Assembly: GCF_006175945.1 (NCBI RefSeq)
Contig: NZ_VAJL01000001.1
Location: 310,001 to 374,000, forward strand
Direction: 5' to 3'
DNA: 64,000 nucleotides
Source of the DNA: Chryseobacterium mulctrae
Lineage (GTDB): Bacteria > Bacteroidota > Bacteroidia > Flavobacteriales > Weeksellaceae
Program-made: the position numbers and the translations under genes
Part shown: piece after piece, positions 1 through 64,000 of the stretch
Layout of the letters: the number at the start of each line of letters is the position of its first letter
How positions within the stretch are numbered: the first letter of the stretch is position 1
The notes under the pieces: generated by a model
What the model was told of the DNA's origin: nothing
The model's input: the letters and a program-made list of their open reading frames with translations, nothing else
The model's database searches: none

Positions 1-496
1 ACCATTTATTTTCTTTAGAATCTCTTATTTCCTGTAAAATTTTTAACTGAAGTTTGGCTTTATCTGTTCCCTTTTGAAATAATTGAGGCTGATTGGCTTT
101 TACTTTATTTAAAATCCTGTCAATCATCGGGAAAAGTATTTGTTCGCCTTTATCAGCAATCAATCTGTTGATTGTGCGAGCTATCACATATTTATTTCCT
201 AATGTGAAAAGCAAAAATGGAGCTCCAAAAGCAGTCAGAACAGTTAATCCGAAAGAAATTGGTCTTGCTGCAAACAATACTAAAATGGCAGCTTGCCCAT
301 TGGTATGAACCGGTCCACCCCCATTATTAAAAGTTTGAGCAATAATTAAAATGATTGTAATGACGCATAAAATAGCAATAGAAATTTGCCCGATAAGATT
401 GATTTTGAGGAAGCTAAATGTCGCACGGCTTATAAGTTTGGCAACATATTTAAATTCATCATTAATACTGTTTTTAGATTTTAATTTATCTATCAT
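1..496 (-). CDS. Membrane protein of unknown function (partial, 3' end outside window)
   Basis: Reading the minus strand from the ATG at 496 gives 165 open codons that run off the left window edge. The product starts MIDKLKSKNSINDEFKYVAK. Two strongly hydrophobic stretches follow, at about residues 33-55 (INLIGQISIAILCVITIILI) and 69-100 (AAILVLFAARPISFGLTVLT), linked by a short Gly/Asn-rich loop. The tail is charged and helical (NKVKANQPQLFQKGTDKAKL). This looks like an inner-membrane protein with two or three helices and a cytoplasmic tail. I do not recognise the family. The plus-strand frames over this region are antisense to it. Confidence 0.7.
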   Translation of the reverse strand, partial: MIDKLKSKNSINDEFKYVAKLISRATFSFLKINLIGQISIAILCVITIILIIAQTFNNGGGPVHTNGQAAILVLFAARPISFGLTVLTAFGAPFLLFTLGNKYVIARTINRLIADKGEQILFPMIDRILNKVKANQPQLFQKGTDKAKLQLKILQEIRDSKENKW

Positions 497-717
497 CTGT
501 GAAAATTTTGGAAATGTAAATTACAGAAATTTTGGCAATTATTGTTTACCTAAATTTCTGCAATTCATTATTTTCATTTATTCAGATTCAAAAAAAATCT
601 TAATTCAAAGAAAATAGTTTAAAATTATATGAATTAATCTCTCTAACAGACAAATTTATTTCACCTAAATATTAAGTTGTAAGCTTAAATAACATTCAAA
701 TTAAGGATTTAAAAAAT

Positions 718-1554
718 CTATTCTTCAAAAACATATTCATTATAATGTCCTAAAAATTTCACATTAGAACCTAATGAAATAATCTCATCGATTGCATTTT
801 GAGACAGAACATTGTGCCATTCACTTGCTACATTGATGAAGAAAAAATAATTTCCCAAACCTGTTTTCAGTGTTCTGCTTTCGATTTTAGAGAGATTCAT
901 TTTTCGCCAAGCAAAAACTGAAAGCACCTGATGAAGACCTCCTGCATGATCTTCGGGAAGCGTAATGATTAAAGACGTTTTTTCTGAAGTTCTGGGTAAA
1001 GGAATATCTAAAGCAGATTTTGTTTTTGAGATCACAATAAACTTGGTGTGATTCTGCTCAAAATCCTGAATATTTTCATGAATAATTTTTAAGCCATACA
1101 GTTTTGCAGAATATCGGTTGGCAACTGCTGCCCATTTTTCCTGAGGGTTTTCAGAAACCAGCTTTGCTGAAGCTGCTGTAGAACTGAAATCCTGTGAAGG
1201 AATATCTTTAAAATTTTCGTATCTGAAATGAAAAGTCTGCGCCAAAGCTTGAGGATGAGAAATCACTTTCTCAAAAGTTTCGTTATTGGGATGAATCATC
1301 AAATGATGCGCAATTGGCATCACCAATTCGGTTTCAATAAAAACCTCAAAATCATAGAGATAATCGAGGGTCATCGAAACTGTTCCTTCAATAGAGTTTT
1401 CTAATGGAACTACGGCTTTATCTACTTCATTATTTTTCACTGCGTTAAAACAATCCAAAATACTCGACTGAGGAACTAATTCTTCATTCGGGAAAATCTG
1501 AGACGCTGCTAATTGTGTGAAACTGGCTTGTGGACCGAGGTATGCTATTTTCAT
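718..1554 (-). CDS. pheA: Prephenate dehydratase
   Basis: Converts prephenate to phenylpyruvate in phenylalanine synthesis. The 278-residue length is normal for a monofunctional enzyme. Residues 1-180 form the dehydratase domain: it opens with YLGPQASFTQLAA, contains PLENSIEGTV, and has NHTKFIVI, matching the conserved TRF/TKF active-site motif. A C-terminal ACT domain (about 193-270) carries GGLHQVL and ESRTLKT, the positions that bind phenylalanine in the family, so feedback inhibition is expected from family knowledge. There is no chorismate mutase domain. The start codon is almost adjacent to a -7-like TACATTTG on the minus strand (1566-1559), suggesting a very short leader. Confidence 0.95.
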   Translation of the reverse strand: MKIAYLGPQASFTQLAASQIFPNEELVPQSSILDCFNAVKNNEVDKAVVPLENSIEGTVSMTLDYLYDFEVFIETELVMPIAHHLMIHPNNETFEKVISHPQALAQTFHFRYENFKDIPSQDFSSTAASAKLVSENPQEKWAAVANRYSAKLYGLKIIHENIQDFEQNHTKFIVISKTKSALDIPLPRTSEKTSLIITLPEDHAGGLHQVLSVFAWRKMNLSKIESRTLKTGLGNYFFFINVASEWHNVLSQNAIDEIISLGSNVKFLGHYNEYVFEE

Positions 1555-1671
1555 AAGACAAATGTAGAAAATATTATCTCAAATTGATACTATTCAAAAT
1601 TTGCATTATTTTTAAAATAGTATTTTTAGCAAATCTTTATCTCAAACCATTAATCAAAAAATTATTTAGAA

Positions 1672-1887
1672 ATGGCAATAATTTTTTTAAATCAAAGTGA
1701 ATGCACTATTTGTAATCAAACTTTAAACGAAGGAGAAGATATTTTGTTATTTCCTCCTTTATTAAAAAATAATAAATTTTATATTTTTAATGATTCAGGA
1801 TTTCATCGTTCTTGCTTGGAAAAAAGTGAGTTAGGAAAGGAAGCTGTAAAGTTTTTAGAGGAACTTTATCAATCGAAAAATAATTAA
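1672..1887 (+). CDS. Small Cys/His protein, possible zinc-binding knuckle
   Basis: A 71-residue product with CTICNQTL near the N-terminus and FHRSCL about 35 residues later, i.e. a CxxC...HxxC arrangement that could hold one zinc ion, as in LIM or treble-clef fragments. There is no signal peptide. The C-terminus is helical and charged. It is divergent from pheA and stands alone; the reading frame has ordinary AT-rich codon use and no overlapping gene, so I accept it as real. I do not recognise a named family, and the zinc site is inferred only from residue spacing. Confidence 0.6.
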   Translation: MAIIFLNQSECTICNQTLNEGEDILLFPPLLKNNKFYIFNDSGFHRSCLEKSELGKEAVKFLEELYQSKNN

Positions 1888-1954
1888 GTTAGATTCCTAC
1901 AGAATAACAAATGTTTGTGATTTTTTCAAAAATTTAAGTCAACGACTACAAATC

Positions 1955-2046
1955 TAGCCCTGATTGTAGCGACATCCTTTTTGGTTGAAGGCGGAGCGAA
2001 GTGAAGACCGCAACCAAAAAGATACAGCGGAAAGCAGGAAAAGCTA
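1955..2046. repeat. Palindromic intergenic repeat (TAGCCCTGAT...AGCAGGAAAAGCT type)
   Basis: The element has conserved-looking edges and a perfect 10-bp inner inverted repeat, TTTTTGGTTG / CAACCAAAAA. The centre holds GGCGGAGCGAAGTGAAG, which can itself fold. From memory, elements with these edges are dispersed between genes in Chryseobacterium-type genomes, but this window holds only this copy, so the family assignment is not shown by the sequence alone. Confidence 0.6.
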
Positions 2047-2066
2047 CAAATAAAATTCAAATGCTT

Positions 2067-2107
2067 TAAAAAGAAAATCCCGCCAAAAAAGGCAGGATTT
2101 TCTTTTT
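2067..2107 (-). terminator. Rho-independent terminator after guaA
   Basis: A 17-bp stem AAAAAGAAAATCC-GCC / GGC-GGATTTTCTTTTT with an A6 loop lies 17 nt past the guaA stop. The single imperfect pair is a G-U wobble on the minus strand but a C-A mismatch on the plus strand, so it fits guaA best. It may also stop plus-strand readthrough from the small gene at 1672-1887. Confidence 0.8.
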
Positions 2108-2124
2108 AAAAATTCAAGTCAAAA

Positions 2125-3654
2125 TTATTCCCACTCGATTGTTGCAGGCGGTTTGCTTGAAATATCGTAAGCTACTCTGTTGATCCCTCTTACTTCGTTG
2201 ATAATTCTGCTAGAAACAGTATCTAAAAACTCATAAGGAAGTCTGCTCCACGTTGCCGTCATAAAGTCGATTGTGTTTGCAGAACGAACAACCGCAGTGT
2301 ATTCGTAAGTTCTTTCGTCACCCATTACTCCTACAGATTTTACAGGAAGAAGCACCACAAAAGCCTGAGAAACTTTCTCATACAAATCGTTTTTGTACAA
2401 TTCTTCGATGAAAATATCATCCGCTTCCTGAAGGATTTTCACTTTTTCAGCATCTACAGCACCTAAAATTCTGATTCCTAAACCAGGACCAGGGAAAGGA
2501 TGTCTGTGTACCAAATGATGAGGAATACCCAATTCTTCACCTACTTTTCTTACTTCGTCTTTGAATAATTCTCTTAAAGGCTCCAATAATTCAAACTCCA
2601 TATCTTCCGGAAGTCCACCAACATTGTGATGAGATTTGATTACTGCAGAAGGACCATTTACAGACTGACTTTCAATTACGTCAGGATAAATTGTTCCCTG
2701 AGCTAAGAATTTAGCCCCTTCAATTTTATGAGATTCTTCGTCGAAAACGTGAATAAACTCGTTCCCGATAATTTTTCTTTTAGCTTCAGGATCATCAACT
2801 CCAGCTAATTTAGATAAAAATCTTTCTTTAGCATCAACAAGCTTAATATTCATATGGAAATGCTCTCCGTAATTCTGCATTACTTTTACATCTTCATCTT
2901 TTCTCAATAATCCTGTATCCACGAAGATACAAGTCAATTGATCACCAATCGCTTTGTGAATTAACACTGCAGCAACAGAAGAATCTACTCCACCTGAAAG
3001 ACCAAGAATTACTTTCTGATCTCCTACTCTTTCTTTAATTTCTGCAACTGTTTTGTCGATATAATTGGTCAGTTTCCAGTTTTTCTCTGCATTACAGATT
3101 GAGAAAACAAAGTTTTCTAACATTTTTCCACCTTCTTCTGTGTGAGAAACTTCCGGGTGAAACTGTACACAATAGATTTTTTTATCTTCATTAGAAATTG
3201 AAGCAATTACGCCAGATTTTGCATTTAATTCAAAACCTGCAGGTAATTCTCCCACTTCGTCAAAGTGGCTCATCCAAACAATAGAATCGTTGGTAACCCC
3301 TTTCAATAAAGAAGATTCTTTTACAATTTCCAAATGTGCTTTTCCGTACTCACCTTTTACACCTTTATGTACTTTTCCGCCTAAAAGATGTGCTGTTAAC
3401 TGCATTCCGTAGCAAATTCCCAAAACAGGAATTCCTTGTTCGTACAATTCTTTTTCAACTAAGTGTGCATTTTCTGCATTTACAGAACTTGGACCTCCAG
3501 AAAGGATAATTCCTCTCGGTTGTTTTTCTAAAATTGTTTCTAATGGTGTATTGAAAGGTAAAATTTCGGAATAAACCCCCATCTCACGGATTCTTCTTCC
3601 GATAAGCTGGTTGTACTGAGATCCGAAATCTAATATGATAATACCGTTGTTCAT
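2125..3654 (-). CDS. guaA: GMP synthase (glutamine-hydrolysing)
   Basis: Amidates XMP to GMP using glutamine and ATP. The 509 residues show an N-terminal class I glutamine amidotransferase domain, with nucleophile Cys81 in GICYGMQL and the His/Glu pair in QFHPEV at about 166-168. The ATP pyrophosphatase domain follows with the P-loop LSGGVDSS near residue 218, and then the C-terminal dimerisation domain ending PPATIEWE. It is the last gene of the minus-strand purine cluster, 157 bp after purD, with its own terminator downstream. Full length with no missing motif. Confidence 0.97.
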   Translation of the reverse strand: MNNGIIILDFGSQYNQLIGRRIREMGVYSEILPFNTPLETILEKQPRGIILSGGPSSVNAENAHLVEKELYEQGIPVLGICYGMQLTAHLLGGKVHKGVKGEYGKAHLEIVKESSLLKGVTNDSIVWMSHFDEVGELPAGFELNAKSGVIASISNEDKKIYCVQFHPEVSHTEEGGKMLENFVFSICNAEKNWKLTNYIDKTVAEIKERVGDQKVILGLSGGVDSSVAAVLIHKAIGDQLTCIFVDTGLLRKDEDVKVMQNYGEHFHMNIKLVDAKERFLSKLAGVDDPEAKRKIIGNEFIHVFDEESHKIEGAKFLAQGTIYPDVIESQSVNGPSAVIKSHHNVGGLPEDMEFELLEPLRELFKDEVRKVGEELGIPHHLVHRHPFPGPGLGIRILGAVDAEKVKILQEADDIFIEELYKNDLYEKVSQAFVVLLPVKSVGVMGDERTYEYTAVVRSANTIDFMTATWSRLPYEFLDTVSSRIINEVRGINRVAYDISSKPPATIEWE

Positions 3655-3661
3655 TTTTATA

Positions 3662-3689
3662 ATTGATAAATGATGATTGATAAATGATG
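3662..3689. repeat. Two direct copies of ATTGATAAATGATG
   Basis: Two exact 14-bp tandem copies sit between guaA and purD, directly upstream of the guaA start. They resemble simple-sequence filler and have no visible coding or promoter role. Confidence 0.6.
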
Positions 3690-3766
3690 AAAAGTTTAGG
3701 CTAAACTGTAAAATAAAACTAATTTCTAAGCTCTAATTTCTAACTTCTCAATATAAATTGCTTTAC

Positions 3767-3800
3767 AAAAAAAGACTTGGAATAGCTCCAAATCTTTTTT
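3767..3800 (-). terminator. Rho-independent terminator after purD
   Basis: AAAAAAGA-TTGG stem, 7-nt loop, and a run of T on the minus strand, 11 nt past the purD stop. Its one odd pair is G-U on the minus strand and a mismatch on the plus strand, which assigns it to purD. It implies that guaA has its own promoter or depends on readthrough. Confidence 0.7.
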
Positions 3801-3810
3801 CATGATTTTA

Positions 3811-5049
3811 TTAAAACTTTCCGATGTCTTCTCTGTAGAAGCCATAATCGAAATGTACATGACTTGCGTCTTCGTAAACTTTTTTGCGGGCATCTTCGTA
3901 AGTAGCGCCTGTTGCAACGATATTTAAAACTCTACCACCGTTAGAAACTACTTTATCTCCTTTTTTGATTGCTCCTGCATATAAAAGCTGACTGTGTCTT
4001 ACTTTTTCTTCACCAGTGATTTCAAAGCCGGTTTCGATATTTCTAGGATAACCTCCTGAACACATTACAAGACAAACTGCTTTTTCGTCTTTAAATTTAA
4101 GTTCAATTTCTTTACCTTCCATACAGTCGTTGATAACATCCAACAGATTATTTTCCATTAATGCCATCAAAACCTGAGTTTCCGGATCACCGAATCTCAT
4201 GTTGTACTCTAATAAGTAAGTTCCGTTTTTAGTAATCATTAATCCAAAGAAAATCATTCCTTTGAAAGTGAAACCTTCAGCTTTAAGACCTTTTACAGTA
4301 GGATTCAAAATATTATTTTCGAAATCAACATAATGTACTTCAGTGAATTCAGGGCTTGGAGCCACAGAACCCATTCCTCCTGTATTTGGACCAGTATCAC
4401 CGTTTCCTACTTTTTTGTAATCTTTAGCAGCAATACATGGATATATTTTTTCACCATTTGAGAATGCAATAATTGACGCTTCAAAACCGACTAAATATTC
4501 TTCGATAACCAAACGAATTCCTGCATCGCCATAGATTCTTCTGATCATAAAATCGTGAATCGTAGCTTCTGCTTCTTCCAAAGTTTCGCAGATTACAACT
4601 CCTTTTCCACCAGCAAGACCACTTGCTTTTACCACTAAAGGATATTCCTGATTCTGAACATATTCTTTAGCTTCAGGATAAGAATCAAACACTACCGCTT
4701 TTGCAGTTTTGATATCATAGGTCTGCATAAATTTCTTAGAGAAAGCCTTACTTCCTTCAAGACTTGCTACTTTCTGATTCGGACCGAAAACTTTAAGACC
4801 ATGCTTCTTAAATTCATCCTTCAAACCAGCTACTAAAGGAGCTTCTGGTCCTACAATCGTAAGATCTACTTTTTCCTTAATTGCAAAATCTCTAAGTTCT
4901 TTAATCTCTGATAAATGAACATTTTTTCCTATCGCACCAGTAGTTGCATTTCCGTTGGCGAAAAACATATGACTCACTCTAGAATCCTTCTGAAGTTTTG
5001 CTGCCAAAGCAGATTCTCTTCCACCTTCACCTATGATTAATATTCTCAT
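3811..5049 (-). CDS. purD: Phosphoribosylamine-glycine ligase (GAR synthetase)
   Basis: Joins glycine to phosphoribosylamine with ATP in the second step of purine synthesis. The 412 residues begin MRILIIGEGGRESALAAKL, the typical N-domain with a GxGxRE nucleotide loop. The ATP-grasp core contains KASGLAGGKGVV, GPNTGGMGSVAP and EYNMRFGDPETQ, and the C-terminal domain is complete. The length matches the family. It lies between purH and guaA on the same strand. A TATATTTG -7 box (5084-5077) precedes the start, so it may have its own promoter. Confidence 0.97.
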   Translation of the reverse strand: MRILIIGEGGRESALAAKLQKDSRVSHMFFANGNATTGAIGKNVHLSEIKELRDFAIKEKVDLTIVGPEAPLVAGLKDEFKKHGLKVFGPNQKVASLEGSKAFSKKFMQTYDIKTAKAVVFDSYPEAKEYVQNQEYPLVVKASGLAGGKGVVICETLEEAEATIHDFMIRRIYGDAGIRLVIEEYLVGFEASIIAFSNGEKIYPCIAAKDYKKVGNGDTGPNTGGMGSVAPSPEFTEVHYVDFENNILNPTVKGLKAEGFTFKGMIFFGLMITKNGTYLLEYNMRFGDPETQVLMALMENNLLDVINDCMEGKEIELKFKDEKAVCLVMCSGGYPRNIETGFEITGEEKVRHSQLLYAGAIKKGDKVVSNGGRVLNIVATGATYEDARKKVYEDASHVHFDYGFYREDIGKF

Positions 5050-5076
5050 ACTTTATTTATTATCTAGTCTATTTTA

Positions 5077-5108
5077 CAAATATATAATTTTGAATGCTAT
5101 AAATACAA
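5077..5108 (-). promoter_or_regulatory. Predicted promoter of purD
   Basis: On the minus strand TTG (5108-5106), 21 nt, then TATATTTG (5084-5077), matching the Bacteroidota consensus TTTG-N19..21-TAnnTTTG. It lies 28 nt before the purD start codon. Confidence 0.5.
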
Positions 5109-5137
5109 TCTCAAATTATTTTTTAATTCTATTTTAA

Positions 5138-6652
5138 TTAATGGAAAAAATGTCTAATTCCAGTAAACATCATCGGAATCTTGTGCTCATTTGCCGCTTC
5201 GATGCTGTCTTGGTCTTTTACACTTCCCCCCGGCTGAATAATTGCCGTAATACCTTCCTGAGCGCAGAAATCTACCACATCACGGAAAGGGAAAAACGCA
5301 TCAGAAGCTAAAACTAAGTCTCCTGAGAATTTTTCTTTTGCTCTTTCAATTGCTTGTTGAGTTGCCCAGATTCTGTTAACTTGTCCGCTTCCGATTCCGA
5401 AAGCCTGAATTCCGTTAGAAACTACAATCGCGTTAGATTTCACATATTTTACCACTCTCTGAGAGAATAATAATGCTTTCTTCTGCTCTTCTGTAGGCTG
5501 GGTTTCAGTAACTACTTTAATATCATCAGAGAAAATACTGTCGTTGTCCTGAACTAAAATTCCACCATCAACCTTCACCCAAGTTTGTTTGTCAGAAACA
5601 GGGTTTACGATTTTTATAATTCTTAAATTTTTCTTTTTTCTTAAAACTTCCAAAGCTTCTTCATCAAAATCCGGAGCCATTACAATCTCAAGGAATGTTT
5701 TGTTTAATTCTTCAGCTGTTGCTGCGTCGATTTTGTAGTTCATTGCAACAATTCCGCCAAAGATAGAAACAGGATCACATTCGAAAGTTTTTGCATAAGT
5801 TTCTAAAGCCGAAGTTCCGATAGCAACTCCACAAGGTGTAGAATGCTTTACAGCACAACAAGCCATTTCTTCTTTAAATTCTGTAACTACTTTCCAGCAA
5901 AGATCCATATCACGAAGATTATTGAAAGACAATTCTTTACCTCCCAATTGTTCGAAATCTTTCATTGCTCCATTTTCGAAAGTAGAAGCATAATAAGCAG
6001 CAGTTTGATGAGGATTTTCACCATATCTAAGGTCAGCAACTTTTTTGTAAGAAGCACTTAAATAAGTTGGATATTCTTCATCTAAAAGCATTCTTGAAAT
6101 TGCTGCATCATAAGCTGAAGTCAAATTGAATACTTTTCCTGCTAATTTTTTACGAGTTTCGATGTAAGTGTCACCGTTTTGTTCCATTTCGATTCTTACT
6201 TTTGCGTAATCTTCAACGTCAGTAAGTACCGTTACAGAATCAAAGTTTTTAGCTGCAGAACGAAGCATTGAAGGACCTCCGATGTCGATAAATTCTACTT
6301 TTTCGTGAAGAGCAATGTCTTTATTTACATTCTCAAAGAAAGGGTAAAGATTTACGATTACCATGTCGATCAAGCCAATTCCGTGCTCCTGAACGGTTTT
6401 CATGTGTTCTTCGTTTGAACGAACCGCCAATAAACCACCGTGAACTTTTGGGTGTAAAGTTTTCACTCTTCCATCCAACATTTCAGGAAAATCGGTTACT
6501 TCATCAATCTGAATTGGATTTAAACCAGCCTCTTTCAAATGTTTGAATGTCCCGCCTGTAGAAATCAATTCATAATTTTGGGATTCCAAAAACTGTGCGA
6601 ATTCTGTTAATCCGCTTTTGTCAGAAACACTGATCAAAACTCTCTTGCTCAT
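5138..6652 (-). CDS. purH: Bifunctional AICAR transformylase / IMP cyclohydrolase
   Basis: Catalyses the last two steps of IMP synthesis. I start it at the ATG at 6652 ([15 protein letters not shown]), because this is the conserved N-terminus and gives 504 residues, the usual length; the frame is open 24 codons further upstream but that stretch is not conserved in type. The N-terminal MGS-like cyclohydrolase domain has STGGTFKHL and [10 protein letters not shown]. The C-terminal transformylase domain carries the catalytic KHSTPCGVA and ends [11 protein letters not shown]. It is between purN and purD on the minus strand. Confidence 0.96.
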
Positions 6653-6959
6653 AGATTTTTCATTTTTGCAAGCGAAAACCGCAAGACTGCGATTTTCACT
6701 CATTTTTACTTTCATTTTTAGCATAGGATTTTGTCCTACACTTGGTTAAATTGTCCTTTTTCGGGACTTTTCAATTTTTACTTTTTACAGTTATTTCAAA
6801 CTGTAGACCGGTTCTTTCACCTCCGATCTTACTTTTACTTAGATTCTTTACTTTTTCGAAATATTTTTTTATCAATCTAAGTGTGTCTTTTATATTTAAT
6901 ATAACAATGTATCAGTTTACCAATCTAACAATTCTTTTAATTGGTAAATTGTTAGATTA
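6653..6959. other. purN-purH intergenic region
   Basis: 307 bp without a convincing gene. The part next to purN is one copy of the 70-bp pur-cluster palindromic repeat (6906-6974). The rest is T-rich on the plus strand with GGATTTTGTCC and TTGTCC words close to purH. I find no clear -7/-33 promoter pair and no riboswitch. Confidence 0.6.
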
Positions 6960-6974
6960 CTAGATTGGTACATT
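6906..6974. repeat. pur-cluster palindromic repeat, copy A
   Basis: A ~69-bp imperfect palindrome with ends AATGTATCA / TGGTACATT and a middle built from TTACCAATCTAACAATT and its inverse. It overlaps the last codons of purN and supplies its stop codon. Copies B (7546-7615) and C (8622-8691) share the ends and the TTGGTAAA-TGTTA centre. Confidence 0.8.
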
Positions 6975-7532
6975 ATTCAATACTTTATTTATCGCTATTG
7001 GAAAAATTTCATATTCAATTTTGTGAACTTTTTCTGCAACAGTTTCTGGAGTGTCGTTTTCTGTAACTTCGAATGATTTTTGAAGAATCGCTTCTCCTTC
7101 GTCAATTCCTGGAGTTACAAAATGTACGGTTGCTCCGCTTTCTTTTTCTTTAGCTTCAATCACCGCATTGTGAACATGATGTCCCCACATTCCTTTTCCT
7201 CCAAATTTTGGAAGCAAAGCAGGATGAATATTGATTATCTTACCACCCCAGTTTTCACAAAACTCAGGTTTTAAAATTGATAAAAAACCAGCTAATACAA
7301 TAAGATCTGTATTTTCGGGAATGATTTTACTCAATTCGCTGCTGAAGTTTTTTCCTCTTGGAATCAGAACGTTTTCTATATTATGATTTTTTGCTCTTTC
7401 CAATCCAAAACATTCTCTGTCGGCAACTACCAAAGATACTTTTGCATTTTGGATTTCTCCGCTATCAATAGTGTCGATAATTCGCTGAAGATTGGTTCCT
7501 GAACCTGAAACGAGTATAACTAAGTTTTTCAT
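6960..7532 (-). CDS. purN: Phosphoribosylglycinamide formyltransferase
   Basis: Transfers a formyl group from 10-formyl-THF to GAR. The 190 residues start MKNLVILVSGSGTNLQRIID with the phosphate-binding SGSGTNL loop. The catalytic triad region is visible as NIHPALLPKFGG (Asn, His) and VTPGIDEGEAI (Asp). The length is normal. It lies 81 bp after purM and before purH. The final residues NVPI and the stop codon are written by a palindromic repeat, which suggests the repeat replaced the original gene end. Confidence 0.95.
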   Translation of the reverse strand: MKNLVILVSGSGTNLQRIIDTIDSGEIQNAKVSLVVADRECFGLERAKNHNIENVLIPRGKNFSSELSKIIPENTDLIVLAGFLSILKPEFCENWGGKIINIHPALLPKFGGKGMWGHHVHNAVIEAKEKESGATVHFVTPGIDEGEAILQKSFEVTENDTPETVAEKVHKIEYEIFPIAINKVLNNVPI

Positions 7533-7545
7533 AAATTAATGTAAC

Positions 7546-7615
7546 AATGTATCAGTTTAACAATGTAACAATGTCTTCAAATTGGTAAATTGTTACGTTG
7601 TTATATTGATACATT
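7546..7615. repeat. pur-cluster palindromic repeat, copy B
   Basis: A second copy between purM and purN, with AATGTATCAGTT at one end and TTGATACATT at the other. It overlaps the purM stop codon. It can form a long hairpin in the mRNA between the two genes. Confidence 0.8.
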
Positions 7616-8606
7616 AAAATGATAGATTTATCTTTTCGCTTCCTGCAGTAATTTCTCCAATTTCGTAAGCGTCATCAAGAAGGTGTAAAACTTTTTCTGC
7701 ATGGTCTGCATCAACAACGATAATCATCCCAACTCCCATATTGAAAGTTCCGAACATTTCTTCGCGAGCTACACCACCTCTTTTTTCCAGTTCCAACATA
7801 ACGCTTGGAATCTGAATTTTTGAAGCATCAATAGAAGCACACAAACCATCACCAATAATTCTTGGGATATTTTCGTACAAACCACCGCCTGTAATGTGAG
7901 CGATACCTGCAACTTTTACTTCTTCGATTACTTTATGAATATCTTTATAATATAGTTTTGTAGGAACCAAAAGTGTTTCGTACAAAGGTTTCCCTTCAAA
8001 TTCTTCATTAAAATCAGGGAAAACTTTTCTTACCAAAGAAAATCCGTTTGAATGGAAACCTGAACTTGGCAAAGCAATGATTTTATCTCCCGTTTTGATT
8101 TTTGAACCGTCAATAATCTGGTCTTTTTCAACAATTCCTACACAAAATCCTGCAACATCGTAGTCTCCCGGTTTGTACATTCCCGGCATTTCAGCAGTTT
8201 CACCACCGATAAGCGCACAGTTGTTGTCTTTACACGCTTCTACCATTCCTAAAACGATCTCTGCAGCAATTTCGGAATCTAATTTTCCGCAAGCTAAATA
8301 ATCAAGGAAGAACAATGGTTTTGCACCGTGACAAAGAATATCATTGGCACACATTGCGAAACAGTCAACCCCGATAGAATCGTATTTTTTTGAGTCTAAA
8401 GCCACTTTAAGCTTCGTTCCCACTCCATCTGTTCCAGAAACCAACACAGGATTTTTGTAACCTCCAATCTCGTAGAAAGCTCCAAAACTTCCCAAATGAT
8501 TCAAAACATTAGAATTGTGAGTTTCACCCACCGCTTTTTTGATCTTGTCAACGGTTTTGTAACCTTCTTCTTTGTCTACTCCTGCAGATTTGTACGTGTT
8601 GCTCAT
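7614..8606 (-). CDS. purM: Phosphoribosylformylglycinamidine cyclo-ligase (AIR synthetase)
   Basis: Closes the imidazole ring to make AIR using ATP. The 330 residues carry the PurM/SelD-family motifs GTDGVGTKLKVAL, ILCHGAKPLFFLDY and GGETAEMPGMY, and the C-terminal HITGGGLYENIPR and FNMGVGMI. It is the first enzyme gene of the minus-strand purine cluster. A candidate leader with a 24-codon open frame and terminator lies 157-277 bp upstream, and repeat copy C lies directly upstream. Full length. Confidence 0.97.
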   Translation of the reverse strand: MSNTYKSAGVDKEEGYKTVDKIKKAVGETHNSNVLNHLGSFGAFYEIGGYKNPVLVSGTDGVGTKLKVALDSKKYDSIGVDCFAMCANDILCHGAKPLFFLDYLACGKLDSEIAAEIVLGMVEACKDNNCALIGGETAEMPGMYKPGDYDVAGFCVGIVEKDQIIDGSKIKTGDKIIALPSSGFHSNGFSLVRKVFPDFNEEFEGKPLYETLLVPTKLYYKDIHKVIEEVKVAGIAHITGGGLYENIPRIIGDGLCASIDASKIQIPSVMLELEKRGGVAREEMFGTFNMGVGMIIVVDADHAEKVLHLLDDAYEIGEITAGSEKINLSF

Positions 8607-8621
8607 GTTTAATAATTTAGC

Positions 8622-8691
8622 AATGTATCAATGTAATAATGTAACAATGGTTTAAAATTGGTAAACTGTTACATTGATAAATTGGTACATT
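8622..8691. repeat. pur-cluster palindromic repeat, copy C
   Basis: A third copy, upstream of purM, reading AATGTATCAATGTAATAATG ... TTGGTACATT. It would sit in the purM 5' leader if transcription starts near 8710 or 8847. Confidence 0.8.
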
Positions 8692-8709
8692 TTATTTTTA
8701 CTTTTTATT

Positions 8710-8737
8710 CAAATTTAGAAAACAAAAAAGCCGACAA
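8710..8737 (-). promoter_or_regulatory. Possible purM promoter
   Basis: Minus strand TTG (8737-8735), 17 nt, TAAATTTG (8717-8710). The spacing is slightly short for the Bacteroidota consensus and the -33 element lies inside a terminator stem, so this is weaker than the promoter at 8853-8883. Confidence 0.35.
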
Positions 8738-8757
8738 TCTTGGTAGATTATCGGCCG
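8726..8757 (-). terminator. Terminator or attenuator upstream of purM
   Basis: Stem AGCCGATAATCT / AGATTGTCGGCT with a 4-nt ACCA loop and TTTTTTG after it on the minus strand. Its odd pair is G-U on the minus strand only. It ends the short transcript carrying the 24-codon frame at 8763-8837, or acts as an attenuator for purM. Confidence 0.75.
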
Positions 8758-8762
8758 TTATT

Positions 8763-8837
8763 TTATTTCAGAATTTCAGAGTCCACAATTTTCCCTTTTT
8801 CGGAGAAACATTCTTTAAAAGTGGTCTGAATTTTCAT
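8763..8837 (-). CDS. 24-residue small protein or leader peptide upstream of purM
   Basis: ATG at 8837 opens a 24-codon frame beginning MKIQTTFKEC and ending DSEILK, stop at 8763. It lies between a near-perfect promoter (TTTG-N19-TATCTTTG, 8883-8853) and a strong hairpin with a T tract (8757-8726), so a transcript of about 120 nt is expected. It reads toward the purine cluster and could be a leader peptide, a small protein, or a small RNA with an accidental frame. I recognise no family. The unit is supported by promoter plus terminator; translation is inference. Confidence 0.5.
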   Translation of the reverse strand: MKIQTTFKECFSEKGKIVDSEILK

Positions 8838-8852
8838 TACTTTTTCTTTTTG

Positions 8853-8883
8853 CAAAGATATTAATTTTATATTAATTTTCAAA
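8853..8883 (-). promoter_or_regulatory. Strong Bacteroidota-type promoter for the purM leader transcript
   Basis: Minus strand TTTG (8883-8880), exactly 19 nt, then TATCTTTG (8860-8853). This is the best consensus match in the window. It overlaps the 3' end of the flavin reductase gene. Confidence 0.7.
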
Positions 8884-8885
8884 TG

Positions 8886-9437
8886 CTATTTTTCTAAGAT
8901 TATTTCAACAGCAGAAATCTTATTTAATTTCTCTTGTAACTCACTGTTTTTATCGATGTTAGAAACTTTTTTATTTTCTTTATCGAAGTTATCATTAAAG
9001 AATGGAAGCGTGAAAGTATCAATAATATTCCCTCCATGTAACGGAAAGCGCTTTTCTGCAGCTTCCAAAACTCCCAAACCACCTCTTCCACCAGGAGCTG
9101 TAGCCATTAACAACATTGGTTTTTCGTTCCAAACCGCTCTGTCTTTAATTCTTGAAGTCCAATCGAAAACATTTTTAAATGCAGTGGAATATGTTCCGTT
9201 GTGCTCCGACAAAGAAACTAAAAGAATATCTGCAGCATCAATTTTTTCTGCAAAGTTTTTTGCTTCCTGAGGAACTCCGCTTTCTACTTCACGCTGATGT
9301 TTGTAGATCGGCATTTCAAAATCATTCATATCTACGATTTCCACTTCTGCATTTTCGATTAATGAAGCTGCGTAAGAAACTAATAATTTATTGATTGATG
9401 TTTCGGAATTACTTCCTGCTACTGCTAAGATTTTCAT
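8886..9437 (-). CDS. NADPH-dependent FMN reductase family protein
   Basis: A 183-residue flavodoxin-like oxidoreductase. The N-terminal MKILAVAGSNSETSINKLL is the FMN phosphate loop of the family, and LLVSLSEHNGTYSTAFKNVFDW with ATAPGGRGGLGVLEAAEKRF is the typical substrate/flavin edge. It is expected to reduce FMN or quinones in the cytoplasm with NAD(P)H. Monocistronic on the minus strand; the downstream leader promoter begins inside its end. The substrate cannot be read from sequence. Confidence 0.88.
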   Translation of the reverse strand: MKILAVAGSNSETSINKLLVSYAASLIENAEVEIVDMNDFEMPIYKHQREVESGVPQEAKNFAEKIDAADILLVSLSEHNGTYSTAFKNVFDWTSRIKDRAVWNEKPMLLMATAPGGRGGLGVLEAAEKRFPLHGGNIIDTFTLPFFNDNFDKENKKVSNIDKNSELQEKLNKISAVEIILEK

Positions 9438-9493
9438 TGTATATTTAAATTTGTCTAAGTTTTAATTTATTATTGAAGTAGTATTTAAATTTA

Positions 9494-9553
9494 AACCACC
9501 CCGTCAAAAATTCTTTCGAATTTTCGCCACCCCTCCAAAGGAGGGGAATTTTT
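9494..9553. repeat. Dispersed repeat (AACCACCCCGTC...CCCCTCC-GGAGGGG)
   Basis: An intergenic 60-bp element containing AACCACCCCGTC, then an inner TTCTTTCGAATTTT, then CCACCCCTCCAAAGGAGGGG. A second, reverse-oriented copy lies inside the DUF4450 gene at 48495-48551. Confidence 0.8.
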
Positions 9554-9573
9554 ATTCGGCAAAAATATTTTAA

Positions 9574-10302
9574 TTATTTTAAATAAGAGGGTAATTCCAT
9601 AGGAACTTCCATTAAAAGGATTTCAGTGTCTTCTGTTGCTTCGATGTTGAAACTTTGGGTATCCCAGATTCCTAAACCGTCTCTTTCACCTAAAACTCTA
9701 TCGCCTACTTTTGCACTTCCTTTTAAAACAAAAGCGTAAACGCCATTTCCTTTTTTATTGAGCATATAGTTTTTACCGTTTCCTTTGGTAAATTTAGCCA
9801 AATTGAACCATGCATCCTGATGGATCCAAACTCCGGCATCGTTTCTATTCGGTGATAAAATCTGTTGGAATCCGTTGTTTTTTTCTCCGTCTGCAATACT
9901 TATCTGATCGTATCTTGGCTCAACGCCAACTTCTCTGGGGAAAACCCAGATTTGTAAGAATTTTACGGCTTCGTCTTTATTTTTGTTATATTCGCTGTGT
10001 TGAACTCCCGTTCCTGCGCTCATTACCTGAATTTCTCCTTTTTTGATTACTGCAGTTGTTCCCATAGAATCTTTATGTTCCAAATCTCCTTCCAAAGGAA
10101 TAGAAATAATTTCCATGTCTTTGTGTGGATGTGTTCCGAAACCCATTCCCTGAGAAACGGTGTCGTCATTCAACACTCTTAAAACTCCGAAATGGGTTCT
10201 TTCAGGATTTTGGTAACCTGCAAAGCTGAATGTGTGATAAGAATTTAACCAACCATGGTTTGCGTGACCTCTTGAATCTGCTTTGTGATAAACTGTTTTC
10301 AT
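9574..10302 (-). CDS. Pirin family protein
   Basis: A 242-residue bicupin. The N-terminal cupin has the pirin signature HTFSFAGYQNPERTHFG, HPHKDMEIISIPLEG and GTGVQHSEYN, which contain the metal-binding His/Glu set. The C-terminal cupin is shorter and ends ILLMEVPMELPSYLK. Characterised pirins bind iron and some act as quercetin dioxygenases; the substrate here is unknown. It is a single minus-strand gene with a -7 box TACATTTG at 10363-10356 and a terminator-like hairpin belonging to the next unit upstream at 10511-10532. Confidence 0.92.
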   Translation of the reverse strand: MKTVYHKADSRGHANHGWLNSYHTFSFAGYQNPERTHFGVLRVLNDDTVSQGMGFGTHPHKDMEIISIPLEGDLEHKDSMGTTAVIKKGEIQVMSAGTGVQHSEYNKNKDEAVKFLQIWVFPREVGVEPRYDQISIADGEKNNGFQQILSPNRNDAGVWIHQDAWFNLAKFTKGNGKNYMLNKKGNGVYAFVLKGSAKVGDRVLGERDGLGIWDTQSFNIEATEDTEILLMEVPMELPSYLK

Positions 10303-10355
10303 ATTTTTATTATTTATTTGTTATCTAATTATTATAATTGCTTTTAATTATGATA

Positions 10356-10363
10356 CAAATGTA
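10356..10363 (-). promoter_or_regulatory. -7 box of the pirin gene
   Basis: TACATTTG on the minus strand, 53 nt before the start codon. No good -33 element is seen at the right distance. Confidence 0.35.
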
Positions 10364-10510
10364 CAGCTTGCAGTTTCCGGAATTGTTGACGTAGGATAAG
10401 AAAGGATTTTATGTGAATTACAAATCGTGAATCGTCAATTTTCTTCGAAGTGAATTTTACTGCTACACATTTATCATAAGCTTTGGCTAAAGCCATTTTC
10501 TTAAAAACAT

Positions 10511-10532
10511 AAAAAGCGGACTAAAGTCCGCT
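10511..10532 (-). terminator. Hairpin AGCGGACT-AGTCCGCT after the NTF2-like gene
   Basis: A perfect 8-bp stem with a 2-nt loop followed by TTTTTATG on the minus strand, about 40 nt past the stop of the gene at 10572-11102. From memory, AGCGGACTAAAGTCCGCT is also a common dispersed word in Chryseobacterium; a relaxed relative (AAAGGACTAAAGCTCG) occurs near 55311. Confidence 0.6.
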
Positions 10533-10571
10533 CCTATTGATGAAATTATTGATTTTATATCGTTAAATAAT

Positions 10572-11102
10572 TTATTTTTTATTGTTTTTCAGTTCCGTTA
10601 AAATATCATCTTCCATTGCAGATTTTTCGGCAACCACTTTATCGACAACGTCATTTGGAACTGTCATTGAAAGTACATATTGTTTTACTTTCCAGGCTCC
10701 GTTTATTTTTTCTAAAACTCCTGAGCCACGGCAGATTTTCATTTGAGTATCCAATAATTCGTCAAACCAAGCGAAATTTCCATCTTTACTGAAATAGATA
10801 TTTCTTTTCACGGAAGTAAAATTCCATGTTTTTTTCTTGTCGAAATGCGGTTTTGCCCAAGTTTTAAATTCTTGCTTATTCCAGATTTCTGTTGCGTCGG
10901 TTCCGATAAATGTAGATTCATCAGCAAAAAAACTGAAGTATTTTTCAAATTCTGCGTTGGCTGCAGCAACATTGAAATCATCAAGCATTTTTGAGATTTC
11001 TTTTTTTTCTTTTTCAAATTTAGCATCTTTAGATTGTGCTGAAAAGCTTGAAAAAGCAAATAGAAAGATTGCTAAAGCAAAGAAAAGTTTTGTTTTTTTC
11101 AT
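10572..11102 (-). CDS. Secreted NTF2/SnoaL-like protein
   Basis: 176 residues with a clear signal peptide (MKKTKLFFALAIFLFAFSSF, then SAQ). The mature part has the cone-fold pattern of NTF2-like proteins: a long first helix (EISKMLDDFNVAAANAEFEK), FADESTFIGTDATEIWNKQEF, and a C-terminal strand ending in WKVKQYVLSMTVPND. This family includes ketosteroid isomerase-like enzymes and binding proteins, but no catalytic set is obvious. The periplasm is the likely location. A related secreted NTF2-like protein lies at 53508-53951. Confidence 0.8.
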   Translation of the reverse strand: MKKTKLFFALAIFLFAFSSFSAQSKDAKFEKEKKEISKMLDDFNVAAANAEFEKYFSFFADESTFIGTDATEIWNKQEFKTWAKPHFDKKKTWNFTSVKRNIYFSKDGNFAWFDELLDTQMKICRGSGVLEKINGAWKVKQYVLSMTVPNDVVDKVVAEKSAMEDDILTELKNNKK

Positions 11103-11169
11103 TATAATAGATTTATATTTTATTCATTATATACGGTTTAGTCCATGATAAAAAATTTAATACTTTTTT

Positions 11170-11308
11170 TACCGCAAAAGAATCAAAAGAAATAATTGAA
11201 AAAAGAGAAAACCAAAAGTATTCAAAATGTAAAATTTTCATTTATTATTGTTTTGCTAACTTTTGATCAGCTTATTCCGTTATAAAATCTTTTGTCGCTT
11301 TTGCGGTT
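11170..11308. repeat. Inverted repeat pair ACCGCAAAAG...CTTTTGCGGT
   Basis: TACCGCAAAAGAATCAAAAG near 11170 and CTTTTGTCGCTTTTGCGGTTA near 11290-11310 face each other across about 100 bp of AT-rich sequence. This belongs to the same construction type as the repeats at 28105, 49627 and 59543, in which each arm contains a doubled short word. Confidence 0.6.
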
Positions 11309-11317
11309 AAAAATATG

Positions 11318-12370
11318 TCATTTCCTAAAATATCCGATACAAAAAAGAGTTTCACCTTTATTTACCGGCGGAGTTCCTACTTTGTACAAAATAATTCCGG
11401 TGGTTTGTGAAACGATATCGTGTTTTTTATTTCCAAATTTGTCTGTAATATAGCCTAAAATTTGATTCTTTTTTACTTTATCTCCACTTTTCAGTTCACT
11501 ATAAAAAATTCCATCTTCCGGCACTCTTATATAATCTTGCTGGTTTAAAAGAACAGTTTGCTTTTGATTGACCGTTTTTGATTTTCCAGTCACATAATTT
11601 CCCGAATTTTCAAGCATGTTGTAAACCGCAGTTTTAATCAAATGTACATTGTCTTTCTGTACAGTTCCCAGTTTTCCGGCTTCAATACTCAAAGCTATAA
11701 TTCCCTGTTGTGTAGCTTCTTTGAAAGCATATTTCGCAGGTTCGGTCGGAGTTAAAGTGTAAGGATAAGAAACAACATATTGAATTCCTGATTTTACAGA
11801 TAAATCGTGAGTTTTTTTAGTGTTTTCAGCTGTATCTTTTCTGTCGTAATAGCAGACAAAAGACAGTAAATCTTCATTAGCATCACCACCATGAATATCT
11901 AAAAAAAATGTTGAATTCGGAATAATTTCTTTCGTGATCAAGTGTGCGATCTGCTCGGTTGAACTTCCTTTTTCTAAGCCCGGAAAAGCGGTATTTAAAT
12001 TTTTCTGGTCTAAAGGATTTACAAAAGGAGTCCTTTTTTGAAAAGATTCAACATTTGCGATCGGAATAATAATTAAACTTCCTTTTATATTTTCAGGTTT
12101 TATTTCTTTTAATAATTCCTGAACAGCAATAATTGGTGGATATTCGTAGCCATGAATTCCTGCAACAATAGTGAAAACCGGACCATTTTCTTTTCCTTTA
12201 ATAATCGTAACCGGTAAATAAGTTTCCTTTGAATCACTTTTAACAGAAAATATTGTGTCTTTTCTGAAAGAACCATTTTGCTTTAAAATTTCCTTTACTG
12301 ATTGAGATTTCAACATTGTAAAAGAAACAAAAGCTGATAACACAATCGTTTTGAAGATCAATTTTATCAT
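11318..12370 (-). CDS. Succinylglutamate desuccinylase/aspartoacylase-type hydrolase
   Basis: 350 residues with an N-terminal hydrophobic export sequence (IFKTIVLSAFVSFTMLKSQS). The zinc carboxypeptidase-like core has AGIHGYEYPP (HxxE zinc ligands) and FLDIHGGDAN (third His), and SIEAGKLG probably carries the catalytic Glu. The C-terminal lipoyl-like domain (QDYIRVPEDGIFYSELKSGD) is typical of the AstE/AspA family. It likely removes an acyl or amino-acid group from a small amide outside the cytoplasm; the substrate is unknown. It starts 18 bp after the transporter gene, so the two form an operon. Confidence 0.85.
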   Translation of the reverse strand: MIKLIFKTIVLSAFVSFTMLKSQSVKEILKQNGSFRKDTIFSVKSDSKETYLPVTIIKGKENGPVFTIVAGIHGYEYPPIIAVQELLKEIKPENIKGSLIIIPIANVESFQKRTPFVNPLDQKNLNTAFPGLEKGSSTEQIAHLITKEIIPNSTFFLDIHGGDANEDLLSFVCYYDRKDTAENTKKTHDLSVKSGIQYVVSYPYTLTPTEPAKYAFKEATQQGIIALSIEAGKLGTVQKDNVHLIKTAVYNMLENSGNYVTGKSKTVNQKQTVLLNQQDYIRVPEDGIFYSELKSGDKVKKNQILGYITDKFGNKKHDIVSQTTGIILYKVGTPPVNKGETLFCIGYFRK

Positions 12371-12388
12371 TTTTAAATATCATTAAAT

Positions 12389-13384
12389 TTAAGATGCTGT
12401 AATTTCCATTCGTTTTGCAATTCTGTTTGCCAACCAACTTACGTAGAACAATTGAAAACTGTGATAAACCATTATAGGAAGTAAAAATAAAACTTTTTGC
12501 TCATCCGGAATTCCTAAAACAAGCAGGAACAAACTTCCGTGAACCAAAGATTTTTTTGATCCGCAAAAAGTAGCAGTGATAATTTCTTTAGGTTTAAAAT
12601 TCATTTTTTTAGCCAAAAATTTAAGGATCTCATAGACTGAAAAGAACAGAAAAACCACACTCAACGCCAAAATTACAAACACCACTGAAGGAACTGAAGC
12701 AAAAATACTTTCAATAAATGCACTCGAAAAGCTTTCATACACGATCAATAAAATAATCAGTCGGTCAAATTCTGCGATGATACTTGAATATTTTGTCACC
12801 CACTTTTTGAAAAAAGGATTCAGCAAAATCCCTAAAATAATCGGAAGTAAAACTTTTAGTAATAACTGTTCGATAATCTCGATTTGATTTCCACCTTCTC
12901 CATTCGAAGTCAGGAAAAAACTCATCAAAAGCGGAGTCATCACAATCCCGATAACTCCTGAAATGGAAGCATTAAAAATCGCTGAAGTTACGTTTCCTTT
13001 TGCAATAGAAACCATCACAACCGATGAAGAAACGGTTGACGGTAAACTTGCAAGAAAAAATACGGAAAGCCAAATATTATAATATTGAGAATCTTTTACA
13101 AATGGATAAAAAATTAAGACCAGTAAAGGAAAAATAATAAAAGTGCCTGACTGAATCAGTAAATGTAATTTCCAATTGGAAACATCTTTTACTACTTCTT
13201 TCAGATTTAATTTTAAACCATATAAAAGAAAAATCCCGGCAATTCCCCAATCGATAAATCCTGAAAGATTAAAAAACTGGTTGTAAGATCCTTTAAAGGG
13301 AATCAGTTTCGCCATTAAAACCATCGCAACCAATAAAAAAAGAAAAGTATTTTGCTTGGTGAAAATTTTAGTCATCAGCTTCAT
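12389..13384 (-). CDS. SBF-like (bile acid:sodium symporter family) transporter
   Basis: 331 residues with about ten hydrophobic segments from residue 10 to the C-terminus and no soluble domain. Recognisable family stretches are DWGIAGIFLLYGLKLNLKEV near the start, LPSTVSSSVVMVSIAKGN, and FCGSKKSLVHGSLF with the downstream helix. This matches the SBF-like (YfeH-type) branch of the bile acid:Na+ symporter superfamily. It sits upstream of the AstE-like hydrolase with 18 bp between them, suggesting that it exports or imports the substrate or product of that enzyme; that is inference. Confidence 0.88.
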   Translation of the reverse strand: MKLMTKIFTKQNTFLFLLVAMVLMAKLIPFKGSYNQFFNLSGFIDWGIAGIFLLYGLKLNLKEVVKDVSNWKLHLLIQSGTFIIFPLLVLIFYPFVKDSQYYNIWLSVFFLASLPSTVSSSVVMVSIAKGNVTSAIFNASISGVIGIVMTPLLMSFFLTSNGEGGNQIEIIEQLLLKVLLPIILGILLNPFFKKWVTKYSSIIAEFDRLIILLIVYESFSSAFIESIFASVPSVVFVILALSVVFLFFSVYEILKFLAKKMNFKPKEIITATFCGSKKSLVHGSLFLLVLGIPDEQKVLFLLPIMVYHSFQLFYVSWLANRIAKRMEITAS

Positions 13385-13401
13385 TCAATATCATTTAAAA
13401 T

Positions 13402-13433
13402 AAAAATCCTTAAAGTTTTTAGCTTTAAGGATT
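13402..13433 (-). terminator. Terminator after the GH97 gene
   Basis: Perfect 11-bp stem AATCCTTAAAG / CTTTAAGGATT with a 7-nt loop and TTTTTA following on the minus strand, 18 nt past the GH97 stop and 18 nt before the transporter start. Confidence 0.75.
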
Positions 13434-13450
13434 CTAAAATTACAAATTAT

Positions 13451-15604
13451 TTATTTTACAGGCTTTATGGAAACAGCAAAACCACCGCTTCGAGCCATTT
13501 TAAAATTTATTTTAGATTTACTCGTAATCTGCTTTTTGTAGATGTTATAACTTTGAGGATTATCGATATAATCAGCATCTTTTCCATCTTCATAAATGGT
13601 TGCTTCGTATTTTTTTCCTTTATCTAAAAATGAAAAATCTACGGTATATTCTCGCTTATTTTCATCGGTAATTCCGCCTACAAACCAGTTTTCTGTGCCT
13701 TTTGCTTTTCTCGCTGTGATCACATGATCTCCCGGTTCTGCTGAAAGAATTTTCGTATCATCCCAATCTGCTGCAACATCTTTGATAAACTGAAAGGCAT
13801 CCATGTGTTTTGCATAGTTTTCAGGCAAATCTGCAGCCATTTGAAGTGGCATATACATCGTAACATAGAGCGCCAATTGTTTTGCTAAAGTAGTTTTCAC
13901 AAAACGTTTATCTCCCGGAAAATAATAATCTAATTTAGTTTGAAAAATTCCTGGCGTATAATCCATCGAACCACCCATCCATCTTGTAAACGGAAGAATT
14001 GTTTGGTGATCAGGATTATTTCCTGCGAAAGCTTCATATTCTGTTCCACGAGCTGCTTCTGCTGAAATATAATTTGGATAAGTACGGCTTTCTCCACCCG
14101 GACGAACCGATTCGTGAGAATTGACCATGATTTTATAATCATTCGCTTTTTCTACAATTCTGTAATAATGATTGATCGTCCATTGCGAATAATGATGCTC
14201 TCCTCTCGGAATAATATCGCCTACATAACCCGTTTTCACAGAAGTATAACCGTATTTATTCATTAACTGAAAAGCCTTATCTGCCCATCTTTCGTAATTC
14301 GTTGCCGAACCAGAAGTTTCGTGATGCATAATTAGTTTAATTCCTTTTGAATGTGCGTATTCATTCAGTATTTTAATATCAAAATCCGGATAAGGGGTCA
14401 AAAAATCAAAAACATATTCCTTGGAATGACCGAACCAGTCTTCCCAACCGATATTCCAGCCTTCGATCAACAAACCGTCGAAACCGTTTGCAGCGGCAAA
14501 ATCAATATATTCTTTAACTCTTGTAGTATTTGCTGCGTGTTTTCCGTTGGGTGTTAATTTAGAAAAATCTGTTACTCCAAGATGCACATTATCTGCTGTA
14601 GAATACGCCCACTGCGCTTTTCCGATAATCATTTCCCACCAAACTCCCATATATTTTGTAGGTTTTATATAAGAAGTGTCGGTGTATTTTGTAGGTTCAT
14701 TCAGATTAAATAACATTTTTGAGTCCATTAACTCTTCCGCTTTTGGAGACACGATAATAGTTCTCCAAGGCGTTACAGAAGGAGTCTGAATGTAACCTTT
14801 TGCACCTTGTCGATCCGCTGTAAGATGCGTTTTAAATTTAAAATTCTGAGCATCAACCTCAAGATGTGAAGCTGCATAATTTAGAACTGCCGCTTCTGCA
14901 ATATTGATATACAATGGTTCTTTTCCGTTCTTTTTTAACATCAAAGGCGATTGAACTGCATTTTTAATTAATTTCTGTGAAGCATTAGAATCAAAAGCTT
15001 TATCCCATCTTGTAGGAATTTCTGAAATATTTGTTTCCTGATATCTGTATTCCTGAGAATCGTAATCGGCAACCATCCACCAAGCTTTCATGTCGGTTGG
15101 AAAATCAAATTCTGTATCTTCTTCTTTGATGATAAAATAATTCAGATTTTTCTGCTGTGGAAATTCGTATCTAAAACCTAAGCCGTCATTGAACAGTCTA
15201 AACTTTACGACAATACTTCTGTCTGTAGAATTTTGATTCAGCGTAATCGCCAATTCATTATAATGATTGATGTAATTTTTCTTTTCACCTAAAACGGGTT
15301 GCCATGTTTCGTTTTTTGAATCTCTTTTTTCGGAAGTTTTAACAAAGTCATTATTCAAATCAAATTTTGCATCTTCCGCTTTAGTTATTTCAGAAGCGAA
15401 ACTTATCGAAGTATCTTTAAAAAGCCTTAAACCTAATTTTGAATCTTCAACAACCGTAGATCCGTTGTATTTTAAATTGTAAAAGGGAACTCCGTTTTTG
15501 AGCTGAAAATTCATTTCAAATTTTCCGTCCGGAGATTTCAGAGATTGTGCCTGTGCACCTGCAAACATCATCGATAATAAAACCGCAGCAACTGTAATTT
15601 TCAT
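13451..15604 (-). CDS. Glycoside hydrolase family 97 (SusB-like alpha-glucosidase)
   Basis: 717 residues with signal peptide MKITVAAVLLSMMFAGAQAQ. The N-terminal super-sandwich (about 20-290) is followed by a (beta/alpha)8 barrel with VNSHESVRPGGESRTYPN and SAEAARGTEYEAFAGNNPDH, the calcium and catalytic Glu regions of GH97. The segment SVKTGYVGDIIPRGEHH has Gly where retaining members carry their nucleophilic Asp, so an inverting SusB-type alpha-glucosidase is favoured; that reading rests on recalled family knowledge. It is periplasmic or surface-located. Monocistronic, with no SusC/SusD next to it. Confidence 0.92.
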   Translation of the reverse strand: MKITVAAVLLSMMFAGAQAQSLKSPDGKFEMNFQLKNGVPFYNLKYNGSTVVEDSKLGLRLFKDTSISFASEITKAEDAKFDLNNDFVKTSEKRDSKNETWQPVLGEKKNYINHYNELAITLNQNSTDRSIVVKFRLFNDGLGFRYEFPQQKNLNYFIIKEEDTEFDFPTDMKAWWMVADYDSQEYRYQETNISEIPTRWDKAFDSNASQKLIKNAVQSPLMLKKNGKEPLYINIAEAAVLNYAASHLEVDAQNFKFKTHLTADRQGAKGYIQTPSVTPWRTIIVSPKAEELMDSKMLFNLNEPTKYTDTSYIKPTKYMGVWWEMIIGKAQWAYSTADNVHLGVTDFSKLTPNGKHAANTTRVKEYIDFAAANGFDGLLIEGWNIGWEDWFGHSKEYVFDFLTPYPDFDIKILNEYAHSKGIKLIMHHETSGSATNYERWADKAFQLMNKYGYTSVKTGYVGDIIPRGEHHYSQWTINHYYRIVEKANDYKIMVNSHESVRPGGESRTYPNYISAEAARGTEYEAFAGNNPDHQTILPFTRWMGGSMDYTPGIFQTKLDYYFPGDKRFVKTTLAKQLALYVTMYMPLQMAADLPENYAKHMDAFQFIKDVAADWDDTKILSAEPGDHVITARKAKGTENWFVGGITDENKREYTVDFSFLDKGKKYEATIYEDGKDADYIDNPQSYNIYKKQITSKSKINFKMARSGGFAVSIKPVK

Positions 15605-15742
15605 TTTATTGAATATTTATAAACTTTAAAAATAAAAAATTAGAACCAACAATTACCAATAATTCAGATAAAGATTATTTAGCTATAAAATTTACACATG
15701 ATATTATAGCGTCTAAATCGGGGAATTTTGGCAGATTATCTT

Positions 15743-15750
15743 TATCTTTG
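15743..15750 (+). promoter_or_regulatory. -7 box of metG
   Basis: TATCTTTG on the plus strand, 22 nt before the metG start. The nearest upstream TTTG (15727-15730) is only 12 nt away, shorter than usual. Confidence 0.5.
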
Positions 15751-15772
15751 CAGACTTAAAACTATACTATAA

Positions 15773-17809
15773 ATGTCAAACAGAAAGATGATTACGGCGG
15801 CTTTGCCATATGCAAACGGACCGGTTCATATTGGGCATTTGGCTGGAGTTTACATTCCTGCAGATGTTTATGCTAGATTTCAGAGAAGATCAGGAAAAGA
15901 TGTTGCTTTTATTTGCGGAAGCGATGAACATGGAATTCCTATCACCATAAGAGCTAAAAAAGAAGGCGTTACCCCACAAGATATTGTCGATAAATATCAC
16001 GAGATCATCAAAAAATCTTTTTCAGATTTGGGAATTTCGTTTGATGAATATTCTAGAACAACTTCGGCTAATCACCGTGAAACAAGCCAGGATTTCTTTA
16101 AAGTTCTTTATGAAAAAGGGAAATTTTCGGAAGAAATGTCTGAGCAATATTTCGATGAGCAGGCTAATGAATTTTTGGCTGACCGATATATCGTTGGAAC
16201 TTGTCCGAACTGCGGAAACGAAAACGCTTACGGAGATCAGTGTGAGAAATGTGGTTCTACCCTTTCGCCATCAGAATTGATCAATCCAAAATCAATGTTG
16301 AGCGGAAATGTTCCTATTTTAAAAGAAACAAAAAACTGGTATTTACCATTAAATGAATATGAAGATTTCCTAAACGAATGGATTATCGAAGGTCATAAAG
16401 ACGATTGGAAACCGAATGTTTACGGACAGGTAAAATCTTGGTTAAATGATGGTTTAAAACCTCGTGCAATGACCAGAGATTTGAACTGGGGTGTTCCTGT
16501 TCCACTTCCCGGAGCAGACGGAAAAGTATTGTATGTTTGGTTTGATGCACCGATCGGTTACATTTCTTTCACCAAAGAATGGGCTGCAAAAAATGGAAAA
16601 GACTGGAAAGATTACTGGCAAAGTGAAGAATCTGATTTAGTACATTTTATTGGAAAGGATAATATCGTGTTCCACTGTATTATTTTCCCTGCGATGATGA
16701 AAGCTCACGGAGATTACAAAATGCCGAAAAATGTTCCTGCCTTTGAATTTTTAAATCTTGAAAACGATAAAATTTCAACTTCAAGAAACTGGGCGGTTTG
16801 GGCACACGAATATGTTGAAGATTTCCCTGGACAGCAGGATGTTTTGCGTTATGCATTACTTTCTTCAGCTCCGGAAACGAAAGATAATAACTTTACATGG
16901 AAAGATTTCCAGACTAAAAACAATTCTGAATTGGTTGGAATTTTTGGAAACTTCATCAACAGAGTTGCGGTTTTAATTCATAAATATTATGATGGAATCG
17001 TTCCTCTAGGTGATGTAAATGCTCTTGAATTAGCGGAAATCAATAAATCAGCAAAAGAAATTTCAGGATTCCTTGAAAATTACGAATTCAGAAATTCTTT
17101 AACGGCTTTAATGAATTTAGCTCGTTTCGGAAACCAATATCTTCAGGCTGAAGAACCTTGGAAAACGATTAAAGATAATCCTGAAAAAGCGGCGCATTCA
17201 TTATTTGTTGGAGCTCAGATTGCAGTTGCTTTAGCGCAATTGTGTGAACCGTTTATGCCTTTCAGTTCTGAGAAATTATTGAATATGTTTAACGTTCAAA
17301 AATCAGACTGGAATACTGTTGAAACAAAAACTGTTTTAATTGAAACGGGTCATCAAATCAACGAAGCATCTCTTCTTTTCTCAAAAATTGAAGACGACGT
17401 TATTGAAGCTCAGATTCAGAAATTAGAAAATACAAAACAAAGCAATAAAAAAACAAATCCTAACGCCAACCCAATGAAAGAGGAAATACAGTTTGATGAT
17501 TTTACAAAAATCGACTTGAGAACAGCAACGATTATTGAAGCTGAAAAAGTAGAAAAAGCTGATAAATTATTAAAACTAACTGTTGATACAGGAGTTGATG
17601 TAAGAACTGTAGTTTCAGGGATTGCAGAAAGCTTTACCGCTGAAGAAGTGATCGGAAAACAAGTGATGATCTTATTAAATCTTGCTCCAAGAAAAATCAG
17701 AGGAATTGAATCTCAGGGAATGTTGTTATTAACAACAAAACCAGATGGAAAATTATCTTTTGTAACTCCGGACGACAGCAATGTTGAGAACGGAATTGAG
17801 ATTGGATAA
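15773..17809 (+). CDS. metG: Methionine-tRNA ligase
   Basis: 678 residues. The class I signature is PYANGPVHIGHLAG (HIGH) near residue 13 and KISTS (KMSKS equivalent) near 335. The zinc knuckle CPNCGNENAYGDQCEKCG lies at about 144-161. After the anticodon-binding helical domain comes a Lys-rich linker (NTKQSNKKTNPNANPMKEEI) and a C-terminal EMAP/Trbp111-type tRNA-binding domain (FTKIDLRTATIIEAEKVEKA). The length is normal for forms with the C-terminal domain. Single gene with promoter box and terminator. Confidence 0.98.
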   Translation: MSNRKMITAALPYANGPVHIGHLAGVYIPADVYARFQRRSGKDVAFICGSDEHGIPITIRAKKEGVTPQDIVDKYHEIIKKSFSDLGISFDEYSRTTSANHRETSQDFFKVLYEKGKFSEEMSEQYFDEQANEFLADRYIVGTCPNCGNENAYGDQCEKCGSTLSPSELINPKSMLSGNVPILKETKNWYLPLNEYEDFLNEWIIEGHKDDWKPNVYGQVKSWLNDGLKPRAMTRDLNWGVPVPLPGADGKVLYVWFDAPIGYISFTKEWAAKNGKDWKDYWQSEESDLVHFIGKDNIVFHCIIFPAMMKAHGDYKMPKNVPAFEFLNLENDKISTSRNWAVWAHEYVEDFPGQQDVLRYALLSSAPETKDNNFTWKDFQTKNNSELVGIFGNFINRVAVLIHKYYDGIVPLGDVNALELAEINKSAKEISGFLENYEFRNSLTALMNLARFGNQYLQAEEPWKTIKDNPEKAAHSLFVGAQIAVALAQLCEPFMPFSSEKLLNMFNVQKSDWNTVETKTVLIETGHQINEASLLFSKIEDDVIEAQIQKLENTKQSNKKTNPNANPMKEEIQFDDFTKIDLRTATIIEAEKVEKADKLLKLTVDTGVDVRTVVSGIAESFTAEEVIGKQVMILLNLAPRKIRGIESQGMLLLTTKPDGKLSFVTPDDSNVENGIEIG

Positions 17810-17831
17810 ATTTTCAATATTTAGATAAATG

Positions 17832-17861
17832 AAACGACGCAAATTCTGCGTCGTTTTTTTT
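17832..17861 (+). terminator. Terminator after metG
   Basis: Perfect 10-bp stem AAACGACGCA / TGCGTCGTTT with an AATTC loop and a T tract, 22 nt past the metG stop. Confidence 0.9.
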
Positions 17862-17882
17862 ATGATTATATTTTTATAAAAA

Positions 17883-17960
17883 TTAGACGTCTTAATTATG
17901 GAAATTAGACGTCTAATTTGTTTAAGTTATACGTCTCACATTTTTTATTTAGGCGACTAA
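17883..17960. repeat. Four phased copies of a 12-bp palindrome, period exactly 22 bp
   Basis: TTAGACGTCTTA (17883), TTAGACGTCTAA (17905), TTATACGTCTCA (17927) and TTAGGCGACTAA (17949) start exactly 22 bp apart. The second copy is a perfect palindrome extending to AATTAGACGTCTAATT. They lie between the metG terminator and the convergent GHL10 gene. Function unknown. Confidence 0.85.
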
Positions 17961-17995
17961 TTTTTTTGATTAGTTTTTAATAAAAAAAATATTTA

Positions 17996-19591
17996 TTATC
18001 TCGTTATTTTCTTCGCCATATAATCACTCTCGTTTCCTAAACGGTCAATTGCTTTTATTGCAATGGCATTCAAATTTTTGCCGTCTTTAAACTTAGGAAT
18101 TTCTTTTGAAAGATTCTCTAATGTAAGAATTTCGGTTTCCCAAACTCCATTGTATTGAGTAAAAAGAACCCATTGAAAAACATTTCCTATATTTTTAGAG
18201 CTCCAGCTTGTCTGGATAGAACTTCCATTATCATTGATGAATAAAGTTGGTTTTTCTAAAGGAACTGCTTTTATCCAAGGGCTTTTTGGTATTAAAGCTT
18301 TTTCTTTATAAGGTCCGTTTTTTAAAGTAGGAAGCATGTTTGAACTTTTCGTTAAACCAGCAATACTCCAATGTACTTCTCCTGCATCATCTTTCAAAAT
18401 CTGTCTTGACAATTCCACCTGATTTTTAATTTCGCCCGGTCTGTCGGAAACTTTTATTTCAACGGTATTTAAACCCGGCCAAAGATGACGGTTCATGGTA
18501 TTTTCAGATTTCCACCAATTTAACAGAGAAGCAAAAGCTTGTCCTTTTGAATCGATGGGCCAATACAATTGTGGAGAAAAATAATCTACCCAACCTTTAT
18601 TCAACCATAATTTAGCATCAGCAAACAGTTCATCATATTGCGAAGAACCAACAATTCCTTCCGGATAACCTGGTTTCCAGATTCCAAACGGACTAATTCC
18701 AAATTTTACGTAATTTTTCTCAGCGTGAATTTCTTTGTAAATTCTTTCTACAAATTGATTCACCTGATCTCTTCTCCAGTCTGGTCTGGAAAGTGTACCT
18801 CCAGAACTTTGATAAACTCTCCAGCTTTCATGATCCGGAAAATCAATCCCTCTGTTGTAGGTTGCGTATGGATAAAAATAATCATCAAAATGTATCGCAT
18901 CCAAATCATATCTTTTCACCAAATCTTTCACAACATTAGAAACATGTCCCTGAGTTTTAGGATTAGCAGGATCAAACCAATACATTCCGTTTTTCAGTTT
19001 AATGGTAATATCTGAAAGTTTATTCACCATCGATTGGTTGGAAACCGCTCCCCCATTCGAATGATGTGCTCTGTAAGGATTCAGCCAAACATGAAGTTCC
19101 ATTCCTCTTTTATGAGCTTCTTCAATCCAAAATTGTAACGGGTCATAATTTGGATATGGAGGTTCTCCTGTTTTTCCAGTCAAAAAATAAGACCATGGCT
19201 CCAATTCACTTGTATATAAGGCATCTGCAGACGGACGTGCCTGAAAAATAACTGCATTAAAATTATTTTCCTGAAGCATATTCAACATATTGGTGGCTTC
19301 AGCCTTTTGTTGATCTACAGAAAGATTATTTCTTGAAGGCCAGTTAATATTGGCTACACTTGCAATCCATACGCCACGGAATTCTCTTTTTATTGCAGGA
19401 AGATTCACTCTAAACTCTTCATTAACAGGAATCGCTGCGATGGGCGGAACTAATTTAGGATTTGGAGTTTTAATCGTATTATTCGATACTTTATTTTTTA
19501 CTTTCGGAGTATTTTCTCTTACAGCACATGAAGTACTGAAAGAAGCAAACATACCTAATATGCAGACTAATTTTATTTTAGAGATTTTCAT
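17996..19591 (-). CDS. GHL10-family glycosidase-like lipoprotein
   Basis: I start at the ATG at 19591 (MKISKIKLVC), because it begins a lipoprotein signal with lipobox FSTSC; the frame is open four codons further. The product is 531 residues. The GHL10/YngK-type domain starts at KREFRGVWIASVANINWPSR and continues with NAVIFQARPSADALY, GMELHVWLNPYRAH, AIHFDDYFYPY and GISPFGIWKPGYPEG, all typical of the family, with acidic residues in DDYFYPY as likely catalytic centre. A C-terminal fibronectin-like part follows. Family members act on cell-wall or polysaccharide glycans. Convergent with metG. Confidence 0.88.
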   Translation of the reverse strand: MKISKIKLVCILGMFASFSTSCAVRENTPKVKNKVSNNTIKTPNPKLVPPIAAIPVNEEFRVNLPAIKREFRGVWIASVANINWPSRNNLSVDQQKAEATNMLNMLQENNFNAVIFQARPSADALYTSELEPWSYFLTGKTGEPPYPNYDPLQFWIEEAHKRGMELHVWLNPYRAHHSNGGAVSNQSMVNKLSDITIKLKNGMYWFDPANPKTQGHVSNVVKDLVKRYDLDAIHFDDYFYPYATYNRGIDFPDHESWRVYQSSGGTLSRPDWRRDQVNQFVERIYKEIHAEKNYVKFGISPFGIWKPGYPEGIVGSSQYDELFADAKLWLNKGWVDYFSPQLYWPIDSKGQAFASLLNWWKSENTMNRHLWPGLNTVEIKVSDRPGEIKNQVELSRQILKDDAGEVHWSIAGLTKSSNMLPTLKNGPYKEKALIPKSPWIKAVPLEKPTLFINDNGSSIQTSWSSKNIGNVFQWVLFTQYNGVWETEILTLENLSKEIPKFKDGKNLNAIAIKAIDRLGNESDYMAKKITR

Positions 19592-19735
19592 ATATGATTC
19601 CAAGAAAGGATTTCTGAATTGTTAAAAACACAAAACTAATGATATAAAGATAATTTGAGAAATCTCAGACTGTATAATTTAGTTAAAACAGAAAAGAATA
19701 AAAAACTCTTTAATATGATTTTATTAATAAAATAA

Positions 19736-19759
19736 AAAAGCCCCGAAAATCGAGGCTTT
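19736..19759 (-). terminator. Terminator after typA
   Basis: Stem AAAGCCTCG / CGGGGCTTT with an ATTTT loop and TTTATTTTAT following on the minus strand, 23 nt past the typA stop. The G-U pair occurs only on the minus strand. Confidence 0.8.
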
Positions 19760-19781
19760 AAATATATTTGAGAATTTAGGA

Positions 19782-21590
19782 TTATGCTTTCGCTCCTCTT
19801 TCCATTCTTTTTCTTTCTTCTTCAGAAAGGATTTTCTTTCTCATACGGATGAAGTTAGGAGTTACCTCGATTGCTTCATCAGCTTGGATATATTCCATAC
19901 ATTCTTCAAGAGAGAATAAGATTTTTGGTGCAACACCAGTATCTTTATCTTTTCCAGAAGCACGCATGTTGTTCAATTGTTTTGCTTCAACGATGTTTAC
20001 AACTAAGTCACCCGGCTTGTTTTGCTCACCGATAACCATACCTGCATAAATCTCCTCACCCGGATCAACATAGAATTTACCTCTATCCTGTAATTTAGCA
20101 ATAGAATATTCAGTTGCAGGACCTTGAGTTTTAGAAATCAACACACCATTACTTCTTCCAGGAATAGCACCTTTGAAAGGCTTGTATTCTGTGAAACGGT
20201 GTGCCATAATAGCTTCACCTGCAGTAGCTGTCAACATTTGAGAACGCAATCCGATCAAACCTCTTGAAGGAATTTCGAATTCCATGTGTTGCATTTCACC
20301 TTTAGTTTCCATAATGTGAAGGTCACCTTTTCTCTGAGTAGCTAAGTCGATTACTCTTGAAGCAAATTCTTCAGGAACGTCTACTACCAAAGATTCGTAA
20401 GGCTCCAACTTCTCACCATTTTCACCTTCTCTCAAGATAACCTGTGGCTGACCAATTGTCATTTCGTAACCTTCTCTTCTCATTGTTTCAATTAAAACTG
20501 ATAAGTGAAGAATACCTCTACCGAATACCAAGAAAGTGTTTGCATCATCAGTCTGTTGAACTCTTAATGCAAGGTTTTTCTCTAATTCTTTAGTTAATCT
20601 TTCTTTTAAGTGATTAGAAGTTACATATTTACCATCTTTACCGAAGAAAGGTGAATTGTTGATTGAGAACGTCATGTTCAATGTAGGCTCATCAATTGCA
20701 GTTCTTGGCAATGGTTCAGGGTTTTCAAGATCTACGAAAGAATCTCCAATCTGGAAAGCGTCGAAACCTACTACAGCACAGATATCTCCAGCTTTTACTT
20801 CAGTTACTTTTTTCTTTCCTAAACCTTCGAAAACGTATAATTCTTTTACTTTTCCTTTTACAACTTTTCCGTCTGCCTGAGCAAGACCAATCCATTGAGA
20901 TTCTTTAATTTCTCCTCTGATTACTTTTCCGATTGCAATTCTTCCTAAGAAAGAAGAGAAATCTAGAGAAACGATCTGCATCTGCAAGTTACCCTCCTCT
21001 ACTTTAGGCTCAGGAACATATTGCAAAATACCGTCTAGTAATGGGAAAATATTGTCAGTTTGCTCTAATGAAGTGTTGAACCATCCTTGTTTAGATGAAC
21101 CATAGAATGTTGGGAAATCCAACTGCTCTTCAGTAGCTTCAAGATTGAAGAATAGATCAAATACCTGATCGTGAACCTCATCCGGACGACAGTTTGGTTT
21201 GTCAACTTTGTTGATAACAACTAAAGGTCTAAGACCTAATTCTAGAGCTTTCTGCAATACGAATCTTGTTTGAGGCATTGGTCCTTCGAACGCATCTACC
21301 AACAAGATAACACCGTCTGCCATTTTCAATACTCTTTCTACTTCTCCACCAAAATCGGCGTGACCAGGAGTATCGATAACGTTAATTTTTGTATCTTTAT
21401 AAGTAACAGAAATATTTTTTGATAAAATGGTAATTCCTCTTTCTCTTTCAAGATCGTTGTTATCCATTATTAATTCTCCACTTTCCTGATTTTCTCTGAA
21501 AATGTTTGTAGCATGAATAATCTTATCAACCAAAGTAGTCTTACCGTGGTCAACGTGTGCGATAATCGCAATATTTCTAATGTTTTGCAT
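19782..21590 (-). CDS. typA: Translational GTPase TypA/BipA
   Basis: 602 residues, the normal length. G-domain motifs are AHVDHGKTTL (G1), RERGITI (G2), DTPGHADF (G3) and INKVDKPNC (G4). Domain II, the EF-G-like domains III and V, and the TypA-specific C-terminal domain (PATEYSIAKLQDRGKFYVDP onward) are complete. It binds the ribosome and is needed for growth under stress or cold in other bacteria. Monocistronic on the minus strand, with a terminator after it. Confidence 0.97.
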   Translation of the reverse strand: MQNIRNIAIIAHVDHGKTTLVDKIIHATNIFRENQESGELIMDNNDLERERGITILSKNISVTYKDTKINVIDTPGHADFGGEVERVLKMADGVILLVDAFEGPMPQTRFVLQKALELGLRPLVVINKVDKPNCRPDEVHDQVFDLFFNLEATEEQLDFPTFYGSSKQGWFNTSLEQTDNIFPLLDGILQYVPEPKVEEGNLQMQIVSLDFSSFLGRIAIGKVIRGEIKESQWIGLAQADGKVVKGKVKELYVFEGLGKKKVTEVKAGDICAVVGFDAFQIGDSFVDLENPEPLPRTAIDEPTLNMTFSINNSPFFGKDGKYVTSNHLKERLTKELEKNLALRVQQTDDANTFLVFGRGILHLSVLIETMRREGYEMTIGQPQVILREGENGEKLEPYESLVVDVPEEFASRVIDLATQRKGDLHIMETKGEMQHMEFEIPSRGLIGLRSQMLTATAGEAIMAHRFTEYKPFKGAIPGRSNGVLISKTQGPATEYSIAKLQDRGKFYVDPGEEIYAGMVIGEQNKPGDLVVNIVEAKQLNNMRASGKDKDTGVAPKILFSLEECMEYIQADEAIEVTPNFIRMRKKILSEEERKRMERGAKA

Positions 21591-21948
21591 GAATGATTTT
21601 TACGGGTGCGAAATTAGTGATTTTTAATGAATTAACCACTATCAATATTTATTTATTAACAAATTCATAATGAGCGAATTCCATTTTACAAGCAATTTTA
21701 ATTAACAATTCATCAGTTAACAACAAACTACTTTACAGCAAATTAAGAGATTAAATACGTTTAGAATAGCTGAAAAGGAGGGATTAAATCAAAATAAATG
21801 ACCTAAAATATTCCGTATAAATAATCTTATCAATTATAAAATTGCTTGAAAACATCTCTAATAAATTATTAAATCATAAAATATATTAAATATTTTATCA
21901 TACAAACAGTTTTCACTTTATTTGTATACTCTTAATGTAGTATAGAAT
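21591..21948. other. Intergenic region between divergent typA and the MG2/plug gene
   Basis: 358 bp, very AT-rich, holding the promoters of two divergent genes. GCGAAATTA close to typA on the minus strand resembles a degenerate -7 box (TAATTTCG). I see no open frame of interest, hairpin or repeat. Confidence 0.5.
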
Positions 21949-24357
21949 ATGAAAAGAATAATTACATTCTGTTTTCTTTTGGCATCTTTCAGCCACATTC
22001 ACTCACAACAATCTGCCGACAAGGCTCTTCAATATATTAACGAAAATCTTTCACAGGAAAATCTTTATATCCTTACAGATAAAGATTTGTATCTTTCGGG
22101 AGAAACGCTGTGGTTTAATGCAATGGTTTTCAGAAACTTCACCATATCAGATCTTTCAACCAACTTTTTTATTGAGCTCTATGATAAAAATAAAAAACAG
22201 ATTCTGAGAAAGAGATTTCCTATTTTTAACGGAGTAGTTCAGGGAAGTTTTCAGATTCCTGAAAGCTTGAGTGAAGATATTTATTTCGTCAGAGCCTATA
22301 CTCCAATGATGAGCAATCTGAGTGAGGATTTCCAATACATTAAGCAAATTCCTATCTATAACCCTTCTTCACCTAAAAAACTGGTTACAGATAAGTCTTC
22401 TTCGTGGTCTGCGACAGTGCATCCGGAAGGAAATTCTTTTATTGTTGGAAATCAGTCTAAAATAGCTATACGTCTTCATAATATCGGAATACCTCCCTCT
22501 CAATGGGAAGGATATATCATTGAAAAGAACCATCCTGAAAAGAAAATCACAACTTTTAAAGGTTTAGACGAAAATGTTGGAGTTTTCTCATTAACTCCTG
22601 AGAAAGATAAAATTTACGAGGCGGTGATTACAGACAATAATGGTTTACAAAAATCTGTAGCCCTTCCTATAGCTTCCGAAAAAGGAGTAAGCCTGCAAGT
22701 GAGCAGTGAAAAAGAAAATATCAGATACAAAATAAAAAATACCGGAGAAAACATCCCTTATTACACTGTTATAGCCAATATGGGTGATCAGTTGGTTTAC
22801 AAAGCGAAAGTTAATCAGTTAAAAGATTCATTCCAGGCAATACCCACCAATCAACTAATCAACGGTGTTTTACAGCTTACTGTATTTGATGATAAAGAAA
22901 ATGTATTGGTGAGCAGAATGTGTTTTGTGATGCCACAAAACTTAAATATTTCTTTTCCGGAAGTAAAATCTGAAACTTTAAGTACGGAAAAAAGAGGGTT
23001 TAATTCTTTTAATGTGAAAGCTATTAAAGATGTTCCGAGTTATTCTATCGCAGTATTTGATCCTGAAGATAAAAAATCTTTGCTAAACGAAAATCTTTTA
23101 AGCTCATTATGGCTTTCAAGTGTTGTTAAGTCTAAAATCGATCGTCCTGCCCAATATTTTAGTGAAAAAAGAAACACCGATGCATTGGATGCTCTTCTCA
23201 TTTCGGAACAATGGAAAATGTTTGACTGGAAAGAAATTATTTCTGGAAAACATCCGGAAATCATTAATAATGCCTCAAAATATATTTCCTATAAAGGAAA
23301 ATTAACGGTAAACACTAAACCTGCCCCTCAGCAAAGCCTCATCATGTTTGTTGAGGGAGACAAATCCGGAAATCAGGTTTTTCAGGTTGAAACAGATAGT
23401 AACGGAGAATTTCTTTTTGATAATATGATTTTTGAAAAACCTATTAAAATTACTTATCAGGTTAATGGAGCTAATGCCGCTTTAAAGAGCAGAACCAATG
23501 TGTATGTGCATCCTGCCAATACTTTTATCCCATTAAAAAAAGAATTACCGACAATTGAAGGATATCAACTAGTAGACAGAGCATCAAATTCATCGCAACC
23601 CCCAGAAATTAATAAAATAATCGCAGCTCAAAAAGCAAAAAAAGAGTATGATGAAAAGATAATCACCATTGAGGAAGTAAAACTAAAAACGAAAAAGAAA
23701 AACCTCAAAGACGAACTTAACAACAAACTGAGTAGTCCGCTTTACAGAAGCATGAGTGAGATTGTTTTTGATTTTGTCAATGAGAACCAATCTGCTGCGG
23801 GTTCACAAAATATATTACAATGGCTACAAGGTCGCGCTGCCGGATTAACAATTAATTACGAAAATGGAACTCCAACCCCTTACATCCGTCAAGCAAAAGC
23901 AAATGTTTATCTGGATGAAATGCTAACTGATGCAAGTACTCTTACCGGCTTGTCGGCAGATAATATCGCTATGGTAAAAATTATTAAAGACGGTGCAATT
24001 GGTATGAGTGGCGGTGGTAGTGGCAGTGTACTGATTTATACAAAAAGAGGAGATATGAAACCTGTAGCCAAAGCAAATACACTTTCAGAAATGGTTAACC
24101 TCAACTTTTTTGTGATGGAAGGTTATAATGAATCTGAAGGATATCCCGATTCTGATTATGGAAATTCTGAATTATCTAAAATAACTAGCGATTACAGACC
24201 CGTACTCTACTGGAATCCCAATGTGGAAATAGATCCGACTACTCCCGCAAAAGTTGATTTTTATAATAATGATACTGCAAAAAAAATCCGATTTATGATT
24301 ATGGGATTTGATGCTGAAAAATATACGCCTGTTTACTATGAAAAGTTGTTGCCTTAA
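21949..24357 (+). CDS. Exported MG2-domain / TonB-plug-like protein
   Basis: 802 residues with signal peptide MKRIITFCFLLASFSHIHSQ. Residues 38-130 resemble a macroglobulin MG2 domain (YILTDKDLYLSGETLWFNA). Further beta-rich domains follow, with a carboxypeptidase-like segment near 450-520. A C-terminal region (about 610-705) reads like a TonB receptor plug: ILQWLQGRAAGLTIN, DNIAMVKIIKDGAIGMSGGG and SGSVLIYTKRGD. There is no following beta-barrel. This architecture is common in Bacteroidota, but I know no demonstrated function. It is probably periplasmic or attached to the inner face of the outer membrane. Confidence 0.82.
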   Translation: MKRIITFCFLLASFSHIHSQQSADKALQYINENLSQENLYILTDKDLYLSGETLWFNAMVFRNFTISDLSTNFFIELYDKNKKQILRKRFPIFNGVVQGSFQIPESLSEDIYFVRAYTPMMSNLSEDFQYIKQIPIYNPSSPKKLVTDKSSSWSATVHPEGNSFIVGNQSKIAIRLHNIGIPPSQWEGYIIEKNHPEKKITTFKGLDENVGVFSLTPEKDKIYEAVITDNNGLQKSVALPIASEKGVSLQVSSEKENIRYKIKNTGENIPYYTVIANMGDQLVYKAKVNQLKDSFQAIPTNQLINGVLQLTVFDDKENVLVSRMCFVMPQNLNISFPEVKSETLSTEKRGFNSFNVKAIKDVPSYSIAVFDPEDKKSLLNENLLSSLWLSSVVKSKIDRPAQYFSEKRNTDALDALLISEQWKMFDWKEIISGKHPEIINNASKYISYKGKLTVNTKPAPQQSLIMFVEGDKSGNQVFQVETDSNGEFLFDNMIFEKPIKITYQVNGANAALKSRTNVYVHPANTFIPLKKELPTIEGYQLVDRASNSSQPPEINKIIAAQKAKKEYDEKIITIEEVKLKTKKKNLKDELNNKLSSPLYRSMSEIVFDFVNENQSAAGSQNILQWLQGRAAGLTINYENGTPTPYIRQAKANVYLDEMLTDASTLTGLSADNIAMVKIIKDGAIGMSGGGSGSVLIYTKRGDMKPVAKANTLSEMVNLNFFVMEGYNESEGYPDSDYGNSELSKITSDYRPVLYWNPNVEIDPTTPAKVDFYNNDTAKKIRFMIMGFDAEKYTPVYYEKLLP

Positions 24358-24540
24358 TTTTTAAGTATATTTGAGATATAACACAACGATTTCGAACTCA
24401 ACCTTATCGTCTAATATGTTGTGAATTGCTTTCATTTTTGAGTATCTTTGAGATATAACACAACCGTTGGAGTGGTTCCGCATACGTTTACATTGTTGTG
24501 AATTGCTTTCATTTTTGAGTATCTTTGAGATATAACACAA
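24358..24540 (-). CRISPR. Orphan CRISPR remnant: 3 repeats (one degenerate), 2 spacers
   Basis: Two near-identical 46-47-bp repeats (24418-24464 and 24495-24540) start GTTGTGAATTGC and end GATATAACACAA. A third, truncated copy (24358-24387) has two mismatches in its 30 remaining bases. The two spacers are each exactly 30 bp (24388-24417 and 24465-24494) and differ from each other. The repeat length and the 30-bp spacers fit type II-C loci of Bacteroidota, as I recall them. The degenerate repeat marks the leader-distal end, so transcription from right to left is likely. The leader side is missing, replaced by a transposase remnant. No cas gene is in the window. Confidence 0.88.
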
Positions 24541-24989
24541 TGTTCACCGCTTATTGGCTTTCCCATTGAAAGCATTTGTCCCTGATTATCACAGATAAAA
24601 ATACAATTACTGGTCTTAGATGATTTTCTTCCCTGATAGCCTACCGATTGTCCTCCTGTTTTACTTCGGGTATGGCTTCCATCCAATTGGACACTGGAAA
24701 GATCTAATTTCCTTTTATTATTCTGGAGAAGAGAAATCCAAATTCGTTTGAAAGAACCATCTTTACTCCATTTACTGAAATAATAATAGACGAGTTGCCA
24801 GCTTATTGTTTCTTTTGAAAAGTATTCTTTAAGGCTTAATTCCCGCCATTGACAGCCCGTTTTTAATCGTTTAATAATAAGTTTAAAGATTTTTCCTAAA
24901 TAAAATCTCGTGGAAAATCCTCGCTTGCCTTTGCTTAAATGAGGTAAAATCCATTTTTCCAGTTTATCTTTGCTTATGAGTTCCAGATT
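24541..24989 (-). pseudogene. Decayed IS5-like transposase fragment
   Basis: The minus strand encodes LELISKDKLEKWILPHLSKG, then FKLIIKRLKTGCQWRELSLK, LVYYYFSKWSKDGSFKRIW and LDGSHTRSKTGGQSVGYQGR, then CDNQGQMLSMGKPISGEH. These are typical of Bacteroidota IS5-group transposases, including the first catalytic Asp in QLDGSH. It has no start codon: a stop lies right before Asn-Leu-Glu-Leu. It stops homologous reading at SGEH, exactly where a CRISPR repeat begins, so the C-terminal half with the remaining DDE residues is gone. The frame then runs on meaninglessly through the repeats to 24432. Not functional. Confidence 0.85.
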
Positions 24990-25179
24990 TTAGTTCTTTT
25001 TTTTGCAACTCTAAATTGCTAATTTTCTGGAAACTCTTTTTCTAAAAAGTTTAAACAGGTTTTTATTCTAAATTCGTTAAAAATATTTGATAAATTAATC
25101 TTACATAATTTAAATTACCATTTGCGCATATTTTATTCCTCTAAAAAAGTCAGTATTTTAGCCATTCTAAAAATGCAGA

Positions 25180-27303
25180 ATGAACGCAACAGAATTTATA
25201 CATAAAACACTCAACCTATCCGACAAAAGCATTAATGCTACTTTAAAACTATTATCTGAAGACTGCACCATTCCATTTATTTCTCGTTATCGAAAAGATG
25301 CTACAGGAAATTTAGATGAAACAGAAATTGAGCAAATCTCAAAACTCAACAAACAGTTTGAAGACCTAGTAAAACGTAAAGAAAGTATTTTAAAATCCAT
25401 AGAAGAGCAAGATGCTTTATCTCCAGAATTAAAGACAAAAATTGAAGAAAGTTTTGATCTTCAGGAGCTGGAAGATTTGTATTTACCTTTCAAAAAACGC
25501 AGAAAAACCAAAGCCGATACTGCCAAAGAAAAAGGTCTTGAGCCTTTAGCTAAAATTATTATGAGCCAAAAAGCTCAGGATATTCAGTTTTTGGCTTCAA
25601 AATATCTGAATGATCAGGTTTCGTCTGAAGAAGAAGCTTTGCAAGGCGCAAGAGATATCATGGCAGAATGGATTAATGAAAATATGTATGTTCGAAAAAA
25701 TCTTCGTCGTCTTTTTCAGCGCAAAGCTGTCGTTACTTCAAAAGTAGTGAAAGCAAAAAAAGATGATGAAGCGGCTCAAAAATTTTCACAATATTTTGAA
25801 TGGGAAGAAAGCCTTAACCGAACTCCTTCTCACAGAATTTTGGCAATGCTCAGAGCTGAAGCTGAAGGTTTTGTAAAAATAAATATCGAAATCGATAAAG
25901 AAGAAGCTGTTGATTTTATTGAAAATGCGATTATTAAATCTAAAAATGAAAGTTCAGAGCAAATCGCTTTAGCCATCAAAGATTCTTATAAAAGACTTTT
26001 AGAACCAGCAATTTCCAACGAAACTCTTCAGGAAGCAAAAGAAAAAGCCGATAAAAAAGCCATCGAAATATTTTCTGAAAACTTAAGTCAGCTTTTATTA
26101 GCTCCGCCTTTAGGAGAAAAAAGAATTTTAGCGATTGATCCGGGCTTTAAAAGTGGTTGTAAGGTGGTTTGTTTGGATGAAAAAGGAGATCTACTCCACA
26201 ACGAAACCATTTATCCGCATGCTCCGCAAAACGAAAGCGGAATGGCGATGAAAAAAATACGTTCGATGGTAAATGCTTATAATATTCAGGCAATTTCTAT
26301 CGGAAACGGAACTGCAAGCCGTGAAACTGAATTTTTCATTAAAAAAATTGGTTTTGATAAACCATTACAGGTTTTTGTAGTTTCGGAAGCAGGAGCATCT
26401 GTTTATTCTGCAAGTAAAATTGCAAGAGATGAATTTCCGAGTTTTGATGTAACCGTTCGTGGTGCAGTTTCTATCGGAAGAAGACTTTCTGATCCGTTGG
26501 CTGAATTGGTAAAAATTGATGCTAAATCAATTGGTGTTGGTCAATATCAACACGATGTAGACCAAACACAATTGAAAAACGAACTGGATTCTACGGTAAT
26601 GAAATGCGTAAACTCCATCGGAATTAATTTGAATACCGCAAGCAAATCACTTTTAAGCTATGTTTCCGGAATTGGAAAAAAGATGGCGGAAAATATTGTG
26701 AATTACCGTGCTGAAAACGGTGCTTTTGAAAACAGAAAACAACTGAAAAAAGTTCCGCGTTTAGGCGAAAAAGCATTTCAACAGGCTGCAGCTTTCATCA
26801 GGATTACCAATGGAGAAAATCCTTTAGATAATTCGGCAGTCCATCCCGAAGCATATGGAATTATCGAAAAAATGGCAAAAGATTTAGGCATTAAAACCAA
26901 TGAATTAGTTGCCAATAAAGAGAAAATCAATTTAATTGAACCTGAAAAATATATAACGGAAGACATCGGGATTTTAGGAATAAAAGATATTTTGAAAGAA
27001 CTTGAAAAACCAGGATTAGATCCTAGAAAAGCGGCAAAAGTTTTTGAATTTGATCCTAATGTAAAAAAGATTACCGACTTAAAAACTGGAATGATTCTTC
27101 CCGGAATTGTCAACAATATTACCGCTTTCGGATGTTTTGTAGATTTAGGAATTAAAGAGAGCGGCTTAGTTCATATTTCTCAATTGAAAGACGGTTTCGT
27201 TTCTGATGTTAATGAGGTGGTGAAATTACATCAACACGTTCAGGTAAGAGTTACCGAAGTGGATGAAGCGAGGAAGAGAATTCAGCTCAGCATGGTTTTA
27301 TAA
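25180..27303 (+). CDS. tex: Tex family RNA-binding transcription accessory protein
   Basis: 707 residues. The N-terminal Tex helical domain is followed by a YqgF/RNase H-like domain (LAIDPGFKSGCKVVCLDEKG), a helix-hairpin-helix pair (SYVSGIGKKMAENIVNYRAE and KKVPRLGEKAFQQAAAFIRI), and a C-terminal S1 RNA-binding domain (ILPGIVNNITAFGCFVDLGI, ending RIQLSMVL). Tex proteins bind nucleic acids and influence transcription and RNA turnover. Complete and of usual length for Bacteroidota. The HAD gene follows 54 bp later on the same strand. Confidence 0.95.
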   Translation: MNATEFIHKTLNLSDKSINATLKLLSEDCTIPFISRYRKDATGNLDETEIEQISKLNKQFEDLVKRKESILKSIEEQDALSPELKTKIEESFDLQELEDLYLPFKKRRKTKADTAKEKGLEPLAKIIMSQKAQDIQFLASKYLNDQVSSEEEALQGARDIMAEWINENMYVRKNLRRLFQRKAVVTSKVVKAKKDDEAAQKFSQYFEWEESLNRTPSHRILAMLRAEAEGFVKINIEIDKEEAVDFIENAIIKSKNESSEQIALAIKDSYKRLLEPAISNETLQEAKEKADKKAIEIFSENLSQLLLAPPLGEKRILAIDPGFKSGCKVVCLDEKGDLLHNETIYPHAPQNESGMAMKKIRSMVNAYNIQAISIGNGTASRETEFFIKKIGFDKPLQVFVVSEAGASVYSASKIARDEFPSFDVTVRGAVSIGRRLSDPLAELVKIDAKSIGVGQYQHDVDQTQLKNELDSTVMKCVNSIGINLNTASKSLLSYVSGIGKKMAENIVNYRAENGAFENRKQLKKVPRLGEKAFQQAAAFIRITNGENPLDNSAVHPEAYGIIEKMAKDLGIKTNELVANKEKINLIEPEKYITEDIGILGIKDILKELEKPGLDPRKAAKVFEFDPNVKKITDLKTGMILPGIVNNITAFGCFVDLGIKESGLVHISQLKDGFVSDVNEVVKLHQHVQVRVTEVDEARKRIQLSMVL

Positions 27304-27348
27304 ATTATCCTTTGCAAAAGCTCTTCAATTATAGATCAATCTAAATAA

Positions 27349-27993
<645 letters not shown>

Positions 27994-28025
27994 ACCTTAT
28001 TTACTTTGATGGTGGAGATAAATAG

Positions 28026-28058
28026 TAAAGCAAGAGCATGATGTTCTTGCTTTATTAG
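28026..28058 (+). terminator. Terminator after the HAD phosphatase gene
   Basis: Perfect 10-bp stem TAAAGCAAGA / TCTTGCTTTA with a 9-nt loop followed by TTAGTTTT. Confidence 0.75.
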
Positions 28059-28104
28059 TTTTAAAATAATAAATAAGCTTGTGATAACTTTAAAAGTTGG
28101 TAAT

Positions 28105-28248
28105 CGCAAAGGCGCAATTTATAGTATAAACTGTTTTAGGGCGCAAGGATTTTATCTACGATAAAATTTAACTGTTTTATTTTTAAATTTTTTATGAAGT
28201 GTTTTGCACCTTAAAAAATAAAAAAGATAAAAATCTTGCGCCTTTGTG
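28105..28248. repeat. Inverted repeat CGCAAAGGCGCAA...TTGCGCCTTTGTG
   Basis: 13-bp arms with one mismatch, about 118 bp apart; a further GGGCGCAAGGATTTTATC and AAAAATCTTGCGCC extend the symmetry. It has the same doubled-word construction as the elements at 11170, 49627 and 59543. Confidence 0.65.
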
Positions 28249-28358
28249 TTTTCCAACAAAATAGTATTTTATAAAAATTTAAACAGAATTAATATAATAA
28301 TTATTTTTAATTCAAACTCTATTGATAATTTATGAAAAACATTTAATTTTAATTATAG

Positions 28359-28919
28359 ATGAAAAGAATATCAGAACTTAAAGAAAGAAAAATAATACGA
28401 AGAGCAACCCGAAATTTCGATTCTGATGGTAACCGTATTTACAATGAATTTGAATATGATTTTCCATATAATCCGACACACAAAGGAAATGAAAGAGAAC
28501 GTTTATATGCAAAAGTTATCGATTTGATTCCATTCTTCCTGATATTTCATTATGGTTTTAACAAGATTATTATTGTCTCTTTATTCTTTTCAATTGCATG
28601 CGTTCTTATTTATGGAACTATATCTGAATCTATATTCGGAACAACATTGGGAAAGAAGTTATTTAAATTAAAAGTTATTGATGATTTTGGGAATTATCCG
28701 AAAATTTTAAAATCCATGCTTAGAAATATATTATCGTTTGCTAATTTCTTTCCTGTATTTGAAGATGTAGTTTCAGGTCCAAATAGCAATTATGAAGCCT
28801 CTAAAACTACTATGCATTTCAGTATGCACATGAATAATAAATTATGTAAAACTTATATTGTAAAAGAACGTCAACTTTTAGAAATCAGAAAACTGCTCAA
28901 TTATAAAATACTAAATTAA
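28359..28919 (+). CDS. RDD family membrane protein
   Basis: 186 residues. A soluble charged N-terminus (about 60 residues) precedes LYAKVIDLIPFFLIF, where the Arg-Asp signature of RDD proteins is reduced to Lys..Asp. Hydrophobic segments follow at about 62-72 and 77-95, and then the conserved FGTTLGKKLFKLKVIDDFG loop. RDD proteins are small integral membrane proteins; some behave as ion antiporters. The stop overlaps the start of the next lipoprotein gene by one base (TAATG), so the two are translationally coupled. Confidence 0.8.
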   Translation: MKRISELKERKIIRRATRNFDSDGNRIYNEFEYDFPYNPTHKGNERERLYAKVIDLIPFFLIFHYGFNKIIIVSLFFSIACVLIYGTISESIFGTTLGKKLFKLKVIDDFGNYPKILKSMLRNILSFANFFPVFEDVVSGPNSNYEASKTTMHFSMHMNNKLCKTYIVKERQLLEIRKLLNYKILN

Positions 28920-29317
28920 TGAAATATCTATATTTCCTATTTTTTGCACTTATTATAAGCTGTAAACCAAAATCTAAAACAAATAACGGTAAAGATTTCA
29001 TCGGTTCTTGGAAAACCAATGATTCATTTAACATACAATTAGAGATAAAACAGAAAACACATGAAAATAAAATAATTGAAGACAGATATACTGTTACAAT
29101 TTTTGAACCTCAAAAAGCTCAGCGAGAACGTGAAATTAGTAATAAACAGTTCAATTATAAATTTGTAGAATCTGAAGAATACAATATATTTCCTTTTAAA
29201 GAATTTCTATATGAGAATACAACTTTAAATAAAAATTTTATTGGTTTTAAAAACCAAGATACACTCATAAGAACGTATCCGGATTTTGATGATCAGGTTT
29301 TCGTTCGTGTAAAATAA
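28919..29317 (+). CDS. Small lipoprotein of unknown function
   Basis: 132 residues with a lipoprotein signal: MKYLYFLFFALIISCKPKSK has the lipobox IISC with Cys15. The mature part contains FIGSWKTNDSFNIQLEIKQK, a lipocalin-like opening seen in many Bacteroidota lipoproteins, and is beta-rich. The start overlaps the RDD gene stop by one base. Family not recognised beyond this. Confidence 0.72.
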   Translation: MKYLYFLFFALIISCKPKSKTNNGKDFIGSWKTNDSFNIQLEIKQKTHENKIIEDRYTVTIFEPQKAQREREISNKQFNYKFVESEEYNIFPFKEFLYENTTLNKNFIGFKNQDTLIRTYPDFDDQVFVRVK

Positions 29318-29340
29318 AATTTTTTTCATTTTTAAATAAA

Positions 29341-29380
29341 TAAAAACGGGTTAAGATATGATCTCAACCCATTTTTTTTC
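29341..29380. terminator. Bidirectional terminator between convergent genes
   Basis: Stem GGGTTAAGAT / ATCTCAACCC with an ATG loop, A-rich on the left and T-rich on the right, between the lipoprotein gene (+) and the M28 peptidase gene (-). It can serve both. Confidence 0.75.
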
Positions 29381-29416
29381 TTCAGAAATAAGTTATTACT
29401 TAAATGATAGTTTTAA

Positions 29417-30979
29417 TTATTTGTAATCTTTAGAATCTCTTCTTGGCTCTTTTAATTCCGGCCATTTTGCGACTTCTCCTTTATCATTTTCAGGCATTGT
29501 TCTGCGCTCTCTGCTTGTAAATTCAGGATCTTCAGATGCCATATACGCTAAAGTTGCAGTAAGAATCACATTATTTTTCACTTCATCAAAAACAATTTTA
29601 TCATAAGTATCTTTCGTAGTGTGCCATGTGTAACCAAAATAGCCCCAGTTTAGCGAGCTTAAAGAAAATCCTGGAACTCCTGCTGCAACAAATGAAGCGT
29701 GATCCGATCCTCCTCCACCCGGCATTCCCGGGAAATCTGTTTTGATGTGATCTCTCACATTTTTTGGAACTGCATTCAGCCATTTCCCGATATAATCATA
29801 CGACTTTACAAAACCTTGACCTGCAATATTAATCACTCTTCCCGTTCCGTTATCTTGGTTAAAAACTGCCTGAGTTCCTTTAATAATTTCAGGATTATCG
29901 GCAACAAAACCTCTTGAACCATTTAAACCTTGCTCTTCACTTCCCCAAAGTCCGACAACGATGGTTCTTTTAGGATTGGGATAATATTTTTTAAGGATTC
30001 TCATCGTTTCAAGCATCGTTAAAACACCTGTTCCGTTATCTGTAGCTCCTTGAGCGCCGTCCCAAGAATCTAAATGCGCAGAAAGAATTACATATTCATT
30101 AGGTTTTTCTGAACCTTTAATCATTCCAACGGTATTAAATATCTTCGTATCAGGAAGAATTTTTGATTGAGCGTCAATTTTAATTCTCGGTTTGCTTCCT
30201 TTTTCAGCCATTCTGTACAGCATTCCATAGTCTTCTACGTCGATATCAAACATTGGGATTTTTGAAGTTTTCGCTCCGAAAATACGGTTTGCTCCCATAA
30301 TTCCTGTCCAGTTTGAAATTGCAATTCCGGCTGCACCTGCTTTTTCTAAAGCTTCAGGAAGTGTATTGTTATCATAACCGATATTCTTCACATAATCACG
30401 GAAGTCTTTTGAAGCCTGCTCTTTTTCAGCTTTCAGTTTTTCGTACAATTCAGGAGTTGCAAATTCTTTGATCTGCTCATCTGAACGACCGATTTTCTGA
30501 TATTGAGCCATCAAAACTATTTTTCCTTTTGCAGAAGGAAGCCATTGATCGAATTCTGCTTTAGAAGAAACTTTAGGAAGAACTATCACTTCTGCCTCAA
30601 CTGCTTTTTTCGTTGAAGGACTCCAAGCTAATTGTGTTGCAGAAAGAGATTTTACACGTGGATAAACCATATCGACATGTGTAGTTCCTCTTTGCCAACC
30701 TTTCCAGGTTCCGAATTGCTGTAAATTGGCATCAATTCCCCAAGATTTTAATTTATTGGCAGTCCATTCATTAGATTTTAGCATTTCCGGAGTTCCCACC
30801 AAACGCGGACCGATACCGTCTAATAATTCGAACGCCATATCTTCTAATTGAGAATGATTATTGGTTTCGTTGACAAAATTTTCAACAATGGGATTTAATT
30901 TCTGTGTGGTTGATTGTGCATTGACAAACTGACTCGCCAAAACTACTGCAGGAACTGCAAAAAAGGTGTTTATCTTCAT
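29417..30979 (-). CDS. Secreted M28 family metallopeptidase
   Basis: I start at the ATG at 30979, which begins the signal peptide MKINTFFAVPAVVLASQFVN; the frame is open six codons earlier. The product is 520 residues. A PA domain is inserted at about 130-265. The zinc peptidase core follows: SAHLDSWDGAQGATDNGTG (His and bridging Asp), WGSEEQGLNGS (catalytic Glu and zinc Glu), NQDNGTGRV (Asp) and GGGSDHASF (His). All ligands are present. Family members are aminopeptidases or carboxypeptidases acting in the periplasm. Single gene on the minus strand. Confidence 0.93.
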   Translation of the reverse strand: MKINTFFAVPAVVLASQFVNAQSTTQKLNPIVENFVNETNNHSQLEDMAFELLDGIGPRLVGTPEMLKSNEWTANKLKSWGIDANLQQFGTWKGWQRGTTHVDMVYPRVKSLSATQLAWSPSTKKAVEAEVIVLPKVSSKAEFDQWLPSAKGKIVLMAQYQKIGRSDEQIKEFATPELYEKLKAEKEQASKDFRDYVKNIGYDNNTLPEALEKAGAAGIAISNWTGIMGANRIFGAKTSKIPMFDIDVEDYGMLYRMAEKGSKPRIKIDAQSKILPDTKIFNTVGMIKGSEKPNEYVILSAHLDSWDGAQGATDNGTGVLTMLETMRILKKYYPNPKRTIVVGLWGSEEQGLNGSRGFVADNPEIIKGTQAVFNQDNGTGRVINIAGQGFVKSYDYIGKWLNAVPKNVRDHIKTDFPGMPGGGGSDHASFVAAGVPGFSLSSLNWGYFGYTWHTTKDTYDKIVFDEVKNNVILTATLAYMASEDPEFTSRERRTMPENDKGEVAKWPELKEPRRDSKDYK

Positions 30980-31168
30980 ACTTTTATTGATTGGCATAAA
31001 GATAAAGTTATTTAGCGAAAATTAAAATTCTTAAAACCTTCTATTAAAAATAAAAAATCTATGCAAACATGTATGATCAGGGGAAAATGAATTTTACTTT
31101 CTCCCACAGACTACACAGATTTGCACAGATCTAAAATTATAAATTACTTTATTAGAATTTAAGGCAAA

Positions 31169-31203
31169 CTTTTTACTTTTTACTTTTTACTTTTTACTTT
31201 TTA
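31169..31203. repeat. Tandem heptamer CTTTTTA x5
   Basis: Five exact copies directly after the stop codon of the GLPGLI gene. A simple-sequence tract prone to length change; similar CTTTTTA words occur near 6780. Confidence 0.85.
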
Positions 31204-31206
31204 CTT

Positions 31207-32040
31207 TTATAATGAATATTTTATCGCTTTATCCAACTCTATCGGATTATTATATTTTCTGATTTTTTCCTTTAATCTTTCATTGATTTCACGGGAATTA
31301 TTTTGCCCGACTTTAGTTCCATCATTTAGAAAAAATTCTTCATTCGAATGGGTTTGTTGTGTTGCATTTCTTAAATAATTAACGGGAGAATCGTAATATT
31401 TCAACTTAGAATCTTTGTACTTTGTATCATCTACAGCAACACTGCTTCCCAACATATAATCGATGTACATATTTCCTTTTGGATTAGCAATCTTCTGGGT
31501 TTTTACCAATTCAAATTTGTAATTATTTTTGTCATCATACAATTCTGTAATTAAACCGGGAAGTCCGTGAAATTTGTAAGGTCCTTCCTGAAAAGGAATA
31601 TCTGTGGTAAACCACGCCGTCCAATTTCTTCCACCCCAGTTTGTAGTCGCTTTTTGCATATTCAAATCTTTTACTTTCTTTTTTTCATTAGTAAGTTTCC
31701 AGTTTTGAGTGTTTTTGGAAGAAAGTTTTAAAACAACATTTTCCAAAACATCATAATAATCATAGTCTGCCGTACTGGATTTATGAGTAATAATATGAGA
31801 TGTATTAAATTTTGAACCGTCAGTAATTGGTAAATTTCTAGTTACCAAAGAATCTCCAACAAAGAAATCACGCGGATAATATTTAATCATTTTAGATTCA
31901 ATATCGAGATGATAATTTTCTTTAGTGGTAACATTTTCTGTAGAATCTTTTTTGTATTCTACATCATAAATAAAACGGTGAGTCTGCGCCTTTCCAGCAA
32001 AACCAGCTAGTAAAACTGTTGTTAAAAGTATATTTTTCAT
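31207..32040 (-). CDS. GLPGLI family protein
   Basis: 277 residues with signal peptide MKNILLTTVLLAGFAGKAQT. The family signature is GPYKFHGLPGLITELYDDKN near residue 162, followed by YKFELVKTQKI. The N-terminal half is beta-rich (RFIYDVEYKKDSTENVTTKE). GLPGLI proteins are exported Bacteroidota proteins of unknown function. It begins 6 bp after the gene at 32047-33195, so they form an operon, a pairing often seen for this family. Confidence 0.9.
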   Translation of the reverse strand: MKNILLTTVLLAGFAGKAQTHRFIYDVEYKKDSTENVTTKENYHLDIESKMIKYYPRDFFVGDSLVTRNLPITDGSKFNTSHIITHKSSTADYDYYDVLENVVLKLSSKNTQNWKLTNEKKKVKDLNMQKATTNWGGRNWTAWFTTDIPFQEGPYKFHGLPGLITELYDDKNNYKFELVKTQKIANPKGNMYIDYMLGSSVAVDDTKYKDSKLKYYDSPVNYLRNATQQTHSNEEFFLNDGTKVGQNNSREINERLKEKIRKYNNPIELDKAIKYSL

Positions 32041-32046
32041 GGTAAA

Positions 32047-33195
32047 TTATTTCTTATTGATAAATTCCTGTTCTTCTTCAGAAAGCAAAACAGTAGATTC
32101 TTTGTCATCTTTTACAGGAACATTAAGCCAAATACTTTTGTTAAAATCTACTTTTGGATCTAAACCTTTTTTGTCTGATCTTGCGAATGTGTTGTAAACA
32201 ACTTCCCGAATTGCTCTTTTCACATGAGTTTCATCTTTGTAGAAATAAGTAAATTGATCGCTTTCCACTCTTGTAACCGCAGGAACATACACTCCATCTT
32301 TTTTATAAAATTCGTAAGTGTAAATCGCTATTCCGCCTTTTACGGTGTATTCTCGGCCGTCAGTAGAAATCTTTTTTTCTGCGACCAAATCTTCCTGATT
32401 GTAAGTTATTTGATAAGAAGTAATTACTTTATCAATCTTATTGTATCTTAAACTTCCTTCCAATTTTACACCATATGATGTTGTAACTTTAAAATTGATC
32501 AACTGCTCATCATCTTCTTCACCAACCAAAGTTCCAGAGAATTTAGCTTTATTGGTTCGCATAAACTGCAATACTCTATCTACTTCATGATTAAAAAAAT
32601 AACTTCCGATATAATCATGATTTACTTCATTTGTTTTTGCATAAAATACACTGTCTGCAGAGTTTTTTTTAAAATACTTAACGTTGTTTAACTGTAATTG
32701 GATAATGTCATCATATCTTTTATTATATCCATCTTTAAAGTTATACCAGTTTGTTTTGCTCCAGAGTTTGGCTTCAGAGATAGCCATAAAGTGTAGTTTT
32801 TTATTATCAAAAAACTTCTGCTTCATGACTACATCATAAACGGAAGGATCATCGTAATATGTTTTCTGATAATTTTTAAAAATATCTGTAAAAAACTTTT
32901 TGATATCTATACTTGTAATCTTAACTTCTTCAATATCTTTAAAAACGGGTTGAAGTTTAATGACTGAGTTGAAATTTTTAAATTTCTCTTTCTTAAAACC
33001 CGAAGCCGATATTTCAAAATCTTTAGAATCATTAGTAACAGAAGCAAAACCATCTTCATTCGTATAAACCAATTGATCTGACAAAACAATTCTTGCATTG
33101 GCAATGGGTTTTCCGTTTTCGGCATCTACAACCTGTAATTTTTGTGCAGAGAAAAATGCCGATAATAAAACAAATAAAAAGGAAATATGTTTCAT
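32047..33195 (-). CDS. Exported carboxypeptidase-like regulatory domain protein
   Basis: 382 residues with signal peptide MKHISFLFVLLSAFFSAQ. Residues 19-75 form a CarboxypepD_reg-like beta domain (VVDAENGKPIANARIVLSDQ). The rest is a beta-rich region with many aromatic residues (FYKKDGVYVPAVTRVESDQ) and no known catalytic motif. It is cotranscribed with the GLPGLI gene 6 bp downstream. Upstream there is a promoter-like TATATTTG and a hairpin covering the probable mRNA 5' end. Probably periplasmic or outer-membrane associated; function unknown. Confidence 0.8.
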   Translation of the reverse strand: MKHISFLFVLLSAFFSAQKLQVVDAENGKPIANARIVLSDQLVYTNEDGFASVTNDSKDFEISASGFKKEKFKNFNSVIKLQPVFKDIEEVKITSIDIKKFFTDIFKNYQKTYYDDPSVYDVVMKQKFFDNKKLHFMAISEAKLWSKTNWYNFKDGYNKRYDDIIQLQLNNVKYFKKNSADSVFYAKTNEVNHDYIGSYFFNHEVDRVLQFMRTNKAKFSGTLVGEEDDEQLINFKVTTSYGVKLEGSLRYNKIDKVITSYQITYNQEDLVAEKKISTDGREYTVKGGIAIYTYEFYKKDGVYVPAVTRVESDQFTYFYKDETHVKRAIREVVYNTFARSDKKGLDPKVDFNKSIWLNVPVKDDKESTVLLSEEEQEFINKK

Positions 33196-33200
33196 AAAAA

Positions 33201-33225
33201 GTTCCGCTATGGTTTATTAGCGGAA
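33201..33225 (-). other. 5'-leader hairpin GTTCCGCTA/TAGCGGAAC
   Basis: A perfect 9-bp inverted repeat lies between the -7 box (33233-33226) and the start codon at 33195. If transcription starts about 7 nt after the box, the mRNA would begin with this hairpin, which could shield its 5' end. Confidence 0.5.
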
Positions 33226-33257
33226 CAAATATATATTCAAATGAGAATACATTTCAA
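33226..33257 (-). promoter_or_regulatory. Predicted promoter of the CarboxypepD_reg/GLPGLI operon
   Basis: Minus strand TTG (33257-33255), 21 nt, TATATTTG (33233-33226); fits the Bacteroidota pattern. Confidence 0.5.
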
Positions 33258-33319
33258 TAAGGTTTGATATATTTAATATTATTTGTGAATATTTAAATTT
33301 CTTTAACGATATTTTAAAA

Positions 33320-34462
33320 CTAATCTACTTCAAAAATCGCCTGAATTTCTACAGAAGAATTTACTGGAACAGAAGAAGCACCAAATGTAGCTCTTGCGTG
33401 TTTTCCTTTATCACCAAAAACGTCTACCGCAAGATCTGAAGCAACATTCATCAAATCAGCGTGCTTTGTATAATCATCTTTCGTGTTGAAAATTCCGGTA
33501 AGCTGCACCACTTTTTTTACCTTGTCTAAATCTCCGTTTACTGCATCTTTTAAAACTGCTAAAACATTCAGCATCGTCTGTTTAGTCGCTTCTTTTACCT
33601 GATTTTCATCTACAGACACCCCCAATTTTCCTGGAAATAAAATTTTTCCGTCTTTCAGAGCAACCTGATTGATGAAAACCAGATTTCCTGATCTTACAAA
33701 AGGCTGATAATTTCCGGCAGGTTTCGGAACATTGGGAAGAACAATATTTTTCTCGGCTAAAACCTTTTCTATGCTTTTGTTTTGTGAAATTTTAATTTCA
33801 GAATTTTTGTTAAAAGTTCCTTTCAAGGCAAATACAACTTTTGCAAAGTTTTTCCCTTGTTCAAAAGCGATCTCCTTTTCACCGGAGCTTGGTCTCTCCA
33901 CATTTTTAATAGATGCAAGACTTGTTACCCCCAAAACAGTATTTCCTTGAGGAATATTTTTATCAATTTTCTCAACACCTCGAATGCCGTTTGACACTAA
34001 AACCATCCCGTGAACGGAAAGACTGTTCCAAAAAGCCTGAACTGCCAATTCATTCCCTGCTCCACTTCCAGCTGACATAAAAACTGTTGCAGGCATTCCT
34101 TCCAATGCGTGATTGGTCCACAAATTCACTGTTTTAGAAAGAAAGTCACTCATTCCTGTACTGATATTTCCAAAATAAACGGGTGAACCAAAAGCAATTC
34201 CGTCGTATGAACTTAATTCCTCCACAGAAGCAACCGGAATATCTTTTAAACTTGTATAAGTGGATGATTTTACCTGTTTAATTATGCTCTGAACATTTCC
34301 ATTAGCTTCAATTCCTTTAGAGATTTGCTTTGCCAATTCGTAAGTTCCGCCATTGTCAGAATGAATCAGCACTAATACTTTTGCTTTGTTATTTTGAGCC
34401 ATCATTGCATTTGAAATTATTGTTAAAATAAAAACTGCTAAAAATCTATTGAGTGTTTTCAT
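33320..34462 (-). CDS. Exported fusion: WrbA-like flavodoxin + RidA (YjgF) domain
   Basis: 380 residues with signal sequence MKTLNRFLAVFILTIISNAM ending MAQ. Residues 28-210 form a flavodoxin domain of the WrbA/NAD(P)H:quinone oxidoreductase type (VLVLIHSDNGGTYELAKQIS, FGSPVYFGNISTGM, FMSAGSGAGNE). Residues 240-380 form a RidA/YjgF domain (AGNYQPFVRSGNLVFINQVA, LGVSVDENQVKEATKQTMLN, VKKVVQLTGIF, HARATFGASSVPVNSSVEI). The Arg of the RidA active site is present (ARATFG). The fusion is not a usual one and its export to the periplasm is odd for an FMN enzyme. Divergent from an AraC regulator, which probably controls it. Confidence 0.85.
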   Translation of the reverse strand: MKTLNRFLAVFILTIISNAMMAQNNKAKVLVLIHSDNGGTYELAKQISKGIEANGNVQSIIKQVKSSTYTSLKDIPVASVEELSSYDGIAFGSPVYFGNISTGMSDFLSKTVNLWTNHALEGMPATVFMSAGSGAGNELAVQAFWNSLSVHGMVLVSNGIRGVEKIDKNIPQGNTVLGVTSLASIKNVERPSSGEKEIAFEQGKNFAKVVFALKGTFNKNSEIKISQNKSIEKVLAEKNIVLPNVPKPAGNYQPFVRSGNLVFINQVALKDGKILFPGKLGVSVDENQVKEATKQTMLNVLAVLKDAVNGDLDKVKKVVQLTGIFNTKDDYTKHADLMNVASDLAVDVFGDKGKHARATFGASSVPVNSSVEIQAIFEVD

Positions 34463-34482
34463 GTAAATTATTTATGATAATA

Positions 34483-34490
34483 CAAATTTA
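34483..34490 (-). promoter_or_regulatory. -7 box of the flavodoxin-RidA gene
   Basis: TAAATTTG on the minus strand, 20 nt before the start codon, facing away from the AraC-gene -7 box 16 bp further right. Confidence 0.45.
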
Positions 34491-34506
34491 GTGCTGTCAT
34501 TTTTAT

Positions 34507-34514
34507 TAATTTTG
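34507..34514 (+). promoter_or_regulatory. -7 box of the AraC-type regulator gene
   Basis: TAATTTTG on the plus strand, 11 nt before the start at 34526, implying an almost leaderless mRNA. The two divergent -7 boxes share a 63-bp intergenic region. Confidence 0.4.
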
Positions 34515-34525
34515 CCAAAAACTTT

Positions 34526-35332
34526 ATGCAAAACGCCAAGTCAAAATGTAGTCTTATTGAAAATGAAAACGGATTTCTGGATGATTCCATTGAGAAAGAA
34601 GCTTACATTTGGTACGAAGAAAATTGGCAACATGACGATGACGAGCATCTTCATCAGCGAGCACAACTTACTTTTGTGAAAGAAGGTTACCAATATTTTC
34701 ACATTGACAATAAAGTTTATCTTGTTCCGCAAAATCATGTCATCTGGATTCCGTCATTGCAAAAACATAAAATAACTTCAGAAGCAGAAACTGTAAAATT
34801 GATGGTAAGTTTATTTAAAAATATCCCGGAAAACCAATTTTATAAGACAACACATGTTTTCCCTGCACCTCCCATTTTAAAAGAAATGATTTTTTATGCT
34901 AAAAAATGGAATAAAGAAACAGCTGAAAACCATGAACAGGAAGCTTTTATGAATGCATTATTGATTAGCCTTCCAAATTTTTGCAAAGAAAATACGGCGT
35001 TACAAATTCCGTTACCTTCGGATTTGAGATTGCTTGAAGTCTGCCAATTTATTAATTTAAATTTCCAAAACGATTATAGCATCGAAGAATTAGCAGAAAC
35101 TGCAAATCTTTCTGTAAGAAGTCTTCAGCGTATTTTCAAACAGGAAACCGGAATAAGTATTAAGAAATATGCACAACTGATTAAAATTTTGAAAAGTATA
35201 GAATTGATTAACTCCAATCAGTTTACATTAAGCGAAATTGCTTATAAAGTGGGATACAAAAGTCTTTCAGCATTTACATCATCTTATCAGGCGATAATGA
35301 ATACGAAACCAAAAGTAAGTAAGAATATTTAA
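34526..35332 (+). CDS. AraC family transcriptional regulator
   Basis: 268 residues. The N-terminal cupin-like sensor contains HLHQRAQLTFVKEGYQYFHI and VPQNHVIWIPSLQKH, where His residues could bind a metal or ligand. The C-terminal double helix-turn-helix (about 170-265) reads YSIEELAETANLSVRSLQRI and FTLSEIAYKVGYKSLSAFTS, typical of the family. It is divergently transcribed from the flavodoxin-RidA gene with 63 bp between start codons, so that gene is the most likely target. Confidence 0.9.
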   Translation: MQNAKSKCSLIENENGFLDDSIEKEAYIWYEENWQHDDDEHLHQRAQLTFVKEGYQYFHIDNKVYLVPQNHVIWIPSLQKHKITSEAETVKLMVSLFKNIPENQFYKTTHVFPAPPILKEMIFYAKKWNKETAENHEQEAFMNALLISLPNFCKENTALQIPLPSDLRLLEVCQFINLNFQNDYSIEELAETANLSVRSLQRIFKQETGISIKKYAQLIKILKSIELINSNQFTLSEIAYKVGYKSLSAFTSSYQAIMNTKPKVSKNI

Positions 35333-35346
35333 TTTTAACCTAAAAA

Positions 35347-35378
35347 AAATAAGCCGACTGAATCAGCCGGCTTATTTT
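35347..35378. terminator. Bidirectional terminator between the AraC and histone-like genes
   Basis: Stem AAAAATAAGCCG-CTGA / TCAG-CGGCTTATTTTT in the gap between the convergent genes, with A/T runs on both sides. The odd pair is G-U on the minus strand. Confidence 0.85.
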
Positions 35379-35555
35379 TTATTTTTTTGATTCTTCAACA
35401 GAAACTTTTCTGAAGTCTTTGAACAATTTGCTTAGTTCAAGAGCTGATTTACGAGCTCTAGTTCCAGCTGCTTTGTTTCCTTTTTCAACTTGTTGGTTAG
35501 CTTCAGTTGTGAACGCTTCAAATTCTGCGTTGATTTTTTCGATAAGTTCTTTCAT
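35379..35555 (-). CDS. Histone H1-like DNA-binding protein
   Basis: A 58-residue product starting MKELIEKINAEFEAFTTEAN, then QQVEKGNKAAGTRARKSALE and ending FRKVSVEESKK. It is all-helical and basic, with the short Lys/Arg-Ala-rich centre (GNKAAGTRARKSA) seen in the small histone H1-like proteins annotated in Flavobacteriia. Probable nucleoid-associated role. A -7 box TATATTTG (35583-35576) lies 21 nt upstream, and a strong terminator follows directly. Accepted despite its length because of promoter, frame and terminator together. Confidence 0.85.
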   Translation of the reverse strand: MKELIEKINAEFEAFTTEANQQVEKGNKAAGTRARKSALELSKLFKDFRKVSVEESKK

Positions 35556-36006
35556 GTCTATAAAAATTTAGGGTGCAAATATATGGTTTAAGACCATTCC
35601 AGCCTAATTGTAGAGGCATTTTTTGACATATAGAATCTAAAATATATTATCAAAAACAAAAAAATATATGATGATTTATTAAAAATACATTGATTATGAA
35701 TTTAATAGGTCATTCTATCGTTTAAGATAGTATTTCAGCTAAAAAATCAATTTTAACTAAAAAATCGTTCATCTCCCCATTTTTCTTTTTTAATTATTCA
35801 CCATTTCACATAATCACATCATATTTTAAACAAAAAAGAAAAGAACCAACAAAGAAATTAATGGATTCGGAATAGTCGTGTATATGGTTAAATTTAGGTA
35901 AATCAGGTTTTCAACAAAACCAAAATAACATAATCAAACTTCTTTTCGGAATTTCTTGAAAAATTACAACAAAATCTTAAAATAAAGCAACAATTATCGC
36001 CAATTA
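35556..36006. other. Intergenic region between divergent histone-like and AraC genes
   Basis: 451 bp. It contains the histone-like gene's -7 box (35576-35583, minus strand) and AT-rich sequence with a weak CTATC/GATAG hairpin near 35715. No supported open frame, RNA or repeat. Confidence 0.55.
35576..35583 (-). promoter_or_regulatory. -7 box of the histone H1-like gene
   Basis: TATATTTG on the minus strand, 21 nt before the start codon; no clear -33 element. Confidence 0.45.
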
Positions 36007-36900
36007 ATGCCTATTTTTGAAGAATATAACCATTTTCAAAATACAAGAAAACCAATGTATCAGGTATCCGATGAATTAAAAAAAAACGGCTTCAGCATTA
36101 ATCTTGTTTCTGACATAATAGAACGCAATAATTTTTCAAGAAAATTTAATACTTTAGAATATTTTGCAATTTATTTGGTTACCGAAGATCTCAATATTAC
36201 TATTGAAAACAAACCCTATAATATACCTGCTGGAAATTCTGTTTTCATTGGACCTCAAAAGAAGGTAGAATTTGGTAATGCACTAGGTAAAGAAATTTAT
36301 GCTATTATTTTTTCTAAAGAGTTTTTCGACAAAACATCGAAAGACAGTATATATTTAAATTCAAATATTTTTTTTAACAGCAAATCGCACATTTTTATAG
36401 CACCCTATTTTGGTAATAATGAGTACAACAAAGTTATTTTGATAGAAAGACTTAAAAGATTTTCTGTTATTGACAAAGTAAATATCTATTTTGCTGCTGC
36501 ACATAACGCTATAGAAAGTTTAATTCTTGATGCCCATTTGCATATTGATCATAAAAATGAGCCAAAAGAGCACATAGAATCTATAAGTTTAGTTAACCGA
36601 TTTACTGTAATTCTTCAAAGAGACTATAAAACTGAAAAAAAGGTTTCTCACTACGCGGACGAACTAAGAGTTTCTAGTAGGAAGCTAACCGAAATGACAG
36701 AATTTGTTTATGGTAAATCTGCCAAACAGATGATTATTGAAAAAGTAAGATTCGAATGTGAGAAAGCAATTAAATTTTCAAATAAAACTCTATCAGAAAT
36801 TGCATTTGATTTAGGATTTAAAGATGAAGGCAATTTCACTAATTTCATAAAAAAACACAGCGGAAAAAAGCCATCTGATATGAGAGAAATGATTCGCTAA
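36007..36900 (+). CDS. AraC family transcriptional regulator
   Basis: 297 residues. The N-terminal half is a cupin-like sensor (VTEDLNITIENKPYNIPAGN, then SVFIGPQKKVEFG). The C-terminal AraC domain (about 200-297) reads VSHYADELRVSSRKLTEMTE, GKSAKQMIIEKVRFECEKAI, TLSEIAFDLGFKDEGNFTNF and IKKHSGKKPSD. It lies upstream of the pilin/chaperone/usher-like operon in the same direction but 650 bp away, with its own terminator. It is a candidate regulator of that operon by position only. Confidence 0.9.
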   Translation: MPIFEEYNHFQNTRKPMYQVSDELKKNGFSINLVSDIIERNNFSRKFNTLEYFAIYLVTEDLNITIENKPYNIPAGNSVFIGPQKKVEFGNALGKEIYAIIFSKEFFDKTSKDSIYLNSNIFFNSKSHIFIAPYFGNNEYNKVILIERLKRFSVIDKVNIYFAAAHNAIESLILDAHLHIDHKNEPKEHIESISLVNRFTVILQRDYKTEKKVSHYADELRVSSRKLTEMTEFVYGKSAKQMIIEKVRFECEKAIKFSNKTLSEIAFDLGFKDEGNFTNFIKKHSGKKPSDMREMIR

Positions 36901-36943
36901 AACATCTGTAATTTCCAATAAATTTATTTTTAAACTTCATTTT

Positions 36944-36968
36944 TGCTCTATTTTATAGAGCATTTTTT
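36944..36968 (+). terminator. Terminator after the second AraC gene
   Basis: Perfect 7-bp stem TGCTCTA / TAGAGCA with a TTTTA loop and T6, 43 nt past the stop. Confidence 0.8.
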
Positions 36969-36990
36969 ATTTGCATATAATTCTTAATGT

Positions 36991-37035
36991 AAAAATTGTA
37001 AATATTTAAAATCAAATATTTACAAATAATTTTTA
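36991..37035. repeat. Inverted repeat overlapping the large palindrome
   Basis: TTGTAAATATTT (36996-37007) pairs perfectly with AAATATTTACAA (37014-37025); the stem can extend outward (AAAAATT with AATTTTT) across a 4-nt bulge. The extended arm uses bases of the 46-bp palindrome, so the two structures exclude each other. Confidence 0.65.
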
Positions 37036-37070
37036 CGTGAAAATTTATAAATTTTCACGTAAAAATTATT
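37025..37070. repeat. Perfect 46-bp palindrome
   Basis: The 23-bp arm AATAATTTTTACGTG... is followed without spacer by its exact reverse complement ...CACGTAAAAATTATT. There are no mismatches in 46 bp. It lies between the AraC terminator and the candidate small-RNA promoter. Confidence 0.95.
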
Positions 37071-37089
37071 AAATCAAACCCACAGTAAA

Positions 37090-37120
37090 TTGCATTACGC
37101 ATATATACTGACTAGATTTG
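37090..37120 (+). promoter_or_regulatory. Predicted promoter upstream of the chaperone-usher-like operon
   Basis: TTG (37090-37092), 20 nt, TAGATTTG (37113-37120): a good Bacteroidota match. It would start a transcript near 37126 that ends at the hairpin at 37267-37318, or reads on into the operon. Confidence 0.6.
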
Positions 37121-37125
37121 CAGTA

Positions 37126-37318
37126 ATAATTAAAGACAATAAAAATTATCTATATCAGAAAATAAGAAAGAACACCAAATCACAAAGTTTTTATTAGTAT
37201 TATAATCTATTCTTTTCAACCGATACATTCATCATATTAATAAACTTTTCATCATCAGTTTTCAATGGTAACTGGATTTATTGAATAAAATCAATGAACC
37301 CAGTTACCTTATTTTTTT
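37126..37318 (+). ncRNA. Candidate small RNA or attenuated leader (~190 nt)
   Basis: The stretch is bounded by a consensus promoter (37090-37120) and a strong terminator-like hairpin (37267-37308 plus T tract). It has no credible open reading frame. It could be a free small RNA or the leader of the downstream surface-fibre operon with the hairpin as attenuator. Ends are estimated; no known RNA family is recognised. Confidence 0.35.
37267..37318 (+). terminator. Strong terminator-like hairpin 230 bp before the pilin-like gene
   Basis: Arms GGTAACTGGATTTATTGA and TCAATGAACCCAGTTACC pair over 18 bp with one mismatch and one G-U, a 6-nt loop, then TTATTTTTTT. It lies where no annotated gene ends. 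Confidence 0.75.
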
Positions 37319-37489
37319 CCAAGCAAAATGTATAATAAGTCATTTTAAAGCAATTTAAACAGCTCTTCAAATTGAATATTCTCATTAATAATGCTTTATA
37401 TTATATAAAACTTAGTATTATTGATCATTTATGTAAAAATTTGCAAAAAATAAACATGTTTTTGCAAATCCCAATCTCTAGATGATACA

Positions 37490-37497
37490 TATCTTTG
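37490..37497 (+). promoter_or_regulatory. -7 box of the pilin-like operon
   Basis: TATCTTTG, 52 nt before the pilin-like start; a TTTG lies 25 nt upstream, slightly far. The likely main promoter of 37550-42764. Confidence 0.55.
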
Positions 37498-37549
37498 CAC
37501 CCGAAAAGAATAGATAATAACTTATCTTAAATTAAAACTGATTGATAAT

Positions 37550-38071
37550 ATGAAACAATTTTTATTCGCGGCAGCAGGACTATTTGCTTTCGCAACAGCT
37601 AGCGCTCAAAATGTAACATTAAAGGTGAAATTAAAACCAATTCAAACGCTAGTAGTAAACAAATCTCAAGAAGATGTAAACTTAGAGTACAAAACAACAG
37701 ATGACTATCTAAATGGTGTATCATCACCCAATACAGATCACTTAAACATCTACAGTACAGGAGGTTTTGAAGTAAAAGTAAAAACTGACAACCCTACAAT
37801 GCAGAGTGGAGGAAAAAACATCCAATCAAATACTATTAAAATAACAGCTACAGCTGGTTCAAGTGCTGTTGATGGAGCTCAATACTCGCAAAACGTAGCG
37901 TTAGCTGGAACCGAAAGTACTTTGGTAACTTCTACAACTGGTGGAGCTAACAAAAAGATCAGCATTGAATATAGAGGAGCTGGACAAGATACTTACATAA
38001 ACAATTATATTGCAAATCAAGATCCTACTGTTTATACAGCTAAATTAATTTATACGATTGTTAGTAAATAA
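37550..38071 (+). CDS. Secreted pilin-like subunit
   Basis: 173 residues with signal peptide MKQFLFAAAGLFAFATASAQ. The mature protein starts NVTLKVKLKPIQTLVVN, an alternating hydrophobic strand suited to donor-strand exchange. It then has LNIYSTGGFEVKVKT and NTIKITATAG, and ends PTVYTAKLIYTIVSK. The C-terminal half of the 342-residue protein two genes on has the same order of motifs, including MSLKV, LQISTNTNFQIKVRS and a PTEYSTTLQYEI ending. There are no Cys. First gene of the operon, followed by a hairpin that may raise its level over the rest. Major-subunit role is inferred from size, order and homology to the two-domain subunit. Confidence 0.75.
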   Translation: MKQFLFAAAGLFAFATASAQNVTLKVKLKPIQTLVVNKSQEDVNLEYKTTDDYLNGVSSPNTDHLNIYSTGGFEVKVKTDNPTMQSGGKNIQSNTIKITATAGSSAVDGAQYSQNVALAGTESTLVTSTTGGANKKISIEYRGAGQDTYINNYIANQDPTVYTAKLIYTIVSK

Positions 38072-38095
38072 CAAACTATAACTATAGCATATTAT

Positions 38096-38123
38096 AGTGT
38101 CACAATTTATTTGTGACACTTTT
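38096..38123 (+). terminator. Hairpin between pilin-like and chaperone genes (partial terminator)
   Basis: Perfect 9-bp stem AGTGTCACA / TGTGACACT with a 7-nt loop and TTTT, inside the operon. It could stop part of the transcripts or stabilise the upstream mRNA, giving more subunit than chaperone. Confidence 0.6.
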
Positions 38124-38145
38124 CATGTAATTAAAAACACTATCA

Positions 38146-38937
38146 ATGAATAAAATCACCTTACTTTTCTTATTTCTGATCATACAAATCAGTGCACAGA
38201 CAGGTATTTCGGTTTCTCCACCGAGAGTATATTTTGAGTCTGCAGCAGGATCTAGTAGCACGCAAAAAATAACGGTTACCAATGTGAGTGCAGAAAATAC
38301 GTTAGACCTTGCAGTAAGTTTGGGAGATTGGGATTATGATGAAAAAGGTGAAAATAATATGTATGCAGCCGGTACATTGAAAAACTCTTGTGCAAGCTGG
38401 ATCAATATTAAGAAAAACGATAATTACTTCAGCCTGGCTCCCGGAGAAAGAAAAGAACTGGAAGTAACCCTTACTTCACCTACAATAAATCAGGATAAAC
38501 TTTCTGCGCATACTGCTGTATTATTTGTTAGCCAAATGAATCCTGTAGATGATGTAGACAAAAAAGGAGTAAAAATTAAAGTAAGTATTCGTTCTGGAAT
38601 AAAAATATTCCATAGAACACCAGAAGTAGTAAAAAGAAAGATTGAAATTAAGGATTTGAAATTTGACAGCTCGAAAAAGCTTTTGAATATCACCTTTGAA
38701 AATCAATCAGATATTTGGACAGATGGAAAAATCATCACAGATATCATTAATACAAGTACTGGTAAAAAAATTGCCATAGAGCCTATTGTTTTTTATACAT
38801 TACCCAGAAACATTAGAAAAATAAGCATTCCTGTAGAGGATTTAAAAGATAAAGGCTCATATAACGTGTCGGTTATGATTGACTATGGAGATAACGAGAC
38901 ATTAGAAATGGGAGAACTAAATTTTAATTATGAGTAA
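38146..38937 (+). CDS. PapD-like periplasmic chaperone
   Basis: 263 residues with signal peptide MNKITLLFLFLIIQISAQ. The N-terminal Ig-like domain opens GISVSPPRVYFESAAGSSST and QKITVTNVSAENTLDLAVSL and has LAPGERKELEVTLTSP, the pattern of fimbrial chaperones (PapD-type G1 strand and preceding loop). SAHTAVLFVSQM follows. The second domain has LNITFENQSDIWTDGKII and ends MGELNFNYE. It would bind subunits in the periplasm and hand them to the usher. The start lies 74 bp after the pilin-like gene; the end overlaps the next gene by 8 bp. Confidence 0.82.
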   Translation: MNKITLLFLFLIIQISAQTGISVSPPRVYFESAAGSSSTQKITVTNVSAENTLDLAVSLGDWDYDEKGENNMYAAGTLKNSCASWINIKKNDNYFSLAPGERKELEVTLTSPTINQDKLSAHTAVLFVSQMNPVDDVDKKGVKIKVSIRSGIKIFHRTPEVVKRKIEIKDLKFDSSKKLLNITFENQSDIWTDGKIITDIINTSTGKKIAIEPIVFYTLPRNIRKISIPVEDLKDKGSYNVSVMIDYGDNETLEMGELNFNYE

Positions 38938-39958
38938 GGTATTAGTCGCTCTATTCATCACAATATCCATAATAGTTAATGCACAGGTTTCATTTACTTC
39001 ATGGACAAACAGCTACGTGCAGGTAAATTCTTATAATGGAAATAATAATCCTGATGCTTATACCGTAACATTTGCAGCCAATGGTAATTTAAACATGCCT
39101 TATTGGAAACTTTCTGCAAAACTTAAGCAACCCATAACTTCTACAGACGGACAATATACTATTCCTGGAAATAAGATATCCTTTCAGCCTATTTCTTCAA
39201 CAGGGCAGGCTTATCCTAATCCTACTCCATCATTAGCGCAAATCGGAGTGCCACCCAATGTATTTTTACAAGAAAATGCAGAAGTTTTTTTGGTTCCACA
39301 ATCAAATGCGCCAATGTACAATATGCCCGCAACGCCAAACGGCTATTATAATCTTCAGCTTAAATACGGAATTACCATCATGGGAGGCGCGTATTTGGGA
39401 ACTTATCCGGCATGGACAAGGTTTGCAGCTCCCGTAGAATTTACAGCTTACGATCAATACAACAATGTGATTGGAAAATTAAGCCATACTTTTGAATTTC
39501 ATATTGCTAATTTGACGGGAACGCCGCCTGTAACCCAGGAAATGTCTTTAAAAGTAAACATGAATGCTGCAAACGGATTACTTGAATTTAATAGTATGCA
39601 GGATTACAACAACGGAACGAATGTTGTTTATCCTAGTGGTTTGCAAATCAGCACAAATACCAACTTTCAGATAAAAGTGCGTTCACTACAAAGTCATTTG
39701 TTATCCAATATTGGTAATTATTCTATTCCTGTGGGTGCAATACATCTTAGTTTGCAACCTTTAGGTCAGAGTAATCAAACTGTTTTTCCGATAACATTAA
39801 GTACAGCAAGCCAGACTCTTGCCAAAGGAAATGTATCTCAAACTACAATCTACAATTACGACATCAAATATTTTACATTGCCACAAGATGAGCAATTAAT
39901 TAACGCTAAGCCTACTGAGTATTCTACTACGCTACAGTACGAAATTACTCCTCAATAA
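38930..39958 (+). CDS. Two-domain subunit, tip-adhesin-like
   Basis: 342 residues with signal peptide MSKVLVALFITISIIVNAQ. The N-terminal half (about 20-200) contains WKLSAKLKQPITSTDGQYTI, PGNKISFQPIS and many Asn/Pro/Tyr. The C-terminal half (about 205-342) has EMSLKVNMNAANG, LQISTNTNFQIKVRS, GNYSIPVGAIHLSLQPLG and the ending PTEYSTTLQYEITPQ. The second half aligns in motif order with the 173-residue pilin-like protein, and the two halves also resemble each other (QYTIPGNKISFQP versus NYSIPVGAIHLSLQP). This matches the head-domain plus pilin-domain plan of fimbrial adhesins. Overlaps the chaperone gene by 8 bp; the usher-like gene follows after 10 bp. Confidence 0.72.
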   Translation: MSKVLVALFITISIIVNAQVSFTSWTNSYVQVNSYNGNNNPDAYTVTFAANGNLNMPYWKLSAKLKQPITSTDGQYTIPGNKISFQPISSTGQAYPNPTPSLAQIGVPPNVFLQENAEVFLVPQSNAPMYNMPATPNGYYNLQLKYGITIMGGAYLGTYPAWTRFAAPVEFTAYDQYNNVIGKLSHTFEFHIANLTGTPPVTQEMSLKVNMNAANGLLEFNSMQDYNNGTNVVYPSGLQISTNTNFQIKVRSLQSHLLSNIGNYSIPVGAIHLSLQPLGQSNQTVFPITLSTASQTLAKGNVSQTTIYNYDIKYFTLPQDEQLINAKPTEYSTTLQYEITPQ

Positions 39959-39968
39959 AATTTAGAAG

Positions 39969-42764
39969 ATGCCTTTTTTAAGCAGAAGATTTTTGTTCAC
40001 CCTTTTTATCGTTTTATTCAGTAGCATTTATTTAAATGCACAAAAACCTGAATCGAATGTGACGATGGAAATAGAACAAGGAAGTTCGCCATCACGTTCC
40101 AAACTTTTAAATCTTGTTGTAGTTATTCAAAATTTAAATTCTAATAATTTCAGCGGAAAACTGCAATTTGTATGTCCGAAAGGATTTAAAATTATCTCTG
40201 GTGAAGAGCCAATAATAGAACTTAAACCCAACGAAAAAAAATATTTACCTGTAAGAGTTATTATAGAATCTGATGCTAAAGCAGGATCTTCACCTATAAA
40301 AGTCCGATTACTCGATCAGCTTGGAATTTTGATTGCAGAAAGGATAAAAGAACATGTTATTGAGATTAATAATAACCTCAGTTTAACAGTCTTAAACGCT
40401 CCTATTTACAGATCTTCCAGCCAAGAACCGATATCGGTTAAAGTGAGAGTAAGCAACTCGGGAAATATTTCTCAGGATATTACCCTAGTCTGCAAAATTC
40501 CTGATCCTGAAAATGGAAATCAGTTTTTGGAACAGCAAGCTGTAATCAATGTAAAAAAAGATTCTACTTTCACATTTACTTATCAGCCTTCAAAAGGATT
40601 ATCCAGATTATCAAATTTTTCAATAAGTGTGTCTGGTTTTAGAAATCCTGACAAAGAAATATTTAATTCAGCTACTGTTTTTGTGCAGAATATTTCCAGT
40701 GTTCAGAAATATCAGGATCCGCAGTTCAATAATTTTGCCGAAGAAACAAAAAATCAGATTACAGCTTCTTACAGAAAGGTTGGAGATAATATCGACATGT
40801 ATCAGCTAATTGGTTCTGGTGGTTTCAATTTGCCTACTGGGTTTCTTTTTATGAGAGGAAATATTGCGCTTCTCGAAAGTCAGCCACAACCTTTGGTAAC
40901 CAATACGAATATTGTTCTTCAACAAGGTAAGGATCAATATACCATTGGAAGCGTTAATAAGCTTTTAGAAATGACTTTGGTAGGAAGAGGTGTAGAATAC
41001 AGCCATACTTTCGGAAAAGACAAAAAATTGGAGGTCGGGTTTATTGATCAGAACTTTAATCTTATTGAAAAAAACAGCTTTTTAAAAAACGGTTACGGTT
41101 TCTTTACCAAAGGAACACTTAACGCCGACAACAGTTCAAGAAATATTTCGGCAGCATATATTTACCGTTACGATCCTTTTGAAAAAAGTAAGCACAGTAT
41201 TTTGGGAACAGAAGCCAATTATGCTTTTGATAAAGTATGGAGCATGAATGCAAAGGTAAATGCAGGTTTAAGTTCTTACGAAACTCAGGATCTTACAAAA
41301 CCTTCCTTTTCTGCTGAATCTAATTATATTGGAGCTATTAAAGATTATAATCTTAGCGGAAACTACTTTTTCAGTTCAGGATATTACCCTGGAAATAGAC
41401 GTGGAAGTATACAGTTGCAGCAGAATATTTCAAAGAATTACAAAAATTACAACTTTTTCGGTAACGCTATATTCTCTAATTTTTCGCCAAAATATTACTT
41501 TTTGGACCGACCACAGGTTTCTGAAAACACAAGAATTGAGTTGGGAACTAAATTTCCGAGAGTAAAAAACTTTAGTTTTGGGCTTTTTTATCAGTTTCAG
41601 AATGAAAACTCAAACAGCTACAACAATTTCTTTGGAGCTTGGGAAGATAGTGAATTGCGCGATCTTACAGCACATAGAATTGTAGAACAAATTTCATGGT
41701 CAGATTACAAAACAAGACAATCTGCAGTGTTTGCATTTGAAACAGGAATTGTAAAATATCCGCTTTCTGACGATCAGAAATTCCAAATGAAACTGAATGG
41801 AAATTACAGTTTTAAAAACTTCAATATCAATGCGATTTACCAATCCGGAAGTTATTACTTGTCTGAATATGCATTCTCTCATTTAGCATCAGAAGACAAT
41901 GATTATAAAAGACTTACAGTTTCGCTTTTCTATAACAATAGCTTCATCAAAGACAAATTCAACCTGAGTACAGGATTATCTTATGTAGATGATATTATCT
42001 ATGGAAAATCGCCTTCTGCATTTGTAAATGCAAAGTATAACAGTAAAAATTTCGGTATATTTCTGAACTCTTCATGGTACAATTATTCGGTAGGAGTTTT
42101 GGCTAATAATATTCTGACATTTGAACTTGGTTTAACTTTAAACTTAAGAAATGCTGTATTAAGTCCCGACAAAAAAGGGAAAATTCAGGTGCTTGCTTTT
42201 TATGATGAAAACAACAACAACATTTTTGATTTAGGAGAGAAAACCGCAAACGATTATATTGTCAACATCAATAATGTAGCTCTTAAAACTACAGCAGACG
42301 GAACAGCAACTTACAAAAATGTACCTTTCGGAAAATACAGACTGAAACAGTTTACTCAGCAAGGTTGGTATTATGATGAGTATGATTTTAATGTAGATTC
42401 TTATTTGTTTCCTTTAAATATTCCGCTTCATCAGAACGGAACACTTCAGGGTAAAATATCTTTTGATTATAACTCAAGAGTAGCAGTTGATTTCGAGCAC
42501 AGAGCATCTTCAGTGGCATTTCAAATCATTAAGCAAAACAATGTTATCCAAAGAATCGGAAGTGACGACGAAGGAAAATTCAACTCATTTTTACCAACAG
42601 GTAACTATACAATTATCATTGATGAATCTACGCTTCCCGCCAATACATATTGCGAAACAAAAAGCTTTGATATTAATATAAAAGCTGGAGAAATTGTGGT
42701 TGTTCCTGACTTCGTTATTAAAGTAAGAGAGAAAAAAATAAATAAAAAAACTTTCAGTAATTAA
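39969..42764 (+). CDS. Usher-like outer-membrane beta-barrel protein
   Basis: 931 residues with signal peptide MPFLSRRFLFTLFIVLFSSI ending LNAQ. Residues 30-245 form two NEW3/Ig-like domains (KLLNLVVVIQNLNSNNFSGK, PISVKVRVSNSGNISQDITL). Residues 260-735 are a long run of amphipathic aromatic-ended strands, typical of a large outer-membrane barrel. From 737 an SdrB-like domain (FYDENNNNIFDLGEK) occurs, as in the plug or C-terminal domains of alternative ushers, and then a second beta domain near 830-920. With a chaperone and two related subunits in the same operon, an usher role is the best reading, but no pfam-type PapC motif is evident by eye. Confidence 0.7.
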   Translation: MPFLSRRFLFTLFIVLFSSIYLNAQKPESNVTMEIEQGSSPSRSKLLNLVVVIQNLNSNNFSGKLQFVCPKGFKIISGEEPIIELKPNEKKYLPVRVIIESDAKAGSSPIKVRLLDQLGILIAERIKEHVIEINNNLSLTVLNAPIYRSSSQEPISVKVRVSNSGNISQDITLVCKIPDPENGNQFLEQQAVINVKKDSTFTFTYQPSKGLSRLSNFSISVSGFRNPDKEIFNSATVFVQNISSVQKYQDPQFNNFAEETKNQITASYRKVGDNIDMYQLIGSGGFNLPTGFLFMRGNIALLESQPQPLVTNTNIVLQQGKDQYTIGSVNKLLEMTLVGRGVEYSHTFGKDKKLEVGFIDQNFNLIEKNSFLKNGYGFFTKGTLNADNSSRNISAAYIYRYDPFEKSKHSILGTEANYAFDKVWSMNAKVNAGLSSYETQDLTKPSFSAESNYIGAIKDYNLSGNYFFSSGYYPGNRRGSIQLQQNISKNYKNYNFFGNAIFSNFSPKYYFLDRPQVSENTRIELGTKFPRVKNFSFGLFYQFQNENSNSYNNFFGAWEDSELRDLTAHRIVEQISWSDYKTRQSAVFAFETGIVKYPLSDDQKFQMKLNGNYSFKNFNINAIYQSGSYYLSEYAFSHLASEDNDYKRLTVSLFYNNSFIKDKFNLSTGLSYVDDIIYGKSPSAFVNAKYNSKNFGIFLNSSWYNYSVGVLANNILTFELGLTLNLRNAVLSPDKKGKIQVLAFYDENNNNIFDLGEKTANDYIVNINNVALKTTADGTATYKNVPFGKYRLKQFTQQGWYYDEYDFNVDSYLFPLNIPLHQNGTLQGKISFDYNSRVAVDFEHRASSVAFQIIKQNNVIQRIGSDDEGKFNSFLPTGNYTIIIDESTLPANTYCETKSFDINIKAGEIVVVPDFVIKVREKKINKKTFSN

Positions 42765-43166
42765 CATTTTTACTCTTCCAATCCTCTCTTTAAATTTTTC
42801 ATTTTAATAAAATAGAAAAAACTTTTTTTAAGATTTTGCAGAAAATAAGCTGCATAAATATTAAAAAAATAAAATTTACTTAAAATTAAATATTTAAAAA
42901 TAAAAAAAATCAAAATCAATTTTAAAGGCTGAAAGTCTTTTTAAAATGCTTAGTTTATTTTCATCCAGTTGTTTATGAGCTTTATAAGGTTAACTATCGC
43001 TCTGCATCACTTTATTTAGCTTCGTCTTTTTGTATGTATCGAATGTTAAATCATTGTAATAAATTATTTTTTATAGTATCTTTCGCCACAAAAAAACTAC
43101 CTTTAGTATAAAAATATTAATTATTCATAATATTTTATTGAATCTCAACAATGAGATTCCCGCAAT
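42765..43166. other. Intergenic region after the usher-like gene
   Basis: 402 bp. AAAGGCTGAAAGTCTTTTT near 42922 may be a weak terminator. TAGTATCTTTC near 43075 resembles a -7 box for the ketoacyl synthase gene. No supported open frame or repeat. Confidence 0.5.
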
Positions 43167-44231
43167 ATGAAAAGTAAAATAATAGGTGTAGGAAACTACA
43201 TACCATCAGAAACCATTACCAATCTGTTTTTCGATAAGCATATTTTCCTTAATGAACAGGGCGAAAATTTAAAGGAAGAAAATTCCGTAATTACCAGTAA
43301 ATTAAAAAAAATTACGGGTATTGAGGAAAGAAGATATGCAAGCAATGATCAGGTAACTTCTGATTTAGGATTTATTGCGGCTAAGAATGCAATAGAAAAC
43401 TCAAAAATCGATCCTGAAACTTTAGATTATATTATTTTCGCTCATAATTTTGGCGATATAAAATCTGGTACCATACAGTCAGATGCTGTACCTAGTCTTG
43501 CTTCTAGAGTAAAACATTTATTGCAGATCAAAAATAATTTCTGTGTTGGTTACGATTTATTGTTTGGATGTCCGGGGTGGATTGAAGGAGTCATTCAGGC
43601 TAATGCATTTATCAAATCTGGTATAGCTAAAAGATGTCTAGTTATTGGAGCAGAAACACTTTCTCGTGTTACAGATCCTCATGACAGAGACAGCATGATC
43701 TATGCAGACGGAGCAGGAGCGGTAATTTTGGAAGCCAATGAAGATGATGACGATTCTGGAATAAAATCTCATGTATCAGCTTCTTTCACACTAAAAGAGA
43801 AAGATTTTCTGAATTTCGGTAAATCTTACAACAACGATAATTGTCAGGATACTCGATACATCAAAATGGATGGCAGAAAAATCTACGAATTTGCCCTCAT
43901 TAATGTTCCGGAAGCAATGAAGAAATGTCTCGATCAAAGTGGTTATTCAATAGATCAGCTAGATAAAATAATTATTCATCAGGCAAACGAAAAGATGGAT
44001 GAGGCAATTGTCAACCGATTTTATCAGTTATACGACACTCCTCCTCCAGCAGATATTATGCCGATGGTAATCAGTAAGCTCGGAAACAGTAGTGTTGCAA
44101 CAATACCTTCACTATTAACTATGATTTTAAATAACGAGTTGCCTTCACATACCATCAAAAAAGATGACATCGTTTTATTTGCATCGGTGGGTGCAGGAAT
44201 GAATATTAACGCATTTGTTTATAAGTTTTAA
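43167..44231 (+). CDS. 3-oxoacyl-ACP synthase III family protein (KAS III/FabH-like)
   Basis: 354 residues with the thiolase fold. The catalytic Cys is in LLFGCPGWIEG, the His in IIIHQANEKMD, and the Asn in KLGNSSVATIP; all three are present. Inserts such as FDKHIFLNEQGENLKEENS near the N-terminus set it apart from housekeeping FabH, and the enzyme may start or condense a special acyl chain. It stands alone (promoter-like box upstream, terminator downstream), with no acyl carrier protein or other synthase beside it. Its relation to the preceding operon is unknown. Confidence 0.88.
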   Translation: MKSKIIGVGNYIPSETITNLFFDKHIFLNEQGENLKEENSVITSKLKKITGIEERRYASNDQVTSDLGFIAAKNAIENSKIDPETLDYIIFAHNFGDIKSGTIQSDAVPSLASRVKHLLQIKNNFCVGYDLLFGCPGWIEGVIQANAFIKSGIAKRCLVIGAETLSRVTDPHDRDSMIYADGAGAVILEANEDDDDSGIKSHVSASFTLKEKDFLNFGKSYNNDNCQDTRYIKMDGRKIYEFALINVPEAMKKCLDQSGYSIDQLDKIIIHQANEKMDEAIVNRFYQLYDTPPPADIMPMVISKLGNSSVATIPSLLTMILNNELPSHTIKKDDIVLFASVGAGMNINAFVYKF

Positions 44232-44605
44232 AAGTAAATCAACTTTAAACTTTACAATATTTTTAAAATATAAAAGAGAAATAAGCATAATATTTCTCTT
44301 TTTTTGTTTCTAAATTTTAGAAATTTTTGCTTTTTTCATTTTCAATTTTTTGCTTTTCGAAAAGAAATTAAATGTCTCTGTTTATTTTATTCTAAGGCGT
44401 TATTAAATAAATATTTGTCTTATTTATGTTTAAATAATTTGTAATATTGACAATATGCAATCGTTTACATACTAAAATGATTAAAAAAAATTAAAGACAC
44501 GGACAGTGCAGGACAATTTTTAGATTCAATTATTTTAGATTGCGATTAGAAAAGAAAAACAATTAAAAAACCAGCCTTCTTAAAAACTTACAATGCTCTA
44601 GAATT
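44232..44605. other. Upstream region of the GH28-DUF4450 operon
   Basis: 374 bp. After the terminator (44272-44305) it contains ATATTGACAATAT (44444-44456), a perfect 13-bp palindrome, directly followed by GCAATCGTTTACAT, which looks like a sugar-regulator operator. No open frame. Confidence 0.5.
44272..44305 (+). terminator. Terminator after the KAS III gene
   Basis: Perfect 12-bp stem AAAAGAGAAATA / TATTTCTCTTTT with a 7-nt loop and a T tract, 40 nt past the stop. Confidence 0.85.
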
Positions 44606-46009
44606 ATGAAAAAATATGTTTTATTCCTTTTTGTACTCCTATTATCGGTTCAAACATCAGCTCAGTATAAACCTTGGACTTCTGCAAAACAGCCTTTAAA
44701 AGAAATCAAAGCTTTAAAAAAGCAGATCAAAAAACCGGAATTCAGAAAAGTTGATTACGTGATTACCGATTTCGGAGCAATTGGCGATGGAAAAATAAAA
44801 AATACAGAGGCTTTCAAAAAAGCAATTGAGAAATGTAGTGCAGAAGGTGGCGGAAGAGTTATAGTTCCAAACGGAATTTTCCTAACAGGTGCAATTTATT
44901 TAGAATCTAATGTCAATTTGCATTTAAGTGACGGTTCTACGATTTTATTCAGTCAGGACAGTAACGACTACCCTATCGTTTTCACGCGTTGGGAAGGTAT
45001 GGAATGTATGAATTATTCATCTTTAATTTACGCTTACGAAGAAGAAAATATTGCGGTTACCGGAAAAGGAACTTTAGATGGAAATTCAGATTTGGATAAT
45101 TGGTGGTTTTGGTGCGGTGCCACAAAATATGGCTACAACGAATCTCGTCCGGGAAGACAAAATCCTGCCCGTGCAAAACTTCACGAATATATGGCTCAGA
45201 GAAAACCTGCAAGAGAAAGGATTTTCGGGGACGGTTATTATTTAAGACCAAACTTTGTTCAGCCTTACAAGTCTAAAAACTTCTATATGGCGGATGTTTT
45301 GGTAAAAAACTCTCCAATGTGGAATCTGAATCCTGTTTTGTGTGAAAATGTTTTAATTGAAAGAGTAAAAGTGATCAGTCATGGCCCAAACAATGACGGT
45401 TTTGACCCTGAAGCCTGTAAAAATGTATGGATCAAAGATTCTTATTTCGACACAGGAGACGATTGTATTGCCATCAAATCAGGAAGAGACGAAGATGGAA
45501 GAGATATCGGAAGACCTGCTGAAAATCACATCATCGAAAACTGCGAAATGAAAGACGGTCACGGCGGTGTCGTTATCGGAAGTGAAATTGCAGGTGGCGC
45601 AAAAAATATTTATGCTATCGGAAATGTAATGGACAGCAAAAATCTTGATCGCGCTTTAAGAATTAAAACCAGCTCAAGCCGTGGCGGAATCATCGAAAAC
45701 GTATTTTTCTACAATACAAAAGTGGGTGCTTACAAAGAAGCAGCTGTTCGTTTCAATATGCATTATGAAAAACCGGGAAATCATATTCCTACCATCAGAA
45801 ATATCTGGGTTGAAAATTTAACTGTTGATAAAGGCGGGAAATACGCCGTATTTTCTGATGCTTACGAATCTTCTCCTGTAACAGATTTCACAATGATCAA
45901 TGCTAAAATGGTTGGCGTTCAGATTCCTTACAAAGTTGATTATATGAAAAACGTGACATTGAAAAATGTAACCGTTAACGGACAACCTTTAACCGAGCTA
46001 AAACCATAA
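44606..46009 (+). CDS. Glycoside hydrolase family 28 (polygalacturonase-type)
   Basis: 467 residues with signal peptide MKKYVLFLFVLLLSVQTSAQ. The pectin-lyase-like opening VDYVITDFGAIGDGKIKN is followed by a right-handed beta-helix with the GH28 active-site set: NNDGFDPEACKNVWI, FDTGDDCIAIKSGRD (paired Asp), GHGGVVIGSE (His) and ALRIKTSSSRGG (Arg-Ile-Lys). It hydrolyses galacturonic-acid linkages in pectin or rhamnogalacturonan. First gene of a plus-strand operon: the DUF4450 gene starts 1 bp after its stop. Confidence 0.95.
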   Translation: MKKYVLFLFVLLLSVQTSAQYKPWTSAKQPLKEIKALKKQIKKPEFRKVDYVITDFGAIGDGKIKNTEAFKKAIEKCSAEGGGRVIVPNGIFLTGAIYLESNVNLHLSDGSTILFSQDSNDYPIVFTRWEGMECMNYSSLIYAYEEENIAVTGKGTLDGNSDLDNWWFWCGATKYGYNESRPGRQNPARAKLHEYMAQRKPARERIFGDGYYLRPNFVQPYKSKNFYMADVLVKNSPMWNLNPVLCENVLIERVKVISHGPNNDGFDPEACKNVWIKDSYFDTGDDCIAIKSGRDEDGRDIGRPAENHIIENCEMKDGHGGVVIGSEIAGGAKNIYAIGNVMDSKNLDRALRIKTSSSRGGIIENVFFYNTKVGAYKEAAVRFNMHYEKPGNHIPTIRNIWVENLTVDKGGKYAVFSDAYESSPVTDFTMINAKMVGVQIPYKVDYMKNVTLKNVTVNGQPLTELKP

Positions 46010-46010
46010 A

Positions 46011-49000
46011 ATGCGCAGAAAAACCATTTTCGCCGGACTGATTGTTTTATCAGCATTTTTACATTCTTTTGCTCAGTCAAAACATTGGCAGAATAAAGAG
46101 CGTGAACTGCATTATAAAGAAGACAAAGGCGATTTTTTATTAGTCAATGGAAAATACCGTTTCAACCGAGCTTTGTACGGAGACAACCGTGCTTCGAGAG
46201 TTGAAGCGGGAGATTTGCCGGAATTTGCACTCTATCTTCCCGGAATGGGCGGAAATCTTCAATTCGTTATTCAGAAAGAAAATTCAATTAAGAAATTAAT
46301 TAACGCAGAAAAGATTGAAACCCGTTATCGTCCGGGTTCGATGTTGTATGAAATTAAAGACCCGATTCTTGGAAACGGAACTTTGAAATTATCGGTTTTA
46401 GCTCAGGCTAAAGAAGAAGGTTTGGTTTTAAAAATGGAAACTGCAAATGTAAATTCTTCCACAAAAATCTATGCAATTTATGGCGGAGCAAGCGGAACAA
46501 CTTTCAGCAGGAACGGCGACATCGGTGCAGATCCTGAATCCGGATTTTATCTGTTGCCTGAATATTGTCTGAACAATCAGTTTCAGGCATTAAAGAATCA
46601 GTTTCAGTTGAATTATTTAAATAAGAAAAAAGAAGCTCAAATGGTAAATGGGAACTTTTCGAATGTTCCTTTTTTGCAGATGACTGACGCAAAAACATTA
46701 GAAAACCTTTCCGCTTTTACTCAAAATAAAATAGATAAATCACCGATTATTTACGCTACTTATTCTTCGCAAAAACAACCGATTTATATACAGGTTTCGA
46801 AAGGAAAATCAGCTAAAAGCTTTTCGGATGAAGAGTTGAAAAATATATTTAATGAAGCTGAAAAAGCTCGTTTAAATTTAACCAACAGAATTCAGTTCAA
46901 AACTCCGGATGCAGATTTAAATAATTTCGGAGCTAATTTAGCCGTTGCCGCAGACGGAATTTGGGAAAGTCCGACTTTCCTTCACGGTGCCGTTGCTTGG
47001 AGAATGCGACTGAATGCTTGGAGAGGAGCTTACACAGCTGATGCGTTGAGTTGGCACGACCGAGCGAAAGAACATTTTGAAAGTTACGCCAATTCACAGG
47101 TTTTAAAACCCAATTCTGCACCTGTAGAAATGGATACTTTACTACATTTGGCAAGAAGTGCGGAAAAAATGGGAACTTCCGTTTTTTCAAGCGGATATAT
47201 TTCCAGAAACCCGAACGACAATTCAAAACCGCATCATTACGATATGAATCTGGTGTTTTTTGACCAGATGTTTTCGCATTTCAATTACACAGGAGACAAA
47301 GAATTTCTAAAAAAAATGTGGCCGACGATGGTTCGCCATATGGATTGGGAAAAAAGAAATTTCAAACGTGGCGATTTATACGATGCGTATGCTGCGATTT
47401 GGGCGAGTGATGCGCTTCAATATTCGGGTGGAAAAGTGACGCACACTTCGGCGTATAATTACAGAGCCAACCGTGAAATGGCTAAACTTGCAAAAATTGT
47501 TGGTGAAAATCCGCAACCTTACGAACAGGAAGCTGATGCGATTTTAAAGGCAATGAAAAATGAACTTTGGATTAAAAATAAAGGATATTTTTCTGAATAT
47601 AAAGATGCTTTAGGCAATCAAATCGTTCACGACAAACCGGGAATCTGGTCGATTTATCACGTTTCGGATGCGTTTATTTTAAATGAATTTGAGGATTATC
47701 AGAACTTACAATACATTAATAATCATACACCGAAAATTCCGATTACGGTAAAAGGTGCGGATAATAAAGACTATTTTACGCTAGCAACTACAAATTGGCA
47801 ACCTTACGACTGGTCGATCAACAATGTTGCTTTGGCGGAAAATTTACAGACCGCTTTGGCGTATTGGCAAGCCGGAAGAAATGAAGATGCGTACCAACTT
47901 TGGAAAGGAAATCTGGTTGAATCGATGTATTACGGCATCAGTCCGGGGAATTTTGAGCAGCTTTCTCATTACGATGCATTTCGTGGAGAATTGTACAGAG
48001 ATTTTGCAGACCCGATTGGTGTGGCTTCAAGAACTTTGGCGGAAGGTCTTTTTGGAGTTTATCCAAATTTATTGGAAAATAAAATTTCCATAAAACCAGG
48101 CTTTCCGAAAGACTGGAATTCCGCAGAATTAAAACTTCCGGATTGGGATTATCAGTTTAAAAGAAATTCAAAGAAAACGGAATATTTTTTCAACTCAAAG
48201 TATCAAAATCCTGTTTCGTTGGAAATGCAGATTCCTGTGAATTATTCCAACATCAAATCGGTAAAAGTAAATGGTAAAAATGTGGATTGGAAAATTAAAC
48301 CCAATTCTATTTTACAACCGATTATTCAGTTTGAAACTCCGAAAGGAAAAGATTTTAAAATTGAAATCAATTATTCCGGAGAAGAAATTAAAAACGAACA
48401 AACTAATTTCACTAATTATATTTCTGAAAACCTTCAATTAAATTTTGATTCAAAAAAGAAAATAAAACAAGTTTACGACCCACAAGGACTGATTAAAAAT
48501 TCCCCTCCTCTGGAGGGGTGGATTCGACCAAAGGGAGAAGACGGGGTGGTTAAGAATCAATTTAGTTTAGTACAAGAAGAAAGAAAAGGAACTTTTTTCG
48601 TGCAAGTCCAAGAAAACGGAATCACTTGGTGGCAACCTGTAAATGTTGACATTCACTTTCCTTTGGAAACAAAATGGGCAAATAAAAAACTGCAGATTCA
48701 ATCTAAATCATCCAATCCAGTTAATGGAAAATTGGTTGTTAATGGTTTAAACAAAACTTTTAGTATTCAGAAAAACCAAAATACATCGATTGAAATTCCT
48801 GAAAATTATTTAAGTAAAGGAACAAATTCTATCGAGCTTGATTATAATGGAATTAAACAAAATATTGAAATCACAGATTGGGACATTGAAAATCAAGGGC
48901 AGTTCAACAATATTTCATTAGCCTCAAAATACAATGAAAAAGTAACTGAAATTTTCAACCAGAAATATCTTTCGCCAAGATTAGAAGTTCCTACTTTACA

Positions 49001-49619
49001 GCTTCCGTGGCAGGGAATTGGAAACTGGTGTTATCCCTTAATTACAGCTCAAATTGATGACAGTGGATTAATGAAAAAAAGAAAAAATGGCAAAGTTGAT
49101 TTTTTTGGAATTCCATTTTTAATTGATAAAACAGATAAAAATATAGCTTTTGCGAGTCAGTGGGACAACTTTCCAGAATCTATTGAAATTCCTTTAAGTG
49201 GAAAAGGAAAGAAAATCTATTTCCTGATGGCGGGTTCTACGAATCCGATGCAGTCGCAGATTGTGAACGGAAAAATTGCAGTTCAATACGTTGATGGTTC
49301 GACATCAGAATTAGAGCTAAAAAACCCAACGAACTGGTGGCCGATCGAGCAGGATTTGTTTGATGATAATTTTGCTTTTGAAATTCCTGATGATAAAATT
49401 CCTTATCGGGTAAAACTGAAAACAGGAGAATTATACAAAGGTGGAACTTTGAGTAAATATTCAAGCATTAAAGGATTTACAGACCGTCAAGTTGATGGAG
49501 GAGCTGCAACTATTTTAGATTTGCCTATTGATCCGAATAAAGAATTAAAATCGATAAAATTAACCGCAGTGAGCAATGATGTAGTGATTGGAATGATGAG
49601 TATGACTGTTTTGAGATAA
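46011..49619 (+). CDS. DUF4450-type large secreted protein (putative six-hairpin glycosidase)
   Basis: 1202 residues with signal peptide MRRKTIFAGLIVLSAFLHSF. The DUF4450-like start reads LVNGKYRFNRALYGDNRASR. An alpha/alpha-barrel-type region (about 320-690) has GAVAWRMRLNAWRGAYTADA, YDAYAAIWASDALQYSGG and FEQLSHYDAFRGELYRDFAD. C-terminal beta domains follow. Residues 829-847 (NSPPLEGWIRPKGEDGVVK) are encoded by a dispersed DNA repeat inserted in frame. It sits directly after GH28 and near rhamnose genes, so a role in rhamnogalacturonan breakdown is likely. The reaction is unknown. Confidence 0.8.
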   Translation: MRRKTIFAGLIVLSAFLHSFAQSKHWQNKERELHYKEDKGDFLLVNGKYRFNRALYGDNRASRVEAGDLPEFALYLPGMGGNLQFVIQKENSIKKLINAEKIETRYRPGSMLYEIKDPILGNGTLKLSVLAQAKEEGLVLKMETANVNSSTKIYAIYGGASGTTFSRNGDIGADPESGFYLLPEYCLNNQFQALKNQFQLNYLNKKKEAQMVNGNFSNVPFLQMTDAKTLENLSAFTQNKIDKSPIIYATYSSQKQPIYIQVSKGKSAKSFSDEELKNIFNEAEKARLNLTNRIQFKTPDADLNNFGANLAVAADGIWESPTFLHGAVAWRMRLNAWRGAYTADALSWHDRAKEHFESYANSQVLKPNSAPVEMDTLLHLARSAEKMGTSVFSSGYISRNPNDNSKPHHYDMNLVFFDQMFSHFNYTGDKEFLKKMWPTMVRHMDWEKRNFKRGDLYDAYAAIWASDALQYSGGKVTHTSAYNYRANREMAKLAKIVGENPQPYEQEADAILKAMKNELWIKNKGYFSEYKDALGNQIVHDKPGIWSIYHVSDAFILNEFEDYQNLQYINNHTPKIPITVKGADNKDYFTLATTNWQPYDWSINNVALAENLQTALAYWQAGRNEDAYQLWKGNLVESMYYGISPGNFEQLSHYDAFRGELYRDFADPIGVASRTLAEGLFGVYPNLLENKISIKPGFPKDWNSAELKLPDWDYQFKRNSKKTEYFFNSKYQNPVSLEMQIPVNYSNIKSVKVNGKNVDWKIKPNSILQPIIQFETPKGKDFKIEINYSGEEIKNEQTNFTNYISENLQLNFDSKKKIKQVYDPQGLIKNSPPLEGWIRPKGEDGVVKNQFSLVQEERKGTFFVQVQENGITWWQPVNVDIHFPLETKWANKKLQIQSKSSNPVNGKLVVNGLNKTFSIQKNQNTSIEIPENYLSKGTNSIELDYNGIKQNIEITDWDIENQGQFNNISLASKYNEKVTEIFNQKYLSPRLEVPTLQLPWQGIGNWCYPLITAQIDDSGLMKKRKNGKVDFFGIPFLIDKTDKNIAFASQWDNFPESIEIPLSGKGKKIYFLMAGSTNPMQSQIVNGKIAVQYVDGSTSELELKNPTNWWPIEQDLFDDNFAFEIPDDKIPYRVKLKTGELYKGGTLSKYSSIKGFTDRQVDGGAATILDLPIDPNKELKSIKLTAVSNDVVIGMMSMTVLR
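48495..48551. repeat. Dispersed repeat inserted in frame within the DUF4450 gene
   Basis: AAAATTCCCCTCC, TGGAGGGGTGG and GACGGGGTGGTT match, in reverse orientation, the intergenic element at 9494-9553. The inner spacer differs. The copy is 57 bp long and keeps the reading frame open. Confidence 0.85.
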
Positions 49620-49626
49620 GTTTAAT

Positions 49627-49683
49627 GCCACGAATTCACGAATATTTTAATAAAAATGTATTATTAATTCGTGTATTCGTGGC
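49627..49683. repeat. Inverted repeat GCCACGAATTCACGAAT...ATTCGTGTATTCGTGGC
   Basis: 17-bp arms with one mismatch flank 23 bp of AT-rich sequence between the DUF4450 gene and the next glycosidase-like gene. A strong hairpin in the operon mRNA. Confidence 0.85.
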
Positions 49684-49719
49684 TAAAAAAATAAAATTTG
49701 AATTAAATAAATCTATATA

Positions 49720-51858
49720 ATGAATAAAAAAATTGCAATATATTTAAGTCTTTTCTGCATAGGGTTTTCATCCTTAAATGCTCAGAAAATCGACCGTAAA
49801 AAAGTTGTTCAGCGACATAATGTTGTCAATACAAAAGCAGATACTTTATCAACTTTAACGGTTGGAAACGGAAAATTTGCGTACACGGTTGACATTACGG
49901 GAATGCAATCGTTTCCTGAATATTACAAAAACGGAGTTTCTTTGGGAACACAGTCTGAATGGGGCTGGAACAGTTTTCCGAATACTGAAAATTATAAATT
50001 CAAGGAAACTTTAAAGCCATACGATTTCAATAATGATGGCCGAAAAGCTTTGTACAGCGTTCAAATCAAAGAGCCTGAACGTAACAAAAAAGCGGTTGAT
50101 TATTTCCGTGTAAATCAACATCGTTTACAATTGGGAAATATCGGGATTGAACTGATTAAAAAGAATGATCAGAAAGCACAAGTTTCAGATATTCAAAATA
50201 TTAATCAGAAAATCGATTTGTGGACAGGAATTATCACAAGTGAATTTTCATTAGAAGGAACTCCTGTAAAGGTTTGGACGGCTTCTTTCCAGAATTCAGA
50301 TAAAATCGGGGTTAAAATTGAGTCTGATTTAATAAGCCAAAAGAGATTAAAGGTTTTCGCAAAATATCCTTATCCGAGCGGACAGTTTTTGGATGAAGCA
50401 GCTTTTTATGGAAACGCAGATAAACATTCAACAAAAATCATTTCATCCAACTCAACTCAGGGGTTGATTGAACACCAATTACAAACTGCAGATTATTTTA
50501 CTCAATTGTATTTCACTGATGGTAAATTAAGCGAAGCTGGCAAACATTATTTTGTTTACGAGCCTTCATCTAAAAGCAAAACGGTTGAATTAACTGTTGA
50601 GTTTTCAGCTAAAAATCAAAAGGCTTCAAAAAGTTTATTTAGTGATGCTGAAAAAGAAAGCATTTCAGGTTGGAAAAACTTTTGGGAAAGCGGTGCTGCC
50701 GTTGATTTTGAAGGAAGTACAGACCCTAGAGCAAACGAACTGGAACGCAGAGTTGTATTATCTGAATATTTAACCAAAGTACAATGTGGAGGAAGTGATC
50801 CACCACAGGAAACAGGTTTAACCTTCAATAGTTGGTACGGAAAACCACATACAGAAATGCATTGGTGGCACGGTGTTCATTATGCTTTGTGGGGAAGACC
50901 GGAGATTTTAGAAAAACAATTGGATTATTATTTCATATCGTTTGAAAAAGCAAAAAAATTAGCTGAAAGACAAGGCTACAAAGGCGTTCGTTGGATTAAA
51001 ATGTCGGATAATGAAGGGAATGAAAGTCCGTCTTCTGTTGCTGCATTTTTGATTTGGGAACAGCCACACATTATATATATGACCGAACTTTTGTACCGTC
51101 ATAATCACGACAAAAAAGTGTTGGAAAAGTATAAAAAACTGGTATTCGAAACAGCCGAATTTATGGCCGATTATGCGACTTTTGACAAAGAAAAAAACCG
51201 TTATAATTTGGGTAAAGGCGTGATTCCTGCACAGGAAGTTTTCCCTGCAAAAGATACCTACAACCCAACTTATGAAGTGGCTTATTGGGATTGGGCTTTA
51301 AAAGTTGCTCAACAGTGGAAAGAAAGATTAGGCGAATCAAGAGATAAAAAATGGGATGATGTAATCAATAAATTGGCTCCACTTCCAGTTCAGGATGGCG
51401 TTTATTTATCTACAGAATCAGCAAAGGATTCTTTCACGTTTCCAAAATGGATGACCGATCACCCTGCGGTTTTGGGTGCTTTAGGAATGGTTCCCGAATC
51501 TCCGAAGTTGGATAAAAAAATAATGAAAAATACGTTGGATATCGTTTGGGAAAGATGGAACTGGGGACATACTTGGGGTTGGGATTTCCCGATGACCGCG
51601 ATGAATGCAGCAAGACTTGGTCTTCCAAACAAAGCATTGGATGCTTTATTTATGGATATTCAAACCAATACGTATTTGAAAAATGGTCATAATTTTCAGG
51701 ATGGAAGATTAAGAATTTACCTTCCCGGAAATGGTGGAGTTTTAACAACTGTTGCAATGATGTTGGAAGGTTGGGATAATTCTACAGGGCAATTTCCAGG
51801 GTTTCCGAAAGACGGAACATGGAAAATAAAAGCAGAAGGATTTAAAAAGATGCCTTAA
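49720..51858 (+). CDS. Secreted six-hairpin glycosidase-like protein
   Basis: 712 residues with signal peptide MNKKIAIYLSLFCIGFSSLN. The N-terminal beta-sandwich (about 40-290) starts TLTVGNGKFAYTVDITGMQS. The alpha/alpha-toroid region has CGGSDPPQETGLTFNSWYGK, HTEMHWWHGVHYALWGRPEI, GYKGVRWIKMSDNEGNESPS and RWNWGHTWGWDFPMTAMNAA. The HTEMHWWH segment recalls GH65/GH95-type enzymes; the acidic residues there are probable catalytic candidates. It ends at a terminator and probably belongs to the pectin operon. Substrate not known. Confidence 0.78.
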   Translation: MNKKIAIYLSLFCIGFSSLNAQKIDRKKVVQRHNVVNTKADTLSTLTVGNGKFAYTVDITGMQSFPEYYKNGVSLGTQSEWGWNSFPNTENYKFKETLKPYDFNNDGRKALYSVQIKEPERNKKAVDYFRVNQHRLQLGNIGIELIKKNDQKAQVSDIQNINQKIDLWTGIITSEFSLEGTPVKVWTASFQNSDKIGVKIESDLISQKRLKVFAKYPYPSGQFLDEAAFYGNADKHSTKIISSNSTQGLIEHQLQTADYFTQLYFTDGKLSEAGKHYFVYEPSSKSKTVELTVEFSAKNQKASKSLFSDAEKESISGWKNFWESGAAVDFEGSTDPRANELERRVVLSEYLTKVQCGGSDPPQETGLTFNSWYGKPHTEMHWWHGVHYALWGRPEILEKQLDYYFISFEKAKKLAERQGYKGVRWIKMSDNEGNESPSSVAAFLIWEQPHIIYMTELLYRHNHDKKVLEKYKKLVFETAEFMADYATFDKEKNRYNLGKGVIPAQEVFPAKDTYNPTYEVAYWDWALKVAQQWKERLGESRDKKWDDVINKLAPLPVQDGVYLSTESAKDSFTFPKWMTDHPAVLGALGMVPESPKLDKKIMKNTLDIVWERWNWGHTWGWDFPMTAMNAARLGLPNKALDALFMDIQTNTYLKNGHNFQDGRLRIYLPGNGGVLTTVAMMLEGWDNSTGQFPGFPKDGTWKIKAEGFKKMP

Positions 51859-52304
51859 AAAATTTCACATTCATATTAATTGGAGTCTGTTCTGAAAAGG
51901 GCAGGCTTTTTTTGTGTCTGAGGGTTTGAGCGTTTTTGGGTTTGAGAGATTTGATTCGATTTTTTTGAGGATTTTTTTGATAGCAGTCCTACGGACTGCC
52001 CTATTTATTCTGAAAATCTTTTCTACACAGATACTGCTCCTCCGGAGCAGATTTCTTTTCCTTACTTACATTAAATATTTAATGAAATTTTATCGCTGAC
52101 CAACTAAAATGGTAATTTCACATCAATTGAAAACAGCATAAATTAAAGAAACAAATATTTATAATTCAATGAATTAAAGCTGTAATCTATATTAAATTCA
52201 TTAATAAAACGGTTAATGTAAATTTTTGTAAATTGTCTTCCATATTTGATCAACACTTTGACTGAATATTTTTTAACTGAAGTACCATCTCCTACCTGAA
52301 AATC
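51859..52304. other. Intergenic region with terminator and two hairpin repeats
   Basis: 446 bp. Besides the terminator (51884-51914) it holds AGCAGTCCTACGGACTGC (about 51980-51999) and TGCTCCTCCGGAGCA (about 52033-52048), two short palindromes about 40 bp apart that I recall as a dispersed Chryseobacterium unit. Toward the GntR gene it is AT-rich without a clear promoter. Confidence 0.6.
51884..51914 (+). terminator. Terminator after the six-hairpin glycosidase-like gene
   Basis: Stem AGTCTGTTCT / AGGGCAGGCT with a GAAA tetraloop and T7. Its odd pairs are G-U on the plus strand, fitting the plus-strand operon. Confidence 0.8.
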
Positions 52305-53351
52305 ATGTCTGAAACACTAGAAATTAACATTAATGAAAACTCAAGAGTTCCCAAATACAAGCAGATTGTAGACTCTATTCTGAACGGAATTGATGGCGGA
52401 CAAATCAAAATTGGAGAAAAAATACCTTCTATCAATGAGCTTAGTGAATCTTGTTTTCTGTCGAGAGATACTGTAGAAAAAGCCTACAAAGAGCTTCGTA
52501 AAAGGCAAATTATTGAGTCGGTAAAAGGTAAAGGATATTACATTTCGCGTATCAATAAAAATGATATTATTAATATTTTCTTTCTGATCAACAAACCGAG
52601 TACTTATAAAATGATGATCTATAATTATTTCGTCAATGCAATCGGTACCAAAGGCAATGTTGAGATGTATATTTATCATTGTGACGAAACGCTTTTCATC
52701 AATGCTTTACAAAAAAATCTCGGTGGATTTGATTATTATGTAATTATGCCCCATTTTCGTGATGAGCAGTCGAAACACACCAGTTCTACGCAAGGCGCAA
52801 TCGAAATGATTGAAAAAATCCCAAAGAATAAATTGTTGATGCTTGATAATACGAAACCTAATATTTCAGGAGAATATGGTTCTATTTTTCAGGATTTCGA
52901 GCATGATATTTACAACGCTTTAAAGGAAGGTTTAGAGAAAATAAAAAAATACGAGAAAATTATTTTGGTTTATCCGAATAAATCGATTCATCCCTATCCT
53001 TTCCGTATTGTACGTGGTTTTGAGAAGTTTTGTGAAGATTTTAAACTGGATTATGAAATTTTGGATGAAATTTATCCCGACATGGAACTTCAGGATAAAG
53101 ATATATTTATCACCATCAGAGAGCGTGATCTGGTGAATTTGGTAAAACAAATCAGACAAAAAAATCTTGAATTAGGAAAAGACATCGGAATTATTTCCTA
53201 CAACGAAACCCCTTTGAAAGAGTTGCTTGGAATTACCGTAATCACAACAGACTTTAAAGCAATGGCAGAATCTGCAGCCTATATGGTTCTAAAAAATAAA
53301 AAAGAACAAGTGAATAATGTATTTAAATATATTGAAAGGGATTCTTTGTAA
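52305..53351 (+). CDS. GntR-family regulator with sugar-binding-like domain
   Basis: 348 residues. The N-terminal winged helix (about 10-80) reads YKQIVDSILNGIDGGQIKIG, EKIPSINELSESCFLSRDTV and IIESVKGKGYYI, the GntR pattern. The C-terminal part has the alternating alpha/beta order of LacI-type periplasmic-binding folds (DYYVIMPHF, KNKLLMLDNTKP, YEKIILVYPN, DIGIISYNETPLKELLGITV). Such GntR-LacI hybrids control sugar catabolism in Bacteroidota. Its place between the pectin operon and the rhamnose operon makes it the likely regulator of one or both. Confidence 0.88.
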   Translation: MSETLEININENSRVPKYKQIVDSILNGIDGGQIKIGEKIPSINELSESCFLSRDTVEKAYKELRKRQIIESVKGKGYYISRINKNDIINIFFLINKPSTYKMMIYNYFVNAIGTKGNVEMYIYHCDETLFINALQKNLGGFDYYVIMPHFRDEQSKHTSSTQGAIEMIEKIPKNKLLMLDNTKPNISGEYGSIFQDFEHDIYNALKEGLEKIKKYEKIILVYPNKSIHPYPFRIVRGFEKFCEDFKLDYEILDEIYPDMELQDKDIFITIRERDLVNLVKQIRQKNLELGKDIGIISYNETPLKELLGITVITTDFKAMAESAAYMVLKNKKEQVNNVFKYIERDSL

Positions 53352-53353
53352 TG

Positions 53354-53430
53354 GTTGATAGTTGATAGTTGATAGTTGATAGTTGATAGTTGATAGTTGA
53401 TAGTTGATAGTTGATAGTTGATAGTTGATA
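53354..53430. repeat. Tandem heptamer GTTGATA x11
   Basis: Eleven exact copies (77 bp) start two bases after the GntR stop codon and end 77 bp before the next start. A slippage-prone tract. A degraded relative (GGTTGATAGTTATTGG and inverse) lies at 56560-56620. Confidence 0.95.
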
Positions 53431-53507
53431 GAAATTACATTTTAATTACCTAAAATACAAATGGTTATTAAAATAATTTTAAATTTTTCAAAAAAAATTT
53501 TATAATA

Positions 53508-53951
53508 ATGATTAAGAAATTAATTTTTGCCATGAGTTTTCTGATGGCAATTGCTGTTTTCGGGCAGAAAAAAGATGATACTCAAGCCGTAACAGATGCA
53601 GCAGAAAAACTCAGACTGGCTATGATAAGTGGTGAAAAATCAGCGTTGGAATCATTGATTGTACCGGAATTGACTTACGGACATTCAGGAGGTCATATCG
53701 ATGATGCCAAAGAGTTTGTTGAAAAATTGGTCAGTAAAAAATCAGATTTTTTAACCATTGATATTACTGATCAAAACGTCAGTATCGTTGGCAATACAGC
53801 AATTGTTCGTCATCATTTTTATGCTACAACTGCTGATCTTGGAAAAGCTCCGGGAGATGTGACTTTGGATATTTTACTGGTTTGGACAAAAGTTAAAAAA
53901 GACTGGAAATTGCTGGCGAGACAGGCTGTGAAATCGGAGAAGAAGAAATAA
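53508..53951 (+). CDS. Secreted NTF2-like (DUF4440-type) protein
   Basis: 147 residues with signal peptide MIKKLIFAMSFLMAIAVFGQ. The mature domain has the NTF2 cone-fold order: AVTDAAEKLRLAMISGEKSA, LESLIVPELTYGHSGGHIDD, NVSIVGNTAIVRHHFYATTA and LDILLVWTKVKKDWKLLARQ. His residues in YGHSGGH and VRHHF line the expected pocket. The function of such proteins is mostly unknown. Upstream lies the GTTGATA tract. Confidence 0.85.
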   Translation: MIKKLIFAMSFLMAIAVFGQKKDDTQAVTDAAEKLRLAMISGEKSALESLIVPELTYGHSGGHIDDAKEFVEKLVSKKSDFLTIDITDQNVSIVGNTAIVRHHFYATTADLGKAPGDVTLDILLVWTKVKKDWKLLARQAVKSEKKK

Positions 53952-54052
53952 ATAATTTAAAATTATAGTATTCACCGACAAAAATATTATGATGGAGGCA
54001 AAGCAGAATTAGAAACTTATATTTCAGTTCTAAATAAAAATACTAGGAGAAA

Positions 54053-55231
54053 TTGACATTAGAAGACCTACAAAAAGTAACATTAGAAAGTCAAGGCTTA
54101 CTACACGCATCGCCATTCGGAAAAGGAAAAAAAGCGGCGCTAAATGCGTTGGAACATCTTGGCTACTTGCAAATAGACACTTTATCTATCGTTGAACGTG
54201 CGCATCATCACACGCTTTGGACAAGAATTCCAGATTATAAAACGGAACATTTAGATGAACTTGTAAAAGAACGTAAAGTTTTTGAATATTGGTTTCACGC
54301 TGCTTCATACCTTCCGATGCGCGATTTTCGTTTCTCTTTGCCACAAATGTTGGACGTAAAACAAAATGAAAAACATTATTACAATGCGGAACCTAAAGTG
54401 ATGCAATATGTGCTAGATACCATTCGTACAGAAGGGCCGAAAAAAGCAAGAGATTTTGAAAATGAATCTAAGAAACCGGGCAGTTGGTGGAATTGGAAAC
54501 CTACAAAAATTGCTTTGGAACGACTTTTTTTACAAGGAGATCTAATGGTCTCGGAGCGTAAAGGAATGCAAAAAACGTATGACATTCCCGAAAGAGTTTT
54601 GCCTAAAGATATTGATTTGACTATGCCCAGTCCTTTTGAATTTGCTGATTATTTAGTAAAAACATATCTGCGAGCTTACGGATTTACAACCTTCAAACAA
54701 ATTACACATCTTAAAACAGGAGAAACAATAAGAAAAAATGTAAATGAAATTTTGCATTCAATGCTTGAACAAGGAATCATACAAAAAGTAGAAATTCAAG
54801 ATTGTCCCACTATTTTTATCCAAAAAGACTTAATCGAAAAGGAGATCAAAAAAAGTGATTTAAATAGTAGAATTTTATCCCCGTTTGATAATTCTATTAT
54901 TCATCGTGAACGCATTAAGCATTTTTTCAACTTCAATTATCGGATAGAATGCTATACTCCAAAAGAGAAAAGACAATATGGTTATTTCTGTTTACCCATC
55001 TTATTTGGCAACCAGTTGATAGGCAGAGTAGATTGCAAAGCTCATAGAAAAGAAAAACAATTGGAGATCATTCATCTTTACATAGAAAATCAAAATTTCG
55101 ATATTGAATCGTGGGCAAAAGGTTTTATGGAATCTATAAAACATTTCGCAACTTTTAACGGTTGTGAATCTATTCAGCTAAACCAAGTAAGCCCATCCAA
55201 CTTAATAAACAGACTCAAACAAGAAATGTAA
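54053..55231 (+). CDS. YcaQ/AlkZ-like winged-helix DNA glycosylase family protein (TTG start)
   Basis: 392 residues. A stop codon (TAG at 54044) lies three codons before the TTG at 54053, so this is the first possible start; AGGAG sits just before it. The HTH_42/AlkZ signature is LGYLQIDTLSIVERAHHHTL with the catalytic QxD as Gln-Ile-Asp, followed by TRIPDY and FEYWFHAASYLP. The C-terminal half has the winged helices and beta barrel of the family (LGNQ-type end RVDCKAHRKEKQLEI). Known members unhook DNA interstrand crosslinks or remove alkylated bases. Monocistronic. Confidence 0.88.
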   Translation: MTLEDLQKVTLESQGLLHASPFGKGKKAALNALEHLGYLQIDTLSIVERAHHHTLWTRIPDYKTEHLDELVKERKVFEYWFHAASYLPMRDFRFSLPQMLDVKQNEKHYYNAEPKVMQYVLDTIRTEGPKKARDFENESKKPGSWWNWKPTKIALERLFLQGDLMVSERKGMQKTYDIPERVLPKDIDLTMPSPFEFADYLVKTYLRAYGFTTFKQITHLKTGETIRKNVNEILHSMLEQGIIQKVEIQDCPTIFIQKDLIEKEIKKSDLNSRILSPFDNSIIHRERIKHFFNFNYRIECYTPKEKRQYGYFCLPILFGNQLIGRVDCKAHRKEKQLEIIHLYIENQNFDIESWAKGFMESIKHFATFNGCESIQLNQVSPSNLINRLKQEM

Positions 55232-55395
55232 ATATCACAAAGCAGATAAGTGCTTGTTTCTGAACACTATATTAAACTTTAGTCAAAGTCCATTAATATG
55301 CAACAAAAAAAGGACTAAAGCTCGTTCTATTCTGTTTCGTTTTTTACTGGATTGTAAAACTTCCAGCATCCCACCTCCTGCTTCCAGCTTAAAAA

Positions 55396-56547
55396 CTACT
55401 TTACTCTAAATTTCTGTAAATCTTCCGGCTTATCACAGCAAACCTGCTCCATTACCTGTCTGAATTGCATTTTAAGCATTTCAATAATATGGTCGCCACC
55501 TTTTTCGCCTAAAGCACCGACTGCGTACATAAAAGTACGCCCCATAAAGGTAAACTCTGCCCCACAGCTTAAAGCTCGGGCAACATCAGGACCAGTTCTC
55601 ACACCACTATCCATCATGATCTTGATCTGGCCTTTATATTTTTCGCTGATCTCTTTCACAACGGCGATCGTAGATTCTCCTGCATCCAGCTGTCTTCCGC
55701 CGTGATTAGAGATGATCATTCCGTCGAAACCTAACCGAACTGCTTCTGCAGCGTCTTCATCAGAAGCGACACCTTTAATGACCAATTTTCCTTTCCATTT
55801 ATCACGAATTGCTTTGATTCTGTCTGAATTTAACCTTCCGGAAAATGTAGAATTCATGAACTGTCCGAGCTGTTTTACACCCATATTTTTGTCCATGTAT
55901 TTTTCCATCGTTTTAAAACTTGGAACACCATGTTTCAAAATTTCCAAGCACCATTCTGGCCTTGCTAAAGCCTGGGAAACATTTCTGAAATTCAGTTGCG
56001 GCGGCATTGCCAAACCGTTTCTGATTTCCTTTGCTCTGTATCCAAAAGTCGGCACATCAGATAATACACACAATACATCATAACCAGAAGCTTCACAACG
56101 GTCTAGAATATCATCACGTAACCATTCTTCTCTAGGATGATACAATTGATACCAAGCTTTTCCTTCTGTCAATTCTGCAATTCTTTCGATACTGCTTGTT
56201 GTTACCGTACTTAAAATAAAAGGAATATTATGTTTAAAAGCTGCTTTCGCTAAAATTTCTGGAGCATTGGGCCACATTAATCCTTGTAAACCAACAGGAG
56301 AAATTCCGAAAGGTGCAGAATAAGTCTTTCCGAACAATTCAGTTTCCATATTAGCTTCCGTATAATTATTGTTCAGATATTGCGGACGAAGCAAAACTTC
56401 TCTTAGCTCGCTTGTATTTCTGTCTCGGTTGATGTTTTCGTTACATCCGCCATCCAAATATTCGAAAGCGAAACGGGGCATTCTTTTTTTCGCTTTTTCA
56501 ATCAGTAATTCGAGAGAAGCGTAATTGGTATCAAATGGAAACGACAT
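55396..56547 (-). CDS. FMN-dependent alpha-hydroxy-acid dehydrogenase (L-lactate oxidation)
   Basis: 383 residues. The family active-site segment SNHGGRQLDAGEST carries the catalytic His and Arg; the phosphate-binding part DSGVRTGPDVARALSCGAEF and MGRTFMYAVGALGEKG are also intact. Residues near the N-terminus (FPFDTNYASLELLIEKAKKR) match LldD-type enzymes. It oxidises an L-2-hydroxy acid, most likely L-lactate, to the keto acid. Its place after the rhamnulokinase gene fits: rhamnose breakdown yields L-lactaldehyde and then L-lactate, which this enzyme would turn into pyruvate. Confidence 0.9.
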   Translation of the reverse strand: MSFPFDTNYASLELLIEKAKKRMPRFAFEYLDGGCNENINRDRNTSELREVLLRPQYLNNNYTEANMETELFGKTYSAPFGISPVGLQGLMWPNAPEILAKAAFKHNIPFILSTVTTSSIERIAELTEGKAWYQLYHPREEWLRDDILDRCEASGYDVLCVLSDVPTFGYRAKEIRNGLAMPPQLNFRNVSQALARPEWCLEILKHGVPSFKTMEKYMDKNMGVKQLGQFMNSTFSGRLNSDRIKAIRDKWKGKLVIKGVASDEDAAEAVRLGFDGMIISNHGGRQLDAGESTIAVVKEISEKYKGQIKIMMDSGVRTGPDVARALSCGAEFTFMGRTFMYAVGALGEKGGDHIIEMLKMQFRQVMEQVCCDKPEDLQKFRVK

Positions 56548-56631
56548 AATTGTTTGTTTGTTATTGGTTGATAGTTATTGGTTTTGAGGTTTTGCCATCA
56601 ACTGGCAACTATCAACCAACAACTAAATATT

Positions 56632-58017
56632 TTACAAATTTAAGATTAATGGCTGAAGCACTTTCATTTGATAATGCTGTTGTAGAAAAGTTTCGTCTAT
56701 CTTTTTATTGGAAATCACCATTGAAGCCCCCAATGCAGAACCTAAAGGAGAATGCGTAGACATCACATTGTAATGCTGAAAATGATGCGACATCAGTTTC
56801 ATAAAGACTTCATTGTCTGTAAATCCGCCATCAATGTAAATATTTTTTATATCTGAATTTCCAATGGCATTTTTAATGGTATGAATCTGTAAATCCATCA
56901 ATTCAATCATTAACTGATGATATGCTTCTTCGAAAGTTTCGAATGAATTAAGATCTGTTGCAGTAATCATTTTTCTTTTTAAAATAATCCCTTCAAAACG
57001 GAAATAAACCGCTTTATGTTTCATTAAACGAAGGTACAGATCCTGGTCAAATTTTACTTCTCTGTGGAAACCATATTCTTTTCCGTAATAATCGCAGAGT
57101 TTTTCAACCTGAATTTTATATTCATTCCCCATGAAAAAACGCGATGCTTTAACACGTTTTCCATCGATTCGCATATAATTCAGACAATTATTTTCTATAT
57201 CTTCATCAGTTAAACTTTCATCATTAAAAGGATTTAGAGAAATACTCCAGGTTCCTGTTGAAAGCAGTAAAAACGGTTCTTTTTTGCTTAAAATATAAGG
57301 TAATAACGCTGAAGAACTGTCGTGAATACCGACACCGATCTTAATTTTTTTATTTCTGTAAGACGTATTGATACTCGCAGAAGTTGGGACGATTGGAGGC
57401 AATAAAGCATCAATTTCTTCTTCGTAAACCCAATCGTGATAATCTGCTTTGTCGTAATCCCAAAGATTGGTATGACAGCCGATCGACGTAAATTCCGAAA
57501 CGCAAATCCCGGTAAACAAATACGATAAATATTGCGGTAAATGTAAGCTGTAACGGATCTTTTTGAAAACTTCCGGATGTTTATACTTTAACCAAAACAA
57601 CTGCAAACCAGAGTTCAACATTCCTGCTTGAGGAGATGCTGTTTCACGGGCAATTTTTAATTTTCCACCATGTTTTTCGTAGAATAAATCAAGAATATCC
57701 TGATCCATTGGTTTGGTGTAGTTGTACAAAGGCGTCAAAACATTTCCTTTCTGATCCAAATGCACAAAACTCGCTCCGTAAGTAGAAAAATTGATGGCCT
57801 TTACTTCAAAATTTTCATCATCAAGAATGGCATTAAAATTATCTTTTATCCAGTTTTGCAATGCCGGAAGATCTTCTGTGGGATAACCGTCTTCGTCTGT
57901 CGTAAGCGGTAATTCTGTATATTCCCGAACGACTTCTTTATAATTTTTATCAAATAAAAAGAATTTTTTATTGGTCTTTCCAATATCAAATACGATGGTT
58001 ACCTTTTTCTTGGACAT
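56632..58017 (-). CDS. rhaB: Rhamnulokinase-type FGGY kinase
   Basis: 461 residues of the FGGY family. The N-terminal phosphate loop is VFDIGKTNKKFFLFD. The catalytic base Asp is in GVGIHDSSSALLPYI, and ATP-site segments are LLSTGTWSISLNP and YIDGGFTDNEVFMK. It would phosphorylate L-rhamnulose to rhamnulose-1-phosphate. The specificity is inferred from the isomerase and aldolase genes in the same direction. It lies 84 bp upstream of the lactate oxidase-type gene, separated by a degraded GTTGATA-type inverted repeat. Confidence 0.88.
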   Translation of the reverse strand: MSKKKVTIVFDIGKTNKKFFLFDKNYKEVVREYTELPLTTDEDGYPTEDLPALQNWIKDNFNAILDDENFEVKAINFSTYGASFVHLDQKGNVLTPLYNYTKPMDQDILDLFYEKHGGKLKIARETASPQAGMLNSGLQLFWLKYKHPEVFKKIRYSLHLPQYLSYLFTGICVSEFTSIGCHTNLWDYDKADYHDWVYEEEIDALLPPIVPTSASINTSYRNKKIKIGVGIHDSSSALLPYILSKKEPFLLLSTGTWSISLNPFNDESLTDEDIENNCLNYMRIDGKRVKASRFFMGNEYKIQVEKLCDYYGKEYGFHREVKFDQDLYLRLMKHKAVYFRFEGIILKRKMITATDLNSFETFEEAYHQLMIELMDLQIHTIKNAIGNSDIKNIYIDGGFTDNEVFMKLMSHHFQHYNVMSTHSPLGSALGASMVISNKKIDETFLQQHYQMKVLQPLILNL

Positions 58018-58243
58018 TCTTATCGATGAATTATTTATTTAAACACAAGTAGCGCAAATATTTTCACTAATCGCACTAAGTTGTTTATTTTAATTACAAA
58101 AAACAAATCATTAAGGAGTGTTTAGACAATAAGAAAAACTTAATAATCTAAACACTTTTCCCTTAACGAAACTATATAAGGATACATATAATTAAACTTT
58201 CAATTGCACTTGAAAGTTGAAATTATCAAATTTAAAACAGGTT

Positions 58244-59524
58244 TTATAATCCTGTTGCTTTTACATTTAAACCTCTTTCGGAAATCAATTGCTCTCTTAC
58301 TTTAAGGTTTCTGTATGTTGCGATTGGGTCTAAAGCCGCCCCTGTCTGTAATCTCGCTGCTCTTAATAACGGACGAACATCAGTTCTGTATGCGTTCTGC
58401 AAAATATCCTGAGCCAAAACAACATCGTTATTTTGCTGTGCTTCTTTTAACGCTTTTTGATCTACTAAAAGTGCCTGTGCATAAGCGATCAAGATAGCTT
58501 CTAAAGATTGTAATAAATCTTCTAAAGGATCTTTGATGTTATGACTTGCATCGATCATCCAAGCCGGGTAAGGATTGTTTGGATTATTTTCCATTCCATA
58601 CACCAATTCGTTGAAAATCAAAAATAAAGCATAAGGTTTAATCGATCCAACCGTTAAATCGTCGTCTCCATATTTGCTGTCGTTGAAATGGAAACCTCCT
58701 AATTTCCCTTTATACATCAAGGTTGCAACGATTTGCTCAATGTTTGAGTTTGGTAAATGATGACCAAGATCTACCAAAGTATACGCTCTGTCTCCGCAAG
58801 CGTTTGCCAGCATAAAAGAAGTTCCCCAATCCTGGATGGTTGTTGAATAGAAATTCGGTTCGTATGGTTTGTATTCGATGAACAATTTCCAGTCTTCCGG
58901 TAAATCTGAATATATCTCTTTTAAACTTTGTTCAGTTTTAGCCAAAGCGGTCTGGAAATTCAACTGTCCCGGAAAACTTGATCCATCTGCCAACCAAACA
59001 GTTAAACTTTTTGAATCTAATTCTTTTCCAATTCTGATGACTTCTTTGTTGTGTTCAACTGCGTAAGCTCTTGCGTCTTCATTCGCAGCATTTAAAGAAC
59101 CAAATTTATACGATTGCTTTGCTCCCGGCTGATCTTGAAATGTGTTTGAATTCATTGCATCGAAGATCAACCCGTGAGATGTTGCTTTTTCTTTGATCGC
59201 TTTCACATCAGTCGGAATATCCCAAGGAATATGAAGAGAAATAGCGCCTGCAGAATGCGTTAAAGCGTGAATCAACCCTACATCATCTAACTTTTGTTCT
59301 AAAGAAGATGGTTCGCCACCGTAAGAAAATCTTCCGAAACGGGTTCCACCTGCACCTAAAGCCCAACTTGGAATTGCTACCTGAAGATCGGCAATTTTAT
59401 TGACAATATCTGAAACATTTGCTCCTGATCTTGCTAATTTATCTGATAAATAAGCGTAGTCTGAATTAAAATTTTCAACTTCGTTTTTATTGTATTGTTC
59501 AATGATATCTTTTCCTATAATCAT
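58244..59524 (-). CDS. rhaI: L-rhamnose isomerase (RhaI-type)
   Basis: I start at the ATG at 59524 (MIIGKDIIEQYNKNEVENF), the conserved beginning; the open frame continues 11 codons upstream into the flanking repeat. 426 residues. Metal ligands of the xylose-isomerase-like barrel are visible: LFIEYKPYEPNFY (Glu), TLVDLGHHLPNSN (Asp, His) and GGFHFNDSKYGDDDL (His, Asp). It converts L-rhamnose to L-rhamnulose. It lies between the kinase and the aldolase fusion on the minus strand, giving a complete catabolic set. Confidence 0.9.
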   Translation of the reverse strand: MIIGKDIIEQYNKNEVENFNSDYAYLSDKLARSGANVSDIVNKIADLQVAIPSWALGAGGTRFGRFSYGGEPSSLEQKLDDVGLIHALTHSAGAISLHIPWDIPTDVKAIKEKATSHGLIFDAMNSNTFQDQPGAKQSYKFGSLNAANEDARAYAVEHNKEVIRIGKELDSKSLTVWLADGSSFPGQLNFQTALAKTEQSLKEIYSDLPEDWKLFIEYKPYEPNFYSTTIQDWGTSFMLANACGDRAYTLVDLGHHLPNSNIEQIVATLMYKGKLGGFHFNDSKYGDDDLTVGSIKPYALFLIFNELVYGMENNPNNPYPAWMIDASHNIKDPLEDLLQSLEAILIAYAQALLVDQKALKEAQQNNDVVLAQDILQNAYRTDVRPLLRAARLQTGAALDPIATYRNLKVREQLISERGLNVKATGL

Positions 59525-59542
59525 AGTTTGATTTTTATTTTT

Positions 59543-59711
59543 AACCACAAAAGTCACAAAAAGCTTTCTTTTATTTTTTAAAGCTAAAATTATTGAAATT
59601 TAAAGTTCAAAAAAGCAGGTTGTTTACCTTTAAAATAATGTTACAAAAACTTTTTTGATCTTCTCAAAATCTGAATAATAACTCTATTTATCTTTTGTGC
59701 CTTTTGTGGTT
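59543..59711. repeat. Inverted repeat AACCACAAAAGTCACAAAAAG...CTTTTGTGCCTTTTGTGGTT
   Basis: 20-bp imperfect arms, about 128 bp apart, fill the gap between the isomerase and aldolase genes. Each arm is two near-copies of CACAAAAG. Same construction type as 28105, 49627 and 11170. Confidence 0.75.
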
Positions 59712-59722
59712 GAATTTTAAAT

Positions 59723-61825
59723 TTATCTTGGGAAAGCATTTGCCATTCCACCATCTACATTGATGATATTTCCTGTGGTTTTATCTAAAATCGCTACACA
59801 AGCGAAAACTCCATTGGCAATGTCTTCAGGAAGAATAATTTCGTTTAACAGATTTCTTTTTGCGTAAAATGCTGGCAATTCTTCTACAGAAATTCCGTTT
59901 GCTTTTGCACGACCTTCTGCCCAAGAACCTTCCCAAATTTTGCTTCCAACGATAACTCCGTCTGGATTTACAACATTTACTCTGATTTTATCAGTTGCCA
60001 ATTCTGCAGCCAATAATCTTGTCATATGTTGTTGCGCTGCTTTTGCGGTTCCGTAAGCTACGTTGTTTGGTCCGGCAACTAAACCGTTTTTGCTTGCAAT
60101 ATTCACGATGTCGCCACCAAGATTTTGTTTTTTCAAAATTTCAGCACCGCTTTTAGCCATCATAAACTGACCTTTTACCAAAACATTTTCCAGCAAATCC
60201 CAGTCTTTTGTAGTCGTGTCTTCTAAAGATTTAGAAATCGCCAAACCTGCAGAATGAACAATGATATCTACTCCACCGAATGCTAAAACGGCTTCTTTGA
60301 AAGCATTTGCAATTGCTTCTTCGCTTGTCACATCACAAGGAACGGCAACCGCTTGGTCTTTGCTGTATTTTGATGTTACAGAATCCACCGCTTCCTGATT
60401 AAGGTCTGTGAAAACAACAACTGCGCCTTCAGCAACCATTTTATCAGCAATTGCCTGTCCGATTCCGCCTCCTGCTCCGGTTACTATTGCCACTTTTCTT
60501 GAAAGAGGTTTTTCTTTAGGCATTCTTTGAAGTTTAGCTTCTTCCAATAACCAATATTCGATATCGAAAGCTTCCTGTCTTGGTAAAGAAGTATATTCTG
60601 AAATTGCTTCTGCACCACGCATTACGTTGATTGCATTCACATAAAACTCATTCGCAACACGTGTTGTCTGCTTATCTTTTGAGAAACTGAACATTCCCAC
60701 TCCCGGATAAATGATGATCACAGGATTTGGATCACGCATTGCAGGGCTGTTTGGATGCTTACATGTTTCGTAATATTCTTTGTATTCTTGTCTGTACTGT
60801 TCGAAAAGTGGATTTAATTTATCTAAAATAGCTTTAGAATCGCTTAAATCTTCATTTTTATCTAAAGTCAACACCAAAGGTTGAATCTTTGTTCTTAAAA
60901 AGTGATCCGGGCAAGAAGTTCCAAGCGGAGCCAATCTTTCTAAATCATTACTGTTGATGTATTCTAAAACAACATCGCTGTCGGTAAAATGACCTACCAT
61001 TCTGTTTTCTGAAGAAGCCAAACCTCTCAACAAAGGCATCAATTGAGCAGCTTTGTTTTTTCGTTCGTCAGCTGGAAGCGACTCTACTTTTTGTCCGCCG
61101 AAAACCTGTCCGTTTTCTTCTATTTTTTTGGCAATATATTCAGAAGCTGTTTCAATTACTTCCAAACTATTGATGTAACATTCGTAAGAAGTATCGCCCC
61201 AAGTGAATAATCCGTGGCTTCCTAAAACGATTCCTCTGATTCCAGGATTATCAGCTAAACATTTTTCAAGCTGTAAACCTAAATCGAAACCAGGTCTTTG
61301 CCAAGGAACCCATCCCATTGTGTCGCCCCAAATTTCTTTGGTAATTTTTTCGCTGTCCTTTGCTGCTGCAACTGCAATTAATGCATCCGGGTGAAGGTGA
61401 TCGATATGTTTAAATGGAAGTAAACCGTGAAGTGGTGTATCAATAGAAGGCGCTTTGCTATCCAAATCGAAAATACAGTGATCGAATAAGCCTACCATTC
61501 TGTCTTCGTCTGCCAAACCTCCGTAAACATTTTTAAGATTACGTAGTCTTTCTGTATATAATCCGGCAATTCCTTTTCTCGTCAACGTTCCGATGTCTCC
61601 ACCTGAACCTTTTACCCACATTACCTCAACTTCTTCATTGGTTAGCGGATCTTTTTCAATGGTTTTGCAACTTGTGTTACCTCCGCCATAATTGGTAATT
61701 CTAAGATCTGCTCCTAATATGTTTGAACGGTATAAAAATAAAGCAACCTGATCGTCTCCCAAAGATGCGGCTTTGCTTTCATCCCATAAATAATCTACGT
61801 ATTTGAATGTTTTTACGTTTTCCAT
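59723..61825 (-). CDS. Bifunctional rhamnulose-1-phosphate aldolase / lactaldehyde dehydrogenase
   Basis: 700 residues. Residues 1-430 form a class II aldolase domain with HGLLPFKHIDHLHPDALIAV and LGSHGLFTWGDTSYECY, supplying zinc-binding His and the acidic base. Residues 435-700 form a short-chain dehydrogenase: VAIVTGAGGGIGQAIADKM (NAD loop), IVNIASKNG and YGTAKAAQQH (catalytic Tyr-xxx-Lys). The fusion splits rhamnulose-1-phosphate into DHAP and L-lactaldehyde and oxidises the latter to L-lactate. This RhaEW-type fusion is known in several phyla. A -7 box and an inverted repeat lie upstream. Confidence 0.93.
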   Translation of the reverse strand: MENVKTFKYVDYLWDESKAASLGDDQVALFLYRSNILGADLRITNYGGGNTSCKTIEKDPLTNEEVEVMWVKGSGGDIGTLTRKGIAGLYTERLRNLKNVYGGLADEDRMVGLFDHCIFDLDSKAPSIDTPLHGLLPFKHIDHLHPDALIAVAAAKDSEKITKEIWGDTMGWVPWQRPGFDLGLQLEKCLADNPGIRGIVLGSHGLFTWGDTSYECYINSLEVIETASEYIAKKIEENGQVFGGQKVESLPADERKNKAAQLMPLLRGLASSENRMVGHFTDSDVVLEYINSNDLERLAPLGTSCPDHFLRTKIQPLVLTLDKNEDLSDSKAILDKLNPLFEQYRQEYKEYYETCKHPNSPAMRDPNPVIIIYPGVGMFSFSKDKQTTRVANEFYVNAINVMRGAEAISEYTSLPRQEAFDIEYWLLEEAKLQRMPKEKPLSRKVAIVTGAGGGIGQAIADKMVAEGAVVVFTDLNQEAVDSVTSKYSKDQAVAVPCDVTSEEAIANAFKEAVLAFGGVDIIVHSAGLAISKSLEDTTTKDWDLLENVLVKGQFMMAKSGAEILKKQNLGGDIVNIASKNGLVAGPNNVAYGTAKAAQQHMTRLLAAELATDKIRVNVVNPDGVIVGSKIWEGSWAEGRAKANGISVEELPAFYAKRNLLNEIILPEDIANGVFACVAILDKTTGNIINVDGGMANAFPR

Positions 61826-61856
61826 TTGTTTTCTTTTTGTTTTCTGAATTTTAACC

Positions 61857-61864
61857 CAAATTTA
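61857..61864 (-). promoter_or_regulatory. -7 box of the rhamnose operon
   Basis: TAAATTTG on the minus strand, 31 nt before the aldolase start. CTGTA/TACAG (61867-61884) overlaps the -33 zone, where a regulator could bind. Confidence 0.5.
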
Positions 61865-61900
61865 GACTGTAGTATTTTTTACAGCATCCCGTACTATACT

Positions 61901-61958
61901 GCTGAATCGATTATTTAAAGATAAATTAACACTGATATTTATCACGTTTCGATTCAGC
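61901..61958. promoter_or_regulatory. Inverted repeat GCTGAATCGA...TCGATTCAGC, candidate operator
   Basis: Two perfect 10-bp arms 38 bp apart, with partly symmetric flanks (GTACTATACT and CGTACAGT), about 40-95 bp upstream of the predicted rhamnose-operon -7 box. Two binding sites for a dimeric regulator, or a looped operator, are plausible. Confidence 0.5.
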
Positions 61959-62019
61959 CGTACAGTCATTTCATTAAGGTTAAATAAATTAATATTTTGA
62001 TTGGTGAATAGTTTTTTAA

Positions 62020-64000
62020 TTAATACCCAGGAAGCTGAGTAAGGTTTGGATTATCAATCAACGGATGTCCTGCAGAAGCTGCCGCAAACGGAAGTAATTC
62101 TGTTTTATTAGGTACAAATCCGTAGAAAAGACCGTCTCCACCACCTTCAATCCAGTTTGGATAGGTTCCTCCATTTTCTGCTGAACCTGTTGGTTTTGTG
62201 TAGATAATATTTCCTATCTGAAGTGCATTAAATCCTGCTGTAAATCCTACAGCTTTTCTAGCGTTACCATTAAATGTACTTGTATAAGCCTGGAACATAT
62301 TGGCAGGATACCATTTGTCATCAGCTGTTGAAGTTTGTCCGTTTGCTAATGCTATAGCTTTCAAAGTCGTTTGATACGCCGCATAACCAGCCGAGCTAGT
62401 AGGAACTGCTTGAACTTGCGCAATCTGTGCAGGATCAGTTAAATCAATATAAGTCACTGCCAAGAATGGATCTCCATAAACCTGAGCATTTTTATGAAAT
62501 TTGTAAAGACGGTAAACTGGTGTAGAAGCAAACTGACCTGTGCGGTTTGACAAGTTTTTCATTGCTGTTCTTGTCGCATCAATTTCGCTTGCAATACGGT
62601 TCATTCTGATCAAATCCGTACGAAGCATAAATTCGTCTGAAAATTCCCATTTACGCTCCTGAACTAGTGCTGATTCAAATGCTTGCTGACCACTTGGAAT
62701 TGGAAGCGAACCAATTCCCGCACGGTTTCTTACCTGTTGTAGCGCCGCGATTCCTGCAGCTGTAGGTCCTGAATTTAAATAATTTTGTGTTTCTGCATAC
62801 ATCAATAAAACATCTGCATATCTGATAATAGGAATATTCAAATTACGAGCGTCTGCAGCTTGTGGCTCGACACACCAAGAAATTCTGAATTTCCCCGGCA
62901 TAATACAAGAATAGGTTGTTCCTACGTCTACCCAAGTATCACTTGCGTTACCTGAATTTAAGAAATAAATACTGTAAGAAGTAGTCGCAACATCTCTACG
63001 TTTATCTGCAGCATTAAAAGAAAGATAATAACTTGGAAGTATGAACTGTAACGCTTTACGAGAACCATAAGTACCTCCTCGTGAACCCGGATGTGCATAC
63101 ACCCCAAATGCTGAATTGGTATTTGGACCATAGGAAGCAATATGCCAAAGCATTTCCTGATTTACGGCTGAAAAATTTCTTCTGTCGAAATTAAACCACA
63201 AAGCTTCGAAACCGCTTTTTCCTCCTTGAGCCTGTACCAGACTATTTGTACCTGCATTGATTACAGAAAGTGCTGCTGCATCTGCAATCTGATACAATTG
63301 CTGAACTCTCGCATTATCAGGACGACGAGACATGATCCCCGGAGAACTTGTATTCAGCTCCCAACGAAGAGAATATCCTGCTGCATATAAAGCTATTTTT
63401 GCTAAAAGCGCATTGGTTGATTGCTTGTTTAATCTTTCGGGTGTTCCGTTTGAAGCCGGCATATTATTTATAGATTCTTGTATATCTGCAATAACTTTAT
63501 CATAAATGACGTCACGAGAAGCACGTTTAGGATAAAGCGTACTCGGATCATTAGGATCTGCTTCTTCTAAAGGAATCCAAATTGCAGGAACATCACCATA
63601 AACTCTGATTAAGTTGTAGTAGCAAAATGCACGAATAGCCTTTGCTTCTGCCAATAAAGCATCACGCTTTTGGCTTGCAGGCATATCTGGTAATCTGTCG
63701 ATGGCGATATTCGTTCTTTCGATCACCGCATACATTGCAGAATAGATTCCTGTAACGGTATTCGGTGTTTTTGAATCGTACTGAAAATTACAGATATTGT
63801 ATTTAGAATTATTGGTTGATCCGTCTTCCGCAGAATGGGTAACCGTGTCACCAGCTCCCAATTGATAAAACATTTCTGTAGGAACAATCCCTCTATATAA
63901 GCCTTGAACAAAAGCGTCCGCAGTTTCTATATTGGTAAATACAGATTCTGTATCTGATGAATTATATGCAGGTTGATTTAAAAAATCATCGCTGCACGAA
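62020..64000 (-). CDS. SusD/RagB family outer-membrane lipoprotein (partial, 5' end outside window)
   Basis: The minus-strand frame is open from the right window edge to the stop at 62020, giving about 659 residues. It begins SCSDDFLNQPAYNSSDTES, which is the lipid-anchored Cys and the first mature residues of a SusD protein, so only the signal peptide is missing. The TPR-like SusD fold is indicated by AIRAFCYYNLIRVYGDVPAI, RYADVLLMYAETQNYL, LQQVRNRAGIG and WEFSDEFMLRTDLIRMN. It binds glycans at the surface beside a SusC transporter, expected just beyond the window. Its position upstream of the rhamnose genes suggests a rhamnose-containing glycan. Confidence 0.93.
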   Translation of the reverse strand, partial: SCSDDFLNQPAYNSSDTESVFTNIETADAFVQGLYRGIVPTEMFYQLGAGDTVTHSAEDGSTNNSKYNICNFQYDSKTPNTVTGIYSAMYAVIERTNIAIDRLPDMPASQKRDALLAEAKAIRAFCYYNLIRVYGDVPAIWIPLEEADPNDPSTLYPKRASRDVIYDKVIADIQESINNMPASNGTPERLNKQSTNALLAKIALYAAGYSLRWELNTSSPGIMSRRPDNARVQQLYQIADAAALSVINAGTNSLVQAQGGKSGFEALWFNFDRRNFSAVNQEMLWHIASYGPNTNSAFGVYAHPGSRGGTYGSRKALQFILPSYYLSFNAADKRRDVATTSYSIYFLNSGNASDTWVDVGTTYSCIMPGKFRISWCVEPQAADARNLNIPIIRYADVLLMYAETQNYLNSGPTAAGIAALQQVRNRAGIGSLPIPSGQQAFESALVQERKWEFSDEFMLRTDLIRMNRIASEIDATRTAMKNLSNRTGQFASTPVYRLYKFHKNAQVYGDPFLAVTYIDLTDPAQIAQVQAVPTSSAGYAAYQTTLKAIALANGQTSTADDKWYPANMFQAYTSTFNGNARKAVGFTAGFNALQIGNIIYTKPTGSAENGGTYPNWIEGGGDGLFYGFVPNKTELLPFAAASAGHPLIDNPNLTQLPGY

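Follow-up and report, generated by a model that had tools for sequence, protein, structure and literature searches.

A conserved four-gene cassette of Chryseobacterium mulctrae and other Bacteroidota with the layout of a chaperone-usher pilus operon and an usher-like, apparently plugless barrel

Introduction

Chaperone-usher pili are textbook adhesins. In the classical systems of Escherichia coli (Fim/Pap), subunit, chaperone, platform and two-domain tip are encoded in one operon, and the same parts list is found in the cassette described here. Type V pili (Fim/Mfa of Porphyromonas gingivalis) are strand-exchange pili of Bacteroidota; they are made from lipoprotein precursors, are triggered by a protease and are not known to use a periplasmic chaperone or an usher. 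WxL-interacting proteins are surface proteins of Gram-positive bacteria, and the WxL system is not known for fibres.

With regard to hosts, the parts consulted of two distribution papers (one of them PMC4654587) either name Proteobacteria, Cyanobacteria and Deinococcus-Thermus or speak of "a wide range of phyla"; no word beginning with "Bacteroid" occurs in the main text of either. Among the best matches in the open-access literature (i.e., outside subscription papers and bioRxiv), the titles and abstract openings found describe no chaperone-usher system in Bacteroidota. Parts of PMC4793230, PMC3960871, PMC7616799, PMC9452303 and PMC12122975 were used in addition.

Here, we study a window of 64,000 nucleotides of Chryseobacterium mulctrae, i.e., the whole stretch of DNA analysed, to which all coordinates refer. 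It carries four genes that we consider, with high probability, to be a pilus operon based on chaperone-usher donor-strand assembly and to represent a separate class in Bacteroidota. If such a system works in Bacteroidota, the pathway extends to a phylum that is widespread in aquatic, soil and gut habitats.

Gene order and conservation

The cassette consists of the following genes.

37550..38071, + strand: S1, 173 aa, secreted one-domain subunit, proposed shaft pilin
38146..38937, + strand: CH, 263 aa, periplasmic PapD-type chaperone
38930..39958, + strand: S2, 342 aa, two-domain subunit, proposed tip adhesin
39969..42764, + strand: BA, 931 aa, usher-like outer-membrane barrel protein

The four open reading frames of the original prediction and their spacing, i.e., a 74-bp gap (S1-CH), an 8-bp overlap (CH-S2) and a 10-bp gap (S2-BA), agree exactly with the coordinates. 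By eye, the N-terminus of each of the four proteins resembles a Sec-type signal peptide with A-Q at its end.

The expected conservation of the genes together in relatives is borne out across Bacteroidota: the order S1-CH-S2-BA is unbroken in 63/68 loci from GTDB genomes (one of the 63 with S1 truncated by a contig end). Records with the conserved order come from Chryseobacterium, Flavobacterium, Mesonia, Myroides, Paenimyroides, Sinomicrobium, Arenibacter, Weeksella, Niabella and Dysgonomonas. Two of the five exceptions are contig-end cuts (L109, L135) and a third, likewise at a contig end, has its barrel split in two pieces (L149); in L129 the sole interruption is a small ORF predicted on the opposite strand in the S1-CH gap, and in L137 S2 is not recognisable. 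Among genomes of the family, 39 besides C. mulctrae have a strong class-A match; the class-A loci studied (L036-L066) represent 31 of these 39, the other 8 being left out, and keep the order in 30/31 cases, the remaining locus being cut by a contig end. The 8-bp overlap of CH and S2 recurs in 55 of the 66 loci having both flanks readable.

CH reaches at least 150 bits in 14 genomes and the identical 14 have BA at no less than 95 bits, with both cut-offs placed at score gaps after the two lists were known and with 2 and 6 candidates, respectively, scored per genome. A tally of genomes with a match comprises 118, with places given among the matches listed; most of the 118 match the SdrB-like domain only and are excluded from the cassette count. 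Class A itself is supported in the barrel tree by just 71/91, and the rows furthest away in this tree form long branches. A related class B locus (L067) carries five subunit genes in tandem. S1, CH, S2 and BA are a conserved cassette.

The chaperone

The original assignment of CH as PapD-like holds in a profile-profile alignment (hhalign) with 10 fimbrial chaperones of E. coli K-12 (97.2%, E 4.3e-11, 215 columns), Pfam's PapD_N staying sub-threshold (E 0.032). All control pairings of CH were at or below 41.4%, except for CH vs. BA (87.7%). A PDB sequence search with CH gave no match, and relatives of CH are already named "fimbrial biogenesis chaperone" in public databases. Two features are central.

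38224..38226, + strand: Arg27 of CH, invariant (67/67), aligned to the TR motif of the E. coli chaperones
38575..38604, + strand: residues 144-153 of CH (IKVSIRSGIK), donor-strand-like G1 strand

Arg27 and Lys153 are the counterparts of PapD Arg8 and Lys112, respectively. The G1 strand is aligned by hhalign to LQLAIISRIK of FimC, and its hydrophobic residues sit at K-9, K-7 and K-5. Conservation among 67 sequences is complete for Lys153 (67) and high for I144 (65) and V146 (63), followed by I148 (48, plus 19 with V). The Lys is missing from the class B and class C paralogues, and the class C one also lacks the Arg. Judged by its sequence, CH is a PapD-like chaperone with a G1 donor strand and the classical Arg/Lys carboxylate pair, i.e., it shares the PapD type, the pair and the alternating hydrophobic G1 strand with Fim/Pap.

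The classical carboxylate-binding pair is described as missing from archaic chaperones in the part of PMC4654587 consulted, whereas the pair of CH is of the classical kind; we therefore reject membership of CH in class 5 or the archaic group. The same part claims an invariant proline for the chaperone superfamily. At this place CH has an aligned Lys, in a register that is unsure owing to an insertion, and in 8/13 class-A chaperone rows a Pro is found one residue further on.

The chaperones of two sister operons exceed the Pfam cut-offs for WxL-interacting-protein domains (WxLIP_PGBD/WxLIP_HBD), whereas the window's own CH has no such match above the cut-off. The chaperone group thus also touches a system from which no fibres are known.

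The barrel protein

The AlphaFold model of BA is based on an alignment that includes 77 BA homologues out of 120 listed. It has a pLDDT of 83.2 and a pTM of 0.56, such that the placing of the domains is uncertain. Three parts can be distinguished.

40059..40691, + strand: two N-terminal beta domains, residues ~31-241 (strands of the model; FixG_C in relatives)
40755..42143, + strand: predicted 26-strand barrel, residues 263-725 (DSSP on the model)
42174..42725, + strand: two C-terminal SdrB/SpaA-like domains, residues ~736-919 (model; SpaA E 3.6e-7)

This accords with the barrel flanked by N-terminal NEW3/Ig and C-terminal SdrB-like domains that had been predicted, both in the two beta domains at each end of the model and in the Pfam matches of relatives: a 20-row barrel alignment yields CarboxypepD_reg (18), SpaA (16), SdrD_B (13), FixG_C (12) and NEW3 (1) at E of at most 0.1. 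Within residues 263-725 the predicted structure has no folded insert, its longest links being 361-375 and 627-646.

With regard to fold, Foldseek places FimD/PapC on ranks 1-11 (E 2.8e-14 to 4.2e-10, 756-840 columns). The first match other than an usher has E 1.8e-9, and BtuB and LptD rank behind the ushers. VIA-align gives a different picture, i.e., the Z of porins and TonB-dependent receptors ties with that of ushers and BtuB has the lowest rmsd, but among its 50 rows only ushers align with the barrel as well as the C-terminal domains (433-445 residues). The likeness of BA to ushers is one of predicted fold.

At the level of sequence, the expectation that the barrel is no obvious PapC was correct. 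Neither the usher family PF00577 nor PapD_N has a match at E 0.001 in the C. mulctrae genome (the E. coli control was positive for usher), hhalign of BA with 7 E. coli ushers yields 10.8%, and no sequence comparison ties BA to ushers; a PDB sequence search with BA returned nothing useful. A motif noted by eye (G327...GRG341), resembling the usher segment before the plug, was not used because hhalign of the respective slices gives only 0.4-1.4%, every BA/usher slice pair being below 7%.

Compared with an usher, BA has in its model the same order of N-terminal part, barrel and two C-terminal domains. It differs in sequence, in having 26 predicted strands instead of 24, in showing no inserted plug domain, in its two N-terminal domains instead of one and in the SdrB/SpaA type of its C-terminal domains. 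The original prediction had named a plain porin without a plug as the outcome that would speak against it. A bare porin does not fit the domains at both ends and the usher matches on top of the Foldseek list; the porin tie in VIA-align and the lack of a folded plug are on the side of that outcome.

The usher-like parts of this picture may also have arisen by convergence. That is, a true PapD relative (CH) would act together with an unrelated outer-membrane exporter in the usher's place, with the same mechanism but a platform of different ancestry. The lacking sequence relation, the 26 strands without a plug in the model, end domains of general types (FixG_C, SdrD_B, SpaA) and the VIA-align tie (including BtuB's rmsd) are in line with this explanation. 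Nevertheless, we consider it rather unlikely, given that ushers lead the Foldseek ranking over almost the entire BA chain ahead of BtuB and LptD, that they alone cover barrel and C-terminal domains among the VIA-align rows, and that BA keeps their domain order. We read BA, on its predicted structure, as an usher-like and apparently plugless barrel. If this is true, it casts doubt on plug gating as an essential element.

The subunits and their relation to solved filaments

Two segments of the subunits are of special interest.

37607..37636, + strand: S1 residues 20-29 (QNVTLKVKLK), N-terminal extension, proposed donor strand
39536..39955, + strand: pilin domain at the C-terminus of S2, residues 203-342, a homologue of S1 minus the extension

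S1 aligns from residue 30 onwards with the S2 C-terminus (hhalign 99.4%, E 4.5e-21). The preceding extension shows alternating hydrophobics (V22-L24-V26-L28), is missing from the S2 C-terminal domain and is found in alternating-hydrophobic form in most of the 70 full-length S1 relatives listed. Since S1 has the extension and S2 does not, we propose from these sequences a layout of shaft pilin (S1) and tip adhesin (S2), as in Fim/Pap, where the subunit has an N-terminal extension and the tip has none.

No pilin family of Pfam matched S1 or S2, and hhalign of the subunits with 17 E. coli pilins gave 4.9% and 2.7% only. DUF4402, the UniRef name of some S1 proteins, was in no Pfam scan, and the open-access literature search found no paper on it. 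PDB sequence searches with S2 and with two paralogous subunits gave nothing useful. The originally stated absence of familiar fimbrial motifs is hence right for pilin families, but it overlooks the extension that S1 has and the S2 pilin domain lacks. With the usher and PapD_N models missing the genome at E 0.001 and with no pilin-family match for the subunits, the suggestion of a new assembly class was reasonable.

The S2 model (pLDDT 89.1; alignment of 56 of the 65 S2 sequences recognised in the loci) finds fimbrial subunits, among others. CfaB, CupB6 and CfaE are its best Foldseek matches, and CooA, EcpA, F17-G, AggA and one CsuC-CsuA/B chain are also among the 50 matches listed. The likeness of S2 to fimbrial subunits, a fold-level one, thus includes archaic and alternative systems (Csu, CFA/I, ECP), with CfaB first, CfaE lower and EcpA as well as the CsuC-CsuA/B chain listed.

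For the C-terminal pilin domain of S2, the best structural match is TLP-1/TLP-2 (PDB 9IKJ, 9IKK), cryo-EM filaments known from pond water (CryoSeek); in a search of PDB sequences with S2's own profile, TLP was not among the matches. A widened S1 profile (A13; 40 sequences, built after the TLP lead had surfaced) was compared with 177,635 PDB sequences. Here, TLP-2 and TLP-1 come out best (E 0.0028 and 0.0042, respectively; next match 0.41), and S1 residues 20-29 align to TLP-2 residues 5-14, i.e., the likeness includes the extension. The E-values are modest and the TLP-1/TLP-2 subunits, with 236-237 aa, are longer than S1 (173 aa). A TLP piece matches 1/395 Bacteroidota genomes (E 2.2e-8), where the gene adjoins CH and BA. 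By these profile comparisons, S1 can be regarded as homologous to the 9IKJ/9IKK subunits. If the link is true, it provides the assembly genes for a solved fibre and is directly testable.

It is conceivable that no pilus is made at all and that CH and BA fold and export S1 and S2 as single surface or matrix proteins, unpolymerised and akin to the WxL-type surface complexes found in Gram-positive bacteria. The sister-operon chaperones that pass the WxL-interacting-protein cut-off agree with this view. We give it only a small chance, as it sits poorly with an N-terminal extension on S1 and none on the tip-like S2, with the five tandem subunit genes at L067, and with S1 resembling the TLP-1/TLP-2 filament subunits, extension included.

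Proposed assembly

For the preferred reading as a pilus operon, assembly may be envisaged as follows. S1 and S2 would reach the periplasm via Sec, where the G1 strand of CH would complete their unfinished Ig-type fold while Arg27 and Lys153 hold the C-terminal carboxylate. BA would take in the CH-subunit complexes and, acting as pore, export the growing fibre. S2, which has no N-terminal extension, would lead and thus form the tip, where it may serve adhesion. With each next S1, the N-terminal strand (about residues 20-29) would displace the chaperone strand of the preceding subunit, such that the product would be an S1 fibre resembling the TLP-1/TLP-2 filaments.

The cassette differs from Fim/Pap in its tip gene lying between the chaperone and platform genes, in its Bacteroidota host and in subunits without a pilin-family match. 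Very likely it represents a separate class with a usher-like, apparently plugless barrel and chaperone-usher donor-strand assembly, the latter being what we infer from the features above. A fuller statement is more tentative, and we put its chances somewhat short of even: the cassette would be a further Bacteroidota-native chaperone-usher class whose 26-strand platform apparently lacks a plug, it would build the environmental filaments of TLP-1 type, and its chaperone group would link PapD chaperones to the WxL-interacting proteins of Gram-positive bacteria.

That BA is a porin or uptake barrel merely neighbouring surface-protein genes is highly improbable in view of the fixed order with its 8-bp CH-S2 overlap (55/66 loci), the strong CH and BA matches in the same 14 genomes and the BA domains at both ends. 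Still less credible is a type V (Fim/Mfa) pilus or type IX secretion cargo, which only the host group would suggest: it was rejected because S1 and S2 have no lipobox Cys after the signal peptide and match no fimbrillin or T9SS C-terminal family in Pfam/NCBIfam, and we know of no such chaperone and barrel as components of either system.

Upstream gene and transcription signals

The following features surround the start of the cassette.

36007..36900, + strand: AraC-type regulator, 297 aa (HTH_18 E 2.4e-12)
36944-36962: terminator-like hairpin directly 3' of the AraC-type regulator
37490..37497, + strand: TATCTTTG, -7 promoter box of Bacteroidota type, 52 bp 5' of S1
38096..38120, + strand: terminator-like hairpin in the S1-CH gap, perfect 10-bp stem with T-rich tail

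The Bacteroidota -7 box consensus is TANNTTTG. Within 120 nt 5' of S1 the motif occurs in 57/65 loci, compared to 3.1 expected from shuffles. The -33 part is unsupported, i.e., just 2/65 loci have a TTG box further upstream at the spacing tried.

A strict single-sequence search detects the S1-CH hairpin in 21/66 loci. Its consensus has 12 pairs in 24 sequences, hand-picked from the 66 after the result of the strict search was known, and 11 of the pairs are kept through two-sided changes. A hairpin after S1 might leave S1 mRNA in excess of that of the downstream genes and would thereby provide surplus shaft subunit.

The AraC-type regulator is probably transcribed separately from the cassette. 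Most of the 68 loci have an ORF of this size (about 270-307 aa) one or two genes 5' of S1, and the starts of those regulator-size ORFs that were compared look similar by eye.

Operon layout

The S1-CH-S2-BA cassette very probably works by chaperone-usher-like donor-strand assembly. It is set apart from the described chaperone-usher classes by its platform, its subunit families and its host phylum. The original prediction of four ORFs, with their positions and spacing, was confirmed by ORF reading of the window (G000:C1:310001-374000; host genome 4.87 Mb). The respective features are as follows.

36007-36900: AraC-type regulator upstream of S1, followed by a terminator-like hairpin
37490: TANNTTTG box preceding S1
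37550-38071, + strand: S1, proposed shaft pilin, 173 aa
38146-38937, + strand: CH, PapD-type chaperone, 263 aa
38930-39958, + strand: S2, two-domain protein and proposed tip adhesin, 342 aa
39969-42764, + strand: BA, usher-like outer-membrane barrel, 931 aa

The TANNTTTG box, by its consensus a Bacteroidota -7 promoter box, is found within 120 nt 5' of S1 in 57/65 loci (3.1 expected). Further upstream, a perfect loop-free 46-bp palindrome (37025-37070; two 23-nt arms, AATAATTTTTACGTGAAAATTTA) is perhaps a regulator site. Many Chryseobacterium loci carry an extra gene of about 121-154 aa between regulator and S1 (e.g., L101:4776-5237), which shows an S1-type signal peptide and N-terminal extension with a shortened, divergent body; its product may serve as a terminator or as an anchor subunit. 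This gene is missing from the window, where the corresponding gap contains an 18-bp hairpin with a T-rich run behind it (37267-37308).

A further hairpin with a perfect 10-bp stem and a T-rich tail lies in the S1-CH gap (38096-38120). For 24 relatives, picked out of 66 sequences, RNAalifold predicts a 12-pair stem, in which 11 pairs show two-sided changes that preserve pairing. A strict single-sequence search finds the stem in 21/66; in several of the remaining sequences, a stem with mismatches occupies this position. The hairpin could stop some transcripts behind S1 and thereby yield an excess of the shaft subunit.

Chaperone and filament homology

In profile-profile comparison, CH scores 97.2% (E 4.3e-11, 215 columns) against ten fimbrial chaperones of E. 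coli K-12, compared to 0.1% for ushers, 22.6% for pilins, 41.4% for S1 and 12.6% for S2 as control pairings. CH vs. BA reaches 87.7%; both proteins have a signal peptide and an Ig-like domain, which in BA lie at the N-terminus. The CH motif IKVSIRSGIKIFHR is aligned onto LQLAIISRIKLYYR of FimC. Arg27 and Lys153 are invariant in 67/67 class-A sequences (i.e., the cassette type of the window), which also show hydrophobics at K-9, K-7 and K-5; these match the G1 donor residues and the Arg8/Lys112 pair of PapD. In the sister cassettes of the same genome, the aligned chaperone paralogues of classes B and C lack the Lys, and that of class C also the Arg. A pair of this kind is stated to be in use among classical chaperones but not among archaic ones (PMC4654587). 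Database names of CH relatives (NCBI, UniRef, JGI) include 'fimbrial biogenesis chaperone', 'molecular chaperone' and 'P pilus assembly chaperone PapD'.

We also compared the subunits with all PDB sequences. A wider S1 profile (40 sequences), built after the TLP lead, ranks the cryo-EM filaments TLP-2 (9IKK) and TLP-1 (9IKJ) first and second (E 0.0028 and 0.0042; next match 0.41), with an alignment covering the mature N-terminus including the extension (residues 20-29). With the smaller S1 profile, they are third and fifth (E 0.14 and 0.31), and they are not among the matches listed for the S2 profile. The name TLP refers to a university pond; the filaments were reportedly solved from its water without a known maker. 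Searching 395 Bacteroidota genomes with the 60 printed residues of TLP-2 yields a single match (E 2.2e-8, 41% identity), namely the subunit gene L158:2001-2594, which adjoins a chaperone (2749-3606) and a barrel (3593-6508). This cassette had been fetched earlier, through its barrel, before the TLP-2 match.

Conservation of the cassette

A GTDB genome scan based on a closer barrel set provided 68 loci, mostly from Chryseobacterium, the other genera being Flavobacterium, Mesonia, Myroides, Paenimyroides, Sinomicrobium, Arenibacter, Weeksella, Niabella and Dysgonomonas. The S1-CH-S2-BA order is unbroken in 63/68, one of which has S1 truncated at a contig end. CH and S2 overlap by 8 bp in 55 of the 66 loci that allow a reading. 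The exceptions are L109 and L135 (both cut at contig ends), L149 (at a contig end, barrel split into two pieces), L129 (interrupted only by a small ORF called on the opposite strand between S1 and CH) and L137 (S2 not recognisable).

Within the same family, 42/148 genomes have a barrel match, 2 of them weak. Among the class-A loci fetched from this family, 30/31 keep the order, the remaining one being truncated at a contig end, and barrel identities go down to 23-24%. One genome has an additional S1-like gene 3' of the barrel (L050:10724-11278).

In the phylum-wide set of 395 genomes, CH reaches at least 150 bits in 14 and BA at least 95 bits in the same 14, given cut-offs set afterwards at visible gaps and few candidates scored per genome. 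Weaker CH and BA matches lie no more than about 3 kb apart in at least six more genomes (G434, G387, G386, G372, G424, G320). Rearranged cassettes are also seen in Bacteroidota, i.e., with the barrel first (L155) or on the opposite strand (L157).

Sister operons

The window's own genome holds two further cassettes.

C1:38717-45367: class B, two 181-aa subunits, chaperone, barrel and 477-aa tip-like protein
C1:2682602-2686833: class C, 205-aa subunit, chaperone and 906-aa barrel
L034:4718-5263 and 5685-6230 (C1): the class B subunits, with relatives among P0294-P0360

A class B relative, L067, has five tandem subunit genes. The barrel tree (n=27) supports B and C with 100/100 each and A with 71/91. 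Class B/C chaperones (L034:6311-7111, L035:7316-8116, L156:6394-7194) pass the Pfam cut-offs of WxLIP_PGBD or WxLIP_HBD, which suggests that PapD-type chaperones share an ancestor with the WxL-interacting proteins of Gram-positive bacteria.

Many Chryseobacterium records label class B type subunits as 'peptidoglycan-binding protein LysM'. A Pfam scan of one such subunit found no domain, and the label probably misnames a pilin-like protein. Beside the class B operon lie two adjoining ORFs (L034:12776-13947), whose starts, judged by eye, resemble IS3-type transposase halves.
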